DNA of 64,000 nt, taken from Candidatus Nitrotoga sp. MKT (GTDB lineage Bacteria > Pseudomonadota > Gammaproteobacteria > Burkholderiales > Gallionellaceae). How positions within the stretch are numbered: the first letter of the stretch is position 1; each line of letters starts with the position of its first letter. Shown piece by piece: positions 1 through 64,000 of the stretch. A program made the translations under genes and the position numbers. The notes under the pieces are model-generated. The model saw only the letters and a program-made list of their open reading frames with translations. It did not search any database and was not told the origin of the DNA. The DNA is taken from NCBI GenBank assembly GCA_003402345.1, contig QFXH01000006.1, positions 1 to 64,000 on the forward strand, given 5' to 3'.

Positions 1-94
1 CTAGATTCTTCATCGACGTTCGGGGTGTGGGTGGGAGAGTTCTCACTGAGTCTGTCCGCTGCACGGCAGAGGCTTGTCGATGTCCCTCCACCCC

Positions 95-123
95 GGCTCC
101 TTCCAGTCTCTCAAGAAGGAGCC
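95..123. terminator. Hairpin, possible terminator of an upstream gene
   Basis: GGCTCCTT (95-102) pairs perfectly with AAGGAGCC (116-123) across a 13-base loop. No T-run follows, so intrinsic termination is only a possibility. Confidence 0.3.
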
Positions 124-138
124 AGAAACACCATACAA

Positions 139-170
139 GCTTGTCGAAGCCCATTCACCTTTCGACAGGC
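139..170. repeat. Dispersed inverted repeat, TCGACAGGC family (copy 1)
   Basis: GCTTGTCGAA (139-148) faces TTCGACAGGC (161-170), followed by TCAAGGCGAACGG. The same core recurs as a longer element near 3846-3924. Elements with this GAGCCTGTCGA/TCGACAGGCTC core are common intergenic repeats in proteobacteria. Confidence 0.6.
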
Positions 171-318
171 TCAAGGCGAACGGACTTCAAACTTAATCTG
201 GCCGAGTCAATAAAGTAAATCCCCTGTGATGGGATTAAATGATGTAGGTAGTTTATACATGTAATACCCGATCCCGCTTCCCCTCAAGATAAAATCAATC
301 CGGTAACGCAATTGATTT

Positions 319-328
319 CTGCTACAAT
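319..328 (+). promoter_or_regulatory. Extended -10 promoter candidate of rhlE
   Basis: TGC-TACAAT fits an extended -10 element (TG-N-TACAAT). No good -35 is seen at 16-18 bases. The glmS upstream region carries the same TGCTACAATT string, which supports its use as a promoter in this genome. Confidence 0.4.
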
Positions 329-449
329 TTAATTTGTGGTATTAGTTCCTAGTCTTCTTGCCACTATCTGAACTGGTTTTAAAAACCCATCTATCTGCCT
401 AAGACTGGCGCCATCAAAGGCGACAGGCCGATTTTTCTAGGAATAATTT

Positions 450-1781
450 ATGACTTTCTCAGCCCTCGGTTTGTCCGATGAACTTGTCCGTGCCGTTACC
501 GAGCGTGGTTACACTGAACCAACGCCCATTCAGGCGCAGGCCATCCCTGTTGTGCTATCAGGCGGCGACCTGCTGGCTGGCGCACAGACTGGCACGGGCA
601 AGACTGCTGGCTTCACCCTGCCTATCCTGCAACGTCTTACTGCTTCTGCGAAACCTGTAACCGGTAAGGCACCGATTCGTGCGTTGGTTCTTATCCCTAC
701 GCGCGAGCTTGCCGCACAGGTCGAAGAGAGTGTGCGTGATTATGGCAAATACCTGAAACTTACTTCGATGACAATGATTGGTGGCGTTAACATCAATCCG
801 CAAATACAGCGCTTGAAAAGCCGTGTGGATATTTTAGTTGCCACACCTGGCCGCTTGCTCGACCACTTGCAGCAGAAAACGCTAGATCTATCGCATATAG
901 AAATACTGGTGCTGGATGAAGCCGACCGCATGCTGGACATGGGCTTTATTCGCGACATCAAAAAAATCTTGGCTATCCTGCCCAGGCAGCGGCAAAACCT
1001 ACTGTTTTCCGCCACCTTCTCCGACGAGATCAAAATGCTGGCCGATGGGCTGCTCAATAAACCGGCGATGATAGAAGTGGCGCGCCGCAACGCTACCGCA
1101 GAACTGATCACGCAGAAAATTTACCCGGTGGACCGCGAAAGAAAGCGCGAGTTGCTTACCCACCTTATCAAGGAATATAACTGGCATCAGGTGCTGGTGT
1201 TTACACGCACCAAACATGGCGCCAATAAATTGGCGGAACAACTCAGCAAGGACGACATTCCCGCGCTGGCGATCCATGGCAATAAGAGTCAAGCGGCGCG
1301 CACCCGCGCATTGGCGGAATTTAAAACCGGCAAACTGCAAGTGCTTGTGGCAACTGACATTGCTGCGCGTGGCATCGACATCATTGAATTGCCGCACGTG
1401 GTCAACTTCGAAATGCCCAATGTATCGGAAGATTATGTCCACCGTATTGGTCGCACCGGTCGCGCAGGCAGCGAAGGCGAGGCGAGTTCCCTGGTATGTA
1501 TTGATGAACATAAGCTGCTGTGGGACATAGAGCGACTGACCAAGCGTGAAATTCCGGTTGTGCAGGTGCCGGGCTTTGAGCCCGATCCTCGCATCAAGGC
1601 GGAGCCTATTTTAAACGGCCAGAATCGTGGTCAAGGTGGTGGACGTAAGCAAGGACAAGGTCAGGGCCGTGCTCGGGTAGCACCGCGTGCGGGCAGCGGT
1701 CAAGGCCGCACCAGTGCCGCTACGGGTAAACCTGTTGCCCGCAAACCGGTAGTACACCGTTCCGGTGGCTACAATCGCTAA
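450..1781 (+). CDS. rhlE: DEAD-box ATP-dependent RNA helicase, RhlE type
   Basis: RNA-unwinding ATPase acting in ribosome maturation and RNA turnover in the cytoplasm. Motifs visible in order: a Q motif in the first 30 residues (GYTEPTPIQ), Walker A AQTGTGKT (45-52), the DEAD box in [13 protein letters not shown] near 155, SAT in LFSATF near 186, and [10 protein letters not shown] near 331 in the second RecA-like domain. The last 70 residues are rich in Gly, Gln and Arg, the basic RNA-binding tail usual in RhlE-type helicases. The length of 443 residues fits the family. A single monocistronic gene is likely, with an extended -10 promoter about 125 bases upstream. RhlE rather than DbpA or SrmB is inferred from the overall motif context and tail. 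Confidence 0.93.
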
Positions 1782-1860
1782 CCATGTTTTTGCCAAGACG
1801 CAGGGCCAGGTAATTAATTGGATTAGCCCCGACAAAATTAATAAATTTGTTTTTACTAAA

Positions 1861-2427
1861 ATGAATCTCACAACAGACGAAAAAATCATAGCTGCGACCA
1901 AACTGTGGTTGGAGCGAGCCGTCATTGGCCTCAACCTGTGCCCATTTGCCAAGGCCGTTCATGTGAAAAATCAGATACGCTATGTGGTGAGTTCTGCGGC
2001 CACGCATGAAGATTTGCTAAGAGACCTCATGCGGGAGCTGGAAGTGTTGGCCGAAACGCCAGCAACAAATATCGACACAACCTTGCTGGTTCATCCTTAT
2101 GTGCTCACTGATTTTATCGAGTACAACGACTTTCTCGATGTGGCAGATGCGGCACTGGAAGACATGGATTTGGAAGGTTTGTTGCAAGTGGCCAGTTTTC
2201 ACCCACAGTATCAGTTTGCCGGAACGCAACCTGACGATATTGAAAATTACACCAATCGGTCGCCCTACCCAATGCTGCACCTGCTGCGTGAAGCGAGTGT
2301 CGTGCAAGCGGTGTCGGCTTTTCCTGAGGCCGAAAAAATATTCGACAAAAACATTGAGACACTGCGCCGTTTGGGTCACGCAGGCTGGAATGATTTGGGG
2401 CTAATTAATTCTTCCCTGAAAAATTAA
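1861..2427 (+). CDS. DUF1415 family protein
   Basis: Conserved cytoplasmic protein of unknown function. The sequence begins with an amphipathic helix and the motif LNLCPFAKAV typical of DUF1415, followed by FLDVADAALEDMDLEG, SFHPQYQFAGTQPDD and NRSPYPMLHLLREASV. The ATG at 1861 is preferred over an upstream frame entry at 1765, because the family starts shortly before the helix leading to LNLCPFAK and the upstream codons overlap the end of rhlE. Length 188 residues. It sits 79 bases after rhlE and just ahead of srkA on the same strand. The family pattern is clear; no function can be assigned. Confidence 0.85.
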   Translation: MNLTTDEKIIAATKLWLERAVIGLNLCPFAKAVHVKNQIRYVVSSAATHEDLLRDLMRELEVLAETPATNIDTTLLVHPYVLTDFIEYNDFLDVADAALEDMDLEGLLQVASFHPQYQFAGTQPDDIENYTNRSPYPMLHLLREASVVQAVSAFPEAEKIFDKNIETLRRLGHAGWNDLGLINSSLKN

Positions 2428-2448
2428 TAACTGCGCAAAGACCTTGTA

Positions 2449-3435
2449 ATGGTGACATCACCCACTTTCTCTTCACTTACCCCCGATTGCGTCATGAACG
2501 CGTTGGACAGCTTGAACTGCCGCAGCGATGGCCGTCTGTTAGCGCTGAACAGCTATGAGAACCGCGTTTATCAGGTAGGTATGGAAGAGGGTTCGCCGCT
2601 GGTCGCAAAATTTTATCGGCCAGAGCGCTGGACGAATGCGGCCATACTTGAAGAGCACGCTTTCGTGCAGGAATTGGTCGAACGCGAAATTCCGGTGGTA
2701 CCTGCTTTGGTACTAGGGGGCGAAACACTGCACACTTTTGAAGGATTTCGCTTTGCCGTTTTTTCCAAGCGCGGCGGACGCGCGCCCGAACTTGAAGACC
2801 GAAACACGCTGGAATGGATGGGGCGCTTTCTGGGCCGCATCCACGCCATTGGCGCGCTCAAACCGTTCCAGCATCGCCCCACACTGAATATAGCGAGCTT
2901 CGGTGTTGAACCACTTGATTTCTTACTGACAAATAATTTTATCCCGGCTGATCTTGATGCGGCCTATCGCAGCGTAGCTGAACAGGCACTGACTGGCGTG
3001 CGTCATTGTTTTGGGCGTGCCGGCAGCAATGTAAGAGCACTACGTCTGCATGGAGATTGTCATGCGGGTAATGTACTGTGGACGGATGATGGTCCGCACT
3101 TTGTTGATTTTGACGATAGCCGCATGGGGCCTGCCGTGCAGGACTTGTGGATGTTGTTGTCGGGCGAGCGGGCTGACATGGCGCGGCAGTTGAATGACGT
3201 GCTGGCGGGGTATGAAGATTTTTATGATTTTGATTCATGTGAGTTGCATCTGGTCGAAGCATTGCGCACCTTGCGCTTGATTCATTATTCCGCTTGGCTG
3301 GCACAGCGTTGGGATGATCCAGCCTTCAAGCAAGCCTTCCCGTGGTTTAATACTCAACACTATTGGCAAGACCGCATTCTGGAATTGCGTGAGCAGATCG
3401 CGCTGATGGATGAGCCTCCGCTATGGCCGGTTTGA
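2449..3435 (+). CDS. srkA: Stress response kinase SrkA (YihE/RdoA family)
   Basis: Ser/Thr protein kinase of the APH/choline-kinase-like fold. In enterobacteria SrkA counteracts stress-induced death pathways. Visible signatures: YENRVYQVG near the N-terminus, VAKFYRPERW carrying the ATP-binding Lys, the catalytic loop LHGDCHAGNVLW with Asp and Asn, and the metal-binding VDFDDSRMGP. The 328 residues equal the usual length. It starts 21 bases after DUF1415 and its end overlaps the next gene by 13 bases, so the three genes are probably cotranscribed. Confidence 0.92.
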   Translation: MVTSPTFSSLTPDCVMNALDSLNCRSDGRLLALNSYENRVYQVGMEEGSPLVAKFYRPERWTNAAILEEHAFVQELVEREIPVVPALVLGGETLHTFEGFRFAVFSKRGGRAPELEDRNTLEWMGRFLGRIHAIGALKPFQHRPTLNIASFGVEPLDFLLTNNFIPADLDAAYRSVAEQALTGVRHCFGRAGSNVRALRLHGDCHAGNVLWTDDGPHFVDFDDSRMGPAVQDLWMLLSGERADMARQLNDVLAGYEDFYDFDSCELHLVEALRTLRLIHYSAWLAQRWDDPAFKQAFPWFNTQHYWQDRILELREQIALMDEPPLWPV

Positions 3436-3827
3436 TTGATATGCAAACCCGTTGCGCTTGCGGCAGCAATAAAAATTTCACGGACTGTTGCGGGTGTTAT
3501 ATCGGGGGCAACACGCCTGCTCCCAGCGCAGAAGCATTGATGCGCTCCCGCTATGTCGCTTACACATTGGAATGCGAGGATTACATACTGGCAACTTGGC
3601 ATCCATCTACACGTCCCGCCTCGCAGGATGCGGCTGATAAAGTTAAGACAAAGTGGCTGGGGTTGGAGGTGAAGCGCCATGAGTACAATCATCAGGAACC
3701 GGACCGCGCGGTAGTGGAGTTTGTGGCGCGCTACAAAATAGGTGGCCGTGCATATCGACTGCACGAAGTGAGCCGCTTCGTGCGCGAAGGCGACTTATGG
3801 TTTTATGTGGACGGAGATATTCGCTAA
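3423..3827 (+). CDS. YchJ family protein with SEC-C metal-binding motif
   Basis: UPF0225/YchJ-type protein. The N-terminus has the Zn-binding SEC-C signature CACGSNKNFTDCC, followed by the family core with MRSRYVAYTL and the downstream VVEFVARYKIGG. The second, C-terminal SEC-C motif found in longer YchJ proteins is absent, so this is the short form (134 residues from 3423). The ATG at 3423 lies inside srkA; the in-frame ATG at 3441 gives a start closer to the Cys motif, as in YchJ homologues, and is an equally good choice. The precise role is unknown. Confidence 0.85.
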   Translation: MAGLIDMQTRCACGSNKNFTDCCGCYIGGNTPAPSAEALMRSRYVAYTLECEDYILATWHPSTRPASQDAADKVKTKWLGLEVKRHEYNHQEPDRAVVEFVARYKIGGRAYRLHEVSRFVREGDLWFYVDGDIR

Positions 3828-3845
3828 GGCTACGCTGAACAAATC

Positions 3846-3924
3846 CGTTTGCGTTGAGCCTGTCGAGACGCACTCCCTGCAAATTAATAACTTGCAAATG
3901 GCTTCGACAGGCTCAGCCCGAACG
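3846..3924. repeat. Dispersed inverted repeat, TCGACAGGCTCA family (copy 2)
   Basis: TGAGCCTGTCGA (3855-3866) pairs perfectly with TCGACAGGCTCA (3904-3915). The outer arms CCGTT and AACGG extend the match imperfectly. It lies in the space between the ychJ-like gene and prfC and shares its core with the repeat at 139-170. Confidence 0.75.
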
Positions 3925-4024
3925 GAGGAACTTGTTCAGCATTGCCCTAAATTAGTCCCGGTATTTTAGAGCGGTTAGAAGTATTTAATTTATTGGTATA
4001 CATATTTTTACGAGAGCATTTATC

Positions 4025-5680
4025 ATGGCAACGGATTCTGTAACAGAGCCTGTAGTACAAGCAGTTGGCGCACCCGCGCCTGTTGCGCGTGATTTAATCA
4101 CGCGCGAAGTGGCGCGCCGTCGTACCTTCGGCATCATCTCCCATCCGGATGCGGGCAAAACCACGCTGACCGAAAAATTACTGCTGTTTTCCGGCGCGAT
4201 TCAATTGGCGGGTACGGTGAAGGCGCGCAAGAGTGGCCGTCATGCAACTTCAGACTGGATGGACATCGAGAAGCAACGCGGTATCTCTGTAGCCAGTTCA
4301 GTGATGCAATTCGAATATCGCAACCATGTAGTCAATCTGCTCGATACCCCGGGCCACCAAGATTTTTCCGAAGACACCTACCGCGTGCTCACCGCAGTAG
4401 ATTCCGCACTTATGGTGATCGACGCAGCCAAGGGCGTGGAAACGCAAACCATCAAATTGCTCAACGTGTGCCGTATGCGCAACACGCCCATCATAACTTT
4501 CATCAACAAGATGGACCGTGAAACACGCGACCCGGTGGAATTGCTGGATGAGGTTGAGTCAGTCCTTAATATCCAGTGCGCACCGGTAACTTGGCCGCTG
4601 GGGATGGGTAAGACTTTTCGAGGCGTCTATCATTTATTGCGCGACGAGATTCTACTGTTCGCGGCAGGCGAAGAACGTGCCGATCAGGATTTTGAAGTAG
4701 TTAAGGGCATCGATAACCCGCGCCTTGTGGAAATGTTCCCATTGGAAATAGAACGGCTTAAAGCGGAAGTTGAACTACTGCATGGCGCTTCGCATCCTTT
4801 TGATCTGGCCGCGTTTCTGGCCGGCACGCAAACCCCCGTATTCTTCGGCTCCGCTATCAACAACTTCGGCGTGCGCGAAATTCTTAACGCCCTGTTGGAT
4901 TGGGCACCGGCGCCGTGCGCGCGCGATGCTACTGTACGTGTTGTCGCACCTAACGAGGCACCTTTTACTGGCTTCGTGTTCAAGATACAAGCCAACATGG
5001 ACGCAAATCATCGTGACCGCATCGCCTTTTTGCGTGTTTGCTCCGGGCGCTTTGAGCGCGGCATGAAGATCAAACACCTGCGTATTAACCGCGAAATTCG
5101 TGTGTCCAATGTCGTCACTTTTATGGCTTCCAACCGTGAGCAGGTAGAAGAAGCCTACGCTGGCGATATCATCGGCTTACCCAATCACGGCAACATGCAG
5201 ATTGGCGACAGCTTTTCCGAAGGCGAGTTATTACAGTTCACCGGCATTCCTTATTTCGCCCCCGATTTTTTCCGTTCCGTGCGCATCCGAAACCCGATCA
5301 AGGTCAAGCAGCTGCATAAAGGTTTGCAGCAGCTGGGTGAGGAGGGCGCGGTGCAAGTATTCAAGCCAGTGAGTGGTGGGGATTTAATTCTGGGCGCGGT
5401 CGGCGTATTGCAGTTCGATGTGGTCGCCAGTCGCTTGATGGGCGAATACGGCGTGGATGCTGTATTCGACGGCACTAATACCACGAGCGCGCGCTGGGTT
5501 ACTTGCGACGACAAAAAAATGCTCGCCGATTTTGAGAAGGTCCTATCGCACAATGTCGCCTACGATGCCGCCAACAACATGGCTTACCTCGCACCGAACA
5601 GCGTCAATCTCAAGCTCACCCAAGAACGTTGGCCAAAAGTAGTTTTCCACACCACACGCGAACATGCGGTGAAGCTGTAG
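4025..5680 (+). CDS. prfC: Peptide chain release factor 3
   Basis: GTPase that recycles RF1/RF2 from the ribosome after termination. G motifs are intact: [13 protein letters not shown] (P-loop, about 38-50), [14 protein letters not shown] (G3, near 105) and INKMDRE (G4, near 160). RF3-specific stretches such as [15 protein letters not shown] and [15 protein letters not shown] are clear. At 551 residues it is about 20 longer than the E. coli protein, because of an N-terminal extension rich in Ala, Val and Pro. The ATG at 4025 follows GAGAG. It is followed at short spacing by an S4 protein and arfB, making a small translation-related cluster. Confidence 0.96.
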
Positions 5681-5705
5681 TTGATTTCCTCTTATAAAGA
5701 CTTCC

Positions 5706-5921
5706 ATGCAGCAATTTGAATTCAAGCTTAATGGCGAATTTGTCGAACTCAACCAATTGCTTAAAATGGTTGGCGTGTGCGATAGCGGCGGAGCGGGCAA
5801 GGCGCTGGTTGCGGAAGGTGTGGTGTCAGTGGACGGGCACGTGGAATTGCGCAAAACCTGCAAAATACGTGCAGGATCGGTGGTAACCTTGGGTGACGTG
5901 CGCATCACGGTGCTTGCATAA
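5706..5921 (+). CDS. Small S4-domain RNA-binding protein (YbcJ-like)
   Basis: 71-residue protein that is essentially a single S4 RNA-binding fold: FVELNQLLKMVGVCDSGG, then VAEGVVSVDGHVELRKTCK and the closing basic strand VTLGDVRITV. Small S4 proteins of the YbcJ family bind structured RNA, possibly ribosomal. It lies 25 bases after prfC and 5 bases before arfB, consistent with an operon of ribosome-linked factors. Confidence 0.85.
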   Translation: MQQFEFKLNGEFVELNQLLKMVGVCDSGGAGKALVAEGVVSVDGHVELRKTCKIRAGSVVTLGDVRITVLA

Positions 5922-5926
5922 TTTTC

Positions 5927-6340
5927 ATGCTGTATATCTCCCACAACGTTACCATTGTTGATCATGAGATCGAGTTAACCGCCGTGCGTGCACAGGGAGC
6001 GGGCGGACAGAACGTCAACAAGGTTTCCAGCGCTGTGCATCTGCGTTTTGATATCAATGCCTCATCGTTGCCGGAATCATTTAAAACGCGGCTTCTTGCA
6101 CTGCACGATAACCGTATCACCAAAGATGGCATGGTGATTATCAAGGCACAGGAATTTCGCAGTCAGGAAATGAATCGTGGTGAGGCATTGCGACGCTTGA
6201 AAGAGTTGGTGCAGAGTATCGCGGTGTTGCCCACCGTCCGTCGCGCAACAAAACCTACGCGCAGTTCGCAGAGAAAACGTATGGACAGTAAGGCCAAGCA
6301 TGGTGCAATTAAAAGTATGCGTGGCCGGGTGGTGGAATAA
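5927..6340 (+). CDS. arfB: Alternative ribosome rescue factor ArfB (YaeJ)
   Basis: Codon-independent peptidyl-tRNA hydrolase that rescues ribosomes stalled on non-stop mRNA. It shows the catalytic GGQ in RAQGAGGQNVNKVSSAV near residue 25 and a basic C-terminal tail (TRSSQRKRMDSKAKHGAIK) that in ArfB inserts into the empty mRNA channel. The codon-recognition domains of RF1 and RF2 are absent. The length of 137 residues matches the family (about 140). It lies directly behind the S4 gene. Confidence 0.93.
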   Translation: MLYISHNVTIVDHEIELTAVRAQGAGGQNVNKVSSAVHLRFDINASSLPESFKTRLLALHDNRITKDGMVIIKAQEFRSQEMNRGEALRRLKELVQSIAVLPTVRRATKPTRSSQRKRMDSKAKHGAIKSMRGRVVE

Positions 6341-6384
6341 CTTGGCAGGAACTCACTTCTGCATGGGACGGATTCAGGAGCTAT

Positions 6385-6942
6385 ATGGCTATTAAAGCAA
6401 CCATCTTCAAAGCCAATCTGCAAATCGCGGACATGGAGCGTCATTATTATCAGGATCACGCGCTTACTCTTGCACAACACCCTTCTGAAACAGACGAGCG
6501 CATGATGGTGCGGCTGTTAGCCTTTGCGTTGCATGCCCACGAATATCTGGAGTTCGGCCAGGGGATGACCGCTGATGATGAGGCGGATTTATGGCGGAAA
6601 GATTTAACGGGTGCGATTGAGTTGTGGATAGACGTCGGGCTTCCCGACGAAAAACTAATACGTAAAGCCTGCGGCCGCTCTAATCAGGTAATTGTTTATA
6701 CCTATGGCGGCCGCGTCGCAGATATGTGGTTCGCACAAAATAGCAGTCAATTCGAACGGCTCAAAAATCTGAGCGTGATTAACCTGCCACTGGAAAACAC
6801 GCGCGCCATCGCCAAGCTGGCTCAACGCAACATGCAGTTGCAATGCACCATTCAGGACGGACAGGTATGGTTGAGCGATGGGAATGACAGTGCGCAGGTG
6901 GAACGTGTGTTGCTAAAAGTGCCATCCACTCGTGGGCATTGA
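6385..6942 (+). CDS. yaeQ: YaeQ family protein
   Basis: Conserved protein with a PD-(D/E)XK nuclease-like fold in known members; its cellular role is unsettled. Family signatures seen: MAIKATIFKANLQIADM at the start, HYYQDHALTLAQHPSETDER, the acidic LTGAIELWIDVGLPDEK and the basic QVIVYTYGG. The length of 185 residues is normal. It starts 44 bases after arfB on the same strand. Confidence 0.9.
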   Translation: MAIKATIFKANLQIADMERHYYQDHALTLAQHPSETDERMMVRLLAFALHAHEYLEFGQGMTADDEADLWRKDLTGAIELWIDVGLPDEKLIRKACGRSNQVIVYTYGGRVADMWFAQNSSQFERLKNLSVINLPLENTRAIAKLAQRNMQLQCTIQDGQVWLSDGNDSAQVERVLLKVPSTRGH

Positions 6943-6977
6943 GTCTAGCTAGTTGGCGCTCAACGACCCGCTTAATT

Positions 6978-7190
6978 TCAATCGCTGCCGCTACACACAA
7001 CACTTGCCCAACCCAGCGCGGCAAACATAACCAAGCCGCCAAGTGTATGCGTCAGCCTGCCCCAGTGCTGGGCATTGGGCCGTTGATCAAAGCAAAAATA
7101 AATGTCGCAAGCAGGGCAAGTGGCATTGCCCGGTAAAGATTGCGGTAGCTTGTATCCGCACTTGGGATAATCAGTGGTAGGTATCAGGTA
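6978..7190 (-). pseudogene. Zinc-ribbon plus transmembrane protein, probable remnant
   Basis: A 70-codon open frame on the minus strand reads like a real protein but has no ATG, GTG or TTG start. It contains CGYKLP, then GNATCPACDIYF (a Cys-x2-Cys knuckle), a short linker, and one hydrophobic helix in THTLGGLVMFAALGWASVV before the stop at 6978. The first knuckle keeps a single Cys, so the ribbon is incomplete. A CTG codon at 7187, six bases after GAAAG, could be a start, but decay of a longer gene is simpler. I do not recognise the family. Confidence 0.35.
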
Positions 7191-7251
7191 TTACTTTCAC
7201 GCTTTACCGGCAAGCCAGCCACAGACTTGCCGAAAGCTGCGTTGTTCTGAT

Positions 7252-7404
7252 TTAGGTGGGCGGGTTTCCATCATTAGCGTGATCGGGCTGGTCTGAGGAA
7301 GGCGGGGCTTTATCTTCTAATTTGCGTTGTTTTTTTTCTTCTTTCTTTTTTTTCTTGGCTAATTCTTTCTGACGTTTTTCGAATTGAAAATTAGGTTGTA
7401 CCAA
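7252..7404 (-). CDS. Small highly charged Lys/Glu-rich protein
   Basis: 50-residue protein from a TTG start at 7404, preceded by AAGGCGACAAA, which gives a usable Shine-Dalgarno. It reads MVQPNFQFEKRQKELAKKKK, then a further Lys/Glu/Gln-rich helix and a Pro/Ser/Asp tail. The QPNF-F-EKRQKELAKKKKKEEK pattern is what I associate with a short conserved betaproteobacterial protein of unknown function. On the + strand it appears as a long pyrimidine-rich tract. The frame is open upstream to a stop without any ATG, so TTG is the only normal start. Confidence 0.55.
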   Translation of the reverse strand: MVQPNFQFEKRQKELAKKKKKEEKKQRKLEDKAPPSSDQPDHANDGNPPT

Positions 7405-7642
7405 TTTGTCGCCTTTTTTGTAGGATTTATTTAAATGCCCGATTTGCAGTCGCTATTTTTACACATTTACGACTATACATGGGGAGTGCTTTGGGGGGCT
7501 GGTATAAACCGCAAAATACGGCCACACGAGTTTATGTGGGTAAAGCGTTATGCTGCGAGCATTGTGTTTTAAATTGCAGGCACACTTTGTTCCTGTGTAC
7601 GTAAATAGCTCAATGGCAACAATCGAAATCTGCTCCCGTTAC

Positions 7643-10063
7643 TCAGCGCAAATGCTTGCGTCCCTCTTTCGGATGTTCCATCACCTGACATGCGCGGCGA
7701 TAAGCCAGCAAGGTTTTCTGGGCGTGGCCCAGTACGCTGTCATAAGGATAATTACCCGTCCCATTTGCGGTGCCGGCCGGGAGACCGGTAAGTAGCTCTA
7801 TGCCTTCGCTCGTATGTTCGGCAGTGTAGATATGAAATAAACCTTTGGCGACGGCTTCAATGACCTTGTGCTCCAGCATTAGGTGCCGGCGGTTACGGTG
7901 TGGAATCAGTACGCCTTGGCTGCCGTCTAGTCCAGCAGTTTCGCAGACACTAAAGTAACCTTCTATTTTTTCGTTAATGCCACCCACCGGTAATACCTCT
8001 CCGTGCTGATTGACCGCGCCGGTAACCGCGATACCTTGCTTGAGAGGCAAGCCCGATAAGGATGAAAGTAAAACGTAAAGTTCGGCGCATGAAGCAGAAT
8101 CACCCTCTACACCGTAATAGTCCTGTTCAAACACAATGGATGCATTAAGCGCGAGCGGTGCAATATGGGCAAATAATGCGGACAAGTAGTTCTGCAAAAT
8201 GAACACGCCCTTATCGTGGATTGGCCCGGACATTTCCACCTCGCGTCCAATATTGAGCAAACCATCTTCTCCGGCAAAGGTGCGTGCCGTGATTCGTATT
8301 GGAAATCCAAAACGGTAATCTCCCAGATCTATCTGGGAAAGACCATTAAGCTGGCCAATTTTTTCACCATGTACGGAGATCAGTACATCACCTTCGGCAA
8401 TGGATTCCTGTAAGCGTTGAGCGGGATAATCGTGGCGTAAGATGTGTGCACGAAGTGCAGCCTCTACATCCGCTACCTCGACCAGCAAACCGGCACGAGC
8501 GCGGCAGAGCGCAGCACTTTCCATTACTAGCGCCTCGGTGCGGGCGAAGATCGCGCTTTGGCGAGATTGATCATCCGTTTCGCGATGGGAGTCTTCTAGC
8601 AAACGAGCTACGGCAGCGGCGGAAAAATGGGGTAGCCCCATCTCCCGGCAAGTGTGGGCGATAAAAATTGACGAAGCGCGACGGGTTTCAGCGCTGGATA
8701 AAAAACTTTCGGCAAAATCCACTTTGACCCGAAAGCGGCGTGCGAACTCCGGATCCTCCTCCTGCAACGCATAATACTGTTCGCGCGAACCGATCAAAAT
8801 GATCTTGACTTCAACATCCACCGCCTCTGGTTCGAGCGAAACGGCCGCAATCGGTGTGAGACCTGTACCCGGCTCTTCGATTTGCAGCTTGCCGCTACGT
8901 AACAAGCGCCGTAGCTTTTCCCACACCAGATCATCGGGTAGCAGGTCGTGTAGATGCAGCATGAGGAAGCCTCCGTGCGCTTTGTGCAGGCTACCAGCGC
9001 GGATGCAGGTAAAATCAGTGACCAGTACATCGTTTACGGTTTGATATTCAATGTTGCCGAACAGTGAACGGAATAAGGGGTTGTCTTCGATAATTACCGG
9101 CGCACCACTCAGGCCATGATTGTCTACTACCAGGTTCACCCGATAACGGGACAATACTTTGCTTAATGCCTCTTGCCGACTTTCCTCATCGGTATCGGAA
9201 ATCTTGAAGTACTCCAGATTATCGAGTACGTCCTGCATGACCTGCTCCAGATACGCACCAAGCTTGATGTAATCCGTGCCCTCCTTTTTCAATCCGTCCT
9301 TGATTTCCTGCAATTCATGATTCAACAACGGCCTCACTATTTTGCGCCGCAATGCCGCTAAGGCATCGTTCATAAGGCGTTCCAGCGGCCGGGTTTTTTC
9401 GAAGTAGCCGGTAATCTTCACGCGCAGTTCCTGCTCGGCCTGTTCTATCTCGGTCCGGTGTTCTTTTGGCAAGACAAGCACTTCGTCTTCGGAAAGTGCG
9501 TGCCCTTTGTTACCCAGCAGAGTGAAAACCATGTGCCCTGCCTCACGTTGAATCGCGAATTTACGGGCTTCTGCAAAAGCTTCGAGCTCAGTGTAGTTTT
9601 TGCGTTCTTCATCTTTGTAGGCTTTTTCAATACGTTCGCTTTCGGCTTTGAAATCCTGTCCCTCCAGGCATTGCGGAATTTCTGTTTGCAGGGATTTCGC
9701 CATCTGCGCCATGAGTTGGCGCAGATGGCGTCCCTGCCCGGCAGGTAAATATAAAGTCTGCGGTCTTTCCGGTGTGTCGAAGTTGTGCAGATAGCATAAA
9801 TCGGGCGGCACCATCTTATTTGCGGCGGTCGCCTGCATCGCTTGCCTAAGCAGCGAAGAGCGGCCACTGCCGACCTCACCCAGTACGAATAGGTTGTAGC
9901 CAGGTTGATCTATTTTCAGGCCAAAATGGGCGGCTAATTCCGCGCGTTCTTGTCCAATCCAGGATAGTGGATATGGTAATAATTCTGCTGTACTAGAGAA
10001 TCCAAGCGAGTCGGGATCGATGGTGAGGCGAAGATCGGCGGGAGTCAGGTTTGGGATCAGCAT
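7643..10063 (-). CDS. LonB-type ATP-dependent protease (AAA/Lon family)
   Basis: Cytoplasmic ATP-driven serine protease of the Lon-related group that lacks the classical Lon N-domain. The P-loop GEVGSGRSS (62-70) has Arg where most P-loops have Lys, a variant seen in this subgroup. The C-terminal protease domain has catalytic Ser in GDSASCAE (about 654) and catalytic Lys in GGINEKIEG (about 697), the 43-residue spacing of the Lon Ser-Lys dyad. A coiled-coil rich insertion occupies roughly residues 120-270. Length 806 residues. The gene stands alone and is divergent from leuC across about 280 bases. Confidence 0.9.
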   Translation of the reverse strand: MLIPNLTPADLRLTIDPDSLGFSSTAELLPYPLSWIGQERAELAAHFGLKIDQPGYNLFVLGEVGSGRSSLLRQAMQATAANKMVPPDLCYLHNFDTPERPQTLYLPAGQGRHLRQLMAQMAKSLQTEIPQCLEGQDFKAESERIEKAYKDEERKNYTELEAFAEARKFAIQREAGHMVFTLLGNKGHALSEDEVLVLPKEHRTEIEQAEQELRVKITGYFEKTRPLERLMNDALAALRRKIVRPLLNHELQEIKDGLKKEGTDYIKLGAYLEQVMQDVLDNLEYFKISDTDEESRQEALSKVLSRYRVNLVVDNHGLSGAPVIIEDNPLFRSLFGNIEYQTVNDVLVTDFTCIRAGSLHKAHGGFLMLHLHDLLPDDLVWEKLRRLLRSGKLQIEEPGTGLTPIAAVSLEPEAVDVEVKIILIGSREQYYALQEEDPEFARRFRVKVDFAESFLSSAETRRASSIFIAHTCREMGLPHFSAAAVARLLEDSHRETDDQSRQSAIFARTEALVMESAALCRARAGLLVEVADVEAALRAHILRHDYPAQRLQESIAEGDVLISVHGEKIGQLNGLSQIDLGDYRFGFPIRITARTFAGEDGLLNIGREVEMSGPIHDKGVFILQNYLSALFAHIAPLALNASIVFEQDYYGVEGDSASCAELYVLLSSLSGLPLKQGIAVTGAVNQHGEVLPVGGINEKIEGYFSVCETAGLDGSQGVLIPHRNRRHLMLEHKVIEAVAKGLFHIYTAEHTSEGIELLTGLPAGTANGTGNYPYDSVLGHAQKTLLAYRRACQVMEHPKEGRKHLR

Positions 10064-10345
10064 ATTTTAAGCACGGAGTTGCACAAGATTTTCGAATTGT
10101 AACCATTAATCTGGATTGCACTACTTCTGCGTCAAGATGAATGTACTTTTGGGCATTACACCGTGATCGTTTTTGGGCGCTAGTATTTTTGTTTGAGTGT
10201 GCCATTGGCCATGTTTGTCAGATCGTTGAGATTACTGCTAATTGGAAATATAGCTGCCTCTCCAGATTCTTGGGTCGAAAAGGCTGTCCGTGGCGGATAG
10301 CCCATATGCTGTGGCATAATTACAAGCTCTAAAACGAAGGCGAGC

Positions 10346-11749
10346 ATGGGCACACAAACTCTTTACGACAAACTTTGGAACGGCCATGTGGTGCATGAAG
10401 AACCCGATGGCACCACGTTAATTTATATCGATCGCCATTTGGTACATGAGGTGACCAGTCCGCAGGCATTTGAGGGCTTGCGGCTGGCTGGGCGCAAGCC
10501 TTGGCGCATAGCTTCCATGCTTGCTGTGGCCGACCACAATGTGCCAACTACGGACCGTACGCAGGGCATTGCCGATCCGATTTCGCGACTGCAAGTGGAG
10601 ACCTTGGACAGCAATTGCGATGAGCTTGGTATTACCGAATTCAGGATGGCGGATGTGCGCCAGGGCATCGTGCATGTTATTGGGCCGGAGCAGGGTGCGA
10701 CCTTGCCTGGCATGACCGTGGTATGTGGTGATTCGCACACCAGTACGCATGGCGCGTTTGCTGCGCTGGCGTTTGGCATTGGTACGTCGGAGGTTGAGCA
10801 TGTGATGGCGACACAATGCTTACTGATGAAAAAAGCCCATGCCATGCAGGTGTTGGTGGAAGGCACGCTCGGTAAAGGTGTCACTGCCAAGGATTTGGTG
10901 CTGGCGGTGATCGGAAAAATTGGTACGGCGGGTGGAACGGGCTATGCGATCGAATTTGCCGGTAGCGCGATCCGGGCGCTGTCGATGGAAGGGCGAATGA
11001 CAGTATGCAACATGGCCATCGAAGCAGGTGCCCGCGCCGGTATGATAGCGGCGGATGACACCACGATCGGCTACCTCAAGGGTCGGCCTTTTGCGCCGCA
11101 AGGTGAATTATGGGATAAGGCAGTAGGCTACTGGCGTACTTTGCATAGTGACGAGGGTGCGCAGTTTGACAAGGTAGTGCGGCTGGATGCTGCGGAAATA
11201 AAACCGCAAGTAACTTGGGGTACCTCGCCGGAAATGGTGGTGGCCGTGGATGGCAACGTGCCTGATCCGGCGCGGGAGAGCGACCCCGTGAAGCGCAGCA
11301 GTATTGATCTTTCTTTAAAGTATATGGGATTGCAGCCGAATACGCCGATTACCGAAATTCAGATTGACAAAGTATTTATCGGCTCATGCACCAATGCTCG
11401 CATTGAGGATTTGCGCGCTGCGGCAGAGGTAGTACGCGGCAAGCATGTAGCTGCCAATGTGAAGCTGGCGATGGCGGTACCAGGTTCTGGACTAGTTAAG
11501 CAGCAGGCTGAGCGCGAAGGTTTGGACAAAGTATTTGTCGAGGCGGGTTTCGAATGGCGCGAGCCAGGATGTTCTATGTGCCTTGCGATGAATGCGGACA
11601 GATTGGAGTCTGGTGAGCGCTGTGCTTCAACTTCCAACCGCAATTTCGAAGGACGGCAGGGGCCGGGCGGTAGAACCCATTTGGTAAGCCCAGAAATGGC
11701 AGCGGCAGCAGCGATTGCCGGCCATTTTGTAGATGTCAGAAACTTTTAG
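10346..11749 (+). CDS. leuC: 3-isopropylmalate dehydratase, large subunit
   Basis: With LeuD it isomerises 2-isopropylmalate to 3-isopropylmalate in leucine biosynthesis. It is an aconitase-family enzyme with a [4Fe-4S] cluster whose three Cys ligands are visible in GSCTNAR (about 347) and CSMC (about 408 and 411). [21 protein letters not shown] is the classical aconitase-type signature. 467 residues, full length. It opens the cluster leuC-entericidin-leuD-leuB-asd. Confidence 0.97.
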
Positions 11750-11777
11750 TATTACTTTGTTATAGAGGAGAAAAAAA

Positions 11778-11930
11778 ATGGGAATGCTTAAATTTGTGTC
11801 GGTGCTAGTGGTGTCTTTGGTGATGGTGACAGGATGTAATACTGTGGGAGGATTTGGCAAGGATTTGTCCAAAGTCGGCGGTACGATTGAGAAAACAGCG
11901 GATGAGGTAAAGAATAGCAATGGAAAATAG
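11778..11930 (+). CDS. Entericidin-like small lipoprotein
   Basis: 50-residue protein: a hydrophobic signal sequence with lipobox VTGC ([18 protein letters not shown]), then [20 protein letters not shown], the GxGxDxxxxGxxIE pattern of the EcnA/EcnB entericidin family of small membrane lipoproteins. A strong Shine-Dalgarno GAGGAG precedes the ATG at 11778. It sits 28 bases after leuC and ends 2 bases before the leuD start, so it is cotranscribed with leucine genes. Confidence 0.85.
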
Positions 11931-11932
11931 TA

Positions 11933-12571
11933 ATGGATAAGTTTATCCAGGTCGATGGCCTGGTTGTACCACTTGACCGTGCCAATGTGGATACGGACGC
12001 GATCATCCCCAAGCAATTTCTGAAATCGATCAAGCGCACCGGTTTTGGCCCCAACCTGTTTGACGAGTGGCGTTATCTTGACCATGGCGAACCGGGCATG
12101 GACAATTCCAAGCGGCCACTCAATCCAGATTTTGTGCTGAACCAGCCGCGTTATTATGGTGCGCAGATTTTACTGGCACGTGAGAATTTTGGCTGCGGTT
12201 CGTCGCGTGAGCATGCGCCGTGGGCACTGGATGATTACGGCTTCCGTGCCATCATAGCGCCTAGTTTTGCCGATATTTTCTGTAATAACTGTTTTAAAAA
12301 TGGTTTGTTGCCGATAGTGCTGGATATTGCGAGCATAGATGATTTATTTCAGGCAGTGACCGCGTCGCCAGGCTATCACTTGAAAATTGATTTGGAGCAG
12401 CAAAGCATCATTGCACCGAATGGGGTGGTGTATCGCTTTGAGGTGGATGCCTTTCGCAAAAATTGCTTGTTGAACGGACTGGATGACATTGGGCTGACCC
12501 TACAGCATGTGCGAAAGATTAAGGAATATGAAGCACGGCGTAAGCTTGAAGCACCATGGTTGTTTACTTAA
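11933..12571 (+). CDS. leuD: 3-isopropylmalate dehydratase, small subunit
   Basis: Swivel-domain partner of LeuC. It has [20 protein letters not shown] near the start and [19 protein letters not shown], the substrate-binding signature of the small subunit. 212 residues, full length. The ATG follows the entericidin stop by two bases, so translation is probably coupled. Confidence 0.96.
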
Positions 12572-12605
12572 ATCAGTTGTATAGGCCGGGAAGAGAGTTG
12601 AATTT

Positions 12606-13691
12606 ATGAAAATTGCTATATTGCCGGGTGATGGCATTGGGCCAGAAATTGTTGCACAAGCTGCTAAGGTACTCGAAGCCTTGCGACGCGAGGGGCTGCC
12701 GTTGGAGCTGGAATATGCGCCTATCGGAGGTGCGGGATATGATGCTTCAGGTGACCCGCTGCCGGATGCTACGCTAAAGTTGGCACAGCAGTCAGATGCA
12801 GTATTGCTCGGGGCAGTGGGGGGTTATCAATATGATGCGCTACCGCGCTTGCTACGTCCGGAACAAGGCTTGTTGCGCATTCGTAAAGGACTTAATCTGT
12901 TCGCTAACCTGCGTCCGGCGCAGTTATACCCAGAGTTGGCAAATGCGTCTCCGCTGCGTCCGGAAATAGTGTCTGGGCTAGACATCATGATTCTGCGGGA
13001 ATTAACGGGTGATATTTATTTCGGCCAGCCACGCGGCATACGGACGCTCGATAATGGTGAGCGGCAAGGTTTTGATACCATGATATACAGTGAATCTGAG
13101 ATCTCCCGTGTGGCACATGTTGGATTCCAGATAGCCATGAAACGCGCCGGTGAGAAGGGTATAGGGAAAGTGTGCTCAGTGGATAAGGCTAATGTGCTGG
13201 ATACCAGTATGTTGTGGCGTGAAATAGTGACGAAGGTGGCAAAGGAGTATCCGGCAGTCGAGCTGTCGCATATGTATGTGGATAATGCGGCAATGCAACT
13301 GGTGCGGGCGCCCAAGCAGTTCGATGTAATTCTTACCGGTAACATCTTCGGTGACATCCTGTCGGACGAAGCCTCTATGTTGACTGGTTCCATCGGCATG
13401 TTGCCTTCCGCTTCATTGGATGCGAACAATAAGGGTTTGTATGAACCTTGCCACGGCTCTGCACCAGATATCGCGGGCAAAAATATTGCCAATCCCTTGG
13501 CGACAATTTTGTCATTGGCCATGATGATGCGCTATACATTTGCGCGCGTAGATATCGCACAACGCATCGAGTCCTCTGTGCGAAAAACTTTGCAGCGAGG
13601 TTTGCGCACCTCGGACATTGCCGAGGCAGGTATGGAGAAAATTGGTACGGACGCGATGGGTGATGCCGTGGTTGCGGCGATGTTGAATTAA
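12606..13691 (+). CDS. leuB: 3-isopropylmalate dehydrogenase
   Basis: NAD-dependent oxidative decarboxylation of 3-isopropylmalate. Family features: [10 protein letters not shown] at the start, [18 protein letters not shown] with the substrate Arg residues, [14 protein letters not shown], and [20 protein letters not shown] with the metal-binding Asp residues. It ends with the NAD-binding [15 protein letters not shown] stretch. 361 residues, full length. It lies 34 bases after leuD and 17 bases before asd. Confidence 0.97.
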
Positions 13692-13708
13692 TTAAAGAGG
13701 GTAGAAGC

Positions 13709-14731
13709 ATGAGCAAGAAATACGATGTCGCGATACTGGGTGCGACGGGTGCTGTTGGTGAGGCAATGCTGTCAATTCTGGAACAGCGCAACTTTCCTGT
13801 CGGTAAGCTGTTCCTCTTGGCTTCCAGCCGTTCTGCCGGTTCTACAATGACATTTTGCAATCAGGAAACTACTGTTCAGGACGTGGGGGATTTTGATTTT
13901 TCCCAGGTGCAAATCGGCTTGTTTTCGGCTGGCAGCAGTGTGTCGGAAAAATATGCGCCTATCGCCGCGGCAGCTGGTTGTGTGGTGATCGATAATACCG
14001 CGCAATTTCGCTATGAGGACGACATTCCGCTTGTGGTGCCGGAAGTGAATCCGCATGCCATTGCGCAATACAAGAACCGGGGCATTATTGCCAATCCGAA
14101 CTGTTCCACCATCCAAATGTTGGTGGCGTTGAAACCTATCCATGACGCAGTAGGCATAGAGCGCATTAATGTTGCTACGTATCAGGCAGTATCTGGCACT
14201 GGCAAGGAGGCGATTGAGGAATTAGCGGAGCAGACACGTGCTTTGTTTAACCATCAGGAAGTGAAGACCGAGGTTTATCCTAAACGCATCGCATTCAATG
14301 TACTGCCGCACATTGATGTGTTCATGGATAACGGTTACACCAAAGAAGAGATGAAGATGGTGTGGGAGACTCGCAAGATCATGGAAAATGAGAGCATCAT
14401 GGTAAATGCTACTGCTGTGAGGGTGCCGGTGTTCTATGGCCATTCAGAGGCGGTGCATATTGAAACACAAAAGAAAATTACAGCAGACGAAGCGCGTGCT
14501 TTGTTGGAAAAGGCACCAGGCGTGCAAGTGATGGATGGACGCGAGCCTGGTGGCTACCCCACCGCAATTGAAGCGGCAGGACAGGATGCGACCCTTGTAG
14601 GGCGAATCCGTGAGGACATATCACATCCGCGTGGCCTTGATTTGTGGGTGGTGAGTGATAATGTACGCAAGGGTGCAGCGCTTAACAGCGTGCAGATTGC
14701 CGAGATTTTGATTGAAACGTACTTAGCCTAA
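13709..14731 (+). CDS. asd: Aspartate-semialdehyde dehydrogenase
   Basis: Reduces aspartyl phosphate to the semialdehyde, the branch point for Lys, Met, Thr and diaminopimelate. It has the NADP-binding ILGATGAVGEAMLSIL at residues 9-24, catalytic Cys in NPNCSTIQML (about 132) and the C-terminal SDNVRKGAALNSVQIAEIL. 340 residues, full length. The Shine-Dalgarno AGAGG is nine bases before the ATG. asd followed by fimV is the usual betaproteobacterial order. Confidence 0.97.
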   Translation: MSKKYDVAILGATGAVGEAMLSILEQRNFPVGKLFLLASSRSAGSTMTFCNQETTVQDVGDFDFSQVQIGLFSAGSSVSEKYAPIAAAAGCVVIDNTAQFRYEDDIPLVVPEVNPHAIAQYKNRGIIANPNCSTIQMLVALKPIHDAVGIERINVATYQAVSGTGKEAIEELAEQTRALFNHQEVKTEVYPKRIAFNVLPHIDVFMDNGYTKEEMKMVWETRKIMENESIMVNATAVRVPVFYGHSEAVHIETQKKITADEARALLEKAPGVQVMDGREPGGYPTAIEAAGQDATLVGRIREDISHPRGLDLWVVSDNVRKGAALNSVQIAEILIETYLA

Positions 14732-14805
14732 GCTTTTAGCTTGCGCTGATAACTTCATGATGTTATGTTCTTCATGTTAAATAAAATCTTTATAAAGGTG
14801 GCAGT

Positions 14806-17457
14806 GTGCTGAAATCACTCGTCAAAGTATTGGGGTTAGTTGTTGGTTTAGTTGTGTCTGGTTTTTCTTATGCGATTAGCATGGGCGATATTAACGTGGC
14901 CAACACCTTGGGTGAGCCCATGAATGTGTTGATAGAGCTTGGAACGGCCAGCAAAGATGAAATAAGTAGTTTGACTGCGCGTTTGGCTCCGCCTGAAGTG
15001 TTCAAGGATGCGGGTCTGGATTACCCATCTGGATTGCCTCCTTTAAACTTCAAAATTGAGACGAATGCTAATGGCGAACCTTATATTAAGGTAACTTCAG
15101 TGCAACCGATTAATGAGCCATTCGTTAATTTATTGGTGGAGTTGGCTTGGTCGTCTGGCAAGCTGCTACGGGAATACACCTTTTTGCTTGATCCGCCAGG
15201 TTATGTTCCAGTTCAACCTCAGCCAGCGGAAGTGAGGCCAGTAGAGCCGAGCATTGTTGATGTGACCGAGCTTGAACCTAAAGCTCTTGAATCTAAAGCC
15301 ATTGAATCAAAAACAAAAGAAGAAATAATCGAAACCCCGTTGCCAAGCACCGCCTTGGTGGCGGATGAAAAAAAAGCTGTTGACGAAATGCCTGCCACCG
15401 TTAACGAACCTGGCGAGAGTAGTGGCGTTGCTTCCGGTTCCATTAAGGTGAGACGCGGCGATACCTTAGGTAAGCTTGCACGTCAAACAAAGTCTTCCGA
15501 TGTTAGTCTGGAACGCGCGCTGGTTGCTTTGTATCACGCCAATACCGATGCATTCGACGGTAAAAACATGAACCGCCTGAAAACAGGCAAAATCCTGCAA
15601 ATGCCAGCGCAGTCGGAGCTAGATAATCTGTCGCAAGTGCAAGCTGTGAAGGAAATTCGTGCACAAGCTGATGATTGGCACGCTTATCGCCAAAAGCTTG
15701 CGGCAGCCAGTGGACTTGAGACAGGAGAAGAGCCTAAGCAGGGAGCCTCTGGTAAAATTAGCACTACTGTGGCTGACAATGCCACTGCAGCCAAAGAATC
15801 CGCGAAGGAAGTGGTGAGATTGTCCAAGGGTGAAGCGCCCGGTGATAAAACCTCTGCAGGCGGCAATGCAAAATCATTACAAAATAAGATTCATGCAATG
15901 GAGGAGGAAGCTATCTCCAAGGGCAAGGCGCTTCAAGAAAGCAATGAGCGCGTTGTAGCATTGGAAAAAAATGTCCAAGACTTGCAGCGTCTGATTGATT
16001 TGAAGGGCCAGCCACCCGCAGCGCAGGTGGCACCTGCCCAAAGTTCAGTTGAAGGCCAAGCTGTCACTAAATTGGATGAAATTCCGCCTGGAGCTATGTC
16101 GCAACCCATTGTTGTTGCTTCACAAGTTGCCGTTGTTGCTTCTTCTGAGGTTGCAGCCGTAAGCGCAGTCGCAACTGCTAGCCCGGTGAAACCAGCTAAG
16201 CCTATAATTAAACCTAAGTCGACCGCTGCGCAGCCTTCCTTTGTGGACGTTATACTTGGTCAGCCAATTTATATGGCGGGCGGGGCGGCTGCGCTGTTGG
16301 GCTTGATTGGACTTGGCTATTCGTTGGCCCGGCGTGGTAAGGACGCCAAGAAAAAAGTTAAAGTTGGTGATAAGTCGGCTGAGCATGTGATAGGTGTTCC
16401 TAATGAAATGGCTGCATCGGTATCGGCTCTTTCGAGAACTGACGATGCTACTGCTACTGCGGCTAGTGGTATTAACCAAGTGCAAACTGATGATTTTGAT
16501 CCGATCAGCGGGGCGGACTTATTCTTGAGTTTCGGTCGTGACGAGCAAGCGGAAAAGGTCTTGAAAGAGGCGCTGATCAAGAATCCGACTAATCATCAGA
16601 TACACCTTAAGTTGCTGTCTATTTATGCGAACCGCAAGGACACGCGTTCATTCGCTACCATTGCGAGTCAGTTGCGGGATTCAGGCGATGTGGAAGCTTG
16701 GGAGCAAGCAGCCATAATGGGTATCAAGCTTGAACCGAACAACCCAATGTATGGTGGCAATGTAAATGCGTTAGTGGAGGAACCGCTTGTTGCTACTGGC
16801 TCTTCCGATGCCATGCTAAATGAGGGTAGTAAATCGCCACCTTCATTGGATTTCGACCTTGATTTCGGTTTTAGCGCACCGAAAACATCGACAGATAGTG
16901 CTAAGGCAAGTGGATCGGGCGCTATCGCAAAGAATACAACGATGGATTTCGATGTAACTGCCGGTCATGCGAAATTGCCTACGTCGAGTTCTGGTAAAAC
17001 TGAAATAACGCCAAAGAATTTGGATGATTTTATTTTTGATGTGACGGCCAGCCATGCCCCAAGCCCTGAGATAGCCCAAGAAAAAGCGGTAGGATCTGCT
17101 CCAGTGAATATCAATGAGCCTATGGATTTCGAGCTAGATTTCCCTCTTGCAGATAAAAGTGCGGAGAAATTTGAGATTTCTTCCGTAAAAGCTGTGCCCA
17201 AGGAAATAATGGATATCGGTTTGGGTGATATTAGTTTGAATCTGGATAAACCTGCTGTGCCAGCTCCGGCGCTGTCAGCGGAGGAAAGGGATGCACGTTG
17301 GCATGAAGCTGCCACCAAACTTGATCTAGCCAAGGCTTATCAGGAAATGGGAGATGCCGCAGGCGCGCGCGAAATTTTAGAAGAAGTTGTGCGCGATGGA
17401 GATGAACAGCATCGAGCGGTTGCTGAAGAATTGTTACAGCAACTGCCCGTTGTATAA
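14806..17457 (+). CDS. fimV: FimV-type polar scaffold protein with LysM domain
   Basis: Large inner-membrane protein that in pseudomonads organises type IV pili and polar signalling. It starts with GTG (14806) behind AAAGGTGG. Order of parts: signal sequence with SYAISMGDINVANTLGEPM, the FimV N-terminal beta-rich domain, a LysM motif in VRRGDTLGKLARQTK (about 212-226) for peptidoglycan binding, a coiled coil near 360-395, a membrane helix PIYMAGGAAALLGLIGLGYS (about 486-505), and an acidic cytoplasmic part with repeated Asp-Phe motifs (DFDLDFGF, DFELDFPL). It ends in the conserved FimV C-terminal helix pair (LDLAKAYQEMGDAAGAREIL). 883 residues. No pilus genes are nearby. Confidence 0.92.
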   Translation: MLKSLVKVLGLVVGLVVSGFSYAISMGDINVANTLGEPMNVLIELGTASKDEISSLTARLAPPEVFKDAGLDYPSGLPPLNFKIETNANGEPYIKVTSVQPINEPFVNLLVELAWSSGKLLREYTFLLDPPGYVPVQPQPAEVRPVEPSIVDVTELEPKALESKAIESKTKEEIIETPLPSTALVADEKKAVDEMPATVNEPGESSGVASGSIKVRRGDTLGKLARQTKSSDVSLERALVALYHANTDAFDGKNMNRLKTGKILQMPAQSELDNLSQVQAVKEIRAQADDWHAYRQKLAAASGLETGEEPKQGASGKISTTVADNATAAKESAKEVVRLSKGEAPGDKTSAGGNAKSLQNKIHAMEEEAISKGKALQESNERVVALEKNVQDLQRLIDLKGQPPAAQVAPAQSSVEGQAVTKLDEIPPGAMSQPIVVASQVAVVASSEVAAVSAVATASPVKPAKPIIKPKSTAAQPSFVDVILGQPIYMAGGAAALLGLIGLGYSLARRGKDAKKKVKVGDKSAEHVIGVPNEMAASVSALSRTDDATATAASGINQVQTDDFDPISGADLFLSFGRDEQAEKVLKEALIKNPTNHQIHLKLLSIYANRKDTRSFATIASQLRDSGDVEAWEQAAIMGIKLEPNNPMYGGNVNALVEEPLVATGSSDAMLNEGSKSPPSLDFDLDFGFSAPKTSTDSAKASGSGAIAKNTTMDFDVTAGHAKLPTSSSGKTEITPKNLDDFIFDVTASHAPSPEIAQEKAVGSAPVNINEPMDFELDFPLADKSAEKFEISSVKAVPKEIMDIGLGDISLNLDKPAVPAPALSAEERDARWHEAATKLDLAKAYQEMGDAAGAREILEEVVRDGDEQHRAVAEELLQQLPVV

Positions 17458-17460
17458 TTC

Positions 17461-17589
17461 ATGCACATTGATAACAGCCTGCAATTTGCGACTGCCGTTT
17501 TTTGGGTGGTGTTCTTTAGCGTTGTTACGGTCATTAGTGCCGTGAATTACTCACTTATTTGTACCCGAAACTTAGTCCAATCGAAATAA
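17461..17589 (+). CDS. Possible small membrane protein downstream of fimV
   Basis: A 42-codon frame starts three bases after the fimV stop. Its centre is one hydrophobic helix (FATAVFWVVFFSVVTVISAV) ending in a short basic tail. No Shine-Dalgarno is visible, so expression would depend on coupling to fimV. It ends just before the hairpin at 17592. It could be chance; homologues in related genomes would decide. Confidence 0.3.
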   Translation: MHIDNSLQFATAVFWVVFFSVVTVISAVNYSLICTRNLVQSK

Positions 17590-17591
17590 AG

Positions 17592-17613
17592 CAGACTATC
17601 TACAGATAGTCTG
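17592..17613 (+). terminator. Hairpin after fimV, terminator-like
   Basis: CAGACTATC (17592-17600) and GATAGTCTG (17605-17613) form a perfect 9-bp stem with a TACA loop. The following bases are only partly T-rich, so it may be a weak terminator or an mRNA 3' stabiliser. Confidence 0.5.
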
Positions 17614-17688
17614 TGTAATTGATAGTTTTGCGTCTTGTTTTTAGAGGCGCCCGTTGCTATTCTTAACGATCAATGGGTTTAGAGGTTT

Positions 17689-18303
17689 TTGATGATGCAC
17701 CCTGCCGTGCTTATCCTCCTTTGGGTCTGTCTCGTTATTTCAATTCAATCATTGCAAGCCACAGGATTGCTGTTTGCAGGTTTTCCGCTACTAGCAGTGG
17801 CCTATGCTTTGTCCGCTACCCGTTTGATTACACTATTGCGCCGTACGCGTTGGATTATGCTATCGCTGCTTTTCATTTATGCCTATGCGACGCCGGGTGT
17901 GGCTGTGTGGGCATCACTTGCACAATTCAGTCCGACACATGAAGGTTTGACCGGTGGTCTGTTGCAGTTGTGCCGCTTGGCATTTACGCTGGCAAGCTTG
18001 GCTATTCTGTTAAGCCTGTTGCCCCGACAGAAGCTTATCAGTGGCATATATGTTTTGAGTTATCCACTAAGGTATGTTGGTCTGTCCCGTGAGCGCCTGG
18101 CAGTCCGCCTAGCGCTAACCTTGCAGCATGCCGAAACCGTTATATTGGATACCACTGGTAATTGGCGCACTAGTATCGAACAGATGCTGGCTCCAGAGGA
18201 CGTTAAACTGCACAGCATTGAACTACAGATTACCCCATTCACAATGCATGATGGCATGATACTTACTATAGGTTGCGCCCTGCTTGCGTTTGTGCTGCTG
18301 TGA
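17689..18303 (+). CDS. EcfT/CbiQ-like integral membrane protein
   Basis: 204-residue polytopic membrane protein with about five hydrophobic segments. The conserved cytosolic part SYPLRYVGLSRERLAVRLAL-LQHAE resembles the coupling region of energy-coupling-factor transmembrane subunits (EcfT/CbiQ), which link ATPases to vitamin-binding S components. No ATPase or S-component gene lies nearby, so it is either an orphan subunit or a divergent member with another job. The stop codon overlaps the GTG start of truA (GTGA). Confidence 0.6.
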   Translation: MMMHPAVLILLWVCLVISIQSLQATGLLFAGFPLLAVAYALSATRLITLLRRTRWIMLSLLFIYAYATPGVAVWASLAQFSPTHEGLTGGLLQLCRLAFTLASLAILLSLLPRQKLISGIYVLSYPLRYVGLSRERLAVRLALTLQHAETVILDTTGNWRTSIEQMLAPEDVKLHSIELQITPFTMHDGMILTIGCALLAFVLL

Positions 18304-19061
18304 GAATTGCACTCGGTGTGGAATATGATGGTAGCCAGTATTTTGGCTGGCAAAGTCAAGCCGGTGGCCATACTGTGCAAGATGCACTGCAAGCTGCTTT
18401 GAGTGGGATTGCCAATGAACGCATTTTAGTCGTTGCAGCTGGACGTACCGATACCGGTGTACACGCGCAGGAACAAGTAGTGCATTTTAATACCAACGTA
18501 GTAAGGCCACTAACTGCTTGGGTACGTGGCGTCAATGCCTTGTTGCCGAACAGCATCGCTGTATTGTGGGCACATACGGTGCCGGAAGAATTTCATGCGC
18601 GGTTTTCTGCCCAGGCACGTAGTTACCGCTATCTACTTATCAACCGTTCAGTGCGCAATGCCATGCAGCATGGCAAAGCAGGTTGGTTTCATGCGCCACT
18701 AAATGTGGAAAAAATGCGTGAAGCCGCCCAGCATTTATTGGGTGAGCATGATTTTAGTGCCCTGCGCGCCGCGGAATGCCAAGCCAAATCACCTATAAAA
18801 AATTTGGCGCAACTCGACATCAAAAAACAAGGTAATGCCATAGTTTTTGATCTTAGCGCTAATGCTTTTCTGCATCATATGGTGCGTAACATCATTGGTT
18901 GTCTGGTATATGTTGGCAAGGGTAAATATCCGCCGCAATGGATGCGCGAAGTGCTGGAAGGTCGGGAGCGTAGCCTTGCTGCACCAACCTTTGCACCAGA
19001 TGGTTTGTACCTGCGTCGGGTTATTTACGATGTGAAATGGGAATTGCCACAACTCGAATAG
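18300..19061 (+). CDS. truA: tRNA pseudouridine(38-40) synthase
   Basis: Converts U38-U40 of the anticodon stem-loop to pseudouridine. From GTG at 18300 the protein reads MRIALGVEYDGSQYFGWQSQ, the exact N-terminal pattern of TruA, and catalytic Asp51 lies in AAGRTDTGVHA. The frame is open upstream to an ATG at 18273, but those residues lie inside the previous gene and do not fit TruA; the GTGA overlap indicates coupled translation. 253 residues. trpF follows after about 250 bases with its own promoter. Confidence 0.95.
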   Translation: MRIALGVEYDGSQYFGWQSQAGGHTVQDALQAALSGIANERILVVAAGRTDTGVHAQEQVVHFNTNVVRPLTAWVRGVNALLPNSIAVLWAHTVPEEFHARFSAQARSYRYLLINRSVRNAMQHGKAGWFHAPLNVEKMREAAQHLLGEHDFSALRAAECQAKSPIKNLAQLDIKKQGNAIVFDLSANAFLHHMVRNIIGCLVYVGKGKYPPQWMREVLEGRERSLAAPTFAPDGLYLRRVIYDVKWELPQLE

Positions 19062-19252
19062 GGTGCGCTTGAGTGCTACATGTGGGTGGCATCAGCTTTG
19101 TAGTATCATGATTACCTTTAGTTTTTTGTAGAAATATTTAATGAATTGATGTGTCAGTATTGCTTCATATGTTGGAGCTTTGGATGGAGCTGAGGGTCAT
19201 TATTTGTTAATTCTCTTAAAAGTCAATGAATTGGAAGTGTTTAGGTTGAAAT

Positions 19253-19280
19253 TTGGCCTAGCGCTTGTATGCATTACAAT
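19253..19280 (+). promoter_or_regulatory. Candidate promoter of the trpFBA-accD cluster
   Basis: TTGGCC (19253-19258) and TACAAT (19275-19280) are spaced by 16 bases and lie 35 bases before the trpF start. No Trp-rich leader peptide or attenuator hairpin was seen in the truA-trpF gap. Confidence 0.45.
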
Positions 19281-19315
19281 GCCGCCTCGATTTTTTATCA
19301 GCGTGTTTCATAACC

Positions 19316-19936
19316 ATGACCCGAATTAAGATTTGCGGCATCACGCGTGTGGAAGATATGCTGGCCGCCGCGCATAGCGGTGCGGATGCGCTCGGACTGG
19401 TATTCTATGATAGAAGTCCGCGTTATGTATCGTCGAAGCAGGCTGCTCAACTGGCGGTTGCGATTCCACCGTTCGTGACGCTGGTGGGGTTGTTCGTGAA
19501 TCCCAGCGCAGAAGCGGTACAAGAGATATTGCAGCAGATACCGTTGGATGTGTTGCAGTTTCACGGGGAGGAAGAACCAAAATTTTGCGCGCAGTTTAAT
19601 CGCCCTTATTTGAAGGCGGTGCGAGTCAAGTATGGGGTGGATTTGGTACAATGCGCGGCGCGTTATAAAGATGCACAGGGTTTATTGCTTGATGCCTTCA
19701 TCGAAGGTACGCATGGTGGCACGGGAGTATCGTTTGATTGGACACTGATTCCACACAATTTGCCCCTACCGGTAGTTTTGTCCGGTGGCTTGCATATAAA
19801 TAATGTGGCGGATGCAATCAAGCAGGTGAGGCCTTGGGCAGTAGATGTTTCCAGCGGTGTGGAAGCTGCGAAAGGAATTAAGGATGTAGCGAAGATCGCC
19901 ACATTCATCAATGAGGTTAAGAAAATTGGCTTATAA
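19316..19936 (+). CDS. trpF: Phosphoribosylanthranilate isomerase
   Basis: Third step of the tryptophan branch. Starting at ATG 19316 it reads [15 protein letters not shown], placing the catalytic Cys at residue 7. The catalytic Asp is in [19 protein letters not shown]. The upstream frame extension to 19265 does not fit the family. 206 residues. Its last 26 bases overlap the ATG-initiated trpB frame. Confidence 0.96.
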
Positions 19937-21122
19937 CTATCCTGACAGCACGGGTCATTTCGGCCCTTATGGCGGTATTTACGTTGCTGAAACTTTAATG
20001 GGCGCACTGGATGAATTGCGTGCTGCTTATGAGCATTATTCTGTTGATCCTGAGTTTAAGGCTGAGTTTGCTTATGAGCTGAAGCATTATGTCGGGCGCC
20101 CTAGTCCGATTTATCACGCCCGGCACTGGTCGCAAAAACTTGGGGGTGCGCAGATTTATTTGAAGCGTGAAGACCTTAATCATACCGGTGCGCATAAGGT
20201 GAATAACACTGTAGGACAGGCGCTGCTGGCTAAGCGCATGGGCAAGCCGCGTGTGATTGCCGAGACCGGTGCGGGCCAGCATGGCGTGGCGACGGCTACT
20301 GTGGCGGCGCGTTATGGCATGGAGTGCGTGGTATACATGGGCGCGGAGGACGTTAAACGTCAGGCCACTAATGTATATCGCATGAAGCTCCTGGGTGCTA
20401 CTGTCGTGCCAGTTGAGAGTGGCTCCAAAACACTTAAGGATGCGCTCAACGAGGCGATGCGCGATTGGGTTACTAATATCGAAAATACTTTCTACATCAT
20501 CGGTACTGTGGCTGGCCCCCATCCGTATCCGATGATGGTGCGGGATTTTAATTCAGTGGTAAGCAAGGAGTGCGTGGTTCAGATGCCGGAATTGGCAGGG
20601 CGTCAGCCGGACGCGGTGATTGCCTGCGTAGGCGGAGGCTCGAACGCCATGGGTATTTTTCATTCTTACATTGAAGTACCTGGTGTGCAGCTTATTGGTG
20701 TGGAAGCGGCGGGCAGCGGCCTTGCCAGTGGCCAGCACGCAGCCGCACTGACTGCGGGCAAGCCGGGCGTACTGCACGGTAATCGCACTTATTTGTTGCA
20801 GGATGGGAACGGCCAAATCATTGAAACACACTCTATTTCCGCCGGACTGGATTATCCCGGTGTCGGCCCAGAACACGCATGGCTTAAAGACAGTGGGCGC
20901 GCGCAATATGTAGCCATTGAAGATAGTGAGGCGCTACAAGCTTTCCATGATTTATGCCATTACGAAGGTATTATTCCGGCGCTGGAATCCAGTCATGCTT
21001 TGGCTTATGCGGCCAAGATCGCGCCGACGATGGGGCATGATAAAGTCTTGCTGGTCAACCTATCTGGGCGTGGCGACAAGGATATGGCGACCGTAGCGCG
21101 GGTTTCTGGTATTGAACTGTAA
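19911..21122 (+). CDS. trpB: Tryptophan synthase beta chain
   Basis: PLP enzyme joining indole and serine. The PLP lysine is K96 in [15 protein letters not shown], and the Gly-rich phosphate loop is [12 protein letters not shown]. 403 residues from ATG 19911. An alternative TTG at 19926, about nine bases behind a GAGG, would start the protein at [13 protein letters not shown], closer to the usual N-terminus; the sequence cannot decide. It forms a channelled complex with TrpA, encoded 35 bases downstream. Confidence 0.96.
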
Positions 21123-21157
21123 CCTAACCTTTTCTGGAATTATTTTGCAGGTATCCC

Positions 21158-21958
21158 ATGTCACGTATTCAGCCCACTTTTGAAAAACTTAAGCAGCGCG
21201 GCGGTAAGGCGCTGATTCCTTTTATTACGGCAGGCGATCCTAATCCGCAACTTACTGTTTCGCTGATGCATGCGTTGGTAGAGGCGGGCGCAGACATCAT
21301 TGAAATTGGCGTGCCATTTTCCGATCCAATGGCGGATGGCCCAACTATACAGCGTTCTTCGGAGCGGGCACTCAAGCATGGCATAGCGTTGCATGATGTA
21401 CTTGATATGGTGGCCAAATTTCGCACGACGGATGCGAGCACACCCGTCGTGCTGATGGGCTATGGTAATCCGATTGAAGCAATGGGTTGGGAGCGTTTTG
21501 CCGTGCGCTGTGAGCAAGTAGGGGTGGACGGCGTACTGACAGTGGATTTTCCGCCGGAAGAAAGCCACGAGGCATTTGGTCACTTGCATCGCCACGGCGT
21601 AGACCCTATTTTTTTGCTTGCACCCACTACGTCTGATGAACGTATTACGCAGGTGGCTAAAGTGGCGCGGGGTTATGTGTATTACGTGTCGCTTAAAGGC
21701 GTGACTGGGGCGGGGCATCTGGATTTGTCAGCGATAGCGCAGAAAATTCCGCATATTCAACAGTATATCGGCCTGCCTATAGGCGTAGGTTTTGGTATCC
21801 GTGACGCAGAAACAGCACGAGCAGTCTCGAAGCTTTGCGATGGCGTGGTGGTTGGTAGCCGCATTGTGCAGGAAATTGAGGATTCGAATGAAGAAGTTGT
21901 TATAACCAATGTCGCAAGGCTGGTTAAAGAATTGCGTTTGGCAATAAATCAGGTCTAG
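21158..21958 (+). CDS. trpA: Tryptophan synthase alpha chain
   Basis: Cleaves indole-3-glycerol phosphate to indole, which passes to TrpB. Catalytic Glu49 ([11 protein letters not shown]) and Asp60 ([10 protein letters not shown]) occupy the same positions as in E. coli. The phosphate site [12 protein letters not shown] is present. 266 residues, full length. Confidence 0.97.
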
Positions 21959-22192
21959 GATATTTCTTTCTACTCATAATTTTAAAAGTCACTGTGTAAA
22001 GTGATTCAAACAGCTTTAAGACACAAAGTTTTATTCTTTCGAATGTGTGAGTAACTACACTGCCTCCCCATATTGATGCTTATCAAATAAGTGAGGTTCG
22101 CAAAGTTGGGCGCTTTATCCAACTGGCGAAAATTCTGCGCAATTATCGTGCGACAAATGCAACGTTCGGGTTAAAGATTTTAGGAGGATTGC

Positions 22193-23098
22193 ATGAGTTG
22201 GTTTCAGAAATTATTGCCCCCAAAAATTAAACGTAGGGAGTTGGGGGATGAGAGCAAGAAGAATGTGCCGGAAGGGCTGTGGCATAAATGTCCATCATGC
22301 CAAGGGGTACTGTACTACTCTGATTTGGAGAAAAACAAAAGTGTTTGCCCCAAGTGCAATCACCATCACCGTGTTACCGCACGCACTCGGCTAAACTGGT
22401 TATTAGATGCGGAGGGGCGCTTTGAAATTGGCGCTGAAGTGCAGCCGTTGGATACGCTGAAATTTAAAGATAGCAGAAAATACAGTGAGCGTCTGACGGC
22501 GGCGCAGCGTGATACTGGTGAGAGTGACGCGCTGGTGGTAATGCAGGGAAGTGTGCATGCCATTCCGCTGGTGACGGCGGTATTTGAATTCAGCTTCATG
22601 GGCGGCTCCATGGGTTCGGTAGTGGGAGAACGTTTCGTGCGCGGTGTGCAGCTTGCTACTGAACAAAAAGTTCCTTTTGTATGTTTTGCCGCCAGTGGGG
22701 GCGCGCGTATGCAAGAAGGCTTGTTGTCGTTAATGCAAATGGCAAAAACTTGTGCTGCGCTGACCCAATTGAGCGCAGAAAAACTGCCATTTATTTCGGT
22801 GCTAACTGATCCGACTATGGGTGGGGTATCCGCTAGTTTTGCTTTCATGGGTGATGTGGTTATTGCGGAGCCCGGTGCGCTGATTGGTTTTGCGGGTGCG
22901 CGGGTGATTCAGCAAACGGTGCGCGAAACCTTGCCAGAAGGTTTTCAGCGCGCGGAATTTTTGATGCAGCATGGCGCGATTGATATGATTGTAGACCGGC
23001 GCCAAATGCGCGACCAGCTTGCTACGCTGATTACGTTGCTTACCAAACAGCCGGCGGTGGTTACGGCAGCGGAAGATTCTGCGGTAAATGTTGTTTAA
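22193..23098 (+). CDS. accD: Acetyl-CoA carboxylase carboxyltransferase, beta subunit
   Basis: Transfers the carboxyl group from biotin to acetyl-CoA in fatty acid synthesis, together with AccA. The N-terminal zinc finger is intact (C33, C36, C52, C55 in HKCPSCQG and VCPKCNHH). The crotonase-like core contains [14 protein letters not shown] and [20 protein letters not shown]. 301 residues. AGGAGG precedes the ATG. In betaproteobacteria folC normally follows; here the conserved order ends at 23098. Confidence 0.97.
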
Positions 23099-23210
23099 AT
23101 TAGTGTATTGTTTTACTTCAGATAACCTTTGTGAAGCCTACGAATCGCACCTGTATAAAGTCTTTCGCTCACGTGAATTCGGGTATTGGGTTATTGCTTG
23201 CGCCAAAATT

Positions 23211-24014
23211 TTACACAAACAATTTGGCCACCATTCCAGCCGCTGCGACTGTGGACAGAGCCGCAAAACCTGTCAGCAATTGAACCCTGCTAAACAGCCG
23301 GGAGCACATTGATTTTCCTATGGCCATCCCTGTCAAGGCACCAGCACAAAACGGTATTGCGACTGCCCAATTAATGTGGCTAGTCGCAGAGCTGAATAGC
23401 ACGCCTGTTAATGACACTAACGTGATGACTGCTAATGACGTGGCGATAACGGACTGAATGGCCAAATCTGTATAGCGTTGTAAAGCTGGAACAACCACAA
23501 AGCCGCTTCCTACACCCAGTAAACCAGAGAGCAATCCCGCAATGCCGCCCGTTATCGCCAAGGTGCATATGCAGCGGGTAGTCCAGACGAATTGACTGCT
23601 ATTGGCGTATTGAACGCATGTGAGCTTCTCGATTTGACTGCTTTCATTATCGGTTGAATAATTTTTTGCTTGGTGGAAAGTGCGATACGCAACGAAGAAC
23701 AAGATGGTGGAAAACAGAACACTTAGCCAACGGCTGTCGAGTCTGTGGGAAAACCATACACCAAAAGGCGATAGGAACATGCCGGTAATGGACATTACTA
23801 GCGCCGCTTTATAGCGAACAATACCTGCTTTCAAACCAGCTGCCGCTCCTAAAGCGGCAGCCAGCCCTACGGCCAATAAACCAATCGGCCCTGCTTGGGC
23901 CACACCAAGCTGCAGGCCGAATACGAGCAGCGGAACTGCCAATATCCCACCCCCGGCACCCGTTAGTGCCATTATTGCGCCAACCGCCAAGCCTAATCCC
24001 AGTTCGATTAGCAT
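23211..24014 (-). CDS. TSUP family sulfur-compound exporter
   Basis: Inner-membrane protein of the TauE/SafE (TSUP) family, 267 residues with about eight hydrophobic segments. It has the Gly-rich internal repeats of the family: ALTGAGGGILAVPLLVFGL near the N-terminus and SGLLGVGSGFVVVPAL in the second half. TSUP members move sulfite, thiosulfate or sulfoacetate. It is the last gene of the ArsR-YeeE-YedE-TSUP operon; in BigR operons of Xylella and Agrobacterium a similar exporter removes sulfite made by the persulfide dioxygenase. AGGGG precedes the ATG. Confidence 0.85.
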   Translation of the reverse strand: MLIELGLGLAVGAIMALTGAGGGILAVPLLVFGLQLGVAQAGPIGLLAVGLAAALGAAAGLKAGIVRYKAALVMSITGMFLSPFGVWFSHRLDSRWLSVLFSTILFFVAYRTFHQAKNYSTDNESSQIEKLTCVQYANSSQFVWTTRCICTLAITGGIAGLLSGLLGVGSGFVVVPALQRYTDLAIQSVIATSLAVITLVSLTGVLFSSATSHINWAVAIPFCAGALTGMAIGKSMCSRLFSRVQLLTGFAALSTVAAAGMVAKLFV

Positions 24015-24087
24015 TGTCGCCCCTTATTGAATCGTAAGTCGTATATCACAGTAGTCATTGCTATTTGCATACGCGGCTCAGAGGAAA

Positions 24088-24525
24088 TTACACTGCTTTG
24101 CGTTTGTGTACCTTTGAACGCCTATCGTGGATTTCGAAAATCGCCATACCGGCAAGCATGGCGACGACAAAGATCAGTGGCTTGCTCCCACCGATGGCAA
24201 ACGAAGCCAACGCCGGACCAGGGCAATAACCGCTCAAGCCCCAGCCGACCCCAAATATCAATCCGCCTAAAATTAGTCGCTTGTCAATCTGGCGTGCAGT
24301 TGGTAAGCGCATGCTGTCACCCAGCAGCGCTTTCGGGCGAGTTTTCGCAAAGTGAAATGCGATCGCCGCGATTAATATGGCGCCACCCATTACGAACAGC
24401 AACGATGGATTCCATGCGCCAGTAATATCCAGAAAGCCAATCACTTTGGAAGGGTCTGTCATGCCAGACAAAATCAGGCCTAGGCCAAATATCAAGCCTG
24501 TGATGAATGCCATTAAAACTTGCAT
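24088..24525 (-). CDS. YeeE/YedE family half-transporter (second)
   Basis: Four-helix membrane protein of the YeeE/YedE (DUF395) type, 145 residues from the ATG at 24525, which has AAGGAAAT in front; the in-frame ATG at 24543 lies inside the neighbouring gene. Signatures: GLGLILSGMTDPSKVIGFLD and GLSGYCPGPALAS with a conserved Cys. Paired short YeeE/YedE proteins are linked to thiosulfate or persulfide sulfur uptake. It overlaps nothing but follows its partner by 10 bases. Confidence 0.85.
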   Translation of the reverse strand: MQVLMAFITGLIFGLGLILSGMTDPSKVIGFLDITGAWNPSLLFVMGGAILIAAIAFHFAKTRPKALLGDSMRLPTARQIDKRLILGGLIFGVGWGLSGYCPGPALASFAIGGSKPLIFVVAMLAGMAIFEIHDRRSKVHKRKAV

Positions 24526-24535
24526 CGTAATTTCC

Positions 24536-24967
24536 TTAACCAATCAGGTGGCGAGTGATAAAGACCGTTACAAAACCGGCTAATATGAACAAGGCAGTAG
24601 CTACCATCGAGCGTGGTGAAAGCCGCGAAAGACCACAAACACCATGCCCGCTCGTGCAACCCGAACCATAGCGGGTGCCGATTCCCACCAGCAGGCCAGC
24701 CATAATCAAAGATGCAGTGCCGACATTAATTTGAACCTCAGGAAGAGGTGCGGCTATGCTAAAGGTGATCGGCGAAAAAATGAGGCCTGTTATAAAAGCG
24801 ACCCGCCATCCAATATCACCTTTTATCGGTTGTAGCAGCCCACCAAGAATGCCGCTGATGCCCGCGATCCGTCCGTTAAGTAAAAGGAATATTGCTGTAG
24901 CAAGACCAATTACTATGCCACCAGCCAAGGATGACCAAGGGGTAAAGTTTGCCCAGTCGATTGTCAT
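24536..24967 (-). CDS. YeeE/YedE family half-transporter (first)
   Basis: 143-residue membrane protein, the N-terminal-like partner of the next gene. It contains IGLATAIFLLLNGRIAGISG and the Cys signature GTRYGSGCTSGHGVCGLSR, where the conserved Cys is thought to relay sulfur in the YeeE family. Its ATG overlaps the stop of the ArsR gene (ATGA), so repressor and transporter are translationally coupled. Confidence 0.87.
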   Translation of the reverse strand: MTIDWANFTPWSSLAGGIVIGLATAIFLLLNGRIAGISGILGGLLQPIKGDIGWRVAFITGLIFSPITFSIAAPLPEVQINVGTASLIMAGLLVGIGTRYGSGCTSGHGVCGLSRLSPRSMVATALFILAGFVTVFITRHLIG

Positions 24968-25299
24968 TTTTTTCCTTTTTTACCCGGTTTACAGAATTGC
25001 TCATACAACACTGCCATGACGGCCATCGCTTCTTTGCTGGCAATGGAATAAAAGATTTGTTTGCCGTCTCGACGGGTAGTAACTAACTCTTCTTCACGCA
25101 GGACGGTCAATTGTTGCGAAAGCGTCGGTTGCTTAATGTCCAGCAAGTTTTCCAAGTCACTGACACAGTGCTCACCTTGGGTTAGCTGGCATAGCAATAG
25201 CAAACGGTCTGGGTTGGCTAGGGATTTTAGTAATCTACACGCATCAGTCGCGGAAGCGTGCAATGCGTTCAGGTCAAGTTTTTTAGTTGCAATACCCAT
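24964..25299 (-). CDS. Persulfide-sensing ArsR-family repressor (BigR/SqrR type)
   Basis: 111-residue winged-helix regulator. The recognition helix region is IKQPTLSQQLTVLREEELV and the wing TRRDGKQIFYSI. Two cysteines, C37 (LLLLCQL) and C103 (LYEQFC), are spaced by exactly 66 residues, as in the redox pair of BigR (C42/C108) and SqrR (C41/C107), which forms a tetrasulfide or disulfide on exposure to reactive sulfur and releases DNA. C21 and C45 are additional. It heads the YeeE-YedE-TSUP operon and faces a persulfide dioxygenase gene across an AT-rich region. The persulfide role is inferred from spacing and neighbours. Confidence 0.9.
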   Translation of the reverse strand: MGIATKKLDLNALHASATDACRLLKSLANPDRLLLLCQLTQGEHCVSDLENLLDIKQPTLSQQLTVLREEELVTTRRDGKQIFYSIASKEAMAVMAVLYEQFCKPGKKGKK

Positions 25300-25608
25300 G
25301 ATTTATTTCTGCATAACAATAATGTTTATATAATTATATATAAAAATATTATATTAAAATATATATTATTGATAATTTATTGTATGGTCTATACCGTTAT
25401 TGGAATCGCGTTGATTGCCTTTGCATCCCTATCAAACGTAGATACAATTCAAAGGGAGGCAAGGGATGTTGCAATGAGCTTGCTGAGCCGCTAGTTTTTC
25501 TACCAATAACAACCTGCGACAAATTTGGTCTGAATAGATTATTTGTAATTGTTTTAACGAAACGGTCCATTAGATCGTTTGTGAAAAATTTAAGTTAAAG
25601 GCACCGCC
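25300..25608. other. Divergent intergenic region of the persulfide module
   Basis: Apart from the AT-rich operator candidate, a 36-codon frame (25384-25494) without a Shine-Dalgarno is the only open frame; I regard it as chance. AAAGG lies seven bases before the dioxygenase ATG at 25609. Confidence 0.5.
25312..25383. promoter_or_regulatory. AT-rich divergent control region, candidate repressor operator
   Basis: About 70 bases are almost pure A and T, with overlapping palindromic pieces such as ATATAATTATAT and AATATTATATT. It lies immediately before the ArsR start and on the dioxygenase side of the divergent gap. BigR-type repressors are known to bind AT-rich palindromes in such positions. 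The exact operator cannot be fixed by eye. Confidence 0.45.
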
Positions 25609-26358
25609 ATGATCTTTCGTCAATTGTTCGAACCGTTATCAAGTACCTATACCTATTTACTCGGTTGTGAGGAAACGGGGCAAGCTGTCCTCATTGATCC
25701 GGTTATCAATTCGGTTGACCGTGATCTTGCCGAAATCAGCCGACTTGGTTTGACGCTGGCTTATAGTCTGGACACCCATATTCACGCAGACCACATTACC
25801 GCCGCTCTCCAATTAAAAACCAAAGTAGGAAGCAAGATAGCGATGCCAGCGATAGACCGATTGCCTTGCGCAGATGTGGGAATTGAAGAAGGAACGCCCT
25901 TTAACATGGGTAGTATCCAACTGCTGCCGATACATACACCTGGACATACTGACGGACATTTTGCCTATCTGTCAGACGACCGGATATTTACCGGTGATTC
26001 GTTGCTAATCGAGGGATGTGGCCGCACTGATTTTCAGAACGGCGACGCGGATGCGCTATACAAGAGCGTCAGGGAAAAGCTGTTTTCTTTCCCGGACGAG
26101 TATCTTGTTTATCCCGGCCATGATTACAAAGACCGGTGTGTTTCTTCCATCGCGCAGGAAAAGAAACGTAATCCTCGCCTGGGCGAAGGGCTCACATTGG
26201 CGCAATTCAAAGAAATTATGGCGAACCTCAATTTGCCCTATCCTAAGTTTATTGATTTTGCAGTGCCGGGAAATAAACTGTGCGGCGTTTGTCCAGATCA
26301 TCTGCCTGAAAATCTTGAGAAATATTGCGGTCAGATGACCGACAGTCCGCAAGGATAA
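25609..26358 (+). CDS. Persulfide dioxygenase (ETHE1/Blh-like)
   Basis: Metallo-beta-lactamase-fold, mononuclear iron enzyme oxidising glutathione persulfide to sulfite. Residues: THIHADH (H57, H59, D61, H62), HTPGHTDG with H113, TGDSLLI with D130, GCGRTDF, and YPGHDY with H171; H57, H113 and D130 correspond to the iron ligands of ETHE1. The C-terminal segment with PGNKLCGVCPDHLPENLEKYC adds several Cys. 249 residues, no rhodanese fusion. It is divergent from the repressor and transporters, so the set forms a sense-oxidise-export module. Confidence 0.92.
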   Translation: MIFRQLFEPLSSTYTYLLGCEETGQAVLIDPVINSVDRDLAEISRLGLTLAYSLDTHIHADHITAALQLKTKVGSKIAMPAIDRLPCADVGIEEGTPFNMGSIQLLPIHTPGHTDGHFAYLSDDRIFTGDSLLIEGCGRTDFQNGDADALYKSVREKLFSFPDEYLVYPGHDYKDRCVSSIAQEKKRNPRLGEGLTLAQFKEIMANLNLPYPKFIDFAVPGNKLCGVCPDHLPENLEKYCGQMTDSPQG

Positions 26359-26729
26359 CGGGTACTGAACTGAAAATAAGCCGGTAAAGCTGCCCGGCTA
26401 TTGAAAAATAGTATCCCAATCTGGATTATGTATGGCGTACCAATGATTCATTGGGACAACGAGTCTATCTACCCATTACCCGAAGTAAATGTCCCCGTGT
26501 GTAACACGGATCGCCTTCTATATCCAGTAATTGAATGCTGCACCAGCGCGGTTACCTTGGCGCCACCAAAGTAGACTGAAAAACCCAGCTAACGCCATAC
26601 TTGAATTTAAATTTGAATGTTTTCGCCAGTTCCTATTTTTAAATCCCATCACGCAGAGGGTGTTGTGATGTTCAACCTTGCTGAGCTTGCGGAGTGTCCT
26701 TCTCGAATGCAATGTTAGAAGCTCTTGAT
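26359..26729. other. Intergenic stretch without a supported gene
   Basis: Beyond the hairpin at 26379 I see only a small CCGTGT/ACACGG inverted repeat near 26494-26508 and short frames lacking ribosome-binding sites. Nothing here is recognisable as a gene. Confidence 0.5.
26379..26399 (+). terminator. Hairpin after persulfide dioxygenase
   Basis: AGCCGG (26379-26384) pairs with CCGGCT (26394-26399), followed by ATTGAAAAA. The stem is short and no clear T-run follows. Confidence 0.35.
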
Positions 26730-27248
26730 TCAGAGCGCATAGGTGATCTCTTTCTCTGATATGACAACTTTGCCCCTTGATTGTAACTGCTGAATCAAAA
26801 CGATGAGCTCAGCTTCAGATAAGCCCTTAGGGAAGAGCGAAGCGATAGTGCTCGTGAGAGTCTTAAGAGTACGTGGTTTCGAATTACCGCGCTGTTTTAA
26901 ATTAGCTACAACCAGCGCAAGCTGATCTTCCTTCGACTTTGCGGCGGCTGGCGCTTTGGGTGTGAGTTTCGGTTGTGCTACAGCTTTGATAGAACCAGTC
27001 CCGTTAGGGCACTTGAACTGCCCCTTCTGATTGAGAACGACCTGAAATTTTTCCTTGAGAGACATGCTGCCTAGTAGTGCATTGACCGATTTGCAGCAAG
27101 CAACGCAGTTTTCGTCGTTGTTGCTCCCGCCATTGGCGCTAGCGAGCAGATGTTCAACGCTGGCCTCAGCTTTCGGTAAAGGTTGTCTGCAAAAGAAACA
27201 TAGGCTTCCTTGGGCAAACATCAGGCGATCAAGTGGTTTGGTTGGCAT
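26730..27248 (-). CDS. HNH-endonuclease-like protein
   Basis: 172 residues. The first 70 carry an HNH/zinc-finger arrangement: LCFFCRQPLP (Cys-x2-Cys), ASVEHLLASANGGSNNDEN (the His-containing core) and CVACCKSVNALLG (second Cys pair and Asn). The rest is a Pro/Ala/Lys-rich linker and a basic helical tail (KPRTLKTLTSTIASLFPKG). Such stand-alone HNH proteins may be homing, phage-derived or defence nucleases; no partner gene is next to it. It is the only minus-strand gene between the dioxygenase and glmS. Confidence 0.7.
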   Translation of the reverse strand: MPTKPLDRLMFAQGSLCFFCRQPLPKAEASVEHLLASANGGSNNDENCVACCKSVNALLGSMSLKEKFQVVLNQKGQFKCPNGTGSIKAVAQPKLTPKAPAAAKSKEDQLALVVANLKQRGNSKPRTLKTLTSTIASLFPKGLSEAELIVLIQQLQSRGKVVISEKEITYAL

Positions 27249-27422
27249 AAGACTCTAACATTTGACGTTTTAACATTAACAGATAGATTAGACCTATCGG
27301 TATGTTCATAAATTACTGAAGCAACTTATGATCTTCAGGTGATATGACGCCTTTAGAGGCGCGGGGCGGTTTATTTTGAGTTAAAGTGCTTTAAATTCTA
27401 CTAATGTTATTGAGGTGTTTTC

Positions 27423-27854
27423 ATGAAAGTTGCCCGTTATTTTTGCATGGTTGTTTGGGCCTTGGTTTGCCAGCCAACTGCATTCGCTCTTGAGACGTCC
27501 GCTGCTGTGCAAGCATCGGTTATATTGAAGGCCGATACGAGTTGGGACGGTAAACCAATTATTTATCCTGAGGGCAGACCTGAAATTACTGGCATGATTA
27601 TAGAAATTGCGCCTGGTGGTGAAACAGGCTGGCATTCACATCCAGTTTCATCATTTGGCCTAGTGCTTGAGGGTGAGCTGGAAGTTCAACTAAAAAGCGG
27701 TGCATTGAAACGGCTAAAAGCAGGCGAGGCGCTGGCGGAGGTAATTAATACCCCTCACAATGGCCGTAATCTTGGTTCGGTTCCTGTGAAGCTAGTGGTT
27801 TTTTATGCTGGGGCTGTTGGTCAAAAATTAACGGTTAAAGAGCGCGCTGAATAA
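27423..27854 (+). CDS. Secreted cupin-domain protein
   Basis: 143 residues with a cleavable signal peptide (about 1-22, ending AFA-LET) and one cupin barrel: PGGETGWHSHPVSSFGLVLEGE holds the metal-binding His and Glu ligands, and NTPHNGRNLGSVPVKLVVFY gives the second motif with its His. Periplasmic single-domain cupins of this type have no fixed function. It follows a promoter-like AT-rich gap and is not coupled to a neighbour. Confidence 0.82.
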   Translation: MKVARYFCMVVWALVCQPTAFALETSAAVQASVILKADTSWDGKPIIYPEGRPEITGMIIEIAPGGETGWHSHPVSSFGLVLEGELEVQLKSGALKRLKAGEALAEVINTPHNGRNLGSVPVKLVVFYAGAVGQKLTVKERAE

Positions 27855-28184
27855 TATTATTGTTACCAATTAATTGGTCAGACTCGCTCGATAATCAACT
27901 CCAGACACCTGAGATACACCCTATATCGGTACTTTATAAGGCAAGGTCATTTCATGGTGTGCGCCTTCTGCTTTATCCTGCCTGGCCATCCGTAGCATGT
28001 GATTTATTTGCGGTAACTTGGGCGCATCAAACCGATAACTGCCGTGTGTGTCCTGATCCTATTGTTTTTCTGGAAGTATTGCGGAATCAGAATATAAGTA
28101 AAAATGTTAGCTTGATTATATTAGGATTCCTAATTATAATGAGGATGGTTATCGTGTTTAAACTAGGTCATAAGGAGAAAAAAG
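27855..28184 (+). other. Gap with a 14-bp palindrome and a strong promoter
   Basis: A 110-codon frame crosses this region, but it has no family features and ends inside the start of the next gene, so I do not call it. The stretch holds the perfect palindrome ACCAATTAATTGGT (27865-27878) and the promoter at 28112-28140. Confidence 0.55.
28112..28140 (+). promoter_or_regulatory. Promoter with operator palindrome, mini-thioredoxin genes
   Basis: TTGATT (28112-28117), a 17-base spacer and a perfect TATAAT (28135-28140). The spacer contains a perfect 7-1-7 inverted repeat, ATTAGGA-T-TCCTAAT (28120-28134), filling the space between the two hexamers. That is the expected place for a repressor or a MerR-like activator. 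The bound regulator is unknown. Confidence 0.7.
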
Positions 28185-28418
28185 ATGGGTAAATCAGTTT
28201 TTTATCATGCGGGTTGTCCTGTTTGTGTCAGTGCTGAGCATGACATTATCAATTTGGTCGGTGCCGATAACGTGGAAATTGTCCATTTAAGTAAGGATAT
28301 GTCGAGGTTTGACGAGGCGGAAAAAGCAGGTGTGAAGTCTGTTCCGGCGTTAGTAACGCCAAGCGGAAAGGTGCTGCACATCAATTTCGGTGCATCAATG
28401 GCTGATGTCAAAGGTTAA
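28185..28418 (+). CDS. Mini-thioredoxin-like protein, CPVC motif
   Basis: 77-residue thioredoxin-fold protein, shorter than thioredoxin. It starts SVFYHAGCPVCVSAEHDI with the redox pair C11/C14, and the conserved cis-Pro lies in KSVPALVTPSG. No signal peptide, so it acts in the cytoplasm. AAGGAG precedes the ATG at 28185. It is followed by a paralogue, and both are transcribed from the palindrome-containing promoter. The partner protein is unknown; redox or sulfur transfer is likely. Confidence 0.75.
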   Translation: MGKSVFYHAGCPVCVSAEHDIINLVGADNVEIVHLSKDMSRFDEAEKAGVKSVPALVTPSGKVLHINFGASMADVKG

Positions 28419-28478
28419 ACCTCAAGGAATCCAGAATTTCTTTTGGCTTCCTTGTTAATTTCTTAAGGAAATAAAATT

Positions 28479-28718
28479 ATGAAAAATTCGACGCTTTATC
28501 ACGATGGTTGCGATATATGTGCATTGGTTGGGCAAGAGGTTGTAAATTTAATTGGCTTAGCCAATTTAGATATTGTTCATGTTGGGTTAAATCCTTTAAA
28601 ACAAATTGAAGCGAAAGAAAAAGGGGTCAAAGCATTTCCAGCGTTGGTGCTGAACAATGGCAACATATTGCACTTCAATGTTGAAGAACATGAGGGAAGT
28701 GTGGACTATTTATTTTAA
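28479..28718 (+). CDS. Mini-thioredoxin-like protein, CDIC motif
   Basis: 79-residue paralogue of the preceding protein: STLYHDGCDICALVGQEV with C11/C14, cis-Pro in KAFPALVLNNG and a short acidic end. The dipeptide between the cysteines differs (Asp-Ile instead of Pro-Val), which usually changes redox potential and so suggests divided roles. AAGGA lies eight bases before the ATG. The 60-base gap between the two genes contains a CAAGGAA/TTCCTTG inverted repeat (about 28422-28456). Confidence 0.72.
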   Translation: MKNSTLYHDGCDICALVGQEVVNLIGLANLDIVHVGLNPLKQIEAKEKGVKAFPALVLNNGNILHFNVEEHEGSVDYLF

Positions 28719-28845
28719 GAAAATAAAATAGGGTGCCGAATCGTATAAAAAGCCATGAAATACTTAAACTTGGCAGGATTCATCGCGATTGATAGAGGTG
28801 CCTGAAGCTATAAACTGTTCGAGTTACGGCACAAGTCCCATTCTT

Positions 28846-28853
28846 GCTACAAT
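28846..28853 (+). promoter_or_regulatory. Extended -10 promoter candidate of glmS
   Basis: TG-C-TACAAT occurs about 30 bases before the glmS ATG. The same TGCTACAATT string lies upstream of rhlE. The -35 is poor (TTACGG at an 18-base spacing). Confidence 0.4.
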
Positions 28854-28883
28854 TAGCGCTTGCAATAAATAACGGAATTAATT

Positions 28884-30710
28884 ATGTGCGGAATAATTGG
28901 TGCAATAGCGCAGCGCAATGTCGTTTCTATACTGTTACAAGGGCTGCAACGCCTGGAATATCGGGGTTATGACTCAGCTGGATTGGTCGTTGTTGAGAAC
29001 AATGAATTACAACGCATCCGCAGCATCGGGCGTGTTGCGGAATTAACCACACGAAGTGCTGCTACCAGCGGCCATATTGGTATTGCCCATACGCGTTGGG
29101 CCACTCATGGTGTGCCCAGCGAACGTAACGCACACCCGCACTTGAGCGGCAATTTAATTGCCGTGGTGCATAACGGCATTATCGAAAACTACGAAGAGCT
29201 ACGCACACGCCTGACGGCGCAAGGTTTCGTATTTACATCCGACACTGACAGCGAAGTTATTGCGCATCTTATTAATAGCCACTATGCGCGCGGCAATAGT
29301 TTGCTGGTTGCAACTCAAGCGGCGCTTGCTGAGTTGGTGGGCGCTTACGCCATCGGTGTAGTGGCTGCGGACAATCCGGGCCAGCTAATTTGTGCGCGCA
29401 AGGGTAGCCCGTTGTTGTTGGGAGTGGGAGTGGGCGAGCATTTCATCGCATCGGATGTGTCAGCGCTGTTGCCGGTGACAAAAAACGTGGTGTATTTGGA
29501 AGAGGGCGACGTGGCCGAAGTAAGCTTGCACGGCTACCGGATTTTTGATGCCAAGGGCCAAGCGGTGGAACGTCCAGTACATGCCAGTAAACTGTCTAAC
29601 GCAAGCATGGAGCTGGGTGAATATCGTCATTACATGCAGAAGGAAATTCACGAGCAGCCGCAAGCGCTCGCGGATACGTTGGAAGGGGTATGTAATAGCC
29701 AATCTCTTATACCCGGCATTTTCGGTGCCGAGGCCGCCGCTGCGTTCGAACAGGTTGAAAGTATCCTCATTCTCGCCTGCGGCACCAGCCACCATGCGGG
29801 GCTAGTGGCGCGCTACTGGCTCGAAGAAATCGCCGGCATTCCATGTACCGTGGAAATCGCCAGCGAATATCGCTACCGCGTGAGCGTGCCCAATCCCAAG
29901 TCGCTAGTTGTGACCATTTCTCAATCGGGTGAAACCGCCGATACTCTGGCTGCACTTAATCACGCCAAGGCATCGGGTCACACGCACACTCTGTCCATCT
30001 GCAATGTGCCAGAAAGTGCACTGGTCAGGCTCTCCAAGCTACATTTTCTGACACGCGCGGGGCCAGAAGTTGGAGTCGCCTCAACCAAGGCATTTACTAC
30101 GCAATTAGCGGCTTTGTTCCTGCTTACGCTGGTTCTCGCCAAGTTGCGTGGAAGGTTGAGCGCAGAAAAAGAGCAGCGCCACTTGCATGCGTTGCGCCAT
30201 TTGCCCAGCGCGGTTCAATTGGTATTGAAACTCGAGCCTGACATTGCATTAATGGCCGAGCGTTTTGCCGACAAGCGCCATGCCCTGTTCCTTGGGCGCG
30301 GGCTGCACTATCCCATCGCATTGGAAGGGGCGCTTAAGCTTAAGGAAATATCTTACATTCACGCCGAAGCTTATCCTGCCGGTGAATTAAAGCACGGGCC
30401 GTTAGCCTTGGTGGACAAGGACATGCCGGTTATCGCCGTTGCCACTAACGACGCATTGCTGGAAAAGCTCAAATCCAACCTGCAAGAAGTCCGCGCACGG
30501 GGTGGAGAGCTGTATGTATTTGCCGACGCGGGTACGCGTTTTCATTCAAGCGAGGGCGTACATCTAATGCAAATGCCCGAGCATGCCGGATATTTAAGCC
30601 CTATTCTGCATACCATTGCACTGCAACTGCTGGCATATTACGTGGCATTGCAAAAGGGAACTGATGTTGATAAGCCGCGCAATCTGGCCAAATCTGTCAC
30701 TGTAGAGTGA
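28884..30710 (+). CDS. glmS: Glutamine-fructose-6-phosphate aminotransferase
   Basis: First step of UDP-GlcNAc synthesis for peptidoglycan and LPS. The N-terminal glutaminase domain begins MCGIIGA with nucleophile Cys2 and contains [18 protein letters not shown]. Two SIS isomerase domains follow ([17 protein letters not shown] and the loop [11 protein letters not shown]). The C-terminus ends NLAKSVTVE as in all GlmS. 608 residues, full length. No glmS ribozyme or small-RNA site is evident. Confidence 0.98.
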
Positions 30711-30767
30711 TGGGCCAGTGCGTTATGCTTATTTTACATCCGTCCATTATCATGGGGTTGTTCCAGA

Positions 30768-31550
30768 ATGGCGGTTATCTCTGTATTCAATCAGAAGGGA
30801 GGGGTGGGCAAAACCACCACCTGCCTTAATCTTGCCGCTGCGCTGGCCAGAGGGCAGCGGCATCCCATCGTTCTTGACCTCGATCCGCAAGGACATTTAA
30901 GTATGGCTTGTGGGCTGAAGGATGCCACTTTATCTGATGTAGGCATGACTGCTTTTTTTAGGATGAATACTCCGCTGGCCAAGCTTCTGCGTGATACTCC
31001 CGCGGGCTGGCAGATTGTCTCCTCTTCACCCGGACTGTCCAAGATTGATGCGCTTTATGGTAGCGATCCCAAGGCTGCCACTCTGTTGAAAAAAGGCCTG
31101 AGTGAAGATCTGGCACTCACCGGCGCGCCCATCCTGATTGACTGCTGCCCAATGTTGGGGGTACTTACGCTTAATGCTTTGCTTGCTTCAGATCGAGTAC
31201 TTATTCCGGTTTCGGCGGATTTCCTCTCATTGCAAGGCGTGCATCTTCTGGATTCGGCACTTAATGTACTTGAGGTTAAACTTAAACGTTTATTCGAGCG
31301 TCGCATCGTGGTGACTCGTTTTGATTCGCGGCGTAAACTTTCGTATGAAATTTTCGACAAACTCCGGGACCGTTACGGTTCATTGGTGTGCAATACGCGT
31401 ATTAGCGAAAATGTTGCGCTTGCAACCAGCCCCATGCATGGTAAAGATGTCTTCGCTCATGCCCCGCAAAGTCCTGGTGCGGCGGATTACAAGGCGTTAA
31501 CCGGAGAGTTGATTAATAGCGGGTTTTTTGAAGAAAGATTGGCAGTTTGA
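30768..31550 (+). CDS. Orphan ParA/Soj-family ATPase
   Basis: 260 residues. Deviant Walker A KGGVGKTT (10-17) with the signature Lys, LDLDPQGHLSMACGL as switch region and ILIDCCPMLGVLTLNALLAS as Walker B-like part. No parB gene or parS-like repeats are adjacent, so chromosome partition is not implied; stand-alone ParA proteins position large cellular complexes. It follows glmS by 57 bases and is convergent with pyrC. Confidence 0.88.
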   Translation: MAVISVFNQKGGVGKTTTCLNLAAALARGQRHPIVLDLDPQGHLSMACGLKDATLSDVGMTAFFRMNTPLAKLLRDTPAGWQIVSSSPGLSKIDALYGSDPKAATLLKKGLSEDLALTGAPILIDCCPMLGVLTLNALLASDRVLIPVSADFLSLQGVHLLDSALNVLEVKLKRLFERRIVVTRFDSRRKLSYEIFDKLRDRYGSLVCNTRISENVALATSPMHGKDVFAHAPQSPGAADYKALTGELINSGFFEERLAV

Positions 31551-31582
31551 TTTTCAACCAGGGCGGCTTCCGAGTCATATCA

Positions 31583-32614
31583 TCACCCCTCCAGCTTCCA
31601 CTTCACCATTTCATTTGCTCTTAAAGGCACTAATTGGTGTTCTCCAAACCCGACTGTTGCAGGCACCTGCCATTCCTGTTTACGCAAGGTAACACTCTGG
31701 GCGTTACGCGGCAGACGATAAAAATCAGCACCATAAAAACTGGCAAAGCCTTCTAATTTATCTAGCGCCTCGGCTTGCTCGAAAACTTCTGCATAGAGTT
31801 CGATGGCGGTGTGGGCGGTGTAAATGCCGGCGCAGCCGCAAGCGGACTCTTTGGTATGTTGTGCATGCGGGGCGCTGTCGGTGCCGAGGAAGAATTTTTT
31901 GTTGCCGCTGGTGGCCGCCGCAAGCAATGTTTCACGATGTGTTTCGCGCTTCAACACTGGCAGGCAGTAATAGTGCGGATGGATGCCGCCGATGAGCATG
32001 GCATTGCGGTTGTATAGCAGGTGGTGTGCGGTGATGGTGGCGGCGATATTATTGGGCGCGCTTTTCACAAACTCTGTGGCGTCTATCGTGCTGATATGTT
32101 CGAACACCACGCGCAAATCGGGCAGATCGCGCAGCAGCGGTTGCAGCACGCGGGCAATGAATACTGCCTCGCGGTCGAACATGTCTACCGCTGTATCGGT
32201 TACTTCGCCATGCATAAGCAGCGGCATACCACAACGCTGCATTTCTTCCAGAGCGGGATAGGTCTTGCGGATATCAGTGACGCCTGAATCGGAGTTGGTG
32301 GTGGCGCCTGCAGGATAATATTTAACTGCATGCACGATGCCGCTTTGTTTTGCTGTACGAATTTCTTTCGCTGTCGTGTTGTCGGTCAGATATAAAGTCA
32401 TCAACGGTTCGAAATGTGAACCCACAGGTAGCGCGGCGAGTATGCGTGCGCGGTAGGCTTGCGCCTGTTCGGTGGTTGTAATCGGTGGCCGGAGGTTGGG
32501 CATGATGATGGCGCGGGCGAATTGGCGCGCGGTGTCGGGCAGCACGGAGTGCATTAACGACCCATCGCGTAAGTGCAGGTGCCAGTCGTCGGGGCGGGTT
32601 AGTTTTAGTTCCAT
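31583..32614 (-). CDS. pyrC: Dihydroorotase (class II, PyrC)
   Basis: Cyclises carbamoyl aspartate in pyrimidine synthesis. Zn-binding [10 protein letters not shown] with H12 and H14, carbamylated Lys98 in [24 protein letters not shown] and DSAPH motifs, and C-terminal [11 protein letters not shown]. 343 residues, matching the E. coli-type enzyme of about 348. It is separate from any other pyrimidine gene and convergent to parA. Confidence 0.96.
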
Positions 32615-32657
32615 GGCAGATATTTTATCCGAATGTCAAAATGAGGTGAGTTCTGGA

Positions 32658-33524
32658 TCAAGCTGAGGATTTGAGTGAAAGCGCGCGTTGGTATAGTTCG
32701 TTACGCCCTGCGCCAGTAATGCGCACTGCGAGCTGAACCGCCTGCTTGAGCGGTAATTCGTGCAACAGCGCGGCCAATACATGTTCAGTGTCTGCATCCA
32801 ACCCTTCCTGTTGCGCTACCGCGCCGGAAACCAGCAATACGAATTCGCCCCGTTGACGGTTAGTATCACCATTCAGCCAAACTAGCGCCTCTGCGAGGGA
32901 GCATTGATGAATGCTCTCGAAAAGCTTGGTGATTTCGCGCGCAAATACAATTTGCCGGTTACCGCCGAAAACGCTTTGCAGGTCGGTCACGCATTCCAGT
33001 ATGCGATGCGGGGCTTCGTAAAATATCAGGGTGTAGGGCAAGGCGATCAGCTCTTGTAACGCGCGGCAACGTGCAGCTGCTTTATTGGGCAGAAACCCAT
33101 AAAACAGGAAGTGCGGTGCGGGCAGGCCGGCGGCGGACAGGGCCGCTAATGCGGCGTTTGCTCCAGGAATAGGGATCACGCGGTAACCGGCGGCGCGCAC
33201 TTCAGCTACCAATATCGCACCGGGGTCGCTTATCGCCGGGGTGCCTGCATCGGATACCAGGGCAACCGACTGACCTCGGGCCAGCAGCGAGATCACTTTT
33301 TCTGCCGCCGCCCGTTCGTTGTGCTGGTGCAATGCCATTAACCTGTTTGCCGCAATGGAATAATGCATCAGTAGGTTCGCAGTATTACGCGTGTCTTCAG
33401 CGGCGATGGTATCCGCAGATATCAGCACATCTAACGCACGCAAACTGATATCCCGCAAATTCCCAATTGGGGTGGCAACCACATATAATGCGCACTCTAA
33501 TTTTTTTTTTTGTCCGCTATGCAC
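32658..33524 (-). CDS. rsmI: 16S rRNA (cytidine(1402)-2'-O)-methyltransferase
   Basis: Tetrapyrrole-methylase fold enzyme. YVVATPIGNLRDISLRAL at the start, AEDTRNTANLLMHY, ALVSDAGTPAISDPG and PIPGANAALAALSAAGLP are RsmI signatures. 288 residues. It is divergent from the lpoA remnant and yraN, the conserved proteobacterial arrangement. Confidence 0.95.
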   Translation of the reverse strand: MHSGQKKKLECALYVVATPIGNLRDISLRALDVLISADTIAAEDTRNTANLLMHYSIAANRLMALHQHNERAAAEKVISLLARGQSVALVSDAGTPAISDPGAILVAEVRAAGYRVIPIPGANAALAALSAAGLPAPHFLFYGFLPNKAAARCRALQELIALPYTLIFYEAPHRILECVTDLQSVFGGNRQIVFAREITKLFESIHQCSLAEALVWLNGDTNRQRGEFVLLVSGAVAQQEGLDADTEHVLAALLHELPLKQAVQLAVRITGAGRNELYQRALSLKSSA

Positions 33525-33751
33525 TGCACTTCCTCGTATTGTTGCTTATTAGCCGCCGTACTATACGTGAGCCTGGGAGGCTGTGCCACTCCCAAAAAAT
33601 GTCTCAGGTTTGGCCATCCCATTTTTGAAACGTGACAAGGATGATTTGTTCGCATGCCAACCCACCATTCAAGCCTGAAATGGAACGTTTTTATGCGCTC
33701 GCTGTCGATACCTTTCACTTGATGCATAAATCAGTGTCGCCGCAAATATGA
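33519..33751 (+). pseudogene. lpoA: Decayed lpoA-like gene (penicillin-binding protein activator)
   Basis: Between rsmI and yraN, where proteobacteria encode the lipoprotein LpoA, only two pieces remain. ATG at 33519 opens a 38-codon frame with a lipoprotein signal, LLAAVLYVSLGGCATP (lipobox LGGC), then stops at 33635. A second frame ends at 33751 with NPPFKPEMERFYALAVDTFH, which resembles the C-terminal helix of LpoA proteins (PE-xRLYALGIDA). Some 500 residues are missing. The last stop overlaps the yraN start (ATGA). Assignment rests on position and these two motifs. Confidence 0.6.
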
Positions 33752-34092
33752 GTACACGCGGGGCTCAGGCCGAACGGTTGGCGGCGCAATTTCTGCAGCG
33801 AAATGGTCTCAAGTTGCTGCAACGAAACTATAGTTGTCGTTATGGCGAAATTGACCTGATACTGCAAGATGGCGACACGCTGGTATTTGCCGAGGTACGT
33901 TTGCGCAGTCGTGGTGATTTTGGTGGTGCTGGGGCCAGCATTAATGCGGCGAAGCAAGCTCGACTGATACACACGGCTCAGCATTACCTCGCCACACTGA
34001 GCCGTACTCCACCTTGCCGTTTTGATGCGCTGTTATTTGATACGCTGGATAGCGTTCGATTGGAATGGATCAAGAATGCTTTTACCGCCTGA
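33748..34092 (+). CDS. yraN: YraN family (UPF0102) nuclease-like protein
   Basis: 114 residues of the UPF0102 family with a restriction-endonuclease-like fold. Features: RGAQAERLAAQFLQRNG at the start, NYSCRYGEIDLILQDGDTLVFAEVR carrying the putative active-site E-x-D...ExR, and FDALLFDT near the end. The usual neighbour diaA (SIS domain) that separates yraN from dolP in related bacteria is absent; only about 100 bases lie between. Confidence 0.9.
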   Translation: MSTRGAQAERLAAQFLQRNGLKLLQRNYSCRYGEIDLILQDGDTLVFAEVRLRSRGDFGGAGASINAAKQARLIHTAQHYLATLSRTPPCRFDALLFDTLDSVRLEWIKNAFTA

Positions 34093-34194
34093 TTTCGGGT
34101 AACATCCGCATTCATCGCAGCGGATTTTTGGCACTGGCAACTTTGAGCAGCAGAATCCGTCGACACTTCGACGACATATTAGTGAGAGGGGAAC

Positions 34195-34764
34195 ATGCGT
34201 TATTTAAATTACCTATTATTGGCTATCGTGCTAGGCGTAATGCAAGGGTGCTTTCCGATAGTTGCTGCGGGTGTCGGTGCGGGTGCGTTAATTTCATCAG
34301 ATCGCCGTACTGCCGGTATTATTCTCGAAGATCAAAACATCGAGAGCAAGGCACTCAATCAAATAAATGTCCAATATAAAGATACCGTGTATGTGAATAT
34401 CACCAGTTTTAATCGTCGTGTGCTCATTACTGGCCAAGTGCCTAATGAAAAAGCTAAAGCTGATATTGAAAAAATAGTTACAAGCTTGACGAATGTAAAG
34501 GCTGTAAATAACGAATTACAGATATCTTCCCTCACTGATCTATCGTGGCGTAGTAATGACGGCCTTATTACCAGCAACATTAAGTTACGCTTTCTTAATA
34601 ACAGTCGGGGATTCCAGCCTGAACATGTAAAAATAGTTACCGAAAATAGTTCGGTATTTCTGATGGGCTTGGTTTATCACAAGGAAGCTGAAGCCGCCGC
34701 TGACATCGCTAGCAGTTCGCGTGGCGTGGAGCGTGTAGTAAAGGTGTTTGAATACCTTGATTAA
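34195..34764 (+). CDS. dolP: Dual BON-domain lipoprotein (DolP/YraP)
   Basis: Outer-membrane lipoprotein that supports envelope integrity and BAM function. Signal with lipobox MQGC at residue 19. BON domain 1 is in VYVNITSFNRRVLITGQVPN, and BON domain 2 in VKIVTENSSVFLMGLVYHKE. 189 residues, as expected. AGAGGGG precedes the ATG. Position after yraN agrees with the identification. Confidence 0.9.
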   Translation: MRYLNYLLLAIVLGVMQGCFPIVAAGVGAGALISSDRRTAGIILEDQNIESKALNQINVQYKDTVYVNITSFNRRVLITGQVPNEKAKADIEKIVTSLTNVKAVNNELQISSLTDLSWRSNDGLITSNIKLRFLNNSRGFQPEHVKIVTENSSVFLMGLVYHKEAEAAADIASSSRGVERVVKVFEYLD

Positions 34765-34926
34765 GGGCCGCCCGCTAATCCGCTATGTTCTAAAGGTACA
34801 AGCAGAAAAAATTTATGAGCGACAGTTTTGTGCAAGAAAAGTTAAGGTGGCATGGAACACAATGGTCTATTGCTGCCCCCGCTTTTTATTATTACGCTGC
34901 TGAACAAAGTACGTGTGTTCATTTGA

Positions 34927-35328
34927 ATGACCATGCTTAACCCCACCGAAATTACCCTGCATCAACAATCGAAGCTGCTGGAAATCGCCTTCGATGACGG
35001 CTCACGCTACCGCTTACCTTATGAGTTTCTGCGCGTGCATTCGCCTTCTGCCGCAGTACGCGGACACGGCCCGAGCCAGGAGGTGCTGCAGGTCGGCAAG
35101 CAATATGTGAATGTAATTGACGTACAGTCCATAGGCAGCTACGCCATCAAGTTGACTTTCGATGATGGCCACAATACCGGCCTTTATTCTTGGGATTACT
35201 TGAATGAGCTTGGGAAATATCAGGATGGGTTGTGGCACGAATACTTAAGCAAATTAGCAGAGGCGGGAGAGAGCCGTGTTCCACATCATTCCGTAGATTT
35301 ACTCGATAAACCCGAGGAAATAAAATGA
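34927..35328 (+). CDS. DUF971 domain protein
   Basis: 133-residue protein equal to the small N-terminal domain of gamma-butyrobetaine hydroxylases. It shows [20 protein letters not shown], then [20 protein letters not shown]. In many proteobacteria it lies directly before ubiE; here the stop overlaps the ubiE ATG (ATGA). The ATG at 34933 is a possible alternative start. Its link to iron-sulfur or ubiquinone metabolism is inference. Confidence 0.88.
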
Positions 35329-36059
35329 ACAAAACAACCCATTTCGGTTTTACGACTATCGCGGAAACAGAAAAAAGCGAGCGCGTAGCTAAAGTGTTCA
35401 CATCTGTCGCCAGCAAATATGATGTTATGAACGACCTCATGTCAGTTGGTTTGCACCGGCTATGGAAGCGCTTCGCCATTCAGATCAGCGGAGTGCGGGC
35501 GGGGGAGCGAGTGCTGGATGTGGCGGGTGGATCGGGCGACCTCTCCCGCCAGTTTGCCAAATGTGTCGGCAACAGCGGCCAAGTTTGGCTCACCGACATT
35601 AACAAAGCGATGTTGCGTGTCGGCCGTGACCGCTTGATTGATGATGGCCTAAATACACCAGTTGCACAGTGTGATGCGGAAAATTTGCCATTTCCGTCTA
35701 ATTATTTCAATTGTGTCAGCATTGCTTTCGGCCTGCGCAATGTGACTCACAAGGATGCTGCGCTACGTGAAATGCAGCGCGTGCTTAAGCCCGGTGGCCG
35801 CTTGCTGGTGCTGGAGTTTTCCAAAGTGTGGCAGCCGCTGGAGCCGCTGTATGATGCTTATTCGTTCAAATTGCTGCCAAAGTTGGGCGAGTTGATCGCC
35901 AAGGATGCAGACAGTTATCGCTACCTGGCGGAATCTATCCGCATGCACCCCTCACAGGAGGAGCTTAAGCGCATGATGGAAGAAGCTGGACTCTTTCGTG
36001 TTGAATATTTTAATCTTAATGCTGGAATTGTGGCCCTGCACAGGGGATATAAAATTTAA
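35325..36059 (+). CDS. ubiE: Ubiquinone/menaquinone methyltransferase UbiE
   Basis: C-methylation of the quinone ring with S-adenosylmethionine. SAM motif [38 protein letters not shown], and [13 protein letters not shown] are typical; the C-terminus ends [17 protein letters not shown]. 244 residues, full length. It is coupled to the DUF971 gene. Confidence 0.96.
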
Positions 36060-36265
36060 CCAGAATGTTTCACAAACTTCTACAGTGCACTCTGAAATAC
36101 ACTCAATATTTAATTTGTCTCAGGAAGTTAGGATTTATATCCAAATATTTTAAGGATATAGCCAATCTGGTTTGCAAAATGAACCTTTGCGTTTTGCAGT
36201 GTACTAACGGTGTAGTGTTATACTTTACTCGCTTTTTTGTTGTTAACTATTAAATGAGGTAGCCC

Positions 36266-37111
36266 ATGAAACGTTTTTTGTTGTTGTTAACTCTTACTCT
36301 AGCTAGTTTCTCCATGCTATCTGTAACCGCTGAAGCTAAGCGTATGGGTGGGGGTGGCAGCATTGGTCAGCAACGCACCATGAGTCCGCAGCAAGCGTCC
36401 AAGGCGCCCGCTGCGGCACCTGCCCCGGCAGCGCCTGCAGCAGGTAATAAATGGCTTGGCCCGTTGGCCGGTTTGGCAATAGGTGCAGGTTTGGGCGCAA
36501 TGTTTGCTGGTGGTATGGGCGGTTTAGGCGGCGCGATGGGCGGTATTCTGATGGCGCTTCTGGCCGCAGGTTTGGTGATGTTCCTGATTTCACGGTTTCG
36601 CAAATCCCCATCGCAGCAGCCTGCCATGCAATATGCAGGAAGCGGCGCATCATCCTACCAGCCAGAATCGAGGCAGCAGCCATTTGCAGGCGGTAGCGCT
36701 GCCACTTCTGCACCTTTAGCCAATAGTAGTAGTAACATTCCGGCAGATTTCCCGGCTGAAGCTTTTCTGCGTAGCGCTAAAACTTCATTTATCCGCCTGC
36801 AAGCTGCAAATGACCGTAAGGATCTCAATGATATTCGTGAGTACACTACGCCCGAAATGTTCGCCGAAATTTCCTTGCAGTTACAGGAGCGCGGCGATGT
36901 ACCTCAAAAAACAGATGTACATACAATCAATACTCAGATTGTCGAGGTGGTCAATGAAGGTGACTATGCCATTGCTAGTGTGCGTATGAGTGGCCAATTG
37001 AGCGAGAATAACGGCATGCCGGAGAATTTCGATGAAATTTGGCATGTGCAAAAGAACCTACGCGATGAAAAGGCAGTCTGGTTGCTATCCGGGATCCAGC
37101 AAGTAGCGTAA
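36266..37111 (+). CDS. Tim44-like domain membrane protein
   Basis: 281 residues. A signal peptide (about 1-24, ending AEA) is followed by a Gly/Pro/Ala-rich stretch and a Gly-zipper membrane segment (GGAMGGILMALLAAGLVMFL). The C-terminal half has the Tim44-like/MlaB-fold pattern AEAFLRSAKTSFIRLQAANDRKDLNDIREYTTPEMF. The family often sits between ubiE and ubiJ in betaproteobacteria, as here. The function is unknown. Confidence 0.88.
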   Translation: MKRFLLLLTLTLASFSMLSVTAEAKRMGGGGSIGQQRTMSPQQASKAPAAAPAPAAPAAGNKWLGPLAGLAIGAGLGAMFAGGMGGLGGAMGGILMALLAAGLVMFLISRFRKSPSQQPAMQYAGSGASSYQPESRQQPFAGGSAATSAPLANSSSNIPADFPAEAFLRSAKTSFIRLQAANDRKDLNDIREYTTPEMFAEISLQLQERGDVPQKTDVHTINTQIVEVVNEGDYAIASVRMSGQLSENNGMPENFDEIWHVQKNLRDEKAVWLLSGIQQVA

Positions 37112-37113
37112 AC

Positions 37114-37686
37114 ATGCCGTTTCAGCCGACTGCTTCTGCCCTTAACCACTTGCTTACTCAAAGTGGTTGGGCGTTACAGCGGTTGGTAATCCATGCAGGC
37201 AAGACGGCGCGCTTCACTATCGCGCCGTTTACTTTTTCCTATACTATTCAAAGTGATGGCACGCTCTCCGCTGCAGCAGCCGATGTAAGTGCCGATGCAA
37301 GCTGCACTATCCCGCCTTCATTGCTGCCGCGTCTGGCAGTGCATGATGAAGCGGCTTTTGCGCAAATTGAAAGTTATGGCGATACCGCTTTACTCGCTGA
37401 AATTTTTTATCTCAGTCGTCATTTGCACTGGGATGCAGCAGAAGACTTAAGCCGGGTGACTGGCGATATCGCTGCCGAGCGTATCGTGCAATATGCCAAG
37501 GCTGGCCAGCAATATATACAGGACGCTGCACTCAACCTGTCGCAAGCGCTGGCAGAATACTGGACGGAAGAATCTCCGCTGCTTGCCAAGTCCACTCATA
37601 TTGCGGACTTCGTGCAGCAGACGGACAAGTTGCGCGACGATGTAGCGCGGCTGGAGCAACGCATCAATCGATTATCTAATTCCTGA
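37114..37686 (+). CDS. ubiJ: Ubiquinone biosynthesis accessory factor UbiJ
   Basis: SCP2-domain lipid-binding protein that supports the ubiquinone-synthesis metabolon. Recognised by the SCP2-like N-terminal half (ADASCTIPPSLLPRL, QIESYGDTALLAEIFYL) and the helical tail ending in VQQTDKLRDDVARLEQRI. 190 residues. It starts two bases after the Tim44-like gene. ubiB, which normally follows, is missing; an IS1595 remnant follows instead. Confidence 0.88.
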   Translation: MPFQPTASALNHLLTQSGWALQRLVIHAGKTARFTIAPFTFSYTIQSDGTLSAAAADVSADASCTIPPSLLPRLAVHDEAAFAQIESYGDTALLAEIFYLSRHLHWDAAEDLSRVTGDIAAERIVQYAKAGQQYIQDAALNLSQALAEYWTEESPLLAKSTHIADFVQQTDKLRDDVARLEQRINRLSNS

Positions 37687-38043
37687 AATTCCCTGCTAGT
37701 CTCTACAATATGTAGTAATACACTTAACGGTTCTTTGAAAGCCACTAAGCTGATTTTTTCCAGATGTTCAAAGACCGCGTAAATCAGCTTTGGGGTGACT
37801 GAAATAAAATCAATCAGAGAGCGTGATTTCATCTTATTAGTTGTATACCTCAACCGTCCGAATGTTAGCCTAAGGGCACATGGGGCTGTAATCGCTGCAG
37901 CACGAACGAGGCGTTTGAGGATGGTGCCAAGATTGAAAGCGGCGGTAAAGCGGTACTGAACCTTGGCCAGATAGCGTTCTACATGCTTACGAAAGTTAGT
38001 TGCCTAGCATGGTATTCACGGCGCGGAATACTGGGATGATTTT
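37687..38043. other. Synteny-break gap after ubiJ
   Basis: Up to about 37850 there is an open minus-strand frame (MKSRSLIDFISVTPKL) continuing in frame from the transposase remnant, with no family features. The rest is the IS1595 remnant annotated separately. Confidence 0.5.
37861..38040 (-). pseudogene. IS1595-family (ISXO2-like) transposase remnant
   Basis: The minus strand reads VNTMLGN, a stop, then after a frame change KHVERYLAKVQYRFTAAFNL and GTILKRLVRAAA. These match the conserved end of IS1595-family transposases (NTxLGN...HRYLAEFQYRFNRRFDL...LL-AA). The segment between is deleted and the rest of the element is gone. It marks the left edge of the accessory region. Confidence 0.75.
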
Positions 38044-38532
38044 TTATATCGTGTCCATACAGAAACGAGTGTCTGGTTTTAATTCTTCGTATATCCGGTA
38101 ATCTGTTTCTATCATGCTAAGAGCTTCATATGTATTTCTGGCAAGAATATTGGTTTTCTCCACATACAGGCGAAACCCGCAAATACTTGGATTATCATTC
38201 GCAGAATCCCGAATAAAATTATAAAGCTTGGTATAAATTCCCTTGCGGCGCTCATTCGGCTTGATGTAGACACTTTGAATCCACCAAAACAGACCATTTC
38301 GCCAATCGCTCCACTCCGGAGTTACCATTAGTGATCCAATAACTTCATTGTTGCGCTCGGCAACCACATAAAAACCAAGGTCAGGATTGTTTAAAAGTTT
38401 ATCGACGCCCTTGGATATTACTTCCAGAATTAATTTTTTCTGTTCTGTTTCAAGGGCCATAGCCCGATTAAATTCGGTTATGGCTAAAGCATCACGTATT
38501 TCAGCTAGGCGGATTAATATTTCATTAGGCAT
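38044..38532 (-). CDS. GNAT-family N-acetyltransferase
   Basis: 162 residues. The core acetyl-CoA-binding motif is IQSVYIKPNERRKGIYTKL (V-x-xxRxxGxx pattern), preceded by FYVVAERNNEVIGSLMV and followed by GFRLYVEKTNILARNTYEAL. The substrate cannot be inferred. It lies against the IS1595 remnant and runs in the same direction as the LysR gene 73 bases away. Confidence 0.85.
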   Translation of the reverse strand: MPNEILIRLAEIRDALAITEFNRAMALETEQKKLILEVISKGVDKLLNNPDLGFYVVAERNNEVIGSLMVTPEWSDWRNGLFWWIQSVYIKPNERRKGIYTKLYNFIRDSANDNPSICGFRLYVEKTNILARNTYEALSMIETDYRIYEELKPDTRFCMDTI

Positions 38533-38605
38533 ATTCGGGTTGTTTCTAGTGCAGAAACATCATGTTAATAAAATTTAAATCGGTATGGTTATACAAATTT
38601 AATTC

Positions 38606-39526
38606 TTATGTTTTTTGTCGTTCAATAACAGCCAATGAACGTAAGCTTTCCAGCACCTGTTGTAAAACAGGGGAATCACTATCTCGTGGAAACATCATAT
38701 AAGCTGGTAATTTAAACTGCGTACTGCCAGGTACAACAAACAGTTTTTTAGCCTGGATTAAAGGTTCAGCTATACGTGTAGGGAGGAAACATGATCCGCC
38801 ATTGCTTATGATTAGCTGTACTCCAAGCCAGCCGATATTTACAACCTGGGGAGGGTGTTCCATATCAGGGTAATAATTATTATGCCACTCGTAAAATATC
38901 GGTCCCCAATCTACATAAATATAATCTTCATTTGGCCACGGTTCATCCGGATCGGTGGTTACCAACGTCAGTGTTTCATCAAATAAATACTCAATCTGAA
39001 GGCCAGGGTTTTGTTGTGGCGTGTACATCATGCTCACATCCATTCTGCCTTCAATGAGCCCACGAATTAAATCTTCTTCAAAGCCAATTTCACTACGAAT
39101 AGAAATGTCCGGCACCAGAACACGCATTGCGCCAACCCACCGGGGTAACAATTCTTCCCACAAAGCGATCCGAGCTCCCACAGTAATACTGGCGTGGAAA
39201 CGGCTAGGTAATCTAATATCATGCCGCGCTTGTTCCAGTGTTAATAAAAAAGATTTCGCATGACGAAAAAAACGTTGCCCTGCGAGTGTTAATGTTGCAC
39301 CGGAGCGATTACGCACAAATAGGGTAACGCCAAGATAGGCTTCCAGTCTTTGTATACGTGTGCTGACAGTTGATTGGGTAACATACAATCTATTGGCAGC
39401 TTCAAGGAAGCTATTATTGGCGACCACACCCAAAAAAGTTCTAATCTGATCTATGTCCATAAGTTTAGTATCGGATATATCGATACTAAAGTCCAATAAA
39501 AATCGTTTGTCTAATACCTCACTCAT
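38606..39526 (-). CDS. LysR-family transcriptional regulator
   Basis: 306 residues from ATG 39526. The helix-turn-helix is IDQIRTFLGVVANNSFLEAA followed by QSTVSTRIQRLEAYLG, and the effector domain starts near 110. The Met at 39460 (MDIDQIRTFL) is the more usual LysR start and gives 284 residues; neither has a clear Shine-Dalgarno. Being divergent from the RND operon 80-110 bases away, it is the likely regulator of that operon. Confidence 0.88.
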   Translation of the reverse strand: MSEVLDKRFLLDFSIDISDTKLMDIDQIRTFLGVVANNSFLEAANRLYVTQSTVSTRIQRLEAYLGVTLFVRNRSGATLTLAGQRFFRHAKSFLLTLEQARHDIRLPSRFHASITVGARIALWEELLPRWVGAMRVLVPDISIRSEIGFEEDLIRGLIEGRMDVSMMYTPQQNPGLQIEYLFDETLTLVTTDPDEPWPNEDYIYVDWGPIFYEWHNNYYPDMEHPPQVVNIGWLGVQLIISNGGSCFLPTRIAEPLIQAKKLFVVPGSTQFKLPAYMMFPRDSDSPVLQQVLESLRSLAVIERQKT

Positions 39527-39639
39527 AACTTACATTCGTGCTTAACGTGGGTGTTGTGGAATAGGGCTTGTAATCCATCGCCAAAGACTCATTCCCTTAA
39601 CAAAATACTTTGCTCCCTTGCAACGTAAAGGCCATAAAA

Positions 39640-40743
39640 ATGATCACTAAATCATCCGTAGTTCTAGGCTTAATCGCCACCTTATTTTTGAGTGGGTGTC
39701 ATCTTCAGGCAGAAACTGAGATACATAAAGAACATAAAGACATACCAAAATATGGGGCAACTACCCCGTTCCGTGAAGATACTTTCGTCATGAAAGATTA
39801 TGTCTGTCAGATTCAGGCCATTAGGCATATTGAGGTACGCTCTTTGGAAAAGGGCTATTTACAGGATATTTTTGTGGATGAAGGGCAATTGATAAAAAAG
39901 GGGCAGCCCATGTTCAAAATCATGCCCAATATCTATCAGGCAGAACTTCTAAAAGCGCAAGCCGAAGCGCAAAATATGAATATCGAATACCTTAATACCA
40001 AAGGTTTGGCTGATAAGAATATCGTATCGGCCAATGAATTGGCTTTGGCAAAAGCAAAATTAGATAAAGCCAAGGCGGAAGTGAAAATGGCGGAAACCCG
40101 TTTAGGTTTCACCGATATTAAAGCACCCTTTGAAGGGATTATGGATCACTTAGCTGTTAGGGTCGGCAGCCTTCTGGATGAAGGTGCGGTGTTGACGACA
40201 CTGTCTGACGTCAGTCAATTGTGGGTCTATTTTAATGTCCCAGAAGCCCAATACCTAGATTTTAAGACGCAAAAAAAAGACAAAATTGGTGAAGCAGTAC
40301 AGCTAAGAATGGCGGATGGCGAGATTTTCAATCAAAAGGGTGTCATTGAGGCAATTGTAGGTGATTTTAATAATACTTCCGGCAATATCCAATTCCGTGC
40401 TTTGTTCGCTAACCCGGATAAAATCCTCAGGCATGGTGAGACAGGAACCATCCTAATGGCCATGCCTTACCCAAACGCCATGCTCATCCCCCAAAAAGCG
40501 ACGTTCGAAATCATGGATAAAACTTATGTCTACGTCATCAATAAAGAAGACAAAGTGGAGCAAAGGCTTATCCATATAGAGGCCGAATTGCCACAGCTGT
40601 TTATTGTTAAAGATGGCTTGAATGACACTGACAGAATTTTGCTCGAAGGTATACGCAAAGTTCGTCCTGGAGAAAAGGTGACGATCGATTTAAGGTCGCC
40701 CCAAAAGGTTCGCTCAGAGTTGAAGAAATTGCATACAGAGTAA
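39640..40743 (+). CDS. RND efflux periplasmic adaptor lipoprotein
   Basis: Membrane-fusion protein linking pump and channel. From ATG 39640 (AAAGG in front) it starts with a lipoprotein signal, VLGLIATLFLSGCHLQ, lipobox LSGC. Biotinyl-lipoyl halves are IEVRSLEKGYLQDIFVDEGQ and FTDIKAPFEGIMDHL, separated by a coiled coil of about 60 residues. 367 residues. The upstream Met at 39610 would bury the signal. It forms an operon with the pump and channel genes. Confidence 0.9.
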   Translation: MITKSSVVLGLIATLFLSGCHLQAETEIHKEHKDIPKYGATTPFREDTFVMKDYVCQIQAIRHIEVRSLEKGYLQDIFVDEGQLIKKGQPMFKIMPNIYQAELLKAQAEAQNMNIEYLNTKGLADKNIVSANELALAKAKLDKAKAEVKMAETRLGFTDIKAPFEGIMDHLAVRVGSLLDEGAVLTTLSDVSQLWVYFNVPEAQYLDFKTQKKDKIGEAVQLRMADGEIFNQKGVIEAIVGDFNNTSGNIQFRALFANPDKILRHGETGTILMAMPYPNAMLIPQKATFEIMDKTYVYVINKEDKVEQRLIHIEAELPQLFIVKDGLNDTDRILLEGIRKVRPGEKVTIDLRSPQKVRSELKKLHTE

Positions 40744-40764
40744 CCTTTCAGTCAGGATTAAATC

Positions 40765-43700
40765 ATGTTTAATATTTTTCTCAAGCGACCTGTAATGGCG
40801 ATCGTGTTATCGCTGATGTTCCTATTTATGGGGGTTGTGGCAATGAAATCATTGCCCATTTCCCAGTTTCCAGATATTGCGCCGCCGCGGGTCACGGTTT
40901 CGATATCATTTCCCGGTTCCAGCGCCGATGTATTGGTGAAATCGTCCCTGATTATGTTAGAACGCGCTATCAATGGCGTACCCGGCATGAAATACATCAC
41001 TTCGGACGCGACCAGCGCTGGCGAAGCGACCATTCAAGTGTATTTCAATCTAGGTGTCGATCCCAATGTCGCGATGGTTAACGTGAAGACGCGCGTGGAT
41101 CAGATGATGAGTAGACTGCCCACACTGGTGCAGCTGGAAGGTGTGATCGTCAATTTCGTCCAGCCCAGCATGCTCATGTATGTCAATCTCTTCAGCAAAG
41201 ACAAAAATGCCGATCAAAAGCTTTTATTTAATTATGCCTACGTCAATGTTATTCCGGAAATTCAGCGCATTACTGGAATCGCCCAAGCAACCATATTGGG
41301 CGCCCGCCAATATGCGATGCGGATTTGGCTGAATCCGGAACGGATGCGGGCCTATAGCGTTTCGTCAGAGGAGGTGATGGATGCCATCGGAAGTCAAAGC
41401 ATTATCGGACGTCCGGGTCGACTGGGACAAAGCACAGGCATGGCCGCCCAATCCAAAGAGTATGTGCTGGTCTATAAAGGACGTTTCAACAAGCCGGAAG
41501 AATATGGAGACATTATTATCCGGTCTACCCCGACAGGCGAAATTCTGCGTATTAAAGACGTTGCCAGAGTCGATCTAAACAGCGAGTTTTATAATATTTT
41601 CTCTGATAAAGACGGGTATCCTTCGGCGTCCATCGTGCTTAAGCAAAATTACGGCACTAATGCCCAAAAAGTCATAGAGAATGTGAAGGAAAAACTGGCA
41701 GAAATGAAAAAGTCCTTCCCGGAGGGCATGGAATACGAAATCAATTATGATGTGTCGCGTTTCGTTGATGCATCCATCGAAAAAGTGCTCCACACCTTGG
41801 TGGAAGCCTTCTTACTGGTCTCCTTGGTGGTCTTTCTTTTCCTCGGCGACTGGCGTTCTACTTTGATCCCTATCCTTGCGGTACCAGTTTCGCTAGTCGG
41901 GGCATTCGCCGTTATGTCTGCGTTCGGGCTTTCCATTAACCTCATCACCTTGTTTGCCTTAGTGTTGGCTATCGGTATTGTGGTCGATGATGCCATTGTG
42001 GTGGTAGAAGCTGTGCATGCAAAAATGGCAGCCGAGAATTGCAGCCCTTATGTAGCCTCCCGCAAAGTATTGGGGGAAATCGGTGGTGCCATTATAGCGA
42101 TTACGTTGGTCATGGTATCGGTGTTCATTCCTATTGCCTTTATGCCAGGGCCGGTTGGGGTGTTTTATCGACAGTTCGCTATCGCTATGGCGTCGTCGAT
42201 CATTATTTCAGCAGTTGTGGCTTTATCGCTCGCCCCAGTACTGTGTGCCATGATTCTTAAAAACACCCACGGCCAGCCGAAACGGAAAAATCCAATCAGC
42301 CTTTTCATCGATGGCTTTAACTCTGTTTTTGAAAAGGTCACCGGGCGTTACATCAAATTGTTGAATGTCACGGTCACCCGGCGCATTGTCACGGTTTTGG
42401 TGTTGGTTGGGTTTGGCTTCGGTATTTTTATGATTGATAAAACCTTGCCTGAGGGCTTTATTCCCGGCGAAGACCAAAGCATGATTTATGCGATTATCCA
42501 AACACCGCCTGGCTCAACCATCGAAGTGACCAACAGAGTGGCACAGCAACTGGAAGTGATAGCATCAAAAATCGAAGGCGTACAATCGGTTTCTTCCTTA
42601 GCCGGCTACGAAATACTCACCGAAGGCCGCGGATCGAATGCAGGTACCAGTATTATCAACCTGAAAGATTGGTCGCAACGTAAAAATTCGGTACAAAATG
42701 TTATCCACGAGTTGGAGGAAAAAGCCCATAACTTGGGCGCAATCATCGAGTTTTTTCAACCCCCGGCAGTGCCAGGATATGGCGCGGCATCGGGCTTGGC
42801 GTTTCGCTTATTGGACAAGACATTAGACACGGATTATTTCGAGTTCGATAAAATTAACCAAGCGTTTATGGATGCGATGCGTAAACGTAAGGAACTGACC
42901 GGCTTGTTTACCTTTTATGCGGCCAATTATCCGCAATACGAACTGGTCATCGACAATAAATTGGCCATGCAAAAAGGGGTTAGCATCGAAAAAGCGATGA
43001 ATCACTTGAACATCATGATTGGCAGTACCTACGAACAGGGCTTTATTCGTTTCAATAATTTTTTTAAAGTTTACGCTCAGGCCTTGCCAGAATTCCGGCG
43101 TTCTCCTGAGGATGTGTTGAAATACTTTGTGAAAAATGATAAAGGCGAAATGGTGCCGTACTCCGCCTTTATGACTATGGTGAAAAAGCAGGGACCCAAC
43201 GAGATCACACGTTATAACCTTTATAACTCGGCGGCGATCCGTGCAGAGCCTGCAGCGGGTTATACCACTGGCGCGGCCATCAAGGCAGTTGAAGAGGTTG
43301 CGAAAACTACTTTACCGCAGGGTTTTGACGTTGCTTGGGAAGGTTTGTCATTTGACGAAGCTCTCCGGGGCAATGAAGCCCTGATGATTTTCGCGATCGT
43401 TATCATGTTTGTTTACCTAGTGTTAGCTGCACAATACGAAAGCTTTGTTTTGCCTTTGGTCGTGCTATGTTCGTTACCCCCTGGTATTTTCGGTGCTTTC
43501 TTATTGTTAAAAGGATTAGGGCTCGCCAATGATGTCTACTCCCAATTAGGAATGATTATGTTAATTGGTTTGCTTGGCAAAAATGCGGTATTGATTGTCG
43601 AATTTGCAACCCAGAAGCAAACCCAAGGCATGACTGTTTTAGAAGCGACGATTGCGGGTGCAAAAGAGCGCTTCCGCCCGATTTTGATGACCTCCTTTGC

Positions 43701-43941
43701 TTTCATAGCTGGGCTAGTACCGTTAGCGATGGCTACGGGGGCGGGAGCAGTCGGCAATAGGACAATTGGTACCTCAGCGCTGGGTGGGATGCTTTTCGGT
43801 ACCGTGTTTGGTGTCATCATTATTCCAGGGCTTTATTATATTTTTGCCAAAATGATAGAAGGAAAAAAACTAATTCAACATCAAGACCTTGATCCTTTAA
43901 CCGAAACTTATCACTACGGCCCAAATGACAACGAAAACTAA
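40765..43941 (+). CDS. RND multidrug efflux permease (HAE1 family)
   Basis: 1058-residue proton-driven inner-membrane pump. It begins MFNIFLKRPVMAIVLSLMFL. The paired Asp residues of the proton relay are in AIGIVVDDAIVVVEAVHAK (TM4), and the second half repeats the fold, with LVLAAQYESFVLPLVV and GLLGKNAVLIVEFA. Full length. Several stretches (PGMKYITSDATSAGEATIQV) recall HAE1 pumps common in Bacteroidota rather than the usual proteobacterial AcrB or MexB; that is an impression. Its end overlaps the channel gene by 17 bases. Confidence 0.93.
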   Translation: MFNIFLKRPVMAIVLSLMFLFMGVVAMKSLPISQFPDIAPPRVTVSISFPGSSADVLVKSSLIMLERAINGVPGMKYITSDATSAGEATIQVYFNLGVDPNVAMVNVKTRVDQMMSRLPTLVQLEGVIVNFVQPSMLMYVNLFSKDKNADQKLLFNYAYVNVIPEIQRITGIAQATILGARQYAMRIWLNPERMRAYSVSSEEVMDAIGSQSIIGRPGRLGQSTGMAAQSKEYVLVYKGRFNKPEEYGDIIIRSTPTGEILRIKDVARVDLNSEFYNIFSDKDGYPSASIVLKQNYGTNAQKVIENVKEKLAEMKKSFPEGMEYEINYDVSRFVDASIEKVLHTLVEAFLLVSLVVFLFLGDWRSTLIPILAVPVSLVGAFAVMSAFGLSINLITLFALVLAIGIVVDDAIVVVEAVHAKMAAENCSPYVASRKVLGEIGGAIIAITLVMVSVFIPIAFMPGPVGVFYRQFAIAMASSIIISAVVALSLAPVLCAMILKNTHGQPKRKNPISLFIDGFNSVFEKVTGRYIKLLNVTVTRRIVTVLVLVGFGFGIFMIDKTLPEGFIPGEDQSMIYAIIQTPPGSTIEVTNRVAQQLEVIASKIEGVQSVSSLAGYEILTEGRGSNAGTSIINLKDWSQRKNSVQNVIHELEEKAHNLGAIIEFFQPPAVPGYGAASGLAFRLLDKTLDTDYFEFDKINQAFMDAMRKRKELTGLFTFYAANYPQYELVIDNKLAMQKGVSIEKAMNHLNIMIGSTYEQGFIRFNNFFKVYAQALPEFRRSPEDVLKYFVKNDKGEMVPYSAFMTMVKKQGPNEITRYNLYNSAAIRAEPAAGYTTGAAIKAVEEVAKTTLPQGFDVAWEGLSFDEALRGNEALMIFAIVIMFVYLVLAAQYESFVLPLVVLCSLPPGIFGAFLLLKGLGLANDVYSQLGMIMLIGLLGKNAVLIVEFATQKQTQGMTVLEATIAGAKERFRPILMTSFAFIAGLVPLAMATGAGAVGNRTIGTSALGGMLFGTVFGVIIIPGLYYIFAKMIEGKKLIQHQDLDPLTETYHYGPNDNEN

Positions 43942-45364
43942 AATATTTCAGTTTATGGCTTTAGGCGTATTGGGGCTGATATTGCAGGCCTGTGGTACTC
44001 CTGAGGTAATAATCAAAAAAGAAGACACGCGTCTTCCTGCTGGTTATAAAGCAGGTGATTCGGATCAGACCAATACGGCGAGTATTAAATGGAAAGATTT
44101 TTTCGATGATCCTAATTTATTAAGTTTGCTAGATATAGCTGTTGTTAACAATAAAGAAATTAATATCATGATGCAGCGCATTAGTGTTGCACAGAATGAA
44201 ATTCAAGCGCGTAAAGGCGAATATTTGCCATTTGTAAATATTGGTGCTGGTGCAGGCGGGGACAAAAAGGGCCAGTTTACGCGCAACGGCGCTGTTGAAG
44301 AGAATCTGCCAATAGCCAATGGCCGAGCCTTCCCTACATACTTGGGTGATTATCACTTTGGGCTATTTTCAACCTGGGAGATAGACGTATGGAAAAAGTT
44401 GAGGAATGCGAAACAGGTCGCTGTTCTTGAGTATATGGCTTCAAAAGAAGGTAAAAATTTTTTGGTGACCAACTTGGTCGCTGAAGTTGCCCATTCGTAC
44501 TATGAACTGCTTGCTTTGGACAACCAGCTTAAGAATTTAGAGCAAAATATTAGTATCCAGAAAAATGGTTTGGAGATGGTCAAGCAACTACAGCTGTATG
44601 CAAGAACAACTGCACTTGCCGTCAGACGTTATGAAGCGGAAGTGGCAAAAAACAAAAGCAAATTATATGAGTTAAATCAGCATATTACTGTTGTTGAAAA
44701 CAGGATAAACTTCTTGTTAGGGAGAGCGCCACAGCCTATCCAGCGTGTTTCTAGTGGTTTTATGGAGTTAAAACCCAAAGTGCTTAAGACAGGCATTCCG
44801 TCACAATTGCTACAAAACAGGCCTGATATTAGGCAAGCGGAGCTTGAGTTGTCGGCAGCAGCATTAAACATAAAGGTGGCTAGGGCAAATTTCTACCCCT
44901 CCTTTAGCATAAACGCTGGAATAGGGTTTGAGGCTTTTGCACTTAAATACCTGATTAATACCCCAGAGTCATTGGCGGCCTCTATCGCCGGAGAATTAGT
45001 GGCGCCACTGGTCAATAAGAATGCCATCATAGCGGAATATAAAAATGCCAATGCCAAGCAGATTCAGGCGGCTTATGAGTATGAGCAAAGCATTATCAAA
45101 GCTTATACTGAAGTAGCGAATCAAATTTCAAATATCGATAACCTCGATAAAAACTATCAGCTTAAGACAAGCCAAGTGGAAGCACTCGCCCAATCAATTG
45201 ATGTCGCTAACCAGCTATTCAAATCTGCCCGTGTGGACTACCTGGATGTGCTACTGGCACAAAGGGATACCTTGGATGCCAAAAAAGATTTAATTGAAAC
45301 GAAACAAAAGCAAATTGACGCAATGGTGGATCTTTATAAATCACTCGGTGGAGGTTGGCAGTAG
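43925..45364 (+). CDS. Outer-membrane efflux channel lipoprotein (TolC/NodT type)
   Basis: 479 residues with a lipoprotein signal (LGVLGLILQACGTPEV, lipobox LQAC) and two OEP repeats: the first around EINIMMQRISVAQNEIQARK, the second around LLQNRPDIRQAELELSAAAL. RPDIRQAE is the usual OEP signature. The end (LDVLLAQRDTLDAKKDLIE) fits NodT-like channels. It completes the three-gene pump and is followed by about 500 bases without a supported gene. Confidence 0.92.
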   Translation: MTTKTKIFQFMALGVLGLILQACGTPEVIIKKEDTRLPAGYKAGDSDQTNTASIKWKDFFDDPNLLSLLDIAVVNNKEINIMMQRISVAQNEIQARKGEYLPFVNIGAGAGGDKKGQFTRNGAVEENLPIANGRAFPTYLGDYHFGLFSTWEIDVWKKLRNAKQVAVLEYMASKEGKNFLVTNLVAEVAHSYYELLALDNQLKNLEQNISIQKNGLEMVKQLQLYARTTALAVRRYEAEVAKNKSKLYELNQHITVVENRINFLLGRAPQPIQRVSSGFMELKPKVLKTGIPSQLLQNRPDIRQAELELSAAALNIKVARANFYPSFSINAGIGFEAFALKYLINTPESLAASIAGELVAPLVNKNAIIAEYKNANAKQIQAAYEYEQSIIKAYTEVANQISNIDNLDKNYQLKTSQVEALAQSIDVANQLFKSARVDYLDVLLAQRDTLDAKKDLIETKQKQIDAMVDLYKSLGGGWQ

Positions 45365-45884
45365 CTGGATGAGCGGAAGGAGTGGTTCAAAAAATAGGGT
45401 GCATACTTTTGAAGTATAACTATGATGGGCAAGGCTACTGCCGCATCTACACAGACTTTGCGATAAGCCTGATTTAAATTGCTAGAAAGCTTGCAACACA
45501 ACAACCATCGAGCCGTATCTAAACATCGCTCTCGTGGGCACATTTTCGGGTAGAGCAGTTAATTTTTGGCCGATCGCCCTGGGCTGTCATTGCTTCTGAC
45601 GAGATGTTTGTAAATCTTAAGTAAGCGAGTTACCGAACAACTACCTTGATGGTGGCGTTCATGCAGTGTTTCATCTTGGATGGGTTCTTGCGTTTATTTT
45701 TTATGCAACTGCAGCATGAAAAACTACCAAAAGTTAAATTATTCAATGGCGGGATCTTTCAGGCAAAAAATAAGGAATTTGCTTATTCACTTTTGATATC
45801 TGTCATCCTATTATTAAGTCGTAGGAAGGCGGTAATTTTCGCACCTACTCAAGCATCCTCATAAATTTTATATAGGAGTTAATC
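45365..45884. other. AT-rich gap, no supported gene
   Basis: A small hairpin ATACTT-TTG-AAGTAT lies near 45403-45417. Two short frames, 45334-45543 on minus and 45646-45864 on plus, lack family features and ribosome-binding sites. TAGGAG at 45872 serves the next gene. Confidence 0.5.
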
Positions 45885-46139
45885 ATGAATAAAATAATTA
45901 TGAATCTTGCGATTGTTTCCTGTGTTGTATTAGGAACCACATTGGCGCGTGCTTCCAACGAAAGCGACACATCAACTCCAGCGCACGTTAATTATTATGA
46001 AACGTATGATGAGCATGGAAAAAAACAAGCTGTTCTTGGGTCAGAGGCGGAGGGAGTTGTTCACCCAAGTGAGCCTATGAAAAGAGAAGATCTGAAATTT
46101 AAATACCGTGATTCACATCGGTCAACAGATGGTGCATAG
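45885..46139 (+). CDS. Small secreted protein of unknown function
   Basis: 84 residues with a clear signal peptide (about 1-22, LAIVSCVVLGTTLARA) and a polar, His/Asp-rich mature part of about 60 residues (SEPMKREDLKFKYRDSHRS). Strong TAGGAG seven bases before the ATG. I do not recognise a family. It lies between the RND operon and the IS630 element on AT-richer DNA. Confidence 0.6.
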   Translation: MNKIIMNLAIVSCVVLGTTLARASNESDTSTPAHVNYYETYDEHGKKQAVLGSEAEGVVHPSEPMKREDLKFKYRDSHRSTDGA

Positions 46140-46474
46140 GCTATAAGAAGGATTGAGTAAATGGTCAGCACCTCAGATATGCCCTCCCGTAAGACAGGGA
46201 GGGCTGACCGATAGAAAGCAGTGCTAACAAATTATCATAATTGTAAAAATCCCCTTCCGCTTACTTACTCCAAAGCCTGGTGTTCAAACCGTGCTTGGTC
46301 GGTTGTCTTGAAAACAGTGCAGAAAGAATTAACTCGGCCAGTTTGCTCTCGACTCGCGTCAACTCCATTTCCAGCTCAGTCAGCAGTTTTTGATTCTTGC
46401 CCAGCTTGCTATGGCGGGCCGCAAAGATTCTGTTCTTCAGCGGCCCTCTTGGCAGTGATCAATGCTTATTGATC
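46140..46474. other. Gap before the IS630 element, with nested hairpin
   Basis: GCCCTCCC (46181-46188) pairs with GGGAGGGC (46197-46204), and outside it GGTCAGC (46163-46169) pairs with GCTGACC (46203-46209). A 16-codon frame with a Shine-Dalgarno spans the hairpin. On the minus strand a short coiled-coil-like frame (ELEMELTRVESKLAELIL) near 46253-46440 may be a gene scrap. No gene is supported. Confidence 0.45.
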
Positions 46475-47585
46475 CGGCCAGTTGAAGTTTGAAGTTTTCA
46501 TACTGCATATTTCACGCGAGCATCCCGAAAGTATTTTTTGACACGCGCGGATGATTTTTCCAATGTTTGCATCTGTTCGGTTGTTGCGGCTTTCAGCTTG
46601 TCCTTGCTGCGTACCGGAACCTTTGAATAAATGGCGTACTTCAAGTCGGCGTTAAGCCTCTCTTCTGGGTTTAGCCCAGGGCTTTAGCTGGGCAGATAGA
46701 ATAACCCGATTTTGTTTTTATGTCCCTCCACCCATTTCTTGACTGGCTTGCTGTGATGGACACGCAAATTATCGAGAATCAGAAACACTTTCTTCGCCGC
46801 ATCTTGGGTCAGCGCTTCTAGGAACTCGATTAGTTTGTCCGAGTTGAAGGCCTCATCAATAATCATCCAGCGTGTCTTGCCCTGATTGGTAACGGTGGCG
46901 ATCATCGACAACTTTTGGCGTGTGCCGCCAACCGCGAAGGCTACCGGTGTTTTGCCAACCGGTGCGTAGCTACGGCCACGCACATCGGTGTTCACCATCG
47001 CTGTCTCGTCGCCCCAATGAATCTCAGCGCCCTCGGCCTTGACGCGCGCTGCTCGATTGCCGGATATTCGTTATCCAGCCAATTCTTCACTGCTTCCGGG
47101 CGTTGCCCATAAGCCTTCTTGGTCGGCTTTTGTGGCGTAAATCCCCAACGTTTGAGGTAGTTGCCAACGCTCCGAACCGACAGCCTGATTTCACATTCAC
47201 GCTCAATCAGCTGTATGACAGCGGCACGGTTCCACAGCGTAAATTCCATCTTCAATTGTTCAGGCCGTTTGCCGCAGATAATTTGCCTGACCAAGCGCTC
47301 TTGCTCGCCAGTCAGGTGGCGACCGTTGCCACCTTGCCTGCCGCGTATCGTGGGCTTGACCGTTGCCACCCCATCCCTTTCATACCGGTCAATGACACCG
47401 CGCACGGTTGGGTAGGAGAGCCCACTTAACTCAGTTATACGCATCACGCCAATCTTTTTGCGATGCAATCGCACGACTTGCTTTCGCCGCTCGTGCAACT
47501 GCTCTAATGTTTGAAATCTAGCATCTCTTTATCCATGCGCAGCAGACTGATGCGGTACGATAAGAGTTCAATCTTCATCGTGCCG
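46475..47585 (-). mobile_element. IS630-family insertion sequence, inactivated
   Basis: About 1.1 kb with imperfect terminal inverted repeats: CGGCCAGTTGAAGTTTGAAG at the left (from 46475) and, reading inward from 47585, CGGCACGATGAAGATTGAAC at the right, about 15 of 21 positions alike. The single transposase gene inside is broken three times. I could not fix the TA target duplication. Confidence 0.7.
46498..47536 (-). pseudogene. IS630-family transposase, two frameshifts and a nonsense codon
   Basis: Assembled across frames: MDKE at 47536, a frameshift after the fourth codon, then DARFQTLEQLHERRKQVVRL and a winged HTH part (ITELSGLSYPTVRGVIDRYE). Near 47040 a second frameshift separates it from AEGAEIHWGDETAM, which has the first catalytic Asp. 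VFLILDNLRVHHSKPVKKW gives the second Asp. In FYLPS-stop-SPGLNPEE the usual Tyr codon has become TAA, just before the catalytic Glu. The remaining tail runs to the stop at 46498. DDE chemistry is therefore lost. Confidence 0.85.
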
Positions 47586-47602
47586 AATATATAGTTAAAA
47601 TT

Positions 47603-47941
47603 TTAGTCGGCTTGCTGGATTTTAATGTTGTTATGAACTTCAACTACTCCTTTGGTGTTCTGCGCAATTGATACAGCCGTATCCACTTCCGTCTGGCTAT
47701 GGGCTGTACCACTTAACCACACAACGCCATTTTTGTCGGTATCAACTTTAATATCTTTCAAACTACCCAAATGTATTTTAGCGGCCAGCTTGGTTTTTAT
47801 TTTTGTGGTTATAACTGAGTTTTTAACGAATGCTACGGGGCCGGAGTGATTTATGTCCTTATCTGAATCGGTAGAGTAAGCAACAATGGGGGAAAGCATA
47901 AGGCCGATTGCAAGGTAAGTTATAACAAGTGTTCTTTTCAT
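47603..47941 (-). CDS. Periplasmic BON-domain protein (OsmY-like)
   Basis: 112 residues with a signal peptide (LAIGLMLSPIVAYS) and one BON domain: SVITTKIKTKLAAKIHLGSL, then KNGVVWLSGTAHSQTEVDTA, ending GVVEVHNNIKI. OsmY-type proteins act in the envelope under osmotic or stationary stress. It is the first gene of the stress island next to the IS630 element. Confidence 0.85.
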   Translation of the reverse strand: MKRTLVITYLAIGLMLSPIVAYSTDSDKDINHSGPVAFVKNSVITTKIKTKLAAKIHLGSLKDIKVDTDKNGVVWLSGTAHSQTEVDTAVSIAQNTKGVVEVHNNIKIQQAD

Positions 47942-48111
47942 GATTCAAGACCTTTCATTAAATTAAATAGCAGTAAACTTCGGTAAAACCATTGGTTTAA
48001 CATTCAAAATAAGATGAAGTTTTGTTGAAAAATTTTTCAGAGGGCCGTGCATAGCTTGACCGTTTTCAAGTTATTTAACTATTGTGCATGGTGCATGAAC
48101 TTACATATGCA

Positions 48112-48621
48112 TCACGTTAATGGAATGGTTTTAATTTTTTTCTCCCCTACCTTGGGCAGGCGCACGGTCATTACCCCATTTTTATAGCTTGCTTCAGCCT
48201 TGTCCGTATCCACATTGTGCGGCAAGGGGATGGAGCGTTGAAAAGCGCCGTAGGCACGTTCCATAATGTGGTAAATACTTTCATTTCTTTCGCGCGCAAA
48301 GTGTTTTTCCCCTGAAAGATAAAGCACGTTGTTTTCGATCGTGATGCGGCAGTCTTCTTTTTCTATCCCCGGAACCTCTATGTGCACCAGTATTTCTTGG
48401 TCCGTTTCTTCAATCTCTCCGGCTAACAGGCTCCAGCGCGGCAAGGTCAAAGGAGTGGAGCCGTTTTTTTGCTCTTCATCTTTGCTTTTAACAAAATGGG
48501 TTAGCGCCTCGTTACCGCGACTGACTAATTCGCGCCAGCCTTCTGCAAGATTTTCCCAAGTACGGCCAAGCTCATGTCCGATATTCCTTCCGGCTTGTTT
48601 TAATGAATCCAGCATGCTCAC
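48112..48621 (-). CDS. Hsp20/alpha-crystallin small heat-shock protein (first)
   Basis: 169 residues: a 60-residue amphipathic N-terminal arm, then the alpha-crystallin domain (VHIEVPGIEKEDCRITIENN, LYLSGEKHFARE, AYGAFQRSIPLPHNVD, ASYKNGVMTVRLPK). The C-terminal I-x-I-like anchor is KIKTIPL. ATP-independent holdase for unfolding proteins. AAGGAGTG precedes the ATG. Confidence 0.92.
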   Translation of the reverse strand: MSMLDSLKQAGRNIGHELGRTWENLAEGWRELVSRGNEALTHFVKSKDEEQKNGSTPLTLPRWSLLAGEIEETDQEILVHIEVPGIEKEDCRITIENNVLYLSGEKHFARERNESIYHIMERAYGAFQRSIPLPHNVDTDKAEASYKNGVMTVRLPKVGEKKIKTIPLT

Positions 48622-48762
48622 ACTCCTTTTCTATTTTTAAATGAGTACTTGTTGAATTGGTACTGGTTAAGTCGGCACTTGTTGCATCATGACAAAAAAT
48701 TTTGGTTATACAGATCGGCACATCAATTTTTATTTCCCAATTCCATCGAATCTAGCATTCAT

Positions 48763-49131
48763 TCACTCTGGAATTGATCTGTCATATTCTGCCGTGCGCT
48801 TTGGTTCGTGGGTTTTGACATCCCCGCGAATTTTACGCGCGTAATCTTCAAGTTGGCGTTTGGCGGCATTAAAGGCATCGCGCAAGGCGACATAAACGTC
48901 TTCGTGATGGTCGCGGTTAACCACAATTTCATTGCCGGGTACACCAATTTCTATGCGTACATTGAACTGCTTGCCCTGATGGTGATGTTTATGTGGTGCT
49001 TCGACCACAACACGGCAGGACATAATATGTTTGCAGAATTCTTCGAGTTTCTGTGCCTTGTCACAAATTCGTGTTTCCAGCGCATCCGAGTGTTCGATGT
49101 TGCGAACAGTTATTTGTAATGGTGTCTGCAT
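48763..49131 (-). CDS. Ribosome hibernation factor HPF/YfiA family
   Basis: 122 residues from ATG 49131 (GGAGAAAATT in front; an upstream Met at 49158 is less likely). It has LQITVRNIEHSDALETRICD, the conserved VVVEAPHKHHHQGKQFNVRI and DVYVALRDAFNAAKRQLEDY with the basic stretch that binds the small ribosomal subunit. Short form without the dimerisation tail. In this cluster it suggests ribosome protection during stasis. Confidence 0.88.
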   Translation of the reverse strand: MQTPLQITVRNIEHSDALETRICDKAQKLEEFCKHIMSCRVVVEAPHKHHHQGKQFNVRIEIGVPGNEIVVNRDHHEDVYVALRDAFNAAKRQLEDYARKIRGDVKTHEPKRTAEYDRSIPE

Positions 49132-49164
49132 AATTTTCTCCATCAAAATTAAATACAAGTCTGA

Positions 49165-49614
49165 TTAACGACGACTTCTTGATTCCTTTTGTTGCTCATT
49201 TCTCACCAGCTTGGCAATCTCGTGGAATTCTTCAGATAGCAATTCCAAGAGATCGTCCAATGTAAGAATTCCGACCAGTCCGCCACTTTCATCGACTATC
49301 GGTAAACGCCGCACCGCTTTCTGGCGCATGTATTGAATGGCTTCGAATACGCCCGTGCTTTCTTTCACCGTAACTAGCTCCCGCGACATAATGTCACCCA
49401 CTGTAATAGTCGCGCCATCGAGTTCCGGGGCCATAATTTCCATTATCAAATCACGGTCGGTAACGATTCCTACCGGAACCTGAACGCCCTTGTGATCATC
49501 AACGACTAGGACATTGCCAATATGATGTTGGCGCATGAGTCTGGAAGCTTCCAATGCTGTGTCATTGCGCCATGCAACAACAACTTCGCGATTACAAATT
49601 TCACCGATAGGCAT
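49165..49614 (-). CDS. Tandem CBS-domain protein
   Basis: 149 residues with two CBS motifs: EASRLMRQHHIGNVLVVDDH...PVGIVTDRDLIMEIM, then VFEAIQYMRQKAVRRLPIVD...LVGILTLDDLLELL. CBS pairs bind adenine nucleotides and sense energy state. A stand-alone regulator-like protein; the neighbouring gene is a truncated copy. Confidence 0.92.
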   Translation of the reverse strand: MPIGEICNREVVVAWRNDTALEASRLMRQHHIGNVLVVDDHKGVQVPVGIVTDRDLIMEIMAPELDGATITVGDIMSRELVTVKESTGVFEAIQYMRQKAVRRLPIVDESGGLVGILTLDDLLELLSEEFHEIAKLVRNEQQKESRSRR

Positions 49615-49720
49615 GACGTTCTCCGTGGTTTATTAATTTTGGGGGACGGGTATTTTTTTCGGATAAATGTGATTAATTTGATGGTGGCCGGTATCATCGT
49701 TGGCAATCGTCGGGTCGGCC

Positions 49721-49966
49721 TTAAACCATATGCAGGTCGATAATATCGCCCACCGTGATAACCATACAATCAAGTTCCGGTGCCATAATCTCCACCACGA
49801 GATCGTGGTCGGTGATGACCCCCACCGCGATCATTTTCCCGTCGCGATTTTCGATGACCTGCACATCCCTGACCTGATGCCGACGCATAAGTTTGGCCGC
49901 TTCCAGCACAGTGTTGTCGCGCTGCAATATGACGGCTTCGCGATTGCAACTATCTTCAATAGGCAT
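49721..49966 (-). pseudogene. Truncated CBS-domain paralogue
   Basis: 81 residues from ATG 49966, which has a strong GGGAGG in front. It parallels the first CBS half of the neighbour (MPIEDSCNREAVILQRDNTV against MPIGEICNREVVVAWRNDTA; GVITDHDLVVEIMAPELD) and stops just after VGDI, where the second CBS motif would begin. Single CBS motifs are rarely stable alone, so either it pairs with the full copy or it is decaying. The upstream Met at 50044 overlaps the next gene. Confidence 0.65.
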
Positions 49967-50031
49967 GACATCCTCCCTGTTTACATACATATCAGAGCCT
50001 ACTTGCGCCATGTACGGGGCGGGCACCCGGG

Positions 50032-50535
50032 TTAATGCGTCCAAGTTACACGCAACAGATTTTGTTCAGGGTTGTAGTGGAAATCCAGTTCGCCCTGGTA
50101 GGCGTGATGTAACGCTTCACCGATACCCCTAGCCAGATGGATGTCGGTGGTGGTTACCAATGTCGCCCCCTCTTTTTCTTCTTCGGCAATGATGCGCTGA
50201 AGCGGATGTTCCTTTCGTTCGAGTTGTTCATGGTTATGCACCAGATGCATGATTTCGTCGCGATGGGCGAGGAAAAATTCGCCCTTCATAGTCAAAAAGC
50301 CGGCAGGATAATGGTCGTGGATACGATGGCAGGCCAGGCATTGCAGGCTATGCGCATTGGCCGGTGTTTGTAGCCATTGCCAGCGTCCTTCATGAAATAC
50401 CGCGCCACATTGCGAACAGACGGATGGCTCCTGTGGTTTTTCCTTGGATTTGTAGGAATCATGCACACGCTCTTTAAAAAGACCGTCGTGCCGGGAAATG
50501 GGGCGGAAATTTGGAGGAGTGTTTTGGGTTCCCAT
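50032..50535 (-). CDS. BCAM0308-family zinc-ribbon protein
   Basis: 167 residues with two Cys pairs, PSVCSQCGAVFHEGRWQWLQ and LQCLACHRIHDHYPAGFLTM, forming a likely zinc site, and an alpha/beta C-terminal part (IAEEEKEGATLVTTTDIHLA, HAYQGELDFHYNPEQNLLRV). The family takes its name from a gene in the Burkholderia cenocepacia low-oxygen-activated locus. Molecular function is unknown. Confidence 0.82.
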   Translation of the reverse strand: MGTQNTPPNFRPISRHDGLFKERVHDSYKSKEKPQEPSVCSQCGAVFHEGRWQWLQTPANAHSLQCLACHRIHDHYPAGFLTMKGEFFLAHRDEIMHLVHNHEQLERKEHPLQRIIAEEEKEGATLVTTTDIHLARGIGEALHHAYQGELDFHYNPEQNLLRVTWTH

Positions 50536-50591
50536 GGTTAGTCATATCCTTTGCTAACGGTTAACAGAATTTGCGGGCCATTTGGCTTGCG

Positions 50592-52259
<1,668 letters not shown>

Positions 52260-52474
52260 TTACCGTTGCTATATTGTTTCTGTTGTGCGGGCAATGGTTC
52301 GTTATCTATGACGTTATAGATTTACGACATATCCACCGGACAGTGCGACACTCGGCAAGTAATTTCGGCCTGAACAATTTATTTAACGGAAGACCGGTAT
52401 TACTTTTTTAATCGAGCCGATCCATAAAGCGTAACGACCCGAATAGGGTTACCCGCAAAAAATGACTGTCCAGA

Positions 52475-52924
52475 TTATTTAATTTCGAGCTGCTTGGCAG
52501 TTTTTCCATTTTTCTTCGGCAACGTCAGTTCCAGTACGCCATTTTCAAATTTTGCCTGCGATTTGCTTTCGTCCACATCGCTGCCCAGCGTAAAGCTTCG
52601 ATAACTCGATCCTTGATAAAGCTCGCGACAAATAACCCGTTCTTTTTCTTTCTCTTCTTTTTCCTGCTTGGTTTCGGCACTGATGGTGACGCGATTCCCG
52701 TCAACTTGTACTTTGACATCTTCTTTTTTCATTCCGGGTATTTCCGCGCGCACGGTGTAGGACGTGTCATTTTCTGTTAGATCAATTTTGATCATGGACG
52801 GTATATCCGTGTCCACGGAAAGCGGACGAGCCCAGAAATCTTTAAGCCATTCATCAACATTTGTAAATGGATCAATGCGAGCAATACTGCTAAATAGTGG
52901 GGAACGTGGAATGATATTGAACAT
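52475..52924 (-). CDS. Hsp20/alpha-crystallin small heat-shock protein (second)
   Basis: 149 residues from ATG 52924, preceded by GGAG; an in-frame Met at 53080 adds 52 unrelated residues. Alpha-crystallin core: VRAEIPGMKKEDVKVQVDGN, VTISAETKQEKEEK, YRSFTLGSDVDESKSQAKFE and NGVLELTLPKK. It resembles HspA/IbpA-type class A proteins more than the other Hsp20 in this island. It lies upstream of groEL. Confidence 0.92.
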   Translation of the reverse strand: MFNIIPRSPLFSSIARIDPFTNVDEWLKDFWARPLSVDTDIPSMIKIDLTENDTSYTVRAEIPGMKKEDVKVQVDGNRVTISAETKQEKEEKEKERVICRELYQGSSYRSFTLGSDVDESKSQAKFENGVLELTLPKKNGKTAKQLEIK

Positions 52925-53492
52925 GTTATTTCTCCGATTAGAGTGAGTTAAATTGTCCGAAGTTACAGCAGTTAGATTGCATTGTTGACGGACATGCTTA
53001 CTTTGCCGGTTAAAGTGATTTGGATAAATCCAAACGCCGGGAATTAAACAATCCGCCAATGTGTTGCATGATAAAAACAATATTCAGGTTGGTCGGTGCG
53101 GTACCGCACATAATTTGATATTTTTGTATGCTTTGCAATGGAAGGTGTACTCATGGCCCTTAGATAGGGGCGATTTTTATTTTTTATGATGTAGATAAAA
53201 ATTTTAACGTCGAAAGTCTGGCCGCTTGGACTCAATAATTGAAATCGGTGGCCTATATGGGAAAGAAAACGCAGCCGGGAATTAATCCGGTCATCATGCA
53301 TTAATTTGATTGAGGCAAGTTCGGGTATCAGTTTTGAAATGTGCCCGCAGGCCGGCGTATCCTGATGATAGCCGAACAAATATCCAGTTGAATCTCTACG
53401 GGTTCAATTCCCCGCTCCTTGGAGCGAAGGCTGGTTAAAAGCCAGCGGATTGAAAAGCGTAGTTAATACCTCTTAGCTTGCTGCGGGGTGCT
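52925..53492. other. Gap upstream of hsp20, uncertain frame and hairpins
   Basis: A 111-codon minus-strand frame (53044-53379) has no family signature and no Shine-Dalgarno; I leave it uncalled. Between 53405 and 53490 there are palindromic pieces: CGCTCC-TT-GGAGCG (53413-53426) and GCTGG/CCAGC (53430-53446), followed by AGCTTGCTGCGGGG. Those resemble the short GC-rich intergenic repeats of many proteobacteria. Confidence 0.45.
53413..53446. repeat. Two adjacent GC-rich hairpins
   Basis: CGCTCC (53413-53418) and GGAGCG (53421-53426) are separated by two bases; GCTGG (53430-53434) and CCAGC (53442-53446) follow. Possibly a repeat or the 3' end of an unrecognised transcript. Confidence 0.4.
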
Positions 53493-53627
53493 TTATTCGG
53501 CGGAAATATCACAACCGCAGATGTTGCCTTGCTCATTCAGCGTCAGTTCCATCTTGTTTTCAAGCGCGCGCGGGGGTGTTATTAATTGTCCGGGGAAATC
53601 GGGGGTTATAAGTACGGGTTGCATCAT
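53493..53627 (-). CDS. 44-residue peptide coupled to DUF2934 gene
   Basis: The first ATG (53627) overlaps the stop of the DUF2934 gene (ATGA), and GAGGAGG lies just upstream, so it is well placed for translation. It reads MMQPVLITPDFPGQLITPPR, then a polar part ending NEQGNICGCDIS-AE with a Cys-x-Cys. I do not recognise it; the Shine-Dalgarno and coupling are the evidence that it is expressed. Confidence 0.45.
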   Translation of the reverse strand: MMQPVLITPDFPGQLITPPRALENKMELTLNEQGNICGCDISAE

Positions 53628-53821
53628 TCCTCCTCGGCTTCGGCAGCCAGCCAGTCGTCCAATTCATAGCCGGGTAAAAATCCGCGAGCTTCCGCTTTGT
53701 AATAGGCAGATTCGGCAATACGTGATATCCGGTTTTTATCGCAAGGCAGAGGATCATGGTCAGCAGGAAAAATGTCGGTTGGTTTTTTTGCGGCCTTGCT
53801 GTTTGCTCTCACGGAACTCAT
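53624..53821 (-). CDS. DUF2934 small protein
   Basis: 65 residues from ATG 53821, preceded by AAAGGAGGCAAT. The DUF2934 core is RISRIAESAYYKAEARGFLP followed by GYELDDWLAAEAE. Often found near stress genes in betaproteobacteria and Burkholderia-like replicons; no biochemical role is known. It opens a two-gene unit with the 44-residue peptide. Confidence 0.82.
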   Translation of the reverse strand: MSSVRANSKAAKKPTDIFPADHDPLPCDKNRISRIAESAYYKAEARGFLPGYELDDWLAAEAEEE

Positions 53822-54351
53822 ATTGCCTCCTTTTTGGAGTGGGATTGAAAGGATTTCGCTAACCATGTCTTTGCGGGGATATTTAACCGAGGTTTATCCC
53901 CGACGTGTGCTACAAGGAAAATTCCGTGCGAAGGATATTTCAAAGACGATCTTAGGTCTGTTCGATAGCGCACATAACTGGATAATTTGATTTTATTGGA
54001 CGCGTTGATAGATCAAGTTTCGCTCGGGATAGGTAAGATGCTGGGTTTCACAAGTTCAGCGCCAACCTACCGGACTATGTGTGTTTTTACTTCAGAGGAA
54101 TACTTGTTTGAATGTTTTACGGCTTCATTCTCTCGAGGTTTTGAGCCTCCTCGGAACCCTGAACGATTCGAGTTTCAGTAAGAGATCCGGGCTATGCGTA
54201 GATTGGCGCTGAACTTGTGAAGCCCAACATTTCATTATTATCCATAACGATCTAAAGAAATTGGGGGCGAAGAAATTGGAAAAACCGGGGGGAGTTCAAA
54301 TTAAACCAGTCATCCGTTCTTCCAATAAACCAATGTTTGAAATCCCAACCT
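53822..54351. other. Long gap between stress island and RND operon
   Basis: No supported gene. CGGGGATA (53874-53881) and TATCCCCG (53895-53902) form an inverted repeat upstream of the DUF2934 gene, spaced like a dimeric operator. A TTGAT-AG-ATCAA palindrome lies near 54007-54018. The 3' end of the RND operon has a terminator hairpin at 54340. Confidence 0.5.
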
Positions 54352-54367
54352 TTATTGGTTGGGATTT
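54340..54367. terminator. Terminator hairpin overlapping the operon's last stop codon
   Basis: AAATCCCAACC (54340-54350) and GGTTGGGATTT (54357-54367) pair perfectly over 11 bp with a six-base loop. The stop codon of the channel gene (54352-54354) lies in the loop. T-runs are on both sides, so it can act in either direction. Confidence 0.75.
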
Positions 54368-55803
54368 TTACGTTCTGATCGCCAATCCCCGCCAAGTGCT
54401 TTGAGTAACGCTGTGCTGGCGAGTAGCCTGCGGCCGGTTATATTGAGGCTGCGTATGTCCGCATCAAGCGCTGTGGCCTGAGCCGTAACTACATTCAGGT
54501 AGCTCACTGTTCCAGCCAGATACTGGTTATTAAAGAGAGTGACTGCTTCCTGCGCAGACCGTTTCGCCTCAAGTTGTACCTTGGCTTCTTCACTCAGGAT
54601 GCGTAGCGTAGAAAGATTGTCCTCAACTTCCTGAAATCCAGCCAGAACAATCTGGCGGTAATCAGCAACGCTTTTGTCAAATGAAGCAATTGCCTGCTCT
54701 TTTTGTGATGACCGCACCCCCCCGTCAAACAATGTGGCCGCAATATTCGGTCCAATAGACCATACCCGTCTTGGCAAGGATATTAAATTGGAAAGCAGCG
54801 AACTTTGATAGCCAGTTGAGGCGCCAAGTATGAGAGACGGAAAATATGCAGCCTGGATAACGCCAATCTGGGCATTTGCGGCCTTAATGCGGCGTTCCGC
54901 TGCGGCAATATCGGGGCGCCGCTCCAGCAATTCTGAAGGAAGGCCGACAGGAAATTCAGGCAAATTTGGCAGGGTCAAAGTTGGCTTGATCAAAAAATTG
55001 GAAGGCGCTTTACCGATTAGTACGGCAATCGCATGTTCAAACTGCGCCCTTTGCACGCCAAGATCTATCGCTTGGGCTTGGGTGGATTTTAACTGTGTGT
55101 CCGCTTGAACAACATCAGCACGCCCTACAATGCCGGCTTCATAACGATTTTGAGTAATTTGGAGCGACCGCTTATAAGCTATCGTTGTCTGCTCCAATAA
55201 GTTACGTTGTACATCATTGATACGCAATTGAAAATAAGTCTGTACCAACGTAGATTGAATGCTTAGCAGGGCAGATTGCAGGTCAGCGGCACTGGCTTCA
55301 GCCGACGCCTGGTTAGACTCAACGGTGCGCCCTATTCGCCCCCACAAATCGGCCTCCCAACTGGCGTTCATCAATATTCGATTGGTATTGGTAATCGCTG
55401 GGGTTGGATTACCGGGAATGGTTACCCCAGCATTGGTTGAACTTGCGCCTTGTCCACGGGTATGGGCAAAACTACCGGACAATGTCGGTAAATAACGTGC
55501 GCGCGCAACACCAAGCAAAGCAAGCGCCTGCCGGTATTGCGCTTCAGCGCTGTGTATATTTTGGTTGGAGATTGATACTTGTTGTACCAACGCGTTTAAC
55601 TGGATGTCTCCATATATTTCCCACCATTTGCCGCGCAGGGTATGGTCCCGGGGATCTGCCAATTTCCATTGACTTGTTTCTTCCTTGAAAGTGGTAGGGG
55701 GTATGACGCCAGGTCGTTTGTAGTCGGGTCCCACGGCACATCCGGCCAGGCTTAAAACAGCCAGCACACAAAATGTTGTTATCAGTATTTTTATACTAGT
55801 CAT
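54352..55803 (-). CDS. Outer-membrane channel of the MdtABC/MuxABC-type pump
   Basis: 483-residue OEP/NodT-type lipoprotein: signal with lipobox (CVLAVLSLAGCAVGPDYKRP), two OEP repeats (QNIHSAEAQYRQALALLGVA; ELLERRPDIAAAERRIKAAN) and the family end ASTALLKALGGDW. It is the last gene of the four-gene operon, three bases after the second permease, giving an OpmB-like dedicated channel. A terminator overlaps its end. Confidence 0.92.
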   Translation of the reverse strand: MTSIKILITTFCVLAVLSLAGCAVGPDYKRPGVIPPTTFKEETSQWKLADPRDHTLRGKWWEIYGDIQLNALVQQVSISNQNIHSAEAQYRQALALLGVARARYLPTLSGSFAHTRGQGASSTNAGVTIPGNPTPAITNTNRILMNASWEADLWGRIGRTVESNQASAEASAADLQSALLSIQSTLVQTYFQLRINDVQRNLLEQTTIAYKRSLQITQNRYEAGIVGRADVVQADTQLKSTQAQAIDLGVQRAQFEHAIAVLIGKAPSNFLIKPTLTLPNLPEFPVGLPSELLERRPDIAAAERRIKAANAQIGVIQAAYFPSLILGASTGYQSSLLSNLISLPRRVWSIGPNIAATLFDGGVRSSQKEQAIASFDKSVADYRQIVLAGFQEVEDNLSTLRILSEEAKVQLEAKRSAQEAVTLFNNQYLAGTVSYLNVVTAQATALDADIRSLNITGRRLLASTALLKALGGDWRSERKNPNQ

Positions 55804-55806
55804 AAT

Positions 55807-58800
55807 TCATGTCTGTTTCGCAGCTTTAAGTGAATTAACTTGGGATCGTTGCTTCCAAATTTTGGAACACCATAACCGAAATCGATCAAGGTACAGATAG
55901 ACGACGGGTGTCGTGTAGAGCGTTAGCAATTGACTTAAGATCAACCCACCAACAATAGATATTCCCAGTGGTTGGCGCAGTTCAGCGCCCATGCCCGAAT
56001 CCAGGGCTAGCGGCAGTGCGCCAAACAAGGCGGCCATGCTGGTCATCATGATTGGACGGAAACGTAATAGGCAGGCTTCATAGATCGCATCGCGCGGATT
56101 TAAGCCGCGTTGCCGTTCGGATTCAAGCGCAAAGTCGATCATCAGGATCGCGTTTTTCTTGACAATGCCAATGAGAAGAATGACGCCGATCATCGCGATG
56201 ATACTGAAATCCATTTTAAACGCGAGCAACGCCAGAATCGCCCCTACTCCCGCCGACGGTAGCGTCGAAAGAATGGTTATAGGATGGATGTAGCTCTCAT
56301 AAAGCATACCGAGCACGAGGTATACCGCCACCAAGGCTGCAAGAATGAGCAAGGGCTGATTGGCCAGCGACATTTGAAAAGCTTTAGCTGTGCCCTGAAA
56401 ACTACCATGCACGGAAGCGGGCACGCCGATCTTCGCCATTACCTTCTCAATTTCCCGCGTAGCATCCGAAAGCGATACGCCGATCGGAAGATTGAATGAG
56501 ATCGTTGAAGCGGCAAACTGACCTTGATGATTAATCGCCAGTGGCGTCGCCGTTTCTTCCCAACGGGCGAATGCGGCCAGTGGCACTTGCAGGCCTCCGG
56601 GGGCAATCAAAAACACGTCCTTCAACGCTTCCGGGCTCTGCAAATATTGCGGTGCGGCTTCCATAACCACCCGATACTGGTTCAATGGGTTATATATGGT
56701 TGATACTTGGCGCTGGCCAAATAAATCGTTCAATGTTGTATCGATCAGCCGCTGTGTCAATCCTAGCCGTGCGGCCGCATCACGGTCAATGGTCAGCGAG
56801 GTCTGCACGCCCTTGTTTTGTTGGTCGGTGTTGACATCCGTAAGTTGCGGCAACGAGCGTAATTCCTGGCGGATGCGGGGTTCCCAAGTACGCAACTCAT
56901 CAATCCCATCTGCCTGGAGTGTATATTGGTATTGCGCGTTACCGGCGCGGCCACCGACGCTAATATCCTGGACCGATTGCAAAAACAGGTTGGCACCGGG
57001 TTCATGGCCGAGCTTACCGCGCAACCGGGCGATAATCTTGTCAGCGGATATCTGACGTTCAGCCAACGGCTTTAATCCAACGAACATTCGCCCAGTATTG
57101 ACTTGCCCACCCCCGGTAAAACCTACGACGCTATCCACCGCAGGATCTTGGCTGACAATATTGACGAAGGTAGCAAGTTTATCCCGCATAGCCTGGAAAG
57201 AAATACTTTGGTCTGCCTGAATCGCTCCCGTTAGACGGCCAGTATCCTGCTGCGGGAAAAAGCCCTTGGGTATGACAGTGTAAAGATAAATATTAAGGCC
57301 AACCGTTGCCAGAAGTATGAGCATCATGGTGCGGCCATGCGCGAGTGCCCAATCGAGCGATACTCGGTAACCATTCAATAGCGCATTGAAGATGCGCTCA
57401 CTGACCTTATACAAACGGCCCGGCGGCGATTTCGAGCGTGGGCGCAATAGCCGCGCGCACATCATGGGCGTCACAGTCAATGATACAACCAGGGATACCA
57501 GAATGGCCGCCGATAGCGTGATAGCAAATTCCCGAAATAGCCGCCCAACGACACCGCCCATTAATAAAATCGGTATGAACACGGCAACCAAAGACAAGCT
57601 CATTGATAATACAGTGAAGCTCACCTCGCGTGCCCCTTGTACAGCGGCTTTAAATGGCGCAACGCCGTTCTCGATGTGGCGAGAAATATTTTCCAGCATC
57701 ACAACGGCATCATCCACCACAAATCCGACACCGACAGTCAGGGCCATAAGCGAGATATTGTTCAGGCTAAAACCGGCCAAATACATCACGCCAAAGGTAC
57801 CGATCAAAGATACCGATACCGCAACGCTTGGGATGAGCGCTGCCCGAATATCGCGCAAAAACAGAAATACAACCAATACCACTAAGGCAATTGAAATCAA
57901 AAGTGCATGTTCTACTCCCCGCAATGATGCGCGAATGGTCGGCGTGCGGTCTGACGCCACTGATAGGGTAATTGCCGCCGGTATGGAAGCGCGCAATAGC
58001 GGCAACAATTGCTTTACTTGATCTACCGTTTCAATAATATTAGCGCCCGGCTGGCGATTCAAAATCAGCATCACAGCCGGTTTACCATTGACCAATCCGG
58101 CATTTCGGATGTCCTGTACTGAATCCGCTACCTGGGCAATATCGGCGAGACGGACAGGGGCGCCATTACGGTAAGCGACGATTGTCGGAAGGTATTCAGC
58201 AGCAGTTTTAGCCTGATCGTTAGCCAGTATCTGCCAGCGCTGGTCTCCATTCTCAAGCGAGCCTTTAGGCCTGTTAGCGTTGGTGGCGACAATTGCGGCA
58301 CGCACATCCTCAGCGCTTATGCCATACTTGTTCAGGGCGCTCGGGTTGAGCGACACGCGTACGGCAGGTAGCGAACTACCCCCTACAGTCACCAGGCCAA
58401 TTCCTTTCAATTGTGATATTTTTTGGGCAAGAATAGTCGATGCCGCATCGTACATCTGTCCTCGACTCATCGATTCTGAGGTCAGGGAAAGAATCATAAT
58501 GGGCGCATCGGCCGGATTGACTTTGCGGTAAATTGGGTTATTGGGAAGACCAGTGGGCAACAGGTTTCGCGCCGCGTTCATTGCCGCCTGGACGTCACGC
58601 GCAGCACCATCAATGTTGCGCTCAAGATCGAATTGCAAAGTAATACGGGTTGAACCCAGCGAGCTGGACGAGCTGATCTCGGTAACACCCGCAATAAGGC
58701 CAAGCGACCGTTCAAGCGGCGTGGCCACCGTGGCAGCCATCGTTTCTGGGCTTGCCCCCGGCAGTGTTGCCTGTACCGAGATTGTCGGAAAATCAACTTG

Positions 58801-58914
58801 TGGCAAGGCTGCTACAGGAAGCAGCGTAAATGCAATTACTCCCGATAATACGATACCCAGCGCCAATAACGTTGTGGCAACCGGGCGATTTATGAAAGTT
58901 TCAGATAGACTCAT
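55807..58914 (-). CDS. mdtC: RND permease, MdtC/MuxC-like subunit
   Basis: 1035 residues. It starts [22 protein letters not shown]4 carries the proton-relay Asp pair in [20 protein letters not shown]. In the second half are [20 protein letters not shown] and [20 protein letters not shown]. In E. coli MdtB and MdtC form a heterotrimer that exports bile salts, novobiocin and other drugs. Placed 22 bases after the first permease. Confidence 0.92.
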
Positions 58915-58936
58915 GGCAACAAGACCGCATTAACCC

Positions 58937-61900
58937 TCAGGTACGGTCGACAGCTGGGGGCGATTTGAAGCGCTGCGCCCACTGACCAAAGGCAAGATAA
59001 ATAACCGGCGTTGTAAACAGAGTCAATATCTGGCTTACCAGCAATCCCCCCACCATCGTGATACCCAGTGGATGGCGCAACTCTGACCCGACACCCGTAC
59101 CGAGCATCAATGGAAGCGCAGCAAGCAAAGCACACATGGTCGTCATCAAAATCGGCCGAAAACGTAACAGGCAGGCTTCAAAAATTGCTTCGCGCGGTGT
59201 TTTGCCATGTTTACGTTCTGCATCCAGCGCAAAATCGATCATCATGATGGCATTTTTTTTAACGATGCCAATTAGCAGAATGATACCGATAATACCGATT
59301 ACCCCAAGCTCGGTGCGCGACACCATCAGTGCCAATAATGCCCCGACGCCAGCGGAAGGAAGCGTGGACAAAATTGTGACTGGGTGAATGTAGCTCTCGT
59401 AGAGCACACCCAGAACAATGTACATGGTAATGATTGCCGCAAGAATCAACAGCAACATGTTACTTAGAGAAGCCTGAAACGCCAGGGCAGCTCCCTGAAA
59501 ACCGGTTTGGACACTAACAGGCAGTCCAATTTCTTGTTCCGCCGCACGGATAGCCTTCACTGCATTACCCAACGAAGCGCCAGGCGCCAAATTAAAGGAA
59601 ATGGTAGCGGCGGGAAACTGATCGATATGGTTGATAGACAGAGGTGTTGCACGTTCTGAGATACGGGCGATCGATGATAACGGCACCTGGCTGCCATTCA
59701 ACGATACGATGTAAATTCCATTCAGAGCCTCAGGCCCCCGCTGAAACTCGGGCTTAACTTCCAGTACCACCCGATACAGGCTGGACTGGGTAAATATGGT
59801 TGAGATAAGCCGCTGGCCAAAAGCATTGTATAGCGTGTTATCTATTGCCGCAGGCGTAATACCAAGCCGGCCAGCGGTGTCGCGGTCAATCTCGATATAG
59901 GCCTGTAAGCCTTGGTCCTGAATATCACTGTCCACATCTATCAGTTCCGGCAATTTGCGCAGACGCTCCAGCAATTTGGGCGCCCATTCGGCCAGCTCGG
60001 CCGGATTGGCGTCTTCGACACTGAACTGGTATTGAGTGCTACTTACCCGCGTCTCAATAGTAAGATCCTGTACCGGTTGCATGTACATCTCGATTCCCGG
60101 CACCTCTGCCAGACTGTGTTGCAGGCGACGTATCACACCCGTTGCGTCAGTGTTGCGAGCACTTTTTGGTTTGAGGTTAATCAGCATGCGGCCACTGTTA
60201 AGTGTGGCATTCGTGCCATCAACGCCGATGAATGAAGACAAGCTCTCCACCGCAGGATCTTTCAGCACAATCTGAGCGAGTGCCTGTTGCCGTTCGGCCA
60301 TTGCCGCGAAAGAAATTGACTGAGGGGCTTGGGTCATGCCTTGAATCACCCCGGTATCCTGCACCGGAAAAAAGCCTTTGGGCACGAACATATAGAGCAG
60401 TACGGTAAGGCCAAGTGTGGCTCCGGCCACCAGTAACGTGGCTAATTGACGGTCAAGCACCCAATTGAGCATGACGCCATAACGCGCAATCACCCTATCG
60501 AAAAAAGCGCCGCTCTTACGGTAAAACTGACCTTGCTCAGCAGCAGGCACATGGCGCAACAATTTGGCACACATCATCGGCGTTAGGGTAAGCGATACCA
60601 CAGCAGAAATCAGAATCGCCACTGCCAATGTGATAGCGAATTCGCGGAACAGCCGGCCGACTACGTCTCCCATAAACAGCAGCGGGATCAACACAGCGAT
60701 TAGCGAAAAGGTCAACGAAATGATGGTAAAACTTATTTGCTTAGCGCCCTTAAGCGCCGCTTGCAAGGGTGAATCGCCAGCCTCGATATAACGCGTAATG
60801 TTTTCGATCATTACGATCGCATCATCCACTACGAATCCGGTAGCAATCGTCAGCGCCATTAGCGTCAAATTATTGATACTGAAACCAGCCAGATACATCA
60901 CGCCAAAAGTACCAATAAGGGACAATGGTACGGCAATACCTGGGATGATGGTGGCGTACACATTACGTAAAAACAGGAAAATTACCATCACTACCAACGC
61001 AACCGATAGCATCAACTCGAAGCGGACATCTTCCACCGAGGCACGGATCGTAGTAGTCCGATCAGTAAGAATCTTGACATTGATAGATCCAGGCAACGTA
61101 GCTTGCAGTTGCGGCAAAAGCTTCTGGATGCGATCCACCGTTTCAATGACATTAGCTCCGGGTTGACGCCTAATATTGAGGATCACAGCCCGAGTCTGGC
61201 CAGCCCAAGCAGCAAGATGCGTGTTTTCGGCCCCATCAATGGTGTCCGCAATATCACTTAAACGAATCGGTGCACCATTGCGCCAAGCGACAATAAGATT
61301 GCGGTATTCCTCGGCTGACTTGAGCTGATCGTTGGCATCCAGGGTTGAAGCCCGTGCCGCGCCATCAAAACTTCCTTTCGCAATATTTACGTTGGCATTT
61401 CCAATAGCAATGCGAATATCGTCGAGGTTAAGGCCATTTGCGGCAAGCGCTCTGGGATTAGCCTGAATACGAACCGCAGGCCTTTGACCGCCGCCAATAC
61501 TGACCAGTCCGACGCCAGGCAACTGCGAAAGTTTTTGTGCCAAGCGTGTATCCACCAAATCTTGCACTTTCGGCAGCGGCAGCGTTTCAGACGTGATCGC
61601 CATCGTGACGATAGGCGCATCAGCTGGATTAACCTTACTGTAAATCGGTGGCATCGGTAGATCCGTAGGCAGAAAAGAACTAGCGGCGTTTATCGCTGCC
61701 TGTACTCCCTGCTCCGCTACATCAAGACTAAGATTAAGTCCGAACTGTAGCGTGATGACCGAGGCACCGCCTGAACTGCTGGAAGACATCTGGTTCAGAC
61801 CGGGCATTTGGCCGAACTGGCGCTCCAGTGGTGCGGTAATTGAGGATGTTGTGACGTCCGGGCTGGCACCGGGGTAAAAAGTAGTCACCTGAATAGTCGG

Positions 61901-62026
61901 GTAATCAACTTCCGGCAAGGCTGAAACTGGCAACAAACGGTAGGCCAGCACTCCTGATAACAGGATAGCGGCCATCAGCAGTGAGGTTGCAACTGGCCGG
62001 ATAATAAACAGACGTGAAAGGTTCAT
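58937..62026 (-). CDS. mdtB: RND permease, MdtB/MuxB-like subunit
   Basis: 1029 residues. Begins [22 protein letters not shown]4 Asp pair in [20 protein letters not shown]; second half [20 protein letters not shown]. It closely parallels the other permease, as expected for the paired MdtB/MdtC type. The ATG overlaps the end of the adaptor gene by four bases (ATGA), so translation is coupled. Confidence 0.92.
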
Positions 62027-63279
62027 GCCCCGTCTTTATTCTCAGTCTGGGGTTTACGCCGATTTTGACGCCCATCCCCCCGACGTGGGCCTTTGCTTTC
62101 TCCACCCCGTTCGCCAGGGGAGTTTATCTCCACTTTTGCGCCTTGCCGGAGCTTGTCTGCGCCGTCGATAACTACTTTTTCGCCCGGGATCAAACCCTTC
62201 TCAACCGCCACAATATTGCCCGAAATTGGTCCGAGCACAACAGGCCGCAGGCTCACTGTTTTATTGTCATCCACAACATAGAAAAAAGTACCCTGTGTGC
62301 CGCGCTGGGACGCTGAAGTCGGAATTAAAGTAACCCCATGCCGAGTTTCGATGTGCAAGTGGATATTGACGAACTGATTCGGAAAAAGGGCGTTGTCAGA
62401 ATTTGTAAATTCTGCCTTAAGCTTAACAGTTCCAGTTGTTGCATCAATCTGGTTATCTATCGTCAGCAACGTGCCGATTGCCAACTTATTCTTATCGTCA
62501 CGATCCCACGCTTCAACTACCAGCTGTTGGTTCGCTTGCAGTTTACTCAGGACGGTAGTGAGATTGTCAGAAGGAATTGAGAAAATGACAGTAATCGGCT
62601 GGGTTTGAGTAATAACAACCAAACCGCCCGTATCAGTGGTGCGCACCATGTTGCCTGTGTCAACCAAGCGTAGCCCAAGGCGGCCAGCAATCGGAGCCGT
62701 AACATGAGTGAAAGCAAGCTGAAGTTTGGCGTTATCCACCAAAGCCCTATCTGTTTGCACCACCCCTTCATACTGTCTTACTAACGCTTCCTGCGCATCG
62801 ACCTGTTGCTTAGCGATAGAGTCTTTCGCCAACAAGCCGCGATAACGGGCCTGATCAAGCCGCGCATTGGCAAGTAACGCCTGATCCCGCATTAATTGTC
62901 CGTTCGCTTGATCAAGTTGCGACTGGAAAGAACGCGGGTCAATTTCTGCAAGCAAATCTCCAATCTTCACAACTTGACCTTCACGAAAAGCAACTCGAAC
63001 AATCTGACCATCAACGCGGGGTTTGACCGTTACAGTGTTGCGTGCGGTAACGGTGCCCAATGCGTTAATCACCACATCGATGTCACCTGTCCGGGCGATT
63101 GCAACCGCCACTGGCACAGGTCGGCTTGCACCATCCTTGCCACCACGTCCCATTGGCGGCGTTGGCGTTGGCGTTGGCGTTGGCGTTTGCTTTTCCTGCT
63201 TCCCATAGAATAAAAAGATCGCAAGTACTCCAGCGGCAACTAAAACTCCGATCGTAATCCACAGGGCTTTATTCTTCAT
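62023..63279 (-). CDS. mdtA: RND periplasmic adaptor, MdtA/MuxA-like
   Basis: 418 residues: uncleaved N-terminal anchor ([20 protein letters not shown]), a Thr-Pro repeat ([11 protein letters not shown]), lipoyl halves with [20 protein letters not shown] and [18 protein letters not shown], and a basic Gly/Arg-rich C-terminus of about 35 residues. It is the first gene of the operon adaptor-permease-permease-channel. The Thr-Pro stretch is encoded by a GGCGTT tandem repeat. Confidence 0.92.
63158..63187. repeat. GGCGTT hexanucleotide tandem repeat, five copies
   Basis: Five exact GGCGTT units on the + strand, encoding Thr-Pro dipeptides on the minus strand near residue 31-41 of the adaptor. 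Copy-number change by slippage would keep the frame. Confidence 0.85.
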
Positions 63280-63464
63280 TCAGTGTTCCTACCATTAAAT
63301 TTGATGCAATTTTTGATTGCTTCTAGGGCACCTCTAAATAGGTGATTTATATTTTCTTTACTCTTATCAATTCATTAAATATAAACCCGCCCTTATCAAC
63401 ATAATTTTTCTATTGAATCATCAATATATCTTTGCATATTACCATTGCTGCCTATATCACGTTT

Positions 63465-63962
63465 CTATTGTTCGCGATCTTCCGATGACATGTTCTCCCA
63501 GCGTTCACGCATTTTTTTGCGGTGGGCGTCACGTTCAGCCGGTGACATTTTTTGCCAGTGCTCTTTCATCTTTTCACGCATTTTATGTCGTTCCTCGGGA
63601 GGCATGTTTTCCCAATGCTCGCGCATTTCCTTACGCTTTTCAGCGCGTTGCTCCAATGTCATCGCCTCCCATCTCTTATACATTTCCTTACGCTCACCCT
63701 CAGGCTTTTTTGGGGACACGCATTGCCATTTCTCGTTTATCTCAGGATGTTCTTCAATACGCTGATCAGGTGTCTTGTTTTTCCATTCCTTACGTATTGC
63801 CTCACGGACTTTGATTTGCTCTTCAGACAATTCATTTTGTATTTGCCCGATATGGACAGTCTGTGTACTGTCATTAACTGTTTCAACCGCATAAACAGGT
63901 ATAACGACGCAAATCAAAACACTGGCCACGATAAGCAATTTAAAGATGTTATTAAAGTTCAT
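63465..63962 (-). CDS. Periplasmic helical protein with Trp/Met repeats (DUF3106-like)
   Basis: 165 residues from ATG 63962; a GTG two codons upstream is an alternative. Signal peptide (LLIVASVLICVVIPVYA), then a highly charged helical body. The last 70 residues repeat a unit of about 16-17 residues (W-x-x-M-[TSP]-x-E-x-R-x-x-x-R-x-x-M): RWEAMTLEQRAEKRKEM, HWENMPPEERHKMREKM, HWQKMSPAERDAHRKKM, RWENMSSEDREQ. The pattern resembles DUF3106 and Spy/CpxP-type proteins, so chaperone or metal-binding roles are possible but unproven. It is 185 bases from the RND operon. Confidence 0.75.
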   Translation of the reverse strand: MNFNNIFKLLIVASVLICVVIPVYAVETVNDSTQTVHIGQIQNELSEEQIKVREAIRKEWKNKTPDQRIEEHPEINEKWQCVSPKKPEGERKEMYKRWEAMTLEQRAEKRKEMREHWENMPPEERHKMREKMKEHWQKMSPAERDAHRKKMRERWENMSSEDREQ

Positions 63963-64000
63963 AGTCACGGATATTCCCGTAAATTAAGTGCATAAATAAT

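Follow-up and report, generated by a model that had tools for sequence, protein, structure and literature searches.

In the window, by which we mean the whole stretch of 64,000 nucleotides analysed here, two short open reading frames of 65 and 44 codons overlap on the minus strand, with an Hsp20 gene further downstream (Table 1). The first frame, which opens with the ATG at 53821, is a clear member of the DUF2934 family (46 bits and E=4.1e-12 against PF11154, for which the curated cut-off is 22 bits). It is intact and represents the only DUF2934 match in this genome, the whole of which was searched. Its start is preceded by GGAGG, which is aligned in two genomes of the same genus, G003 and G009. 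In two papers that mention it, DUF2934 is listed in a table, with its function or its location given as unknown. The second frame has an SD-like GAGGAGG before its start and ends with CGCDISAE followed by the stop codon; its first ATG and the stop of DUF2934 overlap as ATGATG (GAGGAGGAATGATG). The initial annotation, which proposed a 44-residue peptide translationally coupled to DUF2934, was right about the overlap, the GAGGAGG and the coordinates. A Pfam scan of the 44-aa ORF returned no family, a search of the plasmid collection with the locus DNA gave no match, and an Rfam scan of positions 52000-55000 found nothing at E<=1. Promoter-like sites numbered three against 3.0 expected, none of them on the gene strand, and there was one terminator-like site against 1.7 expected. 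As for Hsp20, the listed ORF (52475-53080) opens at a TTG, and the ATG at 52924 has GGAG before it.

Table 1. Features of the DUF2934 locus and their positions in the window
Feature	Position	Strand	Remarks
Hsp20 gene, 3' of the PAS gene remainder	52475..52924	-	PF00011, E=5.4e-21
Related palindrome TGTGCGGTACCGCACCGAC, upstream of hsp20	53092..53110	-	One mismatch to TGTGCGNTANCGNACAGAC
Remainder of the predicted PAS gene, profile positions 42-124	53143..53391	-	Stop-free; frame differs from that of the stub; 3' end deleted relative to G009
107-bp dispersed non-coding repeat, in the predicted PAS gene	53391..53497	-	Net 104 bases relative to the empty site in G003
44-aa ORF, read as N-terminal stub of the PAS-type gene, profile positions 1-43	53493..53627	-	TAA from the inserted repeat
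DUF2934 coding sequence, 65 aa	53627..53821, stop codon 53624-53626	-	PF11154; start preceded by GGAGG
Inverted repeat CGGGGATA-13 nt-TATCCCCG	53874..53902	.	Partly kept in relatives
Palindrome TGTGCGCTATCGAACAGAC, candidate operator of DUF2934-PAS	53956..53974	-	8/8 aligned loci
MITE-like element, 33-nt terminal inverted repeats, 91% complementary	54038..54230	.	Upstream of DUF2934

A search with the 44-aa sequence matched 8 of 61 genomes, every one of them from the genus Candidatus Nitrotoga, which the NCBI taxonomy places within Gallionellaceae. Among these eight, the open frame stops at the end of the 44 residues only in the present genome and in G009, where it is equal in length and 98% identical; in the remaining six it runs on for 106-164 codons. 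The proteins encoded elsewhere are 102 (G003), 135 (G013), 136 (G018, G014 and G010) and 139 aa (L077) long. The frame is intact in G018, G014, G010 and L077, each time starting with an overlap at the DUF2934 stop; the 135-aa copy of G013 has no DUF2934 gene adjoining it, nor is there one in the G013 genome. Because the identical ATGATG recurs in G009, G003, G018, G014, G010 and L077 (G015 has TAATG instead), the overlap is not a matter of chance. Its retention across the genus supports coupling to DUF2934, and judged by sequence the coupling of DUF2934 to the downstream frame is ancestral. The initial annotation had suggested a search for the same overlap behind other DUF2934 genes. The overlap was found in relatives within the genus but at none of 30 fetched DUF2934 loci, the best matches in the family, where we looked for a start (ATG, GTG or TTG) overlapping the DUF2934 stop and followed by at least 40 open codons. 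In this respect the locus differs from the family to which its DUF2934 clearly belongs. A genuine 44-aa microprotein, ending in Cys-x-Cys and coupled to DUF2934, would fit the overlap, the GAGGAGG and the G009 frame. However, 44 codons are not the length at which the frame is kept across the relatives.

The longer frame is predicted to encode a stand-alone protein of ~136 aa with a single PAS domain. This identity rests on the wider family, because the proteins of the genus fall below the Pfam PAS cut-off (none of four intact ones passes, best E=0.012), a profile search of solved structures with the PAS-type protein returned no relative, and the structure model of an intact relative was poor (mean pLDDT 46.8; the fold search was skipped). 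Among the wider relatives, for which 22 loci were fetched outside the genus, six of the ten scanned pass the cut-off, and they align with the genus proteins in one pattern; the profile matches 34 of 158 genomes of the family. What the gene family shares with the PAS domain (PF00989/PF13426) is, in one alignment, a DExGMIxDC...LFGY-like region. The present genome differs in having only positions 1-43 in the coupled frame, the rest being out of frame behind an insertion. Intact copies are under purifying selection, with dN/dS of 0.13-0.29 (six pairs from four genes, the divergent copy of G013 excluded), and the full-length gene is therefore real. The Cys-x-Cys, at first regarded as the end motif of a peptide, turns out to be part of a GMICGC stretch in the middle of the PAS-type domain, and only its second residue is conserved: Cys occupies that position in 19 of 20 alignment rows and the first position in 7, a further point against the microprotein.

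The frame is cut by the 107-bp repeat. A profile built from the four intact copies matches this genome with positions 1-43 at 53499-53627 and with positions 42-124 in the remainder. The two pieces flank the repeat, and the profile has no further matches elsewhere in the genome at E<=0.001. G003 represents the empty site, without the insert and its 104 net bases. With gene parts on both sides of the insert and an empty site in a relative, the locus has the make-up of a pseudogene formed by insertion. The repeat begins with AATAAAG, giving GAA TAA, and thereby contributes the stop codon as well as the end of the last sense codon. The net 104 bases are not divisible by three, which puts the remainder of the gene in a different frame. 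The 3' end of this remainder is retained in G009 and lost in the present genome. With the stop codon inside a dispersed repeat and the remaining gene beyond it, a genuine 44-aa microprotein is hardly credible. Nor does a split PAS protein with both parts still working fare better: the downstream piece is indeed stop-free here and in G009, and a listed ORF opens it at a TTG (53044-53379), but it has no in-frame ATG before its conserved part and has lost its 3' end in this genome, so that we regard this possibility as extremely improbable.

We conclude that the 44-aa ORF is almost certainly the stub of a coupled PAS gene of ~136 codons cut by the 107-bp repeat, in other words, a product of gene decay. 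The ancestral unit would have comprised two genes, DUF2934 and then the stand-alone single-PAS protein, with overlapping stop and start, and ribosomes ending DUF2934 could have restarted on the PAS gene. In the common ancestor of the present genome and G009, an element of 107 bp, mobile or repetitive, was inserted after codon 43. It brought an immediate TAA and a frame shift, leaving a stub of 44 codons and, apart from it, the remainder, which has subsequently lost its 3' end in the present genome. Of the PAS protein the stub contains no more than the variable N-terminal tail and the beginning of the domain, and it therefore probably yields no stable product; the function of the PAS protein would have been lost. 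Thus, the part of the original proposal that holds is the overlap, kept in the genus, while its product is almost certainly a stub of a 136-aa PAS-type protein. The initial annotation had looked to a peptide frame broken or absent in close relatives as evidence against it; what we see is another form of this, the frame being longer there and broken here. What looks like a coupled microprotein can turn out to be a gene that was truncated recently, and it is the frame in close relatives that settles which of the two is at hand. Nitrotoga was absent among the listed matches to literature on pseudogenes and insertion sequences.

The repeat occurs at seven places in this genome, including the one in the window; four copies are full-length and three partial, one of them of 23 bases, and a different copy used as the query gave one additional match, 75% identical. 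Among the 19 genomes of the genus, 14 carry the repeat, some by short stretches only (G016 has 20 matches), as do 38 of 158 genomes across Gallionellaceae. Of 15 copies displayed with their flanks, 13 have both ends, and the flanks are mostly unrelated, the exceptions being the window and G009, which have a site in common, and L031 and L040, which apparently do as well. REP, PATE and MITE sequences are non-autonomous palindromic repeats of bacteria. The 107-bp repeat is like them in being short and dispersed and in having hairpins and, in its full-length copies, fixed ends, and it might likewise have moved by transposition. It differs in that we found neither a transposase sharing its ends nor an Rfam match, which leaves its class unproven. 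A Y1 transposase was considered as the mobiliser, and no link to it emerged: the four Y1_Tnp loci fetched from this genome (L110-L113), with flanks of ~1.5 kb and broken or weak Y1 matches, contain no match to the repeat. A T-arm-like string, noticed in our own reading, prompted a tRNA scan of the repeat, which returned no tRNA. In an alignment of 14 copies, 6 of 25 predicted pairs are changed on both sides, a count that has no control. The initial 23-30 bases of the repeat are also found by themselves, as part of a perfect palindrome (L029:1300-1337, L043 and L044) that has a T-rich end and resembles a two-way terminator.

The PAS gene has been broken more than once. Profile matches are present in 8 of the 19 genus genomes, the gene being intact in G010, G014, G018 and G013 and broken in G009, G003, G015 and the present genome (G000). 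The other 11 have no match, some of the assemblies being incomplete; DUF2934 is found in 14 of the 19. In G003 the gene has its own frameshift, without the insertion, and in G015 a TGA and a frameshift close to the start interrupt it; the two breaks are independent. The loss by a separate route in G003, a sister lineage, suggests that the gene is dispensable. It also bears on the idea that truncation gave rise to a new function, either a new short peptide or an ORF whose translation tunes the DUF2934 mRNA. Such an outcome would be in keeping with an insertion common to two genomes and a stub frame unbroken in both. However, besides the loss in G003, the substitutions are too few to show selection, and we consider new function very improbable. 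Compared with that of G009, the stub of this genome shows one synonymous and one non-synonymous change in 41 codons, too few to show relaxation, and the remainder has 4.7 synonymous and 7.3 non-synonymous changes, the latter partly in the deleted end and again too few for a test of relaxation.

The association of the two genes extends beyond the genus. In two genomes of another genus (L066 and L069), the end of the DUF2934 gene lies 2 nt upstream of the PAS gene, and therefore the pair either predates Nitrotoga or arose twice. The 22 PAS loci from outside the genus were fetched with flanks of ~1.5 kb, four of these loci being shorter than 3 kb. Four of the 22 have DUF2934 in their flanks, and at five (L057, L059, L061, L063 and L065) an Hsp20 match (tblastn) is located downstream on the same strand. 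For comparison, Hsp20 is placed in this way at 2 of the 30 DUF2934 loci (L088 and L105). At L105, on the same contig as L062, genes for PAS, DUF2934 and Hsp20 stand in a row on one strand. Genes for Hsp20 and GroEL come after the broken PAS gene in the window, and in G013 two Hsp20 genes lie upstream of the PAS copy; the flanks fetched around L075 (G018), L076 (G014), L077 and L078 (G010) showed no Hsp20.

The inverted repeat CGGGGATA/TATCCCCG upstream of DUF2934 had been put forward as a possible control element of both frames. It does exist: the pattern has one match in the window, and none of 100 shuffles contained any, although it was picked after it had been sighted. In relatives it is kept only partly. 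It is perfect in the present genome and G003; one arm is changed in G009, and at the equivalent place G018 has one mismatch in the left arm and G015 one in each arm. Within one mismatch, the arms are absent upstream of DUF2934 in G014, G010 and L077. A different palindrome is the better candidate for shared control. By eye, the best-kept stretch among the eight aligned upstream regions is the near-palindrome TGTGCGNTATCGAACAGAC, found in all eight with at most one change.

Of the two by-products of this analysis, the conserved DUF2934-PAS pair and a shared palindrome tying DUF2934 to stress-type genes, the palindrome seems to us the part worth a second look. This genome has 12 matches to it with at most three mismatches, two of the sites entering the count on each strand; the reversed control has 3. 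In the genus, TGTGCGNTANCGNACAGAC, with at most one mismatch, is found in 17 of the 19 genomes, with 109 matches against 2 for the reversed control. One site in this genome lies before hsp20, and others precede genes of the CsbD, DUF3309, EF-hand and cytochrome c families; at three (L125, L127 and L128) no such gene was recognised among the listed ORFs, the ORF listing being all that was consulted there. Among 28 new palindrome loci (L130-L157), three precede the DUF2934 gene of a DUF2934-PAS pair (L136, L139 and L150). The downstream proteins of 20 of the remaining 25 were scanned against Pfam (L138, L151, L153, L154 and L156 were left out). EF-hand was seen seven times (once below the cut-off), BON and DUF883 twice each, and DUF3309, SodC, Ysc84, phosphoribosyltransferase and subtilase once each, and four proteins had no family at E<=0.001; these counts of gene kinds stand without a control set.

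Taken as an operator, palindrome TGTGCGNTANCGNACAGAC probably governs transcription and is common to hsp20 and other stress-type genes, its sites forming a candidate stress regulon. Operators of the Crp/Fnr family have the form TGTGA-N6-TCACA. The palindrome shares this 5-6-5 arrangement, its most symmetric copies reading TGTGC-N6-GCACA, but its fifth base differs and no regulator is tied to the motif; HTH_Crp_2 has two matches over the cut-off in this genome and one weak match. Among the matches listed by limited literature searches, no title pointed to an account of the palindrome or of such a regulon, and we make no claim that the motif is new to the literature. It is tempting to go further and to see in DUF2934 and the stand-alone PAS protein an undescribed coupled pair within a Nitrotoga TGTGCGNTANCGNACAGAC stress regulon, together with Hsp20, CsbD, DUF3309, BON, DUF883, EF-hand and SodC genes, a pair whose PAS half is repeatedly lost and whose loss the window catches after the first cut. 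We offer this broader picture tentatively, as a possibility that is rather more likely to fail than to hold.

Of the MITE-like element, also located upstream of DUF2934, G003 apparently retains only a short scar.
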